From: a virus
IMG/VR virus record: IMGVR_UViG_3300046007_005844
Coordinates: 1 to 25,657 of that record
Reading direction: 5' to 3' (one strand)
Length of the DNA stretch: 25,657 nucleotides
Of this stretch, positions 1-25,657 are shown piece by piece. The notes beneath the pieces are model-generated. The model did no database searches, was not told the origin of the DNA, and saw only the letters and a list, made by a program, of their open reading frames with translations. Each line of letters begins with the position of its first letter. Within the stretch, counting starts at the first letter, position 1. The translations under genes and the position numbers were made by a program.

Positions 1-186
1 AAACAAATCTCTATAACGAAGCTCTATATAATCAGTTGCTTTAATCAACGCTTCTTGCTTTTGAGTATCAGTATAAGTAGCCCATACGGAATTACCTCTT
101 TCAGAGAAATAATCATTTGCAAACACAATAGTAGTGTATGAATTAGCATCTACAATACCTGTACCGTCCTCAACTATAAATGCCAT
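1..186 (-). CDS. DnaT-like phage neck/head-completion protein (N-terminal part)
   Basis: Partial gene running off the left edge; 62 codons are visible. The start ATG lies 9 bases after the stop of the DUF1353 gene. The protein begins MAFIVEDGTG and continues with VDANSYTT, then ANDYFSERGN and a KATDYIELRY segment. This resembles the phage family annotated as putative DnaT-like single-strand-binding protein, which usually sits after the capsid gene in head-to-tail connection modules. The family name is a homology label; in siphophages the position suggests a neck or adaptor role rather than replication. The context here, downstream of the major capsid gene, supports that reading. The C-terminal half is not visible. 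Confidence 0.6.
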   Translation of the reverse strand, partial: MAFIVEDGTGIVDANSYTTIVFANDYFSERGNSVWATYTDTQKQEALIKATDYIELRYRDLF

Positions 187-195
187 AAATTCGTC

Positions 196-561
196 CTACT
201 CGTTAGTTATTTTATAAGCGTTGTATCTGACTTTACCGCCGCACAGTCTTACCGCCCAATAAGCACACTTCGCTTTCCATTTAGGTGTTCCTTCTTCTAA
301 CATCGCTTTTAAGAATTGAGAGTCTGCGTATTTGCGACTAAATTCAGGGTTAGAATATAAGAAGTCATGCAACGTAGCAGCTCTATTGGCTAATCCTTCA
401 AACAATAAAAAGACAATAGGTAATCTTGGAATGGACGCATAATCAGTCACAAATCCGATAGGGACGACAATATCTCTAATACCATTGTTATAAATAAGAT
501 ATTGCATCAACTGTTTTTTACCGTCTGGTAGCTCTTTAACTACTAAGTTAGTTTCAAACAT
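196..561 (-). CDS. DUF1353 family phage protein
   Basis: 121 aa. The middle carries the DUF1353 signature: VPIGFVTDYASIPR (about 34-47) followed by AATLHDFLYS (about 61-70), then a C-terminal segment rich in aromatic and basic residues (YWAVRLCGG). DUF1353 proteins are widespread in tailed phages, mostly among head-tail or tail and lysis genes. Some authors relate them to small peptidases because of the conserved His-Asp pair, but no activity is established from this sequence. The gene starts 1 base after the stop of the 47-aa gene and precedes the DnaT-like gene, so it belongs to the late structural operon. Confidence 0.75.
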   Translation of the reverse strand: MFETNLVVKELPDGKKQLMQYLIYNNGIRDIVVPIGFVTDYASIPRLPIVFLLFEGLANRAATLHDFLYSNPEFSRKYADSQFLKAMLEEGTPKWKAKCAYWAVRLCGGKVRYNAYKITNE

Positions 562-562
562 A

Positions 563-706
563 TTATTTCCTCTTAGCTTTTGCTTTCTTAGCGATGGATA
601 ATGCTATCGCAACTGCTTGAGCTTGTTTCATCTTTGGGTGAGCTTTTAGTTCAGTAGCGATATTCTTGCTAATTGTCTTACGACTGTATCCTTGTTTTAA
701 TGGCAT
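563..706 (-). CDS. Small basic phage protein (47 aa)
   Basis: A short gene between the 149-aa protein and the DUF1353 gene: ATG at 706, TAA at 563-565. The product starts MPLKQGYSRKTISKN, has a central KQAQAVAIALSIA segment and ends in a Lys-rich tail KKAKAKRK. Very similar small proteins (MPLK.G.S..TIS.NI ... QAVAIALS.A.K) recur in many phage genomes, with no established function. It is strongly basic and predicted helical, so nucleic-acid or protein binding is possible but unproven. Tight packing (2 bases after the gene before, 1 base before the next) supports that it is real. Confidence 0.75.
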   Translation of the reverse strand: MPLKQGYSRKTISKNIATELKAHPKMKQAQAVAIALSIAKKAKAKRK

Positions 707-708
707 TA

Positions 709-1158
709 TTAAAATCCTTCCGTAATATATGCACCATTCTCTAACGGTTCATATCTAATATAATGTCGCCAAGTTCCTGTGGTTGAGCCACCTGAAACAG
801 TTATTTTTATCTCCCCTGACGGTATTCTAATTCCTCTGGAATCAATCCCTAATGCAATCCCTGTGGTGTTTACCGCAGGTGCAGATGATAGTGTTGTGTT
901 ATCTAATGCGATTACCGTACCAGCAACCGCATTTGCGAGCGATGCTGTTTGACCGCTGAATGTATCGCTCACACCTGACTTAGACGTTATACCGTATCTA
1001 AATCTACTCGCGGTAGCATCATTACTCGTATAACACTCAGAAGATAATGCGTATATTTGAACATCGCCCATTACTTTAAATATAACTAAACCATCGCTAA
1101 CGATTGCAGCGGAGGTTGTTGCCAAATGGTCACTAGCAGATGTTAATATACTGTGCAT
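709..1158 (-). CDS. Hypothetical structural protein, beta-rich (149 aa)
   Basis: I do not recognise the family. The protein is rich in Ser, Thr, Gly and Ala, has no Cys-rich or enzymatic motif, and looks mainly beta-stranded, with a C-terminal GEIKITVSGGSTTGTW segment followed by an aromatic IRYEPLENGAYI stretch. It is 3 bases from the next upstream gene and 2 bases from the downstream 47-aa gene, inside the operon that follows the major capsid gene. Composition and place suggest a virion component such as a head decoration or fibre-like protein; this is inference. Confidence 0.6.
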   Translation of the reverse strand: MHSILTSASDHLATTSAAIVSDGLVIFKVMGDVQIYALSSECYTSNDATASRFRYGITSKSGVSDTFSGQTASLANAVAGTVIALDNTTLSSAPAVNTTGIALGIDSRGIRIPSGEIKITVSGGSTTGTWRHYIRYEPLENGAYITEGF

Positions 1159-1161
1159 ATC

Positions 1162-1491
1162 TTAATCGTCACATTCGATAAGTACGGCAGTTACAGTACC
1201 GCTTACAGCCGTCACATCTAACACATAATAATTTGCGGAGGTTACGACCTCTTGTGTTGTTGCTGTCACTGTTTTAATTGTGAAGTCCTTAGCAGGGTCG
1301 CCAAACGGATTCGTCTTAATCACAACAGTAGCTGTTCCTGAAATGTGAATAGCGATTGTAGAGTACGCAGGAGCGTATAATGCAACGCTTCGTTTTACAG
1401 TCGTAGTAGAATTGCTTTGGGCAACAGTCGCCGATGAACCATTAGCATCTAATGTGACGGTTTTGAAAAACGTATCAGATGATTCGGGCAT
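1162..1491 (-). CDS. Hypothetical head-accessory protein (109 aa)
   Basis: Beta-rich protein dominated by Thr, Val, Ser and Ala (TVTLDANGSSATVAQ, then VVIKTNPFGD and TATTQEVVTSANYYVL). It resembles small domains found in capsid decoration or fibre proteins only by composition; no family is recognised. Its ATG lies inside the end of the 191-aa gene (17-base overlap in another frame), which implies translational coupling. It belongs to the block of small genes directly after the capsid gene. Confidence 0.6.
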   Translation of the reverse strand: MPESSDTFFKTVTLDANGSSATVAQSNSTTTVKRSVALYAPAYSTIAIHISGTATVVIKTNPFGDPAKDFTIKTVTATTQEVVTSANYYVLDVTAVSGTVTAVLIECDD

Positions 1492-2050
1492 AATTTAACA
1501 CCTGTTGTTTAGGTACTAATTCCATAATTTGTTCTACTGACAAACCAGATGCTTCTAACTTAGCAATGTTAGCTAATCGTTCCTGTGTTTCTTTTTCGCT
1601 TCGAGCTGCAAAACCTTCAATGTTCTTACGTTCATTTTCAAGATAAAGTTCTCTGACTGGAATTTTTAACTCTAACACATTCAACTGCACTGTTAATGCC
1701 GCAACTTCTTTTGCGATGTCACTTGCGGTTGCTTGTTTAGCCGCAATAGTCGCTCTAACAGCTTCAATCTCTGCTAATAACGCAGCCACGCCTTCTAATG
1801 CTACAGGAGCTTCTTCTACTGTCACAGTAGGTTGAGCGGCGACGACTTCAACCACATTGGCTTCAGGAGGCGCAACATATTCAGCTACGTTAGTTCTCGT
1901 TAAACCTAACGCTGCTTTATTGATAGCTTCACGGGTTACTTTTTTATCACCTGTCGCAGCCTTCACAGCGTCAATAGATGGCAAACCGTCATCTGTCCAC
2001 AACGAATCGTCTTCTGGACTAAAACCTTTAAGTGTATCTAATAAACTCAT
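1475..2050 (-). CDS. Coiled-coil phage protein with DNA-binding-like N terminus (191 aa)
   Basis: The N terminus (about 15-55) reads DDSLWTDDGLPSIDAVKAATG then TREAINKAALGLTR. This pattern, with a 'lW..dGLP..daV' start and 'TReeI..AapGftR' continuation, occurs in uncharacterised proteins next to phage capsid genes. Residues 60-85 are a Pro/Val/Glu linker. Residues 85-180 are a long Ala/Glu/Leu/Lys-rich helix compatible with a coiled coil. Function unknown; a head-associated or scaffold-like role is plausible. It follows the capsid gene after a strong hairpin and overlaps the next gene by 17 bases. Confidence 0.65.
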   Translation of the reverse strand: MSLLDTLKGFSPEDDSLWTDDGLPSIDAVKAATGDKKVTREAINKAALGLTRTNVAEYVAPPEANVVEVVAAQPTVTVEEAPVALEGVAALLAEIEAVRATIAAKQATASDIAKEVAALTVQLNVLELKIPVRELYLENERKNIEGFAARSEKETQERLANIAKLEASGLSVEQIMELVPKQQVLNYARII

Positions 2051-2077
2051 TTTATATTCCTATATGAATTAAGGTAT

Positions 2078-2107
2078 CCTAACCACCTACGTTAATAGGT
2101 GGTTAGG
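2078..2107 (-). promoter_or_regulatory. Perfect 12-bp hairpin after the capsid gene, no U-tract
   Basis: Inverted repeat CCTAACCACCTA / TAGGTGGTTAGG with a 6-base loop, 8 bases past the capsid stop codon. Neither strand has a run of T after it, so it is not a standard intrinsic terminator. Likely roles are stabilising the 3' end of the capsid message, an RNase processing site, or partial attenuation, so that capsid is made in excess over the downstream head genes. Confidence 0.6.
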
Positions 2108-2115
2108 AGCTAGTC

Positions 2116-3114
2116 TTAGAATTCGCGTGTTACCAAAGCTAACATTGGAACTTGTTTGCTTTCTGGATACACTCGTGACCAGTTACCAGCAGTTGCTAAT
2201 GCAGTCGCACTTGCACCACCGATAGTCGTTGTACCAGCATACGAATGACCAATAGGTGCAATCGCTAATTCGATACGACTGTAAAGTGTTTCTAAGCCTG
2301 AACCTGTACCCATTGATGGGTCGCGGAATACTTCAGTTGGAACTTTAGGCGAACCCATACCTAATTGAACTGCGCCATCGCCTAAGATGTAGGATGTGAA
2401 CACACCTGCTGCATTAGGTAAGCCGTCATCATAGACTACTTTGAAGCCCATGTAGTACGCTACGTTAGTGTTCAAATCAGAATTCAATTGGAATGTGATT
2501 AAGTTTTGTTCCAACATTTTGAAATACACTTGTGAGTGAACATACAAGGTAGATAAGCTACCGAATGCGTCACCTTTTTTAGCAAGTGTGTTCAAGAACC
2601 ATTTTGGTTGGAAATCAGTTGTACCTGCCACATAAGATGCGCCAGATTTATCGACAATCATGTCAGATGAGTTAGATGCTGCGTTAGCTGCAAACACACC
2701 TTTCAATGCTTGGACAACCAAGTATTGTGTGTTAATAGCCCAAAAATTAGATACACGACCTAAGATAGCTTGTACAGGGTCAGCTCCAGCCAAATCACCA
2801 GCCAAGTCATAAACTGACCATGATTTGTTGCGCGACATACGATGAACAACTGCTTGCAATGAACCCAATTTAGCAGCAGTTGAAGTAGTTGTATCGTCAG
2901 TTGCTACGTTAGAATCGATAACTGAACCGTCATTGATGTCTTTAAACGCAGGTAAAGTAACGATATTGCCGCCACCCGCTAAGAAGTTATCTAAGAACGC
3001 AGAACGCTGTACAGCACCTGCTTGAATGAGTTTGCTTTTTTGAGCAGTTAAGACTTGTGTATATGCGGTAAAACTCTGTGGGACAATAATGTCTGAAATT
3101 TGTGTAGCTGCCAT
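2116..3114 (-). CDS. Major capsid protein
   Basis: 332 aa. The start MAATQISDIIVPQSFTAYTQ, followed by KSKLIQAGAVQRSAFLDNFLAGGGNIVTLP, then SWSVYDLAGDLAGADP and AILGRVSNFW, matches a widespread phage coat-protein family (HK97-fold type) that occurs with DUF4055 portals. Length is normal for the family. It forms the icosahedral shell around the scaffold. ATG at 3114 has a GAGG-containing ribosome site (CTCATGGCA on the opposite strand reads as upstream TTACCTCATGGC). It has its own promoter at 3221-3249 and is isolated from the scaffold gene by a terminator at 3296-3327, consistent with very high, separately tuned expression. Confidence 0.85.
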   Translation of the reverse strand: MAATQISDIIVPQSFTAYTQVLTAQKSKLIQAGAVQRSAFLDNFLAGGGNIVTLPAFKDINDGSVIDSNVATDDTTTSTAAKLGSLQAVVHRMSRNKSWSVYDLAGDLAGADPVQAILGRVSNFWAINTQYLVVQALKGVFAANAASNSSDMIVDKSGASYVAGTTDFQPKWFLNTLAKKGDAFGSLSTLYVHSQVYFKMLEQNLITFQLNSDLNTNVAYYMGFKVVYDDGLPNAAGVFTSYILGDGAVQLGMGSPKVPTEVFRDPSMGTGSGLETLYSRIELAIAPIGHSYAGTTTIGGASATALATAGNWSRVYPESKQVPMLALVTREF

Positions 3115-3220
3115 GAGGTAAATCCTTTATTTAGTTTATGTGATTGTATTCATATTTTTCTCACCCATGTGATTAAAAAGTTAGTATTTAGTGATTCAAA
3201 CCATGTTGAATTTATACGCT

Positions 3221-3249
3221 ACTGTACAGGAATTTGAATAAAAAGTCAA
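3221..3249 (-). promoter_or_regulatory. Sigma70-type promoter of the major capsid gene
   Basis: On the minus strand: -35 TTGACT (3249-3244), 17-base spacer, -10 TACAGT (3226-3221). The predicted start near 3214 gives a leader of about 100 bases before the capsid ATG. It lies between a terminator and the capsid gene, so it would drive capsid and the head genes after it. Confidence 0.5.
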
Positions 3250-3295
3250 GCACTATTTTAACGATAAGTCAAATTTATTTTTGATAGGTAAAAAG

Positions 3296-3327
3296 AAACC
3301 CTTAATGAGATACCTCAGAAAGGGTTT
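3296..3327 (-). terminator. Compound intrinsic terminator between scaffold and capsid genes
   Basis: Outer stem AAACCCTT / AAGGGTTT encloses an inner stem TGAG / CTCA, so the whole forms an extended hairpin. On the minus strand it is followed by CTTTTT. It would end transcripts coming from portal and scaffold before the separate capsid promoter. Confidence 0.75.
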
Positions 3328-3368
3328 TAGAGTAGGAGTAATAAAATGAAACACACATCAAACAAACC

Positions 3369-3503
3369 GAAGTTTTAAAAGTAATCTATATTATAAATCA
3401 CTTTTAAAACTTCCTAATACGAGGATATTGTACTAGGAAGTTTGTTGCATTATAACTGGAGAAGTTATGAAACGAGGATATTGTCACATAATTCTAGTTA
3501 TAA
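3369..3503 (-). repeat. Cluster of nested inverted repeats with a duplicated 13-nt loop sequence
   Basis: Gene-free segment between scaffold stop and terminator. Visible pairs: 3369-3382 with 3400-3413 (perfect 14 bp); 3408-3416 with 3434-3442 (9 bp, sharing its left arm with the first); 3450-3457 with 3496-3503 (8 bp). The direct repeat ACGAGGATATTGT occurs at 3419-3431 and 3472-3484, in both cases inside the loop of one of the hairpins. In the minus-strand message this gives two hairpins exposing ACAATATCCTCGT, followed by a long hairpin and then the terminator. The role is unknown; see findings. Confidence 0.6.
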
Positions 3504-3511
3504 GTAAAGAA

Positions 3512-4312
3512 TTATTTTCTATTCTGAGAAGCAGCTGCTTTTTGTAACTGAGCAGCTAATGCAGGGTTTTCACGCTCGATACGCATTTGTTCTGTCACAT
3601 TACCGTTTACACCACCGATGTAAGGATTGTTACCTTGATACATTTGTGCGCTAGAACCTCTTGCCCCACCACCGATATTATCGCCCCAATAATGAGGGTT
3701 CATCGCTTGTTGTTCACTCAACCACACATCAAAAGGTAAATAACCCACCACACCTGCAACGTCATTCTTCGTTAGGAATTTACCGTCCTCAGCTTCCACA
3801 AATAATCGTTCTGCTTTAAGCATGACTGTTTCTTCAAATCTAGGGTCAATTTTAGCCGCTTTAATTTTAGCAGTAAACTCATCGTTCATTCTACGAGTAC
3901 GGTCTAATTCTTCGTATCGCTTTACTTGTTGTTCAATCACAGAAAGTTGTTTGACTAATTGGTCACGTTCAGCGGTAATAGGTTGTAATTTAGCATTCGC
4001 TCTCGCATTCGCCATAGCATCTAATTTACTATCATCAATAGCAGAACCTTTAGCGAGTTCTTCTAATTCAGTAATTCGAGCTAATTGCGTCTTAATTGCG
4101 TCAGGGTCTAAATCACCGTAAGCTGCTAATTTTTGTTTAGCTGCTTTAGTATCGTTGCGTTCTTTTTCTAACGCACCATATACTTTATTAAATTCTGATA
4201 ACGGTTTAATTCCTTCCACTTCCAACACAAATTTATCACCTGTTTGTACATACAAATTGTGAAGGTTCGCGTCTAATTCTTCTAAGCTATCGATTTCGTA
4301 TTTTAAAGCCAT
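3512..4312 (-). CDS. Capsid scaffolding-like protein
   Basis: 266 aa, highly charged and mostly helical. Residues about 45-150 are rich in Lys, Glu, Ala and Leu with heptad-like spacing (coiled coil), including KERNDTKAAKQKLAAYGDLD and ITAERDQLVKQLSVIEQQVK. The N terminus carries EGIKPLSEFNKVYGALEKER, similar to phage scaffold proteins; the C-terminal tail is Asn/Gly/Gln-rich (about 205-266) and ends with a basic QKAAASQNRK, as expected for capsid binding. It sits between portal and capsid genes, the standard scaffold position. No protease motif was seen. The gene starts 12 bases after the portal stop. Confidence 0.75.
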   Translation of the reverse strand: MALKYEIDSLEELDANLHNLYVQTGDKFVLEVEGIKPLSEFNKVYGALEKERNDTKAAKQKLAAYGDLDPDAIKTQLARITELEELAKGSAIDDSKLDAMANARANAKLQPITAERDQLVKQLSVIEQQVKRYEELDRTRRMNDEFTAKIKAAKIDPRFEETVMLKAERLFVEAEDGKFLTKNDVAGVVGYLPFDVWLSEQQAMNPHYWGDNIGGGARGSSAQMYQGNNPYIGGVNGNVTEQMRIERENPALAAQLQKAAASQNRK

Positions 4313-4324
4313 CTTTAAGTTTCC

Positions 4325-5797
4325 TTATTTATTTGCCAACATTGGCGATTGTTGAGCGACATCGCTCGGTGTATTCGTTGGTTTAACTACTTCAATAGGC
4401 GGAGCTAATTCTTCCCTATCCATTTGCTTACGTTCTTCTTCATACGTCATATTCGTCATATTTTGTGAACGTAAAATCTCGTGTAATGCAGCATCTGAAA
4501 TAGGAAGCAATCCTGTTTGTTTCGCGGTAATCAACTGTGCGAAGTCCTGACCTGTCATAGATTTGTCAGAGAACTGTAGATTAGGAATGACTTTAACTTG
4601 AGAATCATCTAAGTTCATCCATCTAGCACACTTCTTCAATAGTTCTTCTAAACCGTAAGCAGCCGTCACAGCTACTTGATTTAGATTAGCTGTTTGTGCA
4701 GCCATTCTCGTTTTAAGCGCGTCACCTGACTCTTGTTTAGAATTAGAGTTCATTAACTGACCTGCTTTAGTTACAGCGGCAGTCTTATCATTCTCTAATG
4801 AATGTCGCATTTCAGTTAGACCCGATGAACTCACCCCGATGAATTTAGCATCTCCACCTTGGTCAACATCAATCTTAGAACCTGCGCCAATACGAGTAGC
4901 CTCACCGTCATTTCTAGCACCCCCAATCACAACTAATGTGTCTTGCCCTTGCATATACAAGGTGTGACGATAATCAGCTTCAGCACGATAGATGGCGAGC
5001 GATAAGTTAGCTAGTCCTAATAACGGCGGCACGTCAGGTGTACACAGAATATCTTTCGAGTTAATAAACACAAAGGGGATTTCAGTTAGCGTTTGTCCTC
5101 TAAACTTAGGCGTGACAAAACTCTCTTGTGTCTGTGAACCGTCAGTATATAGCAACACCGCTTGTTTATATTCGCTCGACTGATTATCTTCTTCGTTAGT
5201 TAATAAATCACCTAACGATAATACACGATGTTTAGGTTGCTCAAACCATCCTAATCCTTCACGAACCCATGTTGTCTCATCTAACACAACTAAGTTTAGC
5301 GCGTTGAATCCTACGTTATCTGAACCTTCGTCCCAATTGATAATATGTTCAGCATCATACATTGCGATATACGGATTACCACTACCGCTTGAGTCGATGT
5401 CTAATAATAAACCAGAACGACCTGTAATGAACTGCTGTGCGTGTAATCTACGAAGTAAATGGTCTAAGTTATCGCCATTGATAGTCGCTTTATCACGCAA
5501 GAACTCCATTTCAGGAGGTAGTTTTATTTGAGTTGGTTTATAGTGAAGCAAACCAATATAGCTTTCAACGGCATCATGCACAAAGTTGTGATATACCGCG
5601 CGTTGCTTGTATGAATTGTATGCAGTGCGTCCTTCTTGACCCGATAACATTCCGTCTAAAATATGACCGCCTGTAGGAGGAAGATACGTTTCGTTTTTAC
5701 TTTTAACTTGTTTTTCACCTTTATAACAATCTCGCATTAACGTCCAATCGTCAATACTCGTATTATATAAAGGGTGTGATGATAATGTCGTACTCAT
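4325..5797 (-). CDS. Portal protein, DUF4055 family
   Basis: 490 aa. The N-terminal pattern HPLYNTSIDDWTLMRDCYKGE, then ETYLPPTGG, YKQRAVYHNFVHDAVESYIGLL and KLPPEM is typical of DUF4055 phage proteins, which act as the dodecameric portal at the capsid vertex, the channel for DNA packaging and the docking site of terminase. The middle segment FITGRSGLLLDID is also typical. Its position between terminase and scaffold/capsid genes supports the call. ATG overlaps the stop of the 52-aa gene by one base (TAATG), implying coupled translation. Confidence 0.85.
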   Translation of the reverse strand: MSTTLSSHPLYNTSIDDWTLMRDCYKGEKQVKSKNETYLPPTGGHILDGMLSGQEGRTAYNSYKQRAVYHNFVHDAVESYIGLLHYKPTQIKLPPEMEFLRDKATINGDNLDHLLRRLHAQQFITGRSGLLLDIDSSGSGNPYIAMYDAEHIINWDEGSDNVGFNALNLVVLDETTWVREGLGWFEQPKHRVLSLGDLLTNEEDNQSSEYKQAVLLYTDGSQTQESFVTPKFRGQTLTEIPFVFINSKDILCTPDVPPLLGLANLSLAIYRAEADYRHTLYMQGQDTLVVIGGARNDGEATRIGAGSKIDVDQGGDAKFIGVSSSGLTEMRHSLENDKTAAVTKAGQLMNSNSKQESGDALKTRMAAQTANLNQVAVTAAYGLEELLKKCARWMNLDDSQVKVIPNLQFSDKSMTGQDFAQLITAKQTGLLPISDAALHEILRSQNMTNMTYEEERKQMDREELAPPIEVVKPTNTPSDVAQQSPMLANK

Positions 5798-5955
5798 TAC
5801 AGTGCTGCTTCCACAACAGCTACCTCAATTTCGACAGCCGTAGGTGATGTGAGTACGTCTACAACAGCGTCTACTGTTTTTTTAGTGGCGACTGATTCTA
5901 CAGCGTGAGCCGCATCTTTAGCTGCGTGTTCGATTTGATGAAATATATTACTCAT
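5797..5955 (-). CDS. Small hypothetical phage protein (52 aa)
   Basis: ATG at 5955 follows an AGAAGGATAATAA ribosome site; the TAA shares one base with the portal ATG. The product begins MSNIFHQIEHAAKDAAHAVE and continues with repeated Val/Ala/Glu segments, forming one predicted amphipathic helix followed by a hydrophobic VEIEVAVVEAAL end. No family is recognised. Coupling to the portal gene and a clear ribosome site support that it is expressed. Confidence 0.7.
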   Translation of the reverse strand: MSNIFHQIEHAAKDAAHAVESVATKKTVDAVVDVLTSPTAVEIEVAVVEAAL

Positions 5956-5984
5956 TTATTATCCTTCTATCGTTAAATTAAAAT

Positions 5985-6008
5985 TAAGGGGTCGATTAAG
6001 ACCCCTTA
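5985..6008 (-). terminator. Intrinsic terminator after the HU-like gene
   Basis: Stem TAAGGGGTC / GACCCCTTA with a 6-base loop. On the minus strand it is followed by ATTTTAATTT, a short imperfect U-tract. It lies 13 bases past the HU-like gene. Some read-through would feed the 52-aa, portal and scaffold genes, which show no obvious promoter of their own. Confidence 0.7.
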
Positions 6009-6021
6009 TTGTTAAACCATT

Positions 6022-6312
6022 CTATACAAGCTGCTTAGACGCTTTAAACGCTAAGTATGGTTTCTCTGGCGCAGCGGCAATATCCAATGCTTCACCTGTA
6101 GATGGGTTACGACCTACACGCGCTTCACGAGCTGGTCGTACTTTAGTTTTGAATGTGCCAAAGTTAGGAATTTTAATGCTGTCAGATTTCGCTTGGTCAT
6201 TGATAGTACCAAATACAACGTCAATTACATCGCGTACTTCGTTGTTGGTGAGTGTAATACCTAATTGACCCAACTCTACTTTTACTGCTGACAAATAATC
6301 TTTTAAAGCCAT
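6022..6312 (-). CDS. HU/IHF-family histone-like DNA-binding protein
   Basis: 96 aa, normal length for HU. N-terminal helical part MALKDYLSAVKVELGQLGITLTNNEV is followed by the conserved core IKIPNFGTFKTKVRPAREARVGRNPSTGE, which matches the HU/IHF 'GFGTF..k.r.aR.grNP.TGe' signature including the DNA-minor-groove arm. It bends or compacts DNA as a dimer; in a phage it may assist packaging, replication or recombination. The gene is a single unit with its own promoter (6367-6395) and terminator (5985-6008). Confidence 0.9.
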   Translation of the reverse strand: MALKDYLSAVKVELGQLGITLTNNEVRDVIDVVFGTINDQAKSDSIKIPNFGTFKTKVRPAREARVGRNPSTGEALDIAAAPEKPYLAFKASKQLV

Positions 6313-6366
6313 TGTGATAAATCCTTGTGTTGTATTGAAAAATATGATATTTAAGTAATCAACGCG

Positions 6367-6395
6367 ATATTATCATAGCGAGTATCGCTTGTCAA
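6367..6395 (-). promoter_or_regulatory. Promoter of the HU-like gene with dyad in spacer
   Basis: -35 TTGACA (6395-6390), 17-base spacer, -10 TAATAT (6372-6367). The spacer contains the perfect dyad AGCGA-GTA-TCGCT at 6377-6389, a possible operator. The predicted leader is about 50 bases. Confidence 0.65.
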
Positions 6396-6424
6396 GACTT
6401 TTATTGATTTAATCGTAATAAAAA

Positions 6425-6448
6425 AAGCCGATAATTTATTATCGGCTT
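6425..6448 (-). terminator. Intrinsic terminator after the lipoprotein gene
   Basis: Perfect 10-bp stem AAGCCGATAA / TTATCGGCTT with a TTTA loop; on the minus strand it runs into a T-tract of about 7. It lies 8 bases past the stop of the lipoprotein gene and upstream of the HU promoter. Confidence 0.85.
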
Positions 6449-6455
6449 CGTCTGT

Positions 6456-6677
6456 CTACTCTTTACAAGTAAGCTCAATTTTATTCGGAGCAATATCTTT
6501 ATTGATTCGCTCTCGATTAAGTTGTCGCAGTTCTAAGGGTAGCTTACAATACTCAGTCGCAATCGTTTTAACCACCATAGTGTCTATTTCACCTGCAACA
6601 GTTAAACCTGCGATTAGGTTGCTAGGCACACACGCCATTAACATTAGCGATGTTACGAACACAGTAATGTATTTCAT
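6456..6677 (-). CDS. Small putative phage lipoprotein (73 aa)
   Basis: Starts MKYITVFVTSLMLMAC: one basic residue, a hydrophobic stretch and a lipobox-like LMAC with Cys16, so a lipid-anchored exported protein is predicted. The mature part carries ATEYCKLPLELRQLNRERIN and ends NKIELTCKE, with two further Cys that could form a disulfide. Similar small lipoproteins with 'yCk.p...r..nR..iN..iaPn.i...C' occur in other phages without known function; an Rz1-like spanin role is possible but no partner gene is seen here. Its ATG overlaps the stop of the 65-aa gene (TAATG). Confidence 0.65.
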   Translation of the reverse strand: MKYITVFVTSLMLMACVPSNLIAGLTVAGEIDTMVVKTIATEYCKLPLELRQLNRERINKDIAPNKIELTCKE

Positions 6678-6874
6678 TACTCAATGCTCGACAAACAGCT
6701 TTCGACAAATGAATCACGATAAACTTCACCTAATTCGTTAATCCACACTACATCTATATGACGCTCTTCACAACCATTATCTGTAATATCTTCCACAGTC
6801 ATTAAGGTGTCTAAACACACATCTGACTTTAAATGTACCACATCGCCTACTTCCAACGCTACTGTCACAATCAT
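6677..6874 (-). CDS. DUF2158/YodC-like small protein (65 aa)
   Basis: The sequence VGDVVHLKSD, then LMTVEDITDNG, IDVVWINELGEVYRDSF and a terminal leucine-containing segment follow the order of the small DUF2158 family ('GDvV.LkSGgp.MTV..i.....v.C.Wf......f....L'). The fold is a small beta barrel of unknown function found in bacteria and phages. This copy has DVCLD in place of the usual Gly-Gly-Pro. It is coupled to the lipoprotein gene. Start ATG at 6874 follows a TTTGGAGATTTGAA ribosome site. Confidence 0.55.
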   Translation of the reverse strand: MIVTVALEVGDVVHLKSDVCLDTLMTVEDITDNGCEERHIDVVWINELGEVYRDSFVESCLSSIE

Positions 6875-6920
6875 TTCAAATCTCCAAAGTTTAAGGTTAA
6901 TAATCGTCTATTCCGATTTG

Positions 6921-7094
6921 TCATTCGTCATTGCAAGATTCATTTATCCATGATGACTGTTTGTAATCTTCAGGGTTAGGCTTAGTTTTCTTTTTGAAAA
7001 TCTTATCGAAGTTTTCTTCATACAATTTTCGATTAGAGATTCTATCTCTATCACCTTTTCCTGCACCACTTGAGTTTCTTTCGTTATTAGCCAT
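6921..7094 (-). CDS. Small conserved-type phage protein (57 aa)
   Basis: Begins MANNERNSSGAGKGDRDRIS and continues NRKLYEENFDKIFKKK. Small phage proteins with the same 'sGkGD..R....yr.NyD.IF.kk' pattern recur in many phage genomes with unknown function. Charged, soluble, no membrane segment. It is the first gene after a promoter at 7129-7158 and is followed 46 bases later by the DUF2158-like gene, so the three small genes likely form one transcript ending at 6425-6448. Confidence 0.7.
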   Translation of the reverse strand: MANNERNSSGAGKGDRDRISNRKLYEENFDKIFKKKTKPNPEDYKQSSWINESCNDE

Positions 7095-7128
7095 ATCTAA
7101 ATTTAATAAGTAATAAGTTGATTTGTGG

Positions 7129-7158
7129 AATATAGCATAGATTGTTTGTTTGTGTCAA
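7129..7158 (-). promoter_or_regulatory. Promoter of the small accessory operon
   Basis: -35 TTGACA (7158-7153), 18-base spacer, -10 TATATT (7134-7129), located just past the stop of the HNH gene. It would drive the 57-aa, DUF2158-like and lipoprotein genes. Confidence 0.65.
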
Positions 7159-7163
7159 GATGT

Positions 7164-8255
7164 TTAACCGTGATTTGAAAATTCACCGTGTAATTCGGTA
7201 GATGCTTTGCAGTAGGCAGCGTGAGCAAGTTCGGGTGTGTCGTGATAGCCTAACCATTTAGACTTATTATCAAATCTAATAGTTGCTTGCCATTTATCTA
7301 CTTTTTTACTCCAAGTAACTCCTTTAAATCCAGAAGTATTATTAGCTGATTTTCCTCTATTTCTTGAATTTTCAAGATAAGATGATATTCTCAGATTTTC
7401 AATTCTATTATCTAAAGCATCACCGTTTATATGGTCGATTATTTCGGCTTCTGTTGGCTTTTCACCACTGTGTAACCACCATACAAGTCTATTTAACCTT
7501 TGTGGCTTATATGCTAATTTTACTCCCCAATATCCGTTTAGTAAATAACCAGCCTTCTTTCCAGACCACATTGAGTTCCACGCATTAGCTCCGCTTGCAT
7601 TTTTGAAATGGTGGTCAGGTCTGTTTTTCCAATATAAAAAACCAGTATCTCTCTCGTAAACAAAACATTCTTTTAGATATTGTAAAGTTAATTCAACATC
7701 ATTAACAATCTCTTTTGCTTCAAGATAATCATAACGATGTCTATTTTCTTCAGCATCCAATCTCGCTAATTTGGCTTCTTCAATGGTATCAAATACTCCT
7801 AAGTTAATCATGTTATTCTTGATAGTCAAGAAGGCTTTCCATTTACCACTTTTAGTAACACTAACTCCAATCTCACCAGAAGTATTTCTGCTAGACGCTC
7901 GATTTTGACCGTTTTCAGCAGATGTAACATCTCTTAAATTCTCAATTCGATTATTAGTTTTATCTCTATCAATGTGGTCGATTATGCCTTCTGGGTCTGC
8001 TCCAGTGTGAAGTTTCCAGATTGTTCTATGATTTAAATATCTAACGTCACCAATATCAAAGTATTTATAACCGCTAGTATAAGTAGAACCTACTTCTTTA
8101 CCTGGATAATGTTTATTAAATATATTCATCGAGCGTTCTGATTTAAAATGTTCTAAAGGTCGTTCTTTCCATAATAAAGAACCAGTTTCAGCACAGTAAG
8201 TGAACATTTCATTTAATAATTTTAAATCTGGCAAAGGTGTTATTTTGTTTTTCAT
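7164..8255 (-). CDS. HNH homing endonuclease with two tandem HNH+AP2 units
   Basis: 363 aa, about twice the usual length. Two homologous halves, about 10-175 and 190-358. Each has an N-terminal segment (FTYCAETGSLLWKERP / FVYERDTGFLYWKNRP), an HNH_3 core (IIDHIDRDKTNNRIENLR / IIDHINGDALDNRIENLR) and an AP2-like DNA-binding unit (NTSGEIGV...LGVFDTIEEA / NTSGFKGV...LGYHDTPELA). Half 1 keeps the first HNH histidine (H76 in LNHRTIW); in half 2 the aligned residue is Asn (N255 in LNRLVWW). Free-standing HNH enzymes of this type nick or cut DNA to spread themselves. It lies between TerL and small genes, a common site for such selfish genes, with its own promoter at 8287-8315. Confidence 0.85.
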   Translation of the reverse strand: MKNKITPLPDLKLLNEMFTYCAETGSLLWKERPLEHFKSERSMNIFNKHYPGKEVGSTYTSGYKYFDIGDVRYLNHRTIWKLHTGADPEGIIDHIDRDKTNNRIENLRDVTSAENGQNRASSRNTSGEIGVSVTKSGKWKAFLTIKNNMINLGVFDTIEEAKLARLDAEENRHRYDYLEAKEIVNDVELTLQYLKECFVYERDTGFLYWKNRPDHHFKNASGANAWNSMWSGKKAGYLLNGYWGVKLAYKPQRLNRLVWWLHSGEKPTEAEIIDHINGDALDNRIENLRISSYLENSRNRGKSANNTSGFKGVTWSKKVDKWQATIRFDNKSKWLGYHDTPELAHAAYCKASTELHGEFSNHG

Positions 8256-8286
8256 AGAATATCTCTAATAAATAATTTAAAAATAC

Positions 8287-8315
8287 AGTCTACCACAAAA
8301 TATAAACCATGTCAA
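8287..8315 (-). promoter_or_regulatory. Promoter of the HNH endonuclease gene
   Basis: -35 TTGACA (8315-8310), 17-base spacer, -10 TAGACT (8292-8287). The -35 overlaps the last codons of TerL. Predicted leader about 25 bases. Confidence 0.55.
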
Positions 8316-9925
8316 GTTAATCCTTGGGTTTTTCCTGATTTACTCCCTGTGTTTAAAGATAGTAGTTTATAGCGGCATACGTCGAGGTGGTGATCATTGT
8401 GACCATCTACATCGTCAGGATTCTTTTTATCCCGCATCATATAAGGCACTACTTCTAAAAAGGCTCGATTGTCATCATTATTAAATACGAAAATTCCAGG
8501 TTTATCACGATAATTTTTATTTTCTGTCACCATAGAATTAAACAGTCTTTCTTTAAATAACGTGATTCCATCTACTCTAGTACCTGGTTTTTTTAAACCG
8601 TCAAATCTTCGCCATGTTACGCCTTTATAAACTTTATTTCCGATAGTAACGTGCTGACTCATTAAACCGCATACGCTAGTACCGTTAATTTGTGAAAACA
8701 TAGCAGTATCGCAGACACCGTCTTTGACACTACCGTAAATACCATTCGCTAATTCGTGTTGAATTATTAGTTTTGACAACTCTTGTGGGAGAATATCTGT
8801 CCCAATATCATATCTATCTTCCATACAAGTATAAATAGACGTAAAAATAAACAAATCGCCTTTTACAGTTGATTTTGTTTTTCCATTTTTAAGAATTACA
8901 TCTTCTCCATTAGATTCAGCAAAATAAATAACTGCTGAGGGACTCGACTGTCCCCAATCCATTACTCTGTCCATTGACCATTCTTTTGGAATATCAAATG
9001 GGTCGATAACATGAGCATCAAAATTCCAAACATTTGCAAACATACCTGATTCATCCGCAACTGCATCCCAATTGCCGTCCACCCAGCAAGCTCTTAGCCT
9101 TGCGTCCTGTATGTTTGAGAGAGATGCAATGTAAGTTTGGTCTAATTTTGGATTCTCTGTATAATGACCTTGAATATGGCAAATTGTTCTAGTGATAATC
9201 TTCTTTTCTTTCGTAATTTGGTCTATAATTTCAGTTTCTTTTTTTATTATCTGACCTGGTTTTCCAATATCAACAAACCGCTTCTTTACGGCAAGCCCTG
9301 AGATGCCCGAGGGATTAGTCGTACTGAAAACACACATCGGAATTGGTGGAAGAATTGTTCCGTCTGGTAATGGGTGGTCTTCAGGTACAAAACCACTTCG
9401 ATTGATAGAAAGCAATAAATCATAAATCCGCAAATCCCTATAGGACGTAAGCTCGTTTATGCCAATAAAGGGTACAGAAAAACCATGTAGGTTCTGGTAG
9501 TCGTCTTCTGTTTCAACTGAGCGAAACATTAGAACTTCACCTGATTTCCATGACCACTTTAAATCGCCTTTAGATGAATAAAACTTAGCCCCATCATCGA
9601 ATGCACCAAATAATCTCTTAGACTCCATTATCAAGTTATCTAAGTTTTTGTAACCCCTATCAATAATCACTCCAATCCAATGTGATTTGTATCCTAATCC
9701 AACTGTTTGTCTAAACCGCGCTAACTGTGCAATACTTTTCCCCACACCGCGCCCTGAAGAATATAGGATTTCGTCACTGGGGCAGTTTAAAGCGAGGGTT
9801 TGGCTGCCTTGATTTGGAGTAAAAACAACCTTCGTACTCTTGGGAATCAAAAATCCTTCATGCAATTTATACCCACTAGGAATCACACTACCTTCTACAT
9901 ATCGACAGGCTTCACTACTCATCAT
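8312..9925 (-). CDS. terL: Terminase large subunit
   Basis: 537 aa from ATG 9925; an upstream in-frame TTG at 9937 would add 4 residues but lies further inside the preceding gene. Packaging ATPase: Walker A SGRGVGKS (about 57-64), Walker B-like FIGINE (about 153-158), and a coupling segment VFSTTNPSG. The C-terminal half is the nuclease-like domain, with MDWGQSSPSAVIYF, DTAMFSQINGTS and HNDHHLDVCRY carrying the acidic residues. It docks on the portal, translocates DNA and cuts it. It overlaps the 53-aa gene by 11 bases. Confidence 0.9.
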   Translation of the reverse strand: MMSSEACRYVEGSVIPSGYKLHEGFLIPKSTKVVFTPNQGSQTLALNCPSDEILYSSGRGVGKSIAQLARFRQTVGLGYKSHWIGVIIDRGYKNLDNLIMESKRLFGAFDDGAKFYSSKGDLKWSWKSGEVLMFRSVETEDDYQNLHGFSVPFIGINELTSYRDLRIYDLLLSINRSGFVPEDHPLPDGTILPPIPMCVFSTTNPSGISGLAVKKRFVDIGKPGQIIKKETEIIDQITKEKKIITRTICHIQGHYTENPKLDQTYIASLSNIQDARLRACWVDGNWDAVADESGMFANVWNFDAHVIDPFDIPKEWSMDRVMDWGQSSPSAVIYFAESNGEDVILKNGKTKSTVKGDLFIFTSIYTCMEDRYDIGTDILPQELSKLIIQHELANGIYGSVKDGVCDTAMFSQINGTSVCGLMSQHVTIGNKVYKGVTWRRFDGLKKPGTRVDGITLFKERLFNSMVTENKNYRDKPGIFVFNNDDNRAFLEVVPYMMRDKKNPDDVDGHNDHHLDVCRYKLLSLNTGSKSGKTQGLT

Positions 9926-10076
9926 CCCAGCACCCAATCAAATCATAATCCTCACAGTCGATAGTCTGTCTTAGCTTAAACAATCCTTCATCATTGAGTT
10001 CGATATTATCTAAAATATCATCTATGTTTATACCGTCTATTAGCTCATCATGAGCATATTCAAATTCATCGTCCAT
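9915..10076 (-). CDS. Small acidic protein (53 aa)
   Basis: ATG at 10076, TAG at 9915-9917. Very acidic: MDDEFEYAHDELIDGINIDD and so on, ending DLIGCWDDE. No family recognised. It follows the 99-aa gene by 6 bases and overlaps TerL by 11 bases, so it is inside the terminase operon and probably translated in coupling with TerL. A DNA-mimic or terminase accessory role can be imagined from its charge but is not supported by a motif. Confidence 0.65.
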   Translation of the reverse strand: MDDEFEYAHDELIDGINIDDILDNIELNDEGLFKLRQTIDCEDYDLIGCWDDE

Positions 10077-10082
10077 TAGTAT

Positions 10083-10382
10083 TTAGTGTTTAGTTGTAGG
10101 GTCTGTGTGTAATTTTTCATAATCCTTTTTATGTATCGGCGTGATTACAAAACAACAATCAAATACTGAAAATAGGGTGAGTAAATGGCTAACTGATACA
10201 TTTTTAAATTGTCCTAGCATGATTGCATTGAAAACACCTTGTTCGCGCATATTTTCAATAACTTGTTTTTGAGTAAAAGATAGTCGTTTATTGATAGTTA
10301 GTTTATCTATCGTTTTAATTAACGTATCTGCGAGATGTGTGACAGCAACATGGTTTAATTTTTCATCGGAATCAATAATCAC
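10083..10382 (-). CDS. Hypothetical protein with weak HTH resemblance (99 aa)
   Basis: Starts at a GTG (10382), which overlaps the previous gene's stop by 11 bases; a GGCGGT ribosome site lies before it. The segment KRLSFTQKQVIENMREQGVF...NVSVSHLLTLFSVFDCCFVI (about 33-80) resembles the layout of a Cro/C1-type helix-turn-helix (Q..vi..m ... s...l..lf..fdc), but the recognition helix is not clear. Function unknown; a small regulator inside the terminase operon is one possibility. Confidence 0.55.
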   Translation of the reverse strand: MIIDSDEKLNHVAVTHLADTLIKTIDKLTINKRLSFTQKQVIENMREQGVFNAIMLGQFKNVSVSHLLTLFSVFDCCFVITPIHKKDYEKLHTDPTTKH

Positions 10383-10608
10383 AAAGACCGCCTATATCGT
10401 ATTGGAAGTGTAAGTCAGCGAGTGTTTCGCTAGTTGTTTTAAAGAACGAGTAATAGATTCCTTCAGGTGTATTCGCCTTCACAATACTCGCAAAGCTGCT
10501 AGGAGAGAGTAATATAGAGGTTTCAAATAGATTTGGATAACGATGCTTAACGAAGGTAATACCGTCTTTTAGTGAATAGCGATAATACCCGCTTTGTAAT
10601 TTAATCAT
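10372..10608 (-). CDS. Hypothetical small protein (78 aa) coupled to TerS
   Basis: I place the start at ATG 10608, giving MIKLQSGYYRYSL. A longer frame upstream would lie wholly inside TerS and has no ribosome site, while this ATG overlaps the TerS stop as ATGA and follows GAGGCGAG. The protein has a GYYRYSLKDGITFVKHRYPNL segment and a C-terminal part rich in aromatic residues; no family is recognised. Gene spacing shows it is a member of the terminase operon. Confidence 0.65.
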   Translation of the reverse strand: MIKLQSGYYRYSLKDGITFVKHRYPNLFETSILLSPSSFASIVKANTPEGIYYSFFKTTSETLADLHFQYDIGGLCDY

Positions 10609-11102
10609 AAACTCGCCTCTAACTGTTTGTAGAGTTCGGCTTGTTGAACCTGAGCTTGATTCGACCACTCATCAATAGATAATGGTGCTGGAACTATCAT
10701 CACAGAATGTTGTACTTGTGAGGTGTCAGCTTGTTGTTTAGCGTCGAATCCCATTAGCTTGGATATTCTATCCATTGCAGTAATTCGAGCAGTAGGATTA
10801 GAATTTTCACCATCAGCCTTCATAATTTGAATAAGATTACGCAACATTTCGGATTTCAGCATAGCCTCATCTGAAAGTAAATCGTCTGTGTGGGATTGAT
10901 ACTGCTTGAGTTTATTTTGAAAATAGTCTGTTTCCATCCAATTAGCAGCGACTGATTTACTGTACATCGCAGTAATACCACATCGAATTGCCGCTAATTC
11001 AGGATTTAAGTCGTACACATATTCTTTAAGGAATCTGTCTATTGCCTCTTTTTCAAAAGGAGATAACTCACGTTGTTTTGATTCAGATGTTGTTGTAGTC
11101 AT
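10605..11102 (-). CDS. terS: Terminase small subunit
   Basis: 165 aa. N-terminal helix-turn-helix region: LSPFEKEAIDRFLKEYVYDLNPELAAIRCG then YSKSVAANWMETDYFQNKL, the usual TerS pattern of an HTH and 'a.r..l..p.v...l'. A helical oligomerisation region follows (LLSDEAMLKSEMLRNLIQIM and ARITAMDRISKLMGFD). It recognises the packaging site and loads TerL. It precedes TerL in the same direction with three small genes between, and has a promoter at 11136-11165. ATG at 11102 lies after AAAGATACTTTCTAA, with only a weak ribosome site. Confidence 0.85.
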   Translation of the reverse strand: MTTTTSESKQRELSPFEKEAIDRFLKEYVYDLNPELAAIRCGITAMYSKSVAANWMETDYFQNKLKQYQSHTDDLLSDEAMLKSEMLRNLIQIMKADGENSNPTARITAMDRISKLMGFDAKQQADTSQVQHSVMIVPAPLSIDEWSNQAQVQQAELYKQLEASL

Positions 11103-11135
11103 TTAGAAAGTATCTTTAAAATTAAGTTACTATAA

Positions 11136-11165
11136 AGACTATCATAGTTAAGGTTATTTTGTCAA
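11136..11165 (-). promoter_or_regulatory. Promoter of the terminase operon
   Basis: -35 TTGACA (11165-11160), 18-base spacer, -10 TAGTCT (11141-11136), between the membrane protein gene and TerS. A near-perfect dyad ACTAT-C-ATAGT (11138-11148) covers the -10 region and could be an operator. Confidence 0.5.
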
Positions 11166-11166
11166 G

Positions 11167-11427
11167 TTATTTGTATTTAGATGATACAAATGTATGCACA
11201 ATAATAGATGTAGCAATACCAAAAGCTCCGCCAAATACAAACGCTACGCTTTCATAGACGGTTGCATTAGGGGCGAGTTTAAGCATGAATAATTGACACA
11301 ATCCAATACCTAATGAAGTGATAAAGGATTGTAGGATGAGTTTATCTCTAACGAATTGCGACTGAGTTCCTAATAAGAATACAGCCACAAATGATGATAT
11401 AAATAAAACTAAGCTAGACTGGTACAT
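11167..11427 (-). CDS. Small membrane protein with three predicted TM segments (86 aa)
   Basis: Hydrophobic segments at about 4-20, 30-49 and 60-81, a short charged loop (QSQFVRDK) after the first, the segment FITSLGIGLCQLFMLKLAPNA and a basic C-terminal VSSKYK. Size and topology are compatible with a class I holin, and similar small membrane proteins with '..QSqfV......s......n....k.aP.a..' occur near phage packaging genes. Without lysis neighbours the holin call stays open. Its ATG lies inside the end of the GIY-YIG gene (14-base overlap). Confidence 0.65.
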   Translation of the reverse strand: MYQSSLVLFISSFVAVFLLGTQSQFVRDKLILQSFITSLGIGLCQLFMLKLAPNATVYESVAFVFGGAFGIATSIIVHTFVSSKYK

Positions 11428-12181
11428 TATTTGATTCCATAAGTTGTTGTGTAATTGTTAGTTTTAATTGTTTGCGTTTTTCACAAGATAAGGCTATTTT
11501 AGCTTTCGTCTCATCTGAATGAGGTTTGCGCGGTCTACCTGTAGCTAATGCTGACAGTTTAGCACGCGTTGCATCTGATACAATTTTACCTTTCTGAGAT
11601 TCTGATAATTTGATGCGAGTTTCATTAGAAAATACTTTACCTTTCTGAGATTTCGACATCTTAGCTCTGGTTTTATCAGATATATTTTTTGAAGATTCTG
11701 ACATTTTAGCTTTGGTTTCATCAGAAATAATTTTACCAGAGTTGAACATTGAAATTTTTGCTTTTGTTTCATCTGATACAACTCTACCTTTACTCGATAA
11801 TGATATTTTCGCTTTATGCTCATCTGACCTATTTTTTGCAGCATTAGACATTTTAGCTTTAGATTCTTCAGAATGTTTATAGCCTGAGTTACCTTCACCG
11901 CCATCTGTTAAATTAGCCAACTTAATTCCATCATTTCTTAAAGCTGTAATTAGTCTGACTTCTAAATTAAGCGCGTGTTGTTCATCTCTACATAACATTG
12001 TTCTAACGATTATGTTTTCAATACCGTATTTTGCAACAATGTGAGTGTGATGTGGGTTTGCTTTACGCAATTTTTCTTTAGTTCTTTTAAGAGTTCCCTT
12101 TCCAACATAAAATGGAGGTTGCCCTGCTAAAGAATGCGTATAAACGTAATAATCTTGTGTTTTTGATTTTACTTCTGACAT
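11414..12181 (-). CDS. GIY-YIG homing endonuclease with NUMOD3 repeats
   Basis: 255 aa. N-terminal GIY-YIG domain about 10-100: YYVYTHSLAGQPPFYVGKG (the YVY...YVGKG motif), then conserved LEVRLITAL with the metal-binding Glu and a NLTDGGEGNSGY end. Residues about 103-245 hold about eight tandem NUMOD3 DNA-binding units of 15-19 residues (pattern S.ETKAKMS.S.KGK). This is the layout of T4 Seg-type free-standing homing endonucleases. It sits between the PAPS-reductase-like gene and the membrane protein gene, with its own promoter (12283-12311) and structured leader. The tail ends MESNNVPV. Confidence 0.9.
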   Translation of the reverse strand: MSEVKSKTQDYYVYTHSLAGQPPFYVGKGTLKRTKEKLRKANPHHTHIVAKYGIENIIVRTMLCRDEQHALNLEVRLITALRNDGIKLANLTDGGEGNSGYKHSEESKAKMSNAAKNRSDEHKAKISLSSKGRVVSDETKAKISMFNSGKIISDETKAKMSESSKNISDKTRAKMSKSQKGKVFSNETRIKLSESQKGKIVSDATRAKLSALATGRPRKPHSDETKAKIALSCEKRKQLKLTITQQLMESNNVPV

Positions 12182-12190
12182 CTTTTGATT

Positions 12191-12277
12191 CCTTACAGTA
12201 GTTGGATTATTGTGAACAGTATTTAGAAATGTGAGAAACCTTACTGAAGGGCTTTCGGGGTATCCCCCTATCTCACA
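12191..12277 (-). promoter_or_regulatory. Structured leader of the first GIY-YIG gene
   Basis: Segments in message order: A 12277-12271 (TGTGAGA), B 12250-12242 (CCTTCAGTA), A' 12236-12230 (TCTCACA), B' 12200-12191 (TACTGTAAGG). A pairs with A' over 7 bp. B pairs with B' over 9 bp with one bulged U. B' contains the AAGG of the Shine-Dalgarno sequence, 8 bases before the ATG at 12181. A further small hairpin (GGGG-TAT-CCCC, 12257-12267) lies between A and B. The order A-B-A'-B' means the helices compete or form a pseudoknot. The same order is seen before the second GIY-YIG gene. Confidence 0.5.
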
Positions 12278-12282
12278 CTGCT

Positions 12283-12311
12283 ATTATTTCACAGGGCTAC
12301 TATAATGTCAA
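12283..12311 (-). promoter_or_regulatory. Promoter of the first GIY-YIG gene
   Basis: -35 TTGACA (12311-12306), 17-base spacer, -10 AATAAT (12288-12283). The predicted start, near 12276, falls at the 5' arm of the leader helix. The flanks TTGACATT and TGAAATAATA are identical to those of the promoter at 18214-18242. Confidence 0.7.
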
Positions 12312-12324
12312 GCGATAAATTATT

Positions 12325-13428
12325 TCAAATGAAATCTAATTCAGTTTGCTTAAATACTTCTACCTTAATTGGAATCTGTTTTAGCTTTACATTATACGAC
12401 ATATCTTTTACATCTTGTAATGTCATGCCTTCAGGAGCATCTAAATCAGTAATTCCAATATAAGCGAGTTTTTCACGGTATCCTAAATCATTCATTGCAT
12501 AAGAATGTAGTTTCGGATGTGTAATTGCAAGTTTTTGAAAACGGTTTATGTCGCGACTAGCGTCCTTAACATCGTGTTGTAAGCCGAGCGGACACCAAAT
12601 ACAGCCACTTCTTTCATAACCCATATCGTAGACTTCTGAATAAGGTATATCGTAAAGTTTAATATATTCCCAAATGTCTTCTTCAGTCCAAAATGAAATT
12701 GGTGCAGAACGAGGTGAGCCTTGTTCATAAGAATTACAACCTGTTTTAAGATAAGATTGCATTCTGAGCGATGATTCATCGGTCATAGTCCCTACAAACT
12801 TAGCTCGACCTGTTTCTTTTTCATACGCTTTAGATGGATTCTTCTTATAGATGTCACAACACTTTGCGCTGACTTTAAATGGTGCATCCGCTAAGAATTG
12901 CCACTTATTTGATAACTTGCCATGACCTTTTTCGTTTCCAAATAATCTAATGTTCTTTAATTTGTCTGAATTAGAAGTCTGTAAGTCATTTACTTTTTGA
13001 CTGACTTCTTTAGACACAATAGGGAAACCATACTTCTCTAACGCAGCTCTAAAGGTCATCTTAGGTTTTAACCACACTACGTTTTCAATAGACTTTACGA
13101 ACTTACGGTTCTCAGGAAATTCTAAACCTGTATCGCAGAATACAGCAGGTGCTTCTGGATATAATTGTCGTACTAAATGTAGAAGTACCGTAGAGTCTTT
13201 ACCTCCTGAAAATGCAACATAAACTTTACCTTCATGATGCTCGTACCACTCACGAATACGCTCGTTAGTAAGATGAATCTTAGCCTTTAACGGATACTTC
13301 TTACGTTCTGACAGTAATGCTGAATTATTCGCACATTCTTTAGTTTGAATATCGACGTTAGTCGGCGTAGTCTTATCTTTAATTCTACTACGAAATTCTT
13401 TTACTTCTTTTTTAGTAAGGTCACTCAT
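12325..13428 (-). CDS. PAPS-reductase/DndC-type ATP-pyrophosphatase family protein
   Basis: 367 aa. PP-loop motif VAFSGGKDST (about 71-80) binds ATP; AVFCDTGLEFPE (about 95-106) is the next family motif. Cysteines at AKCCDIYKKNP (190, 191), C231 and GCIWCPLG (276, 279) could bind an Fe-S cluster as in DndC and related sulfur-transfer enzymes. Classical PAPS reductases carry a C-terminal ECG-type active Cys, which is not seen, so sulfate reduction is less likely than an adenylylation or thiolation reaction. Many phages carry such genes with unproven roles, possibly in nucleic-acid modification. It is in its own transcription unit (promoter 13463-13492). Confidence 0.8.
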   Translation of the reverse strand: MSDLTKKEVKEFRSRIKDKTTPTNVDIQTKECANNSALLSERKKYPLKAKIHLTNERIREWYEHHEGKVYVAFSGGKDSTVLLHLVRQLYPEAPAVFCDTGLEFPENRKFVKSIENVVWLKPKMTFRAALEKYGFPIVSKEVSQKVNDLQTSNSDKLKNIRLFGNEKGHGKLSNKWQFLADAPFKVSAKCCDIYKKNPSKAYEKETGRAKFVGTMTDESSLRMQSYLKTGCNSYEQGSPRSAPISFWTEEDIWEYIKLYDIPYSEVYDMGYERSGCIWCPLGLQHDVKDASRDINRFQKLAITHPKLHSYAMNDLGYREKLAYIGITDLDAPEGMTLQDVKDMSYNVKLKQIPIKVEVFKQTELDFI

Positions 13429-13462
13429 TTGTCGTGTTCCTGTTGGGTTAAATTGGAATGTT

Positions 13463-13492
13463 AGTTTATTATTTTTTTGTAGTCATTGTCAA
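13463..13492 (-). promoter_or_regulatory. Promoter of the PAPS-reductase-like gene
   Basis: -35 TTGACA (13492-13487) overlapping the stop region of the metallophosphoesterase gene, 18-base spacer, -10 TAAACT (13468-13463). An overlapping TAATAA at 15-base spacing is an alternative -10. Confidence 0.45.
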
Positions 13493-14556
13493 GTATTATC
13501 ACGATAATAGTATTTTCCACCACAGATAGCAATATCGTTAGTCGTATCTACATATTCGTTAATAGTCCGTTTCTTTTCGCTATCTACCGTTGTGATTAAA
13601 AATCCCTGTGTCCATTTATCAAAGTCGTCTGTGTAAGATGCGTCGATAGCACATAAACAACCCAATTGAATGTGGTAGAACGACCCGTAAGTTAAATTGT
13701 AGTCCGATGTAGTGATAAATCTGTGGTGGTGACCATACACTGAAGGCAACCCGTGTTTCTTTAAGGTTGGATAATGACCGACTAATAACGTATCTCCTAT
13801 CACAATGAAGTTCTTAGCAACTTCTTTCTTGATTTCAGATTCTTTATACACAGAAAGATTTGTTCTAGCCACATAGTTTATTTGTAGCTCATCTAACTTC
13901 AATAATTTGATAGGAGTGATGTGAGAAAACTTATCTAATACATCTGCCACATAAGGCGATTGTTCTACAATATGTTTAAAAACTCTTAAATCGTGATTAC
14001 CCTGTGTGATTGTAATTTGAGCATGAGGGTTTAGTTCACGAAGTTTCGTAAGAAATTCATGTCCCCACACTAATTCATCTACAGCAGAATGTTTGCGAGG
14101 GTCATGAGAATAGTTTGAGAAGTGGGGAAAATCCCATAAATCACCCGCAATTACTATGTGTGTTGGCTTAACTCTAGTTGTAGCATCTAAGAACACATCA
14201 ATTGAGAATGAATCCGCCATAGTTGCGTGGATGTCTGAACATACCATAACTGTGCTAAATCTTTTGTCATCTTTTCTTTGGTACTTGTTAGCATAAGAAT
14301 TTAGCTCGTTGTTTGTTTTTATCAGAGTTGAATTGGAAGTAGATATAGCATGAGTAGCCACATGAGAAGTAAATTGTTTTTCTAACGGCGTACTTCCTAA
14401 TCCAGCACATTGCTTAAAGGCTGAAAATGTACCAAACACAGGTATAAAGTGAGAATCGGGGATACTTTCCCTCACATTCTTTCTCGTGTGAGGTAGGGGT
14501 AGTTCTTGAAGCTGTTTAATGAGTTGTTCTTTAGTTGGTTTATTCTGAATTGTCAT
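13489..14556 (-). CDS. Calcineurin-like metallophosphoesterase
   Basis: 355 aa. Full set of metal-binding motifs: CSDIH (106-110), AGDLWD (137-142), GNHD (186-189), GH (260-261) and GHHHRF (275-280), so the dinuclear metal centre looks intact. An N-terminal extension of about 100 residues has no recognised domain. The family cleaves phosphomonoesters or phosphodiesters, including nucleic acids and nucleotides; the substrate is not readable from the sequence. Similar phage proteins lie among DNA-metabolism genes. ATG at 14556 with a weak ribosome site (TTCATAACCTAAT upstream). Confidence 0.85.
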   Translation of the reverse strand: MTIQNKPTKEQLIKQLQELPLPHTRKNVRESIPDSHFIPVFGTFSAFKQCAGLGSTPLEKQFTSHVATHAISTSNSTLIKTNNELNSYANKYQRKDDKRFSTVMVCSDIHATMADSFSIDVFLDATTRVKPTHIVIAGDLWDFPHFSNYSHDPRKHSAVDELVWGHEFLTKLRELNPHAQITITQGNHDLRVFKHIVEQSPYVADVLDKFSHITPIKLLKLDELQINYVARTNLSVYKESEIKKEVAKNFIVIGDTLLVGHYPTLKKHGLPSVYGHHHRFITTSDYNLTYGSFYHIQLGCLCAIDASYTDDFDKWTQGFLITTVDSEKKRTINEYVDTTNDIAICGGKYYYRDNT

Positions 14557-14610
14557 ATTAGGTTATGAATGTAATGAATGTGAGTGTGAATGTAAATGTT
14601 AATTTTGTGT

Positions 14611-14640
14611 AACCTAACACAGTTAGGGAATAAAAGTCAA
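14611..14640 (-). promoter_or_regulatory. Promoter with operator-like dyad upstream of the metallophosphoesterase gene
   Basis: -35 TTGACT (14640-14635), 18-base spacer, -10 TAGGTT (14616-14611), a modest match. The perfect dyad CCTAAC-ACA-GTTAGG (14613-14627) covers the -10 and part of the spacer, where a repressor would block polymerase. Confidence 0.45.
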
Positions 14641-14712
14641 GTTATTTATGGTGTATTTGATGATATTAATGTAATTGATATTGGTGTAAATTATAAATCC
14701 TATATTTGAGAG

Positions 14713-14785
14713 TTGGTCAATGTGTCAGAAAATTGACTATAGGTAGGGGTTGGTCGAATTGGTCGAATTGGTCGAATTGGTAAAT
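14713..14785. repeat. Short tandem repeats of TTGGTCGAA in a gene-free region
   Basis: Three perfect, adjacent 9-bp copies (14750-14776), a fourth degenerate copy (14777-14785) and an isolated TTGGTCAA at 14713-14720. They lie in the roughly 380-base gene-free stretch between the metallophosphoesterase gene and the 57-aa gene. Apart from the promoter at 14611-14640 and the terminator at 14885-14911 I see nothing else there. Iteron or operator function is possible. Confidence 0.6.
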
Positions 14786-14875
14786 TCGGTGAGATTGTAG
14801 AAGGTGGAATGATGTAACCGCTCCCCAAAATAAAATTCACCCTTGCTACCCCGTATCATTTCAATAAATTAGGCG

Positions 14876-14911
14876 CAAAAAAAAACGGGTTAGAATTTAA
14901 TTCTAACCCGT
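14876..14911 (-). terminator. Strong intrinsic terminator of the zinc-cluster operon
   Basis: Perfect 11-bp stem ACGGGTTAGAA / TTCTAACCCGT (14885-14911) with a TTTAA loop, followed on the minus strand by nine T. It lies 23 bases past the 57-aa gene and ends the operon started at 16543-16570. Confidence 0.9.
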
Positions 14912-14934
14912 CTCGAGTCTACCAGTTCAATTCA

Positions 14935-15108
14935 TTATTTTAATAAGTCGGTCAAAACATTCCTAGCAATTGTATAATTCAAACTAGCAATGACAATTCT
15001 GCCCTTTTGCGTAACAATATAAGTGTCATCTATAGACTTATAAAATGAAATGCTTTTCATAAAATGCTGGACTGACCCTGCTTCAATAATTTTTTTATTC
15101 AATCGCAT
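14935..15108 (-). CDS. Hypothetical small protein (57 aa) after the zinc-cluster gene
   Basis: ATG at 15108 is 3 bases from the stop of the 409-aa gene. Its ribosome site AGGGGG overlaps the end of that gene, so translation is probably coupled. The product starts MRLNKKIIEAGSVQHFMKSI and has DDTYIVTQKGRIVIASLNYT in the middle, looking like a small alpha/beta fold. No family recognised. It is the last gene before a strong terminator. Confidence 0.7.
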   Translation of the reverse strand: MRLNKKIIEAGSVQHFMKSISFYKSIDDTYIVTQKGRIVIASLNYTIARNVLTDLLK

Positions 15109-15111
15109 ATA

Positions 15112-16341
15112 TTACCCCCTAAAAGGTACTTGATTCATATTATCGGCGCACGATTCACAGCAATAACCTTCTGTTATACCGCCACGGTGGGTACGATAAA
15201 AAAAAGGTCTCATATCATCCGCTAAAACCGTCTCATTACATTCATCACAGTATGACGAGCAATCATGGCAAACTACGTCGCCGTTGTATAAATAATTACA
15301 GTCTTCTCTATCTATATGGTAATCACACCTTGAGCAAGTGCAATCGTTTCCAGTAAAATCAGAATCAAAATCAGAATTAAAATAATCGTTATAGTTACCA
15401 CACGGTTTACAAGTTAAGTCTTGATTATCAGCACACGCAACAACATACGCATTGTCTTCTTTGCTTGAGTCAATAACTAAAAAATCACCGTGTTTACTTT
15501 TTTGCAAATAAATTGCGTGCTTTTCACTGTCGATATAGGGCAATCGTAAAGCCCCGTTATCATCTAAAACAATCGGTAATCGTGCGCCTTTTGTTGCACT
15601 AATATCGGTTTTAATACCTTTTGATAATGCAACCTGTTTCATTAAAACAGAATCACCGTAACATTTAACCAATTTGTTTTGTTTGTGGCGATATAATCCA
15701 CGGGCAATTATTGCCCCGTTACGTTTTAAAACCATAATTGATAATGATATTTTACCTAATTCATTATAAGGCGTGTTATAAAATAATGGCATTTTTTCGG
15801 CGTATTTCGTCATACAACTGTTAAACTTTTCGTATGATTCGATTATTTCACTTGTTGTCGCAAACTCTAACGAATAGCCTTTTATCTGATAAGCTATAAT
15901 CTTATCTGTTAAAATTGCCGCGTGTTTGGTGTGACATTTAAATCGTGCTAATAGCTCAAAGATAACAGATTTCAATTCTGTTTTATCCTGTAAATTTTGA
16001 CGATTTGTTAATTTTAAAAAACATTGTATATGACTATCGTCAACAAAAGCAATTAAACCACTTTTAATTAGACTAAACATTTTTTCAACCTTCGCGCTGG
16101 TCAAGTGTTGAGGCGTGATATTTAAAAACTGTTTCAATTCATAGTTTTTAGGGTTAATTAAAAACAGTTTATTGTCATTGTCTAACTCTATTAAATCGTC
16201 GCGCATATTATGCGCGGGCAATAACTCGAAACAACCAAAATCAGCATCCGTGCTAGTTTTTACTCGTGTCAAATTACAGGAAAATGCAAACAAGCTTGTT
16301 TTGTAAAATGTCATCACTTCTTTTGTTTTGTAAATTTTCAT
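15112..16341 (-). CDS. Phage protein of unknown function with C-terminal Cys-rich zinc-binding region (409 aa)
   Basis: N-terminal two thirds: no enzyme motif I can name, but the segment FNSCMTKYAEKMPLFYNTP, then SLSIMVLKRNGAIIARGLYR, a KCYGDSVLM and ATKGARLPIV...LPYID follow the order of an uncharacterised phage family ('sCM..y...p..vY....laLm.l...g.i.aRal......yGd......G....lPYiD'). Residues about 310-405 hold several CxxC pairs (CKPC, CTCSRC, CHDC, CDEC, CESC) that look like two or more zinc ribbons. It is the main gene of a three-gene operon with a good promoter and terminator. Function is open. Confidence 0.65.
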   Translation of the reverse strand: MKIYKTKEVMTFYKTSLFAFSCNLTRVKTSTDADFGCFELLPAHNMRDDLIELDNDNKLFLINPKNYELKQFLNITPQHLTSAKVEKMFSLIKSGLIAFVDDSHIQCFLKLTNRQNLQDKTELKSVIFELLARFKCHTKHAAILTDKIIAYQIKGYSLEFATTSEIIESYEKFNSCMTKYAEKMPLFYNTPYNELGKISLSIMVLKRNGAIIARGLYRHKQNKLVKCYGDSVLMKQVALSKGIKTDISATKGARLPIVLDDNGALRLPYIDSEKHAIYLQKSKHGDFLVIDSSKEDNAYVVACADNQDLTCKPCGNYNDYFNSDFDSDFTGNDCTCSRCDYHIDREDCNYLYNGDVVCHDCSSYCDECNETVLADDMRPFFYRTHRGGITEGYCCESCADNMNQVPFRG

Positions 16342-16358
16342 AGCATACCTTACCTTTT

Positions 16359-16457
16359 TTAATTAGAATTATTTTTAACTATATTCGCCGCGATTATCCA
16401 CAGGCACAACATAACTGTAGCACACACAATAACTGCTATAAAACCACCTAAAATCAT
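16359..16457 (-). CDS. Small single-TM membrane peptide (32 aa)
   Basis: ATG at 16457 follows a strong AGGAAAAGGTG ribosome site; TAA at 16359-16361, 17 bases before the next gene. The product begins MILGGFIAVIVCATVM, continues LCLWIIAANIV and ends with a polar KNNSN. One membrane helix fills nearly the whole peptide. It is the first gene after a near-consensus promoter, so it should be well expressed. Function unknown; small membrane modulators and toxins have this form. The stretch includes a TTATCCACA (16394-16402) that equals a DnaA box but is likely chance. Confidence 0.65.
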   Translation of the reverse strand: MILGGFIAVIVCATVMLCLWIIAANIVKNNSN

Positions 16458-16542
16458 AAAATCACCTTTTCCTGTTTTGAATGAATGCCGAAAATCGGCG
16501 GGTTGTAAAAGAACGTTGTCGTGTACCGCTCCAACAATTCAA

Positions 16543-16570
16543 ATTCTACGTTAATTTGCTTCATTGTCAA
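16543..16570 (-). promoter_or_regulatory. Near-consensus promoter of the zinc-cluster operon
   Basis: -35 TTGACA (16570-16565), 16-base spacer, -10 TAGAAT (16548-16543), preceded upstream by a very A/T-rich UP-like stretch. The leader of about 78 bases contains a small hairpin GCCGA-AAA-TCGGC (16487-16499). It points away from the boxA region on the other strand. Confidence 0.75.
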
Positions 16571-16645
16571 ATAAAAAATAATTTTATTTTCAATAATAAA
16601 AAACTATTTAAACCAAAACCTATCAAAATCAACAACTTACCATGT

Positions 16646-16721
16646 GACAACTTGTCCAATTGTTTAAAATAGTGGATATATTAAACTATATCCGACAGCA
16701 ACAAAAGCCGCTCTTTAACAA
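16646..16721 (+). promoter_or_regulatory. rRNA-leader-like antitermination region: dyad, hairpin and boxA
   Basis: GCTCTTTAACAA (16710-16721) equals the boxA core of enterobacterial rRNA leaders, bound by NusB and S10 to stop Rho from ending long untranslated transcripts. As in rRNA leaders, a hairpin precedes it: GGATATA-TTAAAC-TATATCC (16674-16693). A palindrome GACAA-C-TTGTC lies at 16646-16656. The promoter is not clear: TTGTCC / GATATA at 17-base spacing (16652-16680) or GTGACA / TAAAAT at 15 (16644-16670) are candidates. Only the plus strand carries the match. Confidence 0.6.
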
Positions 16722-17380
16722 AATGGATAATCACAACTGGTAGTAATTAGGCACAATTGCGCGTTAATTATCGTTTTTACTCTATATATACGAAAATAAT
16801 TTTTTAACGTATCGCGTAAAATTGACGTATAAGACGTTTTTATTACTTAAGGCATACAATCGCATTGCTAAAGTATTAAAATGCCACCAGCGGGCAGTTT
16901 GGCACCTTAAATCGAATGCTACGCTCTAAGCCGCGCCACATATAAACAGTTTACCTGTTTGAGGCTTTTGTTATGTTATAACGTATCAACTGTTAGTTTA
17001 GCAAGGTGGTTTTATCACCACAAATTAAATTAGCTGTAAATAAATTATTTTTATTTATTTTGAAAACCTAGTCACAATGCGGGTTGTAGGCGATTCCATT
17101 ACGTCTCAAGGTGGTTTTGACCTGCAAAAGCCGCGAAAGGCTTGATTTACCTAAGTTTCAGCACAACTGGGTGAAATCCCATGCACACGAAATCCGCCCT
17201 ATAGAAGCCTTCAGAAAACGACTTCTTCAGCACACTGGTTAGCCTTCGTGTATTTCGGTTGGACACCTGAATTTGAATATGAAGGGTACAATCTGGGAAA
17301 TGATGTAGTCGTAATAAGTAGCCACAGTACGCTCACACATACTCCATGAGGTTGAAACCTCCGTTAGCTCCTAAAAAATT
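16674..17380 (+). ncRNA. Candidate large structured non-coding RNA
   Basis: About 700 bases without a credible gene on either strand but with many possible helices. Examples: AAGCC 16928-16932 with GGCTT 16963-16967 enclosing AAACAG/CTGTTT (16944-16949/16955-16960); GGTG/CACC (17005-17008/17016-17019); 8-bp AT stem (17038-17045/17053-17060); AAAACC/GGTTTT (17063-17068/17113-17118); AAGCC/GGCTT with loop GCGAAA (17128-17143); GCA+TGGG/CCCA+TGC with loop UGAAAU (17161-17184); ACACGAA/TTCGTGT (17185-17191/17245-17251); ACGACT/AGTCGT (17218-17223/17307-17312); GAGGT/ACCTC with loop UGAA (17348-17361). GAAA-like loops occur on the plus strand, matching the boxA direction. Large phage RNAs such as GOLLD and ROOL are known; I cannot assign it to either. 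Ends are approximate. Confidence 0.45.
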
Positions 17381-17391
17381 TAATTTTAATT

Positions 17392-17437
17392 TTCAAATTT
17401 GAATCTGTTTCAAATGAGAATTGCCCAGAATTCTCAT
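17392..17437. repeat. Inverted repeats at the end of the structured region
   Basis: TTCAAATTTGAA palindrome (17392-17403), whose right half can also pair with TTCAAA at 17409-17414, then a perfect 9-bp hairpin ATGAGAATT / AATTCTCAT with a 6-base loop (17414-17437). No T-run follows on either strand. It may mark the 3' end of the plus-strand RNA or protect the 3' end of the converging GIY-YIG message. Confidence 0.45.
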
Positions 17438-17467
17438 CACAAAAGCTCAATTAACCTGAAAATAATT

Positions 17468-18085
17468 TTAAGTTTCCCAAGCAAAATTAAAATTGAATCT
17501 TGATGGTTTTTCAATTTCGCTCAAACGACTATTGAGAATAGTAAGCTGCTCATTAACTTCCTTATGAAATTTTGCAATTTCGTTCATTTTTAAATCGTAT
17601 TCGGTGCGCGTGATAAAATTTGAACTGTGTTCCAAAGTATTATAAGCATTCAACAAACAGTTTAAGAAATCGCCGTTAGTGATATTGCGCTTATGTTTCG
17701 ATGTAAATCGCAATTTGGCTTGTTTAAACGCTTCTATTGATTTTGAGTTAGTTAATCTTAGAACACCGTTATTACTGCTAACGCGCTCTTTTTCTCCACT
17801 ATATAAATTTACCAAATTGTAACCATAAGGATAAATTGAATTATGTGCATTTATCATTTGTTTTTCTAACAGACGTGCTTCTGATTCAGTAGGTATATTT
17901 TCTAATAATATCTCATGTTTAAAAGAATCCCATCCGAAGTGCTGGATAGCTACGGAGAAAGCAGTACTTCCTGAGTTCTTATTTCGATGCTCTTTACATC
18001 TTTGCTCATAATGCTTTGTCATGCCAATGTATGACTTACCTTCAGGTGATGTGTGTGTATAGATTACATAACTATTTTCGTTCAT
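17468..18085 (-). CDS. GIY-YIG homing endonuclease, second copy
   Basis: 205 aa. N-terminal GIY-YIG domain about 5-95: YVIYTHTSPEGKSYIGMTKH gives the two motif strands, followed by RCKEHRN (the conserved Arg of the active site) and EARLLEKQMINAH with the metal-binding Glu. The domain closes with YGYNLVNLYSGE. Residues 110-205 lack NUMOD3 repeats and contain helical, Lys-rich and coiled-coil-like segments, probably for DNA binding. Not closely alike to the first GIY-YIG gene outside the domain. It is placed just after the structured RNA region, converging with it. AAGGA, 6 bases from the ATG, is the ribosome site. Confidence 0.85.
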   Translation of the reverse strand: MNENSYVIYTHTSPEGKSYIGMTKHYEQRCKEHRNKNSGSTAFSVAIQHFGWDSFKHEILLENIPTESEARLLEKQMINAHNSIYPYGYNLVNLYSGEKERVSSNNGVLRLTNSKSIEAFKQAKLRFTSKHKRNITNGDFLNCLLNAYNTLEHSSNFITRTEYDLKMNEIAKFHKEVNEQLTILNSRLSEIEKPSRFNFNFAWET

Positions 18086-18091
18086 AAAAAA

Positions 18092-18202
18092 TCCTTAAAA
18101 AGACTGTAAATAATAGAAGTGTGGAAAGATATTGTAGTAATCTAATCTATTAAAATACAGTCCTTTTAAGGACGTTCTCACCACAATATCAGGTTTCCAC
18201 AC
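18092..18202 (-). promoter_or_regulatory. Structured leader of the second GIY-YIG gene that can bury its ribosome site
   Basis: Message order: A 18202-18183, B 18172-18156, A' 18135-18119, B' 18108-18092. A (GTGTGGAAA, bulge CCT, GATATTGT) pairs with A' over 17 bp. B (TCCTTAAAAGGACTGTA) pairs with B' (TACAGTCTTTTTAAGGA) over 17 pairs including one G-U. B' ends with the AAGGA ribosome site, so the B-B' helix covers it fully. B can also fold on itself (GTCC/GGAC). A-A' and B-B' interleave, so they are alternatives or a pseudoknot. The rest of the gene-free stretch to the regulator gene (18243-18351) shows nothing I can name. Confidence 0.7.
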
Positions 18203-18213
18203 CGTTAGCAAGT

Positions 18214-18242
18214 ATTATTTCATATTTATCACAGAATGTCAA
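18214..18242 (-). promoter_or_regulatory. Promoter of the second GIY-YIG gene
   Basis: -35 TTGACA (18242-18237), 17-base spacer, -10 AATAAT (18219-18214). Predicted start near 18207, just before helix A. The context TGAAATAATA around the -10 is shared with 12283-12311. Confidence 0.7.
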
Positions 18243-18376
18243 TGAAATATAAGGTAAATCAGCCGCTCTCTATTCTACCCACCTAGAAGGAGATTTAAGA
18301 CACTTTCTACTTTACCCTCACATAGGTATTACTTTTTGAATTACGTTCAAATTTGATAGCGTAGTGCGCTAAAAAC

Positions 18377-18401
18377 GACCTAGAATTCTAAATTCTAGGT
18401 C
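18377..18401 (-). terminator. Intrinsic terminator after the 132-aa gene
   Basis: Perfect 11-bp stem GACCTAGAATT / AATTCTAGGTC with a 3-base loop, followed on the minus strand by GTTTTT. It is flanked by an outer 8-bp pair, TTTGATAG 18352-18359 with CTATCAAA 18401-18408, and an adjacent small hairpin TAGCG/CGCTA (18357-18371). Confidence 0.85.
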
Positions 18402-18408
18402 TATCAAA

Positions 18409-18807
18409 TCAGATTAACTTCCGCAACACTCTATTCACACTTTGTCGCCACATTAGCTTACCTGATTCAAGCACTCCGTACTCAGACCCCGCTGTTGTAA
18501 TGACGTAGTTACCTAACGAATCAATATCCACAAAACCCGCTAATCTCAATAATAACATTACCTGTGCCTTACTCTTTCCACCTAAATTACATCCTAACGC
18601 TGCCGTACTGTACATCTTTACGTCTTTTGGTGTACTTTTCGTGTTCATAATTGAATGTATTGCCGCTATTTGTGAGCCAGTCAACACACCATCTAACGGC
18701 TTTCCAGTAGCCGATTGTGTTATTTCTAACAACAAACCTCTATCGTTGATGTGTATTGAGCTTAGGAACATCGCTGTTTTTGTGGCTACTTCTAATACTG
18801 AATTCAT
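18409..18807 (-). CDS. Putative regulatory protein, winged-helix-like (132 aa)
   Basis: No firm family. The C-terminal half GGKSKAQVMLLLRLAGFVDIDSLGNYVITTAGSEYGVLES resembles the last part of phage regulatory/antirepressor domains, where a helix, a short wing and 'lT..G..yG' follow each other. The N-terminal half has LTGSQIAAIHSIMNTKSTPKD, which could be a further helix-turn-helix. It is a single gene divergent from the replication operon, between a strong terminator and two tandem promoters, a typical place for an early regulator. ATG at 18807 follows AGAGGTTAGT. Confidence 0.5.
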   Translation of the reverse strand: MNSVLEVATKTAMFLSSIHINDRGLLLEITQSATGKPLDGVLTGSQIAAIHSIMNTKSTPKDVKMYSTAALGCNLGGKSKAQVMLLLRLAGFVDIDSLGNYVITTAGSEYGVLESGKLMWRQSVNRVLRKLI

Positions 18808-18841
18808 ACTAACCTCTTATGTAAATGGGTTGAAAATATAT

Positions 18842-18907
18842 AGTATATATACGAAATATCTATACGTCAAAAAAATAGAGTATATATAAAAAATATCGGT
18901 ATGTCAA
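18842..18907 (-). promoter_or_regulatory. Two tandem near-identical promoters of the 132-aa gene
   Basis: Promoter 1: TTGACA (18907-18902), 17-base spacer, TATACT (18884-18879). Promoter 2: TTGACG (18870-18865), 17-base spacer, TATACT (18847-18842). The two units are direct repeats 37 bases apart with largely the same spacer, so they arose by duplication. Predicted start of the second is about 28 bases before the ATG. Confidence 0.75.
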
Positions 18908-19212
18908 ATTTAATTTTATCAACAAAACATAGGGGTTTTAACGAAATAATAATAAAATTATTTTAGCGAAAAAACGTATTTTTTATATAGAAAAAATATT
19001 ATATTTAAAATTTTTGCTTTTTTAAAAAAAAGTTCTTGACAAGTCCTCATGTCCGATTAAATCTGAATACATAAATAATATTATATATAATACGAAAAAT
19101 ACAAAGTAAGTAAAATACTGTTGTAAGTCTTTGTTTTTTATCTATTAGTATAATTCATATATATTTGTTAATATATTACCCTTAGCTTTGATGCTTTTTC
19201 CTAAAAACACCT

Positions 19213-19258
19213 CGTTACTACGTTACGACGTTACGACGTTACTTCTGCACGACGTTAC
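19213..19258 (+). repeat. Iteron-like array with 8-bp period (CGTTAC core)
   Basis: CGTTAC occurs at 19213, 19221, 19229, 19237 and 19253, every start on an 8-base grid; the unit at 19245 (CTGCAC) is degenerate. Six units in all, of the type CGTTACGA. Short repeats of regular phase suggest cooperative binding of a small protein, for example the ribbon-helix-helix protein encoded downstream. Confidence 0.75.
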
Positions 19259-19396
19259 TTCTCAAACCCCCCCTATATACCCCCTAAAATTATTAACTTT
19301 TGCAAAAATCAACCTCTTTATCTATAAATTTCAATAACATACATCATAAAATTAGTTAATAATCACCTATAAAACCACCTATTAACTGAAATCAAA

Positions 19397-19425
19397 TTGA
19401 CTTCTATGATGAGTAGTGATACCTT
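19397..19425 (+). promoter_or_regulatory. Putative promoter of the replication operon
   Basis: -35 TTGACT (19397-19402), 17-base spacer, -10 TACCTT (19420-19425), giving a leader of about 33 bases with a TATAGGAAAA ribosome site before the 126-aa gene. The -10 is a weak match, so regulation by an activator or a different start is possible. Confidence 0.4.
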
Positions 19426-19464
19426 ATACAAGCCGCATAACTTCTAACTTATAGGAAAATTAAA

Positions 19465-19845
19465 ATGAATAAACCTGACTCAGATACTATTGAAGAACTA
19501 CAAAATCAGATACTATCTCTCAATACTAAATTGAAAGATTTAGAAATGCAGTCTAATTACACAGTGATGGATAATATGACGCTACTGTCAGAGTTGAATG
19601 CAGTGTGTTATTTAAAGCGCAAGGAACAAGATGAAGCTAAAAGAAAATCTATGATAGCAAAACATTATACTAATAAAGACAAAATGCTCCAGTATAATGT
19701 TTATTTTATGAATTTTTATGAACTTGAGGAAGTTTATAATGAACGATTAGAAATAGAATCACTACGACTTACTGTAGAAGATATTGTTGATAAACACGAC
19801 CCTTATAACCCTAAAAGATTTAAACTTGCACAACCTGCAAAATAG
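19465..19845 (+). CDS. Small coiled-coil protein, first gene of the replication operon (126 aa)
   Basis: Residues about 8-35 (TIEELQNQILSLNTKLKDLEMQ) have clear heptads; the rest is charged and helical (KRKEQDEAKRKS, FYELEEVYNERLEIESLRLTVEDIVD). No family recognised. It lies 29 bases before the ribbon-helix-helix gene in the same direction with a good ribosome site (AGGAAAA). Role unknown; a replication accessory or regulator is suggested only by position. Confidence 0.65.
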   Translation: MNKPDSDTIEELQNQILSLNTKLKDLEMQSNYTVMDNMTLLSELNAVCYLKRKEQDEAKRKSMIAKHYTNKDKMLQYNVYFMNFYELEEVYNERLEIESLRLTVEDIVDKHDPYNPKRFKLAQPAK

Positions 19846-19874
19846 TATTCGCATCAAACAAAAGGAAACTAAAA

Positions 19875-20972
19875 ATGAACGATTCAACTCCAACAACTCC
19901 AACAACTCCAACAACTCAACCAGCACCTACTACTCTCCCTATGACAAGAGTGAACCTAACCTTATCGTCAGAAGTAAAAGAAGTATTCAACGCTATTCAA
20001 AAGAAAGGTAAATTCTCACACAATGCGATGATTACTAAATTAGTAGATACTTACCTGAAATATAATGACGATAAACAAGCTGAAATCTACAGATACTGTG
20101 ATAATGTATTATCTGGAGAAATTCGAGATATAACACTTCAATTCCTAAATGACTTAGATTTATCAGATGTTCCTCAAATAGGCACAGAATTACGATTATT
20201 ACGCAAACGTGTGTCTACCCTAGAATCACAGATGACCCAGCTTCTACGGTGTCAGAATAATACCGATTCCAATACTAATTCCAATAGTAATTCAACCTTC
20301 GACTTTACCGACTTTATATTGTCGCACCAAGACAACGAATCTTCTACTCGTGTTCAAGAAACTTTAGTATCAACTGACCTATCTAACATCACGTCTAACA
20401 TCACGTCTAACAACTTATCTAACATCAATGTGTTCGATACCGATGTATCAGAAGTAACCTTACCTAGCTCCATCAAAACTTTTTCAAATAGAACGCTAGA
20501 TTCACTCATCGCTTATCAACTTGAATCTGTGTTAGGTAAAACATCTGAGGTATTCGACTACAATTATTATATTCAACACTATAGTGGACTCGCTTTGAGC
20601 AAAGATAAAATGACGAAATTAGCGGAACTTGTGTCCGAATTCAACACAGAACTTAACCTACTTCTTGAAACCCACTGTGATAACATCGAAATGTGTCGCT
20701 CGTTTCAGTTAGCTGGTACAGTTACAACACTTCAATCATACCTATCATTACGCTATAAAAATGAATTATCACAAGTGTGGAATGATAAAATATCATCCTT
20801 AACACTCAGCGAATTAGTTGTGATAATTGCACGCTTAAAACCATTCAAAGCTGAAAAATCTTTCATTGTAAGTTCAAACAATATAAAATCACCGCAAATG
20901 GCGATTAAATCTGTTCTAAATAAGAACTACGATTACATATTTAAAAATGTAGCATCATTTACTACTTTCTAA
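19875..20972 (+). CDS. Protein with N-terminal ribbon-helix-helix-like domain (365 aa)
   Basis: Low-complexity TPTTPTTPTT start, encoded by four 9-base repeats (19885-19920). Residues about 22-62 (MTRVNLTLSSEVKEVFNAIQKKGKFSHNAMITKLVDTYL) have the strand-helix-helix layout of MetJ/Arc-type DNA-binding domains. A helical segment at 95-125 (LRLLRKRVSTLESQMTQLL) may be a dimerising coiled coil. Residues 128-195 are a Ser/Asn/Thr linker with a 12-base DNA repeat (20381-20426). The last 160 residues form an unrecognised helical domain. An origin-binding or regulatory role is inferred from its place between the iterons and the primase. ATG preceded by AAAGGAAAC. Confidence 0.6.
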   Translation: MNDSTPTTPTTPTTQPAPTTLPMTRVNLTLSSEVKEVFNAIQKKGKFSHNAMITKLVDTYLKYNDDKQAEIYRYCDNVLSGEIRDITLQFLNDLDLSDVPQIGTELRLLRKRVSTLESQMTQLLRCQNNTDSNTNSNSNSTFDFTDFILSHQDNESSTRVQETLVSTDLSNITSNITSNNLSNINVFDTDVSEVTLPSSIKTFSNRTLDSLIAYQLESVLGKTSEVFDYNYYIQHYSGLALSKDKMTKLAELVSEFNTELNLLLETHCDNIEMCRSFQLAGTVTTLQSYLSLRYKNELSQVWNDKISSLTLSELVVIIARLKPFKAEKSFIVSSNNIKSPQMAIKSVLNKNYDYIFKNVASFTTF

Positions 20973-21033
20973 GAATCGAGCATAATCTAATATCACGCAT
21001 AAATAATTCATTTAAACAAAGGAACAACTCATC

Positions 21034-23631
21034 ATGACACAACCAACGCCCGAAAACTATTCTCCACGTTTATTTAAACCTGTGCGTAGCACAGGTGCAG
21101 AACCAAAACAACGTAATCACATTTATATTCCAAGCGAAATTAAACACAAGGATATGTGGCTTATTGCCTCAGGAGAAAACGGCGAGCCTGATGGTAAAAT
21201 ACCCTGTGTTGTAACGGATTCAGACAAACTACAACGATTCAGTAAGCGTATGGGTCATCTACCTTTACCTTATTCTATCGCTGAATCCATGTACGATAAA
21301 TACGGATATGATTTCGGCATCTGTCTTAACGCAGATGACCACTACTTTGTGATTGATTTAGACTATAAAAACCTGCCGCAATCAGATGTCGATAAACGAC
21401 TACCTATCTTCAAACAAATTCTACTCGCTTTTAAGGATTCGTACATCGAAGTATCTAAATCAGGCACGGGATTTCACATTCTATGTAAATCAGAACTTCT
21501 TATTGCTCGTAATTTTAGAAATCTCGGAATTGAAATGTATTCTTACCGAGACCGTTTCATCTTATTAACAGGAAATAAAATCACCGTGTCTAAAGTCGAC
21601 GATGAAATTATCATCCATGAAGATTATCTACAATCACCTACACAGAAGTCAGTTGCTTCCGTTAATGAACCTATTGGCTACCGTGATGAACAAATTACAC
21701 AATTGCTAACACAACTTGGTAATGCTCCCTGTGAGTCTGAAGAAATTGTGTTAGTCGAAGAACCGATTACTAAAACAAATGATGATGTGTTCAATGAAAT
21801 TATTACTACGTCCTTTTCTGAAAAACTATTTGAAATAACCTCTTTTACCACAGATACCGATTGGTCTACAACGAGATACCCTTCAGCATCTGAAGCGGTA
21901 CTTTCTTTCGTGTCGATTGTTGCAAGGTTCACTAAATCAAATGAACAGGTACGGAGTCTATTTAAAGAACTCTGTGATATTTCAAACCGTGATAAGTACA
22001 TCCGCTCGAACTATCATATCGATAGATGTTTAACGATTGTACGAACAGAACTCGATACTACTGAAGTTGACGACTTTATGAATAACACAATCAATATGTA
22101 TTACGAAAAACAAAAAGTCATTATGGAAAACAGAATTAAATCGGAAATGGAACTTTTGAACGCAATTGAATCCGCAGCAGAATTCTCTGATGATATGGAA
22201 TTGGATATGGTAGAAATTGAAAAACAATACTATGAAGAAAATGAAGCGTTTAGAGATATTCCTTATCCGCACGGTGTGGTAGGTGATATTGCGAGATTCT
22301 CTCATGCTACCGCGCCACATAAATTAAGAGTAGGTCACATTGCGTCAGCCTTAGTTACTATTGCAGGTATCATTGGTCGTCAGATTCGATTTAGAAGTTC
22401 CGCTACTAACCTAGCTATCATTGTGGTTGCACCTTCTACAATGGGCAAAGAGACCTGCGCTAAAACCTTAGCTGCTATTAGCAAATCCGTATCGTCTGTT
22501 GGTGGAGATAAATTCTTCTGTTTCGATAAAATTGCTTCAGGTGGTGCGCTTAGAACGCTAATGTCTTCTCGTGAATATGGAACTACCGCTGTTACATTAC
22601 CCGAATTCGCACAATTAGTCGAACAAATGAAACAAGGTAAAGATAACCCGATGTCAGGATTAAAGTCTGAACTTCTCGATGCTATCACAAAGAACTCCAA
22701 AGATTCTGTTTATGGTGGTTCACAACACGCTAATGCGGAGAATAATCGTGAAAGTATGGTTTCACCAGCCTTTTCAATGATTGGTGATACAGTACCTGAT
22801 TTCTATGATGGTGTGACAGAAGAAATGTGTAGTGGGGGATTCCTATCTCGATTTATCATTATGGAGCATGAAGGGACGACAAAATACAAATCTGACGATA
22901 ATGCTCACAAAGTACAAATTGAACGTAACCTTGTAGACGATTTAACAACATTAGTACAGCATATTCAAATTTTGCACAGTCGTAATGAATTTGTCGAAGT
23001 TGATGTGACGTGTCCGATTGTCGGATTAGAATTTAAGAAGTATGAAGAATACCTGCTCGCTAAATTTAATAAATCAAAAGACGAAGCGCATCGTCAAATC
23101 TACGGTAGAACCTTACTTAAAACGATGGTTGTTGCCACAATCTTAGCTTACACAAGAAACCATTGTAATCCACAAATAAGTATGGAAGATTTCTTATGGG
23201 CGCGTAACCTTATTATGCGCGATGTATTTAGAATTGAACACAAATTAAATAACGGCGAAATCGGAACATCTGAACGTACTTGCAGATTGAAAGTAGAGTC
23301 ACTTATTAAACGAATGGTTAATAGCTCGATAGAGCGTGATAAACTCGCTCAAGCAAAATGGGGCGATTTGCTTGATGTTGGTATTTTCTCACGCTCCATA
23401 TTATCACAACGATTACAAGGTCAATCATTTAAAATCGGGTCATTATCGAATATCAAAACGCTCGAACTTATTGTGGATAATATGATTAAAAATGGTGATA
23501 TTATGGAACTTTCACCTGAAGCTAAAGATGTATTAGGCGAAGCCTATAGTCGTTCGATTAGAGGTAAATACTACATCGTGAACTCACCTAAATATATTAA
23601 ACATTTAGAGAAGGTCATTAAAAATAAATAG
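21034..23631 (+). CDS. Primase-helicase: AEP primase fused to DUF3987-like ATPase
   Basis: 865 aa. N-terminal archaeo-eukaryotic primase domain (about 35-200): metal-binding IDLD (107-110), SKSGTGFHI (141-149) and RFILLTG (174-180). Residues about 275-340 (SASEAVLSFVSIVARFTK to YIRSNYHIDRCLTIVR) match the small helical domain after such primases. Residues about 408-650 form an ATPase of the DUF3987 kind: Walker A APSTMGKET (466-474), Walker B-like VTLPEFAQLVE (about 520-530) and MIGDTVPDFYD. The C-terminal part (about 730-865) is helical, possibly winged-helix. It primes and unwinds at the phage fork. ATG has an AAAGGAAC ribosome site. Confidence 0.85.
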   Translation: MTQPTPENYSPRLFKPVRSTGAEPKQRNHIYIPSEIKHKDMWLIASGENGEPDGKIPCVVTDSDKLQRFSKRMGHLPLPYSIAESMYDKYGYDFGICLNADDHYFVIDLDYKNLPQSDVDKRLPIFKQILLAFKDSYIEVSKSGTGFHILCKSELLIARNFRNLGIEMYSYRDRFILLTGNKITVSKVDDEIIIHEDYLQSPTQKSVASVNEPIGYRDEQITQLLTQLGNAPCESEEIVLVEEPITKTNDDVFNEIITTSFSEKLFEITSFTTDTDWSTTRYPSASEAVLSFVSIVARFTKSNEQVRSLFKELCDISNRDKYIRSNYHIDRCLTIVRTELDTTEVDDFMNNTINMYYEKQKVIMENRIKSEMELLNAIESAAEFSDDMELDMVEIEKQYYEENEAFRDIPYPHGVVGDIARFSHATAPHKLRVGHIASALVTIAGIIGRQIRFRSSATNLAIIVVAPSTMGKETCAKTLAAISKSVSSVGGDKFFCFDKIASGGALRTLMSSREYGTTAVTLPEFAQLVEQMKQGKDNPMSGLKSELLDAITKNSKDSVYGGSQHANAENNRESMVSPAFSMIGDTVPDFYDGVTEEMCSGGFLSRFIIMEHEGTTKYKSDDNAHKVQIERNLVDDLTTLVQHIQILHSRNEFVEVDVTCPIVGLEFKKYEEYLLAKFNKSKDEAHRQIYGRTLLKTMVVATILAYTRNHCNPQISMEDFLWARNLIMRDVFRIEHKLNNGEIGTSERTCRLKVESLIKRMVNSSIERDKLAQAKWGDLLDVGIFSRSILSQRLQGQSFKIGSLSNIKTLELIVDNMIKNGDIMELSPEAKDVLGEAYSRSIRGKYYIVNSPKYIKHLEKVIKNK

Positions 23632-23632
23632 T

Positions 23633-23692
23633 TTGACTTATAAACGAGTGTGAATTATTATTTCCACGCACTAACAAATCTGGTGCGTGGAA
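23633..23692 (+). promoter_or_regulatory. Promoter and adjoining 10-bp dyad before the helicase gene
   Basis: -35 TTGACT (23633-23638), 17-base spacer, -10 TATTAT (23656-23661). Directly after the -10 lies the perfect inverted repeat TTCCACGCAC / GTGCGTGGAA (23662-23671 / 23683-23692) with an 11-base loop. There is no T-run, so it looks like an operator over the start site or a stabilising leader hairpin rather than a terminator. Confidence 0.55.
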
Positions 23693-23722
23693 TAGTCCAT
23701 AACTTCATAAGGAAACTTAATC

Positions 23723-25309
23723 ATGTTTACCCCTTCAGCGCAACAATCTAACATCTTCGACTTCATCAAAAATAGTAACGGGAATCTAGTTATAACTGCC
23801 TTAGCTGGCACAGGTAAATCGACAACATTACTTCAATCGCTAACGTATCTTCCACCGAAATCAAAAGTTTTGATGGCGGCATTCAATAAGACTATTGCTG
23901 ATGAGTTATCAGATAAACTTAAAACTCGTAAATTAGATGTAGACGTAGTTGCTAAGACGTTTAATTCTATTGGTCATTCTTGTTTACTAAAGATTTTAAA
24001 TAAACAAGTCACGATGCTACATAAGAAGAAAACAACTATCGTAGGTACAGTCGTTAATCAGCTTATTCGTCTTAACGAATTAAACTTAGACCCGATAACA
24101 CTCAGTGTTATTCAAAGTAGTCAATCTGAACTTGAAACTGCTTTATCGTTTGCAGTAAGTATGGGTATCGCTCCTATATCTACAGTTAAACTGTTGGATG
24201 GTACACAGTTATCGCTACGAACAGACCTTGAAACAGGGTACAGTTTAACTAGAGAATCCTTAACTAAAATGTGCAATCGATATTCTATTTTACTTGATTC
24301 ATCCATCATGCCGTTTCTACCACAGATATTGGACACCTGTCTAACTGAGGTGGTCAGACTGGCTTTCGATGAAGGAGTAATTGATTTTGGCGACCAAGTC
24401 TATATACCTACACTAATGTCAGAAAACTATTTTTCAAAATACGATTTTGTGATGGTAGATGAAGCGCAAGATTTATCAGGATTACGACTTGCTATGATTA
24501 GTCGAACTTTGCACGATAATAGCAGAATAGTCTTTGTTGGAGATAAAAACCAATGTTTGTACGGATTTACAGGTAGTGATATTGAAATTTTCGATAACAT
24601 CGACAGTAAGTTTAATCCAGCGCATTTACCACTATCGGTAACTTATCGCTGTAGCAAACTTATCGTAGCACAAGCAAACGAAATTGTGCCTGATTTAGAA
24701 TCACATCCTTCATCCAAAGCAGGTGTGGTAAACGAATTTGGTTCAGGATGGTCACTAGATGACTTTGAGATAGGCGACCTAATTGTGAGCAGAACTAATG
24801 CACCTATCGTTAAGTTAGCATGGGGATTATTCAATGTCGGAAAACCTGCAAAACTATTAGGAAAGGATATTGGAAAAGGGTTGGTTGGTTTAATCTTTAA
24901 AATGAAAGCAAAATCACTTCCTGATTTATCCATCAGGTTGCGAGAGTATCTTCGCACAGAAACAGTTAAATATCTTAAAGAAGATAAAGAATACCTAATT
25001 GGTGTTTTAGAAGATAAGGTTAATTGTATCGACACAATGATAGAAAACAGCGTTAGCATAACATCCGTGAAACAACTTATTGATACTATTAACGAAAGAT
25101 TTGCTGACGGCGACCCTGACAAAGTAATTCGTTTAGCGAGTATTCACAAGTCAAAGGGCTTAGAATCAGACAGAGTGTGGTTTGTTAATCAAAGTATTAT
25201 TCCGATAAAATACGCGAAGTTAGATTGGCAGATTGAACAGGAATGGAACTGTAAATATGTTGCGATTACTAGAGCTAAGAGTGAGTTGAATTTTATCTCA
25301 GTCAATTAG
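23723..25309 (+). CDS. UvrD/Rep-like superfamily 1 DNA helicase
   Basis: 528 aa, a compact form of the family. Motifs in order: Walker A ALAGTGKST (26-34), Ia-like LMAAFNKTIADEL (50-62), Walker B VDEAQD (245-250), motif III FVGDKNQCLYGFTGSD (271-286), motif IV SVTYRCS (305-311), motif V ASIHKSKGLESD (472-483), motif VI YVAITRAKSEL (512-522). All catalytic residues appear present. It unwinds DNA 3' to 5' by family precedent, in replication, repair or recombination. It follows the primase-helicase with its own promoter. ATG preceded by ATAAGGAAAC. Confidence 0.9.
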   Translation: MFTPSAQQSNIFDFIKNSNGNLVITALAGTGKSTTLLQSLTYLPPKSKVLMAAFNKTIADELSDKLKTRKLDVDVVAKTFNSIGHSCLLKILNKQVTMLHKKKTTIVGTVVNQLIRLNELNLDPITLSVIQSSQSELETALSFAVSMGIAPISTVKLLDGTQLSLRTDLETGYSLTRESLTKMCNRYSILLDSSIMPFLPQILDTCLTEVVRLAFDEGVIDFGDQVYIPTLMSENYFSKYDFVMVDEAQDLSGLRLAMISRTLHDNSRIVFVGDKNQCLYGFTGSDIEIFDNIDSKFNPAHLPLSVTYRCSKLIVAQANEIVPDLESHPSSKAGVVNEFGSGWSLDDFEIGDLIVSRTNAPIVKLAWGLFNVGKPAKLLGKDIGKGLVGLIFKMKAKSLPDLSIRLREYLRTETVKYLKEDKEYLIGVLEDKVNCIDTMIENSVSITSVKQLIDTINERFADGDPDKVIRLASIHKSKGLESDRVWFVNQSIIPIKYAKLDWQIEQEWNCKYVAITRAKSELNFISVN

Positions 25310-25325
25310 TTGTGATGATTTTGAT

Positions 25326-25372
25326 TTCCAAAACATTTTCCAAAACATTTTTCAAAATACAACTTTCCAAAA
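25326..25372 (+). repeat. Short TTTCCAAAACAT repeats after the helicase gene
   Basis: CCAAAA (or TCAAAA) at 25328, 25340, 25352 and 25367: the first three are on a 12-base period. They lie 17 bases past the helicase stop and before the next promoter. A binding site array or a remnant of slippage; no hairpin was seen. Confidence 0.55.
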
Positions 25373-25424
25373 TAGGATTATTTGATGATTTAAAAATTAT
25401 TTTAGTTTTATTTGAATTTAGTTG

Positions 25425-25452
25425 TTGACACCAACGTAAAACTCATTATAAT
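25425..25452 (+). promoter_or_regulatory. Consensus sigma70 promoter near the right edge
   Basis: TTGACA (25425-25430), 16-base spacer, TATAAT (25447-25452), both perfect, preceded by an A/T-rich stretch. The best promoter in the window; drives the partial gene at 25527 and whatever follows. Confidence 0.85.
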
Positions 25453-25474
25453 ACGCAGCACTTAGACAGGTTTC

Positions 25475-25499
25475 GCCTTCTACCTACATAAAAGAAGGC
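25475..25499 (+). promoter_or_regulatory. Leader hairpin before the last gene
   Basis: 7-bp stem GCCTTCT / AGAAGGC with an 11-base loop in the leader, about 16 bases downstream of the expected start site and 27 bases before the ATG. The U-run after it is weak (AATTTATAT), so a stabilising 5' hairpin is more likely than an attenuator. Confidence 0.5.
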
Positions 25500-25526
25500 A
25501 ATTTATATAACTGAGAGAATTACACA

Positions 25527-25657
25527 ATGGCACATTTAATGACTAAAAAACAGTTCGATAACCTTAATGTGTTTGAACAACGCGATGTTAAATCAGCTAT
25601 CGCACAATTACACTCTACTCACATCTGGGTATCAATCACACTTAAAACACCACCTAA
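25527..25657 (+). CDS. Hypothetical protein (N-terminal part, cut by the right edge)
   Basis: 43 codons visible. Starts MAHLMTKKQFDNLNVFEQRD and continues VKSAIAQLHSTHIWVSITL. ATG lies 74 bases after the predicted start of a consensus promoter, with a GAGAG ribosome site. No family recognised from this part. High expression is expected from the promoter. Confidence 0.65.
   Translation, partial: MAHLMTKKQFDNLNVFEQRDVKSAIAQLHSTHIWVSITLKTPP

Follow-up and report, generated by a model that had tools for sequence, protein, structure and literature searches.

Junctions between the two divergent gene blocks of a siphophage clade hold a non-coding stretch that is conserved in position, associated with an exact rRNA-type boxA in most lineages and marked near its 3′ end by an oriented sequence motif. 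On sequence comparison, we consider it rather probable that a promoter–boxA leader lets the host polymerase cross this fast-evolving untranslated stretch of ~650 nt. The stretch itself most likely works as an early leader or non-coding transcript that is long and untranslated, and its 3′ element would be a functional or processing site. The preliminary description of this DNA had proposed a boxA-led, ornate RNA, perhaps of the GOLLD or ROOL families; the recurrence of boxA at the junction, the conserved 3′ motif and the plus-strand structure of one pair of relatives favour a boxA-led RNA, whereas the ornate structure and the membership of GOLLD or ROOL found no support.

We analysed a complete IMG/VR contig of 25,657 bases (hereafter the window). 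Its genes include those for portal, major head protein, primase and helicase, and its terminase shares ~43% identity with the terminases of named siphophages, among them several Queuovirinae. Genes run leftward to the left of ~18.8 kb and rightward to the right of 19.4 kb, and the site lies at the divergent junction between a leftward terminase-side block and a rightward primase-side block. Related loci (n = 30) were taken from a portal-protein alignment, and the junction is covered by six lineages (the window, G001 (locus L002), G005/G006, G003/G004, G010 and G013), all of which have a gene-free stretch of ~1–2 kb between the terminase and primase blocks. In the window and G006, a convergent minus-strand gene comes next, and G001 and G006 have a small plus-strand ORF (47–49 aa) further on. 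The convergent gene of the window encodes a GIY-YIG protein whose C-terminal module exists as a small independent protein in G006 (L174 2395–2757, tblastn) and has a partial match in G001 (L002 7583–7711). No DNA similar to the window region was found in phage and plasmid records. Feature coordinates are collected in Table 1.

Table 1 Features of the junction in the window and, where a locus number is given, in its relatives.
Feature	Position	Strand	Basis or remark
Conserved block ATCAAYAACTTAYCATGYGACAAYTT, putative leftward promoter (reverse complement TTGTCR-N17-TTTGAT/ATATAA)	16628–16653	−	Predicted promoter role
Rightward promoter candidate TTGTTT-16-TAAACT	16660–16687	+	Conserved in relatives
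Perfect inverted repeat GGATATATTAAACTATATCC, hairpin before boxA	16674–16693	+	Sequence
boxA GCTCTTTAACAA	16710–16721	+	Exact sequence match
boxA equivalents in relatives	L178 2158; L179 1629	+	Junction scan of relatives
Gene-free stretch, proposed untranslated transcript 3′ of boxA	16722–17385	+	Non-coding signal; same position in six of six lineages
Conserved block ii, TTTACTCTATATATACG...AAAATTGACGTATAAGACGTTTT	16776–16841		76% to G006; strand unassigned
Hairpin GAGGT-UGAA-ACCUC, directly 5′ of CGTTAGCTCCTAAA	17348–17361	+	Comparison of lineages
Conserved 3′ motif CGTTAGCTCCTAAA (YTAGCYCC)	17362–17375	+	Best shared motif of five lineages
GIY-YIG nuclease gene, convergent	17468–18085	−	Pfam PF01541; tblastn
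Array ACGACGTTAC	19217–19260		Window
Array GGTATATC	L002 7760–8741		G001
Array TGTTTCACGTGGAACA, parS-like	L176 17365–17491		G003
Array TTGGTACCAA	L178 2940–3500		G010
Array GTGTTAACAC	L179 2570–3092		G013

Several other elements were observed around the junction. A candidate cis-acting RNA is the 5′ leader of the GIY-YIG gene (18086–18240, minus strand), which shows 90% conservation with G006 across 157 nt, contains long inverted repeats and folds strongly (z −5.6). Antisense pairing between the gene-free stretch and this structured leader was rejected, being marginal in the window (p 0.005–0.03) and absent in G006; the 7-mer CGTTAGC that the two have in common is frequent in these genomes. 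Two tandem near-perfect sigma-70 promoters (TTGACA-17-TATACT and TTGACG-17-TATACT) lie at 18842–18907 on the minus strand. Repeat or palindrome arrays, different in every lineage, precede a gene of 287–380 aa that is related in most of them. The G013 junction additionally holds a Fur box-like palindrome array resembling GATAATGATTCTCATTT (L179 1855–1965), and the G001 stretch (L002 6060–6660), which includes perfect palindromes, shows very strong self-complementarity (z −8.75); beyond it lie a plus-strand ORF of 49 aa and a terminator-like hairpin (6989–7015).

The perfect 12-base boxA named in the preliminary description is confirmed as the sole exact copy on either strand of the window, where 0.0076 copies are expected under a first-order model, and it agrees with GYTCTTTAANA, the published gamma-proteobacterial consensus (PMC5725501). 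The host itself is probably a gamma-proteobacterium. Five of the six junction stretches contain an exact boxA; in 2000 shuffles of these sequences the average was 0.12, and no shuffle exceeded two. The exact copy is directed into the stretch, toward the primase block, in the window, G010 and G013; those of G001 and G006 lie on the opposite strand and are directed toward the terminase side, and the G003 junction has no exact copy. With the one-mismatch plus-strand copy of G006 (GCTCTTAAACAA) included, a boxA is directed into the stretch in four of six lineages. The G010 copy is GTTCTTTAAAA, a sequence that boosts long untranslated CRISPR transcripts ~tenfold in Legionella (PMC7862264).

As a mark of an ornate RNA, boxA fared less well. 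The flanked form GCTCTTTAACAA(A/T)ATGG(A/T)T is present in 62 IMG/VR contigs from large sequence families, mostly with promoter-like sequence just upstream and apparently ordinary short gene leaders following, some of which look like T7-like early leaders; boxA alone is therefore no sign of an ornate RNA. Such contigs would also suit a boxA leader serving downstream early genes with the remaining stretch as unconstrained filler, as would the failure of most of the stretch to align between lineages, but the 3′ motif and a 573-nt block (both described below) are conserved where filler should vary, and we regard this explanation as very improbable. Separately, GCTCTTTAACAATATGGAT (L008–L068) recurs in leaders of phage families that look unrelated. 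No exact GYTCTTTAANANNNTGG match occurs in eight named phages whose terminase is ~43% identical or whose primase is related. The host's own rRNA leader was discarded as the source of the boxA flank, the sole genome match to the 21-mer lying in apparent coding sequence.

Upstream of boxA, the window and G006 are 78% identical over 104 bases. The rightward promoter candidate lies 22 nt upstream of boxA and is a weak sigma-70 consensus match with counterparts in G006 (TTGTTT-16-TAGACT) and G001 (TTGAAT-17-TAAACT), which would place the start of a rightward transcript near 16695. The hairpin likened earlier to that of rRNA leaders does exist before boxA, but it overlaps the −10 element of this promoter candidate and is lost in G006. 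The ATCAAYAACTTAYCATGYGACAAYTT block is common to the window, G001 and G006 at the same place, and its exact pattern is absent from all other IMG/VR contigs scanned. Downstream of boxA, the core of block ii is also found in G001 and G003, possibly as a promoter or protein site.

The long gene-free stretch was borne out. Between 16342 and 17467 there is no convincing gene except two short leftward ORFs (16359–16570), codon scores are non-coding and no relatives of translated fragments were found; on these grounds, and given the absence of codon periodicity in the G010/G013 block (below), decayed coding sequence was rejected. Structure is a different matter. In place of the ten or more helices previously suggested, folding of the window stretch does not exceed chance, with z −0.86 on the plus strand and +0.15 on the minus strand for 16690–17385, and −1.75 and −0.72, respectively, for 16646–17440. 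Fold energy is not decisive, as coding pieces of the window span −4.9 to +0.3 and the long RNA of phage ICP1 gives −3.0. Three short plus-strand windows beat their shuffles (16600–16749, z −3.3; 17000–17149, z −2.6; 17350–17499, z −3.9). Several GAAA-like loops had been noted on the same strand; three are present on the plus strand, where 0.63 would be expected (p 0.03), but none in the window stretch is a true GNRA tetraloop.

Comparison with known RNAs gave no family assignment. Rfam searches at both thresholds returned no sensible match for the stretch, weak microRNA matches being discounted because of their location on palindromes. The GOLLD covariance model (RF02032) had no match at E 10, its controls matching with none over the cut-off, and the ROOL model (RF03087) likewise had none at E 10, a weaker negative since its control was silent everywhere. 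A true large ornate RNA, a new family in the sense of GOLLD, ROOL or OLE with boxA giving processive transcription, would accord with a head-to-motif length of roughly 400–850 nt, with the plus-strand structure in G010/G013 described below, with conservation of a 3′ element greater than that of the sequence upstream of it, a pattern reported for GOLLD (PMC12286853), and with the abundant 800-nt RNA that ICP1 makes from a gene-free gap (PMC7567579). The window fold is nevertheless ordinary, as is that of the G006 stretch (z −0.28), no conserved multi-helix core can be aligned, Rfam offers no match, and 16842–17467 has no alignable homologue; in G006, all that corresponds to it is a 16-nt piece in inverted orientation. 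We therefore think an ornate RNA of this kind quite unlikely.

G010 and G013, the sole alignable pair for structure comparison, have in common a noncoding block of 573 nt that is 90% identical. Their structural genes are 98% identical while the early region neighbouring the block has almost no nucleotide similarity, indicating that these genomes are mosaics. The block contains no long reading frame, and its substitutions by codon position (17/23/19) show no periodicity. Against column shuffles its fold reaches z −2.87 on the plus strand and −0.51 on the minus strand, and this plus-strand structure, although from one pair, can be taken as the best evidence that the region may act as RNA. The block has a weak nhmmer match to the window (E 0.46), located at the conserved motif.

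This motif, (C/T)TAGC(C/T)CC, is strand-specific and lies near the 3′ end of the stretch in all six lineages, with degraded copies in G010. In an unbiased search for the best motif shared by five lineages, the CGTTAGCTCCTAAA score was higher than that of any of 60 shuffles at length 14 or 18, while at k = 24 one shuffle attained the observed score. The shorter YTAGCYC has nine plus-strand copies in the six stretches, with 0.59 expected, and no minus-strand copy; it is present in each stretch. Leave-one-out profiles ranked the junction site first in the searched locus for five of five lineages tested, and first in the whole window for the window itself; the sites had been chosen by mutual similarity beforehand, which weakens these ranks without explaining them. 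A hairpin stands immediately 5′ of the motif in the window, G006, G003 and G001, differing in sequence, with a combined p of ~0.01 by our own calculation from single values. An earlier count of shared GC-rich 9-mers (86 vs 2–11) was inflated by the homologous G010 and G013 and superseded by the star search.

An oriented motif with hairpins could also belong to a replication, partition or packaging site, with the stretch working as DNA, boxA as part of an early leader and transcription incidental. The stretch adjoins the primase block and the lineage-specific palindrome arrays, its sequence turns over fast, and the 16-nt piece common to the window and G006 is inverted, all of which would suit such a site. 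In a pure DNA element, however, a boxA directed into the stretch would have no role, the G010/G013 structure should not stand above column shuffles on the plus strand only, and YTAGCYC would not be expected to avoid the opposite strand of every junction; we judge a DNA site unlikely, though deserving of some weight. The promoter–boxA leader has its own difficulties: the window fold is ordinary, the heads of the window and G006 align while 16842–17467 does not, the exact boxA is reversed in G001 and G006 and absent in G003, and the G010/G013 block is weak in the window.

Several known systems resemble the junction in part. The boxA of rRNA leaders, which acts in NusB/S10 antitermination and is also found in suhB and upstream of CRISPR arrays, has the exact core seen in the window, where it likewise lies near a candidate promoter and heads an untranslated stretch, but here in a phage and with no rRNA or CRISPR downstream. 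The nut sites of lambda-type phages (nutL/nutR; lambda, mEpimmI phages) similarly place boxA on divergent early leaders, and G006 carries a boxA in both directions, with a single mismatch in the rightward copy; unlike these, the window core is of the rRNA type, and no boxB-like hairpin was recognised by eye beside it. GOLLD and ROOL also occupy long gene-free phage stretches with a less conserved 5′ part, but the window matches neither model, and these RNAs carry complex covarying helices; single-sequence folds of the window are ordinary, and one pair (G010/G013) can be aligned. They often, though not strictly, lie near tRNA genes, of which the 25.7-kb window has none. The ICP1 long non-coding RNA comes from a comparable ~1-kb phage gap (gp139–gp140), but that gap has no boxA and folds more strongly than the window.

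Long untranslated RNAs require protection from Rho. Under the promoter–boxA leader reading, the conserved promoter would drive rightward transcription, placing boxA near the 5′ end of the transcript, where host NusB/S10 would bind it and shield the polymerase from Rho, as is established for this type of boxA. The untranslated RNA that the shielded polymerase would then cross, ~650 nt long, would end close to the hairpin–GUUAGCUCC element, and selection would act on the ends of the stretch (promoter and boxA, 3′ motif) with rapid change between them. More tentatively, and with some doubt, the junctions may represent a family of large phage non-coding RNAs, confined to this clade, that are expressed early through rRNA-type boxA antitermination, end in a hairpin and GUUAGCYCC, have a fast-evolving middle and undergo cassette exchange, as in G010/G013. 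Confirmation of the promoter–boxA leader would reveal a phage clade using the host's ribosomal antitermination signal at a divergent control region for a long untranslated transcript, with one relative carrying boxA-like signals on both sides. The system is small and testable, and the conserved 3′ motif offers a handle for finding further members.

Follow-up and report, generated by a model that had tools for sequence, protein, structure and literature searches.

The leader of GIY1, a free-standing GIY-YIG homing endonuclease gene of a phage, can adopt two alternative long-helix folds, one of which buries the ribosome-binding site, and the same design stands before endonuclease genes in two other phages (L026 and L010 below). 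Both folds, the order in which they appear, their recurrence and the paired changes in the helices were obtained by computation. The arrangement is real and recurrent and looks functional, and on balance we think it somewhat probable that it is a cis-acting RNA of two conformations which controls translation of the endonuclease. In this proposal the helix A-A' would admit ribosomes, whereas the hairpin made of B-B' and C-C' would exclude them, and we infer that the two folds govern translation in the cell.

The GIY1 leader and its two folds

The window, i.e. the whole stretch of DNA that was analysed, is an entire IMG/VR record of 25,657 bases. Its terminase and primase share 42-44% and about 26% identity, respectively, with counterparts from siphoviruses of about 60 kb. 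The product of GIY1 contains the GIY-YIG catalytic domain (PF01541 above cut-off), and the gene is absent from the corresponding place in the related phage L010, which is compatible with cutting of, and copying into, an allele that lacks GIY1. The gene, its leader and the signals upstream are as follows:

17468..18085, minus strand: GIY1, free-standing GIY-YIG endonuclease gene, 205 aa (ORF; Pfam PF01541, E 7.6e-11; PHROG homing endonuclease)
18091..18108, minus strand: segment B', including the Shine-Dalgarno AAGGA at 18096-18092
18111..18117, minus strand: segment C', UCUAUUA (UCUAAUA in L026 and L010)
18118..18140, minus strand: segment A'
18146..18152, minus strand: segment C, UAAUAGA; partner C', lengthens the B-B' hairpin (6 of 1,000 shuffles)
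18156..18173, minus strand: segment B, carrying the anti-Shine-Dalgarno UCCUU; partner B' (18 bp)
18160..18173, minus strand: B's own hairpin GUCCU-UAAA-AGGAC, in the A-A' state (1 of 1,000 shuffles)
18178..18203, minus strand: segment A, at the predicted 5' end of the transcript; partner A' (23 bp, 3-nt bulge in A)
18214..18242, minus strand: predicted sigma70-type promoter, TTGACA-17-(TG.)AATAAT, extended -10 (consensus match only, 11/12)
18377..18401, minus strand: intrinsic terminator of the upstream 132-aa gene (11 pairs, then GTTTTT)

From the usual promoter spacing, the GIY1 transcript is predicted to start near 18206, about 3 nt ahead of A. There is an extra weak promoter match at 18211, and a transcript from there would still include B. 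An earlier reading of the stretch, made from the sequence only, had named a transcript start downstream of B as what would refute its proposal of a switch; the sequence does not support such a start, the predicted promoter placing it before A. By consensus prediction, the terminator at 18401-18377 stands between the 132-aa gene and the GIY1 promoter with its leader. The 132-aa gene, to which no function was assigned, has two stacked, similar promoter matches ahead of it (window 18907 and 18870, minus strand). TTGACA promoters with a TG-extended -10 were seen before several minus-strand genes (window 12311, 8315, 7158, 6395, 11165 and 18242), and this may be the main promoter type of the phage.

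In the transcript the segments follow one another as A-B-A'-B', with C between B and A' and C' between A' and B', and the ATG of GIY1 (18085-18083) lies downstream of B'. The coordinates on the minus strand bear out the interleaved arrangement described in the sequence-only reading, as well as its B-B' helix with one G-U pair (put at 17 bp; we count 18 bp with a terminal G-U) and its placing of the whole AAGGA inside B'. The A-A' helix had also been put at 17 bp, with one bulge; the pairing and the bulge stand, but the length had to be revised to 10 + 13 = 23 bp around a 3-nt bulge. The two helices had moreover been described as competing. Neither helix takes a strand from the other, however, since no nucleotide belongs to both A and B, and A-A' and B-B' would exclude each other by topology alone.

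When folding was forced to be nested, the energies of the A-A' and B-B' folds were -35.1 and -38.0 kcal/mol in GIY1, -46.5 and -46.8 in L026, and -31.2 and -43.6 in L010; B-B' is the lower fold in all three leaders, and the two energies are nearly equal in GIY1 and L026, not in L010. In the folding of growing prefixes, A-A' had a probability of 0.96-0.98 in the three leaders once A' was just out (0.98 in GIY1). At full length the probability of B-B' was 0.89 in GIY1, 0.56 in L026 and 1.00 in L010, the last of these being led by A-A' in prefixes of 104-122 nt and flipping after B' emerges. B is able to form a hairpin of its own in all three leaders; that of GIY1 (GUCCU/AGGAC) is present while A is paired with A'. 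The Shine-Dalgarno is unpaired with a probability of 0.03 (GIY1), 0.17 (L026) and 0.00 (L010) at equilibrium and of 0.30-0.41 in the A-A' state (0.30 in GIY1), which makes "open" a relative term and limits the earlier claim that A-A' alone leaves B' free to a partial truth.

The C-C' helix (7 bp in GIY1 and L026) lengthens the B-B' hairpin in all three leaders. Once closed, it leaves 5 + 0 (GIY1) or 4 + 0 (L026) spare nt around A', and since 4-5 nt are too few to span the 23-bp A-A', the A-A' and C-C' states should, by geometry, exclude each other in these two leaders; in L010, which has a large loop, their coexistence seems possible. Along nested paths, the barrier from A-A' to B-B' amounts to 29.7 (GIY1), 35.2 (L026) and 17.9 (L010) kcal/mol. 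Because such barriers are too high, a spontaneous timer is unlikely to operate during infection unless there is a pseudoknotted path or a helper, and this mechanism was set aside as weakened by nested barriers of 18-35 kcal/mol. Exchange of competing mRNA helices by branch migration is possibly faster in cells, according to PMC2817708; the helices of the present leader, however, share no strand.

Long complements of this kind had been judged very unlikely to arise by chance, and the shuffling tests agree. The interleaved ungapped stems of GIY1 reach -18.7 kcal/mol, the best shuffle -15.0, and the observed value was attained in 0 of 10,000 dinucleotide shuffles (0 of 1,000 under the Shine-Dalgarno constraint); the ungapped stems of L026 likewise gave 0 of 10,000. 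The interleaved helices of L010 were not equalled in 1,000 shuffles by a gapped score, and the strict ungapped statistic, matched by 2,997 of 3,000 shuffles, misses this leader because its B-B'-C-C' stem runs on by G-U pairs into A'. For GIY1, L026 and L010, respectively, the C-C' helix was found in 6, 6 and 17 and the B hairpin in 1, 9 and 3 per 1,000 shuffles. Folding of the GIY1 leader gave a minimum free energy of -36.7 kcal/mol for the mRNA strand and of -25.1 kcal/mol for the opposite one, with z scores of -5.2 and -3.8, respectively.

No other 124-nt window of the record, on whichever strand, scored as high as the GIY1 leader, with 1,703 windows compared for each strand. In a scan of start sites in 207 records (1,213,740 bases, some overlapping), the L026 GIY-YIG gene, GIY1 and the L010 endonuclease VII/HNH gene took ranks 1, 2 and 4 among 1,821 distinct Shine-Dalgarno-plus-ORF starts, rank 3 being L134, a putative frame that begins with TTG; the scanned DNA was enriched in endonuclease genes by prior searches, and the ranks hold within the set, not as a frequency in nature. 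A gapped test of 100 endonuclease leaders and 24 control genes set L026 and GIY1 far apart from the rest, with weaker-helix energies of -30.1 and -26.1 kcal/mol (best shuffles -14.1 and -15.3); other low p values came from L094 and L040 (p up to 0.01, long gapped helices) and from one control (0.04). It could be argued that AT-rich phage DNA forms many weak stems (shuffle mean -9.1), but with 0 of 10,000 shuffles in two phages and a design that recurs before endonuclease genes, chance pairing is a practically negligible explanation.

The same design in two other phages

The first of these, L026 (record IMGVR_UViG_3300020045_005555), was initially picked among 88 scored leaders of GIY-YIG relatives; the best 80 of 231 such relatives had been taken, L003 and L005 were left out as copies, and several of the 88 are near-copies. 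The L026 gene encodes GIY-YIG plus NUMOD3, its product being 45% identical to that of GIY1 over 86 aa, and the gene content of its phage is otherwise unlike that of the window. A TTGACA-17-TAATAT promoter with TG is followed by A right after the predicted start, and then by B, A' and B' with the Shine-Dalgarno. The second, L010, is a related phage (primase 56% identity) in which a sliding scan flagged the design before a 311-aa endonuclease VII/HNH-type gene, behind a TTGACA-18-TATATT promoter with TG. Its leader segments are, in order:

A = CUGAAACCGU
B = ACUCCUUAUAUG
C = UUAUUAGA
A' = ACGGUUUCAG
C' = UCUAAUAA
B' = CAUAUAAGGAGU

B of L010 forms its own hairpin ACUCC/GGGGU. GIY1, L026 and L010 all have a TTGACA promoter with a TG-extended -10 and a predicted start just ahead of A. 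Recurrence of the design before endonuclease genes in two other phages supports the sequence-only reading, which had suggested a comparison with leaders of related free-standing endonucleases.

Comparison of GIY1 with L026 indicates how the helices are kept. A-A' measures 23 bp in either leader: both partners differ in 13 of these pairs and a single partner in 1, 9 pairs are identical, and pairing is nowhere lost. In the flanks of B-B', where 14 pairs were compared, 11 are identical, 2 have both partners replaced and 1 has a single partner replaced. These counts come from a hand alignment by structure, MAFFT alignments being poor; pair-by-pair homology of A-A' is assumed, and the paired changes rest on few sequences (three members). 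Random reordering of the letters of A' restored the 23 pairs in 0 of 20,000 trials, which shows complementarity, not ancestry. The alignment of promoter plus leader between GIY1 and L026 beats 1,000 of 1,000 shuffle pairs, and that of the transcribed part alone 996 of 1,000. The internal oppositions in the four helices of GIY1 and L026 comprise eight G-U and no A-C on the mRNA strand, besides one U-U in L026; G-U without A-C is suggestive of selection on RNA, although the search itself permitted G-U on that strand and the observation is thus not independent.

Searches for further members were made in several ways. When the phage collection was queried by blastn with the leaders of GIY1, L026, GIY2 (the second GIY-YIG gene of the window) and L010, no homologous leader was found, the only matches being of 26-39 bases. 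A pattern scan of viral DNA gave 4 matches, all chance; another gave 84 stretches, all of which were scored and of which the L026 record alone passed; two further scans gave 3 matches each, namely the L026 record with two lacking a start codon, and three of which none is a leader. The scan patterns would miss L010, and the design has at least three members. Seven named relatives of the L010 gene, all of the endonuclease VII type, were scored as well, and only the Flavobacterium elemo leaders L210 and L209 came out marginal (3 of 200 shuffles each). In the Flavobacterium elemo phages L210 (639-766), L214 and L215, the leader of an HNH endonuclease has interleaved arms, CCGCCAAG / CTTGGCGG and ACCCTCTTTATAGT / ACTATTTAGAGGGT; these leaders are identical in the three, so no covariation test is possible.

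Two candidates were rejected. L011 was strong at first scoring, but it lies beside a group I intron: in this Streptococcus phage Str-PAP-1 sequence (1091-1377), the GIY-YIG gene comes directly after a group I intron match. GIY2 (11414-12181), which shares the promoter type of GIY1, has an ordinary interleaved score (p 0.157; 847 and 512 of 1,000 shuffles), and alignments of its leader to the others are no better than chance (275, 623, 289 and 130 of 1,000 shuffles).

Some other features were noted in passing. The leader of GIY2, a NUMOD3 gene, forms an 8-bp 5'-terminal stem around two hairpins (window 12278-12182, minus strand) and its ribosome site is not strongly buried. A further GIY-YIG leader, L091 (1336-1488), has a TTGACA promoter and two A'-like copies (AGCAATACA) seen by eye, with p 0.11 in the gapped test. 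A 35-base intergenic element is shared between the window (14779-14813, minus strand) and L010 (2696-2730) at 91% identity, while most of the flanking DNA is not alignable, and tandem copies of CCAATTCGA adjoin this element in the window.

A possible switch and alternative explanations

The mechanism that we propose would work as follows. From the proximal promoter, A would be transcribed first, followed by B, C and A', and A-A' would pair before B' exists, with B in its own hairpin and the anti-Shine-Dalgarno tied up. This would be the ON state, in which the ribosome site is mostly available. In the OFF state, B-B' and C-C' would join in a single extended hairpin, with the Shine-Dalgarno and some of the start region buried in it. 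From the two-state switch of the sequence-only reading we keep the pair of rival long helices, with the ribosome site hidden in one of them, and recurrence strengthens this point; the freedom of B' is retained in part, and the absence of a precedent is not retained.

The promoter regions of L026 and L010 contain one more segment, Z, whose sequence complements the inner portion of A together with the linker that follows (1 of 1,000 shuffles each); there is none in GIY1 (421 of 1,000 shuffles). When 45 nt or more of upstream sequence are included in L010, A-A' drops from 0.96 to 0.00 at the point where A' comes out. L026 responds less strongly at equilibrium, with 0.94-0.97 for up to 60 nt of upstream sequence and 0.31 for 300 nt. 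The gene upstream of the L026 leader ends within the -35, with no terminator-like match between, and the one before the L010 leader extends to the promoter, upstream of which there is a single terminator-like match, weak and rich in G-U. Z is thus present in 2 of 2 cases where read-through is expected and absent in the 1 insulated case (GIY1, with its strong terminator), three cases being too few for proof. In L026 and L010, Z would capture A in read-through transcripts and bring about the OFF state, and translation would be limited to transcripts from the endonuclease's own promoter; in this manner Z could silence read-through transcripts in the two leaders that lie directly behind a gene. 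Read-through transcripts of GIY1 would form A-A' too (0.98), and as Z is lacking there, a gate by transcript origin fails to explain GIY1. Commitment by folding order, gated by transcript origin, would fit L026 and L010, and for GIY1 the candidate control inputs are a host or phage factor, loss of A from the 5' end, or an unseen promoter.

The occurrence of the design before unrelated endonuclease families suggests that a regulatory part travels or is re-invented. It is conceivable, and we hold this idea only tentatively, as rather doubtful, that promoter and leader together make up a mobile cassette common to unrelated families (GIY-YIG, endonuclease VII/HNH), which licenses translation by transcript origin and folding order. 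If so, the same coding message would be silent or active according to the position of its 5' end. A leader peptide was also considered and rejected: in GIY1 an open frame of 35 codons runs from a GTG to the Shine-Dalgarno, but the frames of L026 have only 25 codons (from TTG) and 8 codons (from ATG), and in L010 no frame reaches 8.

Several other explanations of the helices have to be weighed. As the segments do not overlap, A-A' and B-B' might coexist as a large H-type pseudoknot in which the ribosome site stays closed and has to be opened by a protein, a helicase or an RNase. The duplex energies of GIY1 are -25.8 and -25.4 kcal/mol, and we estimate that their sum exceeds either nested fold unless the loop penalty is large; A lies at the predicted 5' end, which makes threading possible, and the loop of L010 is long enough for A-A' and C-C' together. 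We nevertheless find such a lock unlikely: by our reckoning C-C' in GIY1 and L026 leaves 4-5 nt around a 23-bp helix, which is sterically impossible, and a single pseudoknot explains neither C-C' nor the separate hairpin of B. Activation by RNase III is another option, in which cleavage in A-A' would remove B from the message and free B' for ribosomes. The geometry would allow it, since cuts in both strands of A-A' would free the B-C segment, and leaders activated by RNase III have precedents in lambda and E. coli; it predicts no need, however, for B's own hairpin or for Z, and appears very improbable to us.

It might also be that B-B'/C-C' is simply a sequestering hairpin that lowers translation, A-A' being merely a 5' stem that protects the mRNA or is processed by RNase III, an enzyme for which 20 bp of stem would make a plausible substrate. 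That B-B' is the lower fold in all three leaders would agree with this, as would the 5' stem with which the GIY2 leader (12278-12182) likewise begins and the silencing of T4 segB, mobE and I-TevI by such hairpins (PMC2988022). Left unexplained, however, are the position of A' inside the B-B' loop and of A outside it in all three leaders, B's own hairpin and Z, and the T4 feature of a promoter inside the hairpin is absent among the sigma70-type matches; we consider this explanation quite unlikely. Finally, the inverted repeats could be DNA-level signals, namely recombination sites or operators, the latter e.g. for repression of the endonuclease by itself. I-TevI acts in this way on its promoter via an operator (PMC2988022); A overlaps the transcript start, and Z and A form an inverted repeat that spans the promoter of L026 and that of L010. 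Against this, the internal mismatches are 8 of 8 G-U on the mRNA strand with no A-C, and the repeats differ in sequence between phages yet keep pairing, which leaves a DNA-level role with a very low probability.

Comparison with known regulatory leaders

Homing endonucleases must stay quiet in the phage transcription programme and yet appear early enough to spread. The arrangements known to achieve this combine a single hairpin with a T4 late promoter; the leader described here, compact at about 120-140 nt, would meet the same need by the order of RNA folding, without a late promoter. Rfam 15 at the gathering cut-off gave 0 matches in the window and none in L026, and at E up to 5, with the L010 leader included, it gave weak matches only, none relevant. 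The open-access literature that we searched yielded no description of a homing endonuclease with a leader of this kind.

The T4-type leaders (I-TevI, I-TevII, I-TevIII and segB, and mobE of phage Aeh1) have a single hairpin over the ribosome site, relieved by a late promoter that starts inside the hairpin, as set out in PMC2988022. The present leaders resemble them in hiding the ribosome site of a phage homing endonuclease within an RNA helix, B-B' covering the AAGGA of the endonuclease gene in GIY1, and the aim may again be silence on transcripts initiated upstream (PMC2988022). They differ from the T4 type in that both arms of the closing helix and the antagonist helix A-A' lie downstream of the promoter; a search for sigma70-type promoters, which may miss phage-specific ones, found no match starting between B and B' in the GIY1 leader.

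The lambda cIII leader has two mutually exclusive mRNA folds, one of which occludes the ribosome site (PMC4166951). Two alternative folds, one hiding the ribosome site, are likewise found in our three leaders by predicted nested energies, but here the helices use separate, interleaved segments. In the MS2 maturation-gene leader, closure is delayed by a 5'-terminal fold that forms early, and the ribosome site is hidden once the final fold is reached (PMC6582335). In prefix folding the 5'-terminal structure of the present leaders, A-A', also forms first, before the closing fold; unlike the small hairpin and weak trap of MS2, this early helix is up to 23 bp long, with nested barriers of 18-35 kcal/mol, and the values for the three leaders (29.7, 35.2 and 17.9 kcal/mol, nested paths) do not suit an MS2-like trap that relaxes on a biological time scale. 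Pseudoknots, too, regulate phage genes (PMC3014915), and T4 gene 32 and riboswitches provide examples of H-type translational regulators. The interleaved A-B-A'-B' order in the leader is shared with H-type regulators, from which the present leaders differ by helices of 18-23 bp.

The view that an interleaved double-helix switch has no known counterpart can hence not be upheld as regards its logic, for which the T4 endonuclease hairpins, lambda cIII and the MS2 leader are precedents. What is known is the logic; what is different is the use of interleaved, strand-independent helices, the hairpin of B, and the occurrence before different endonuclease families.
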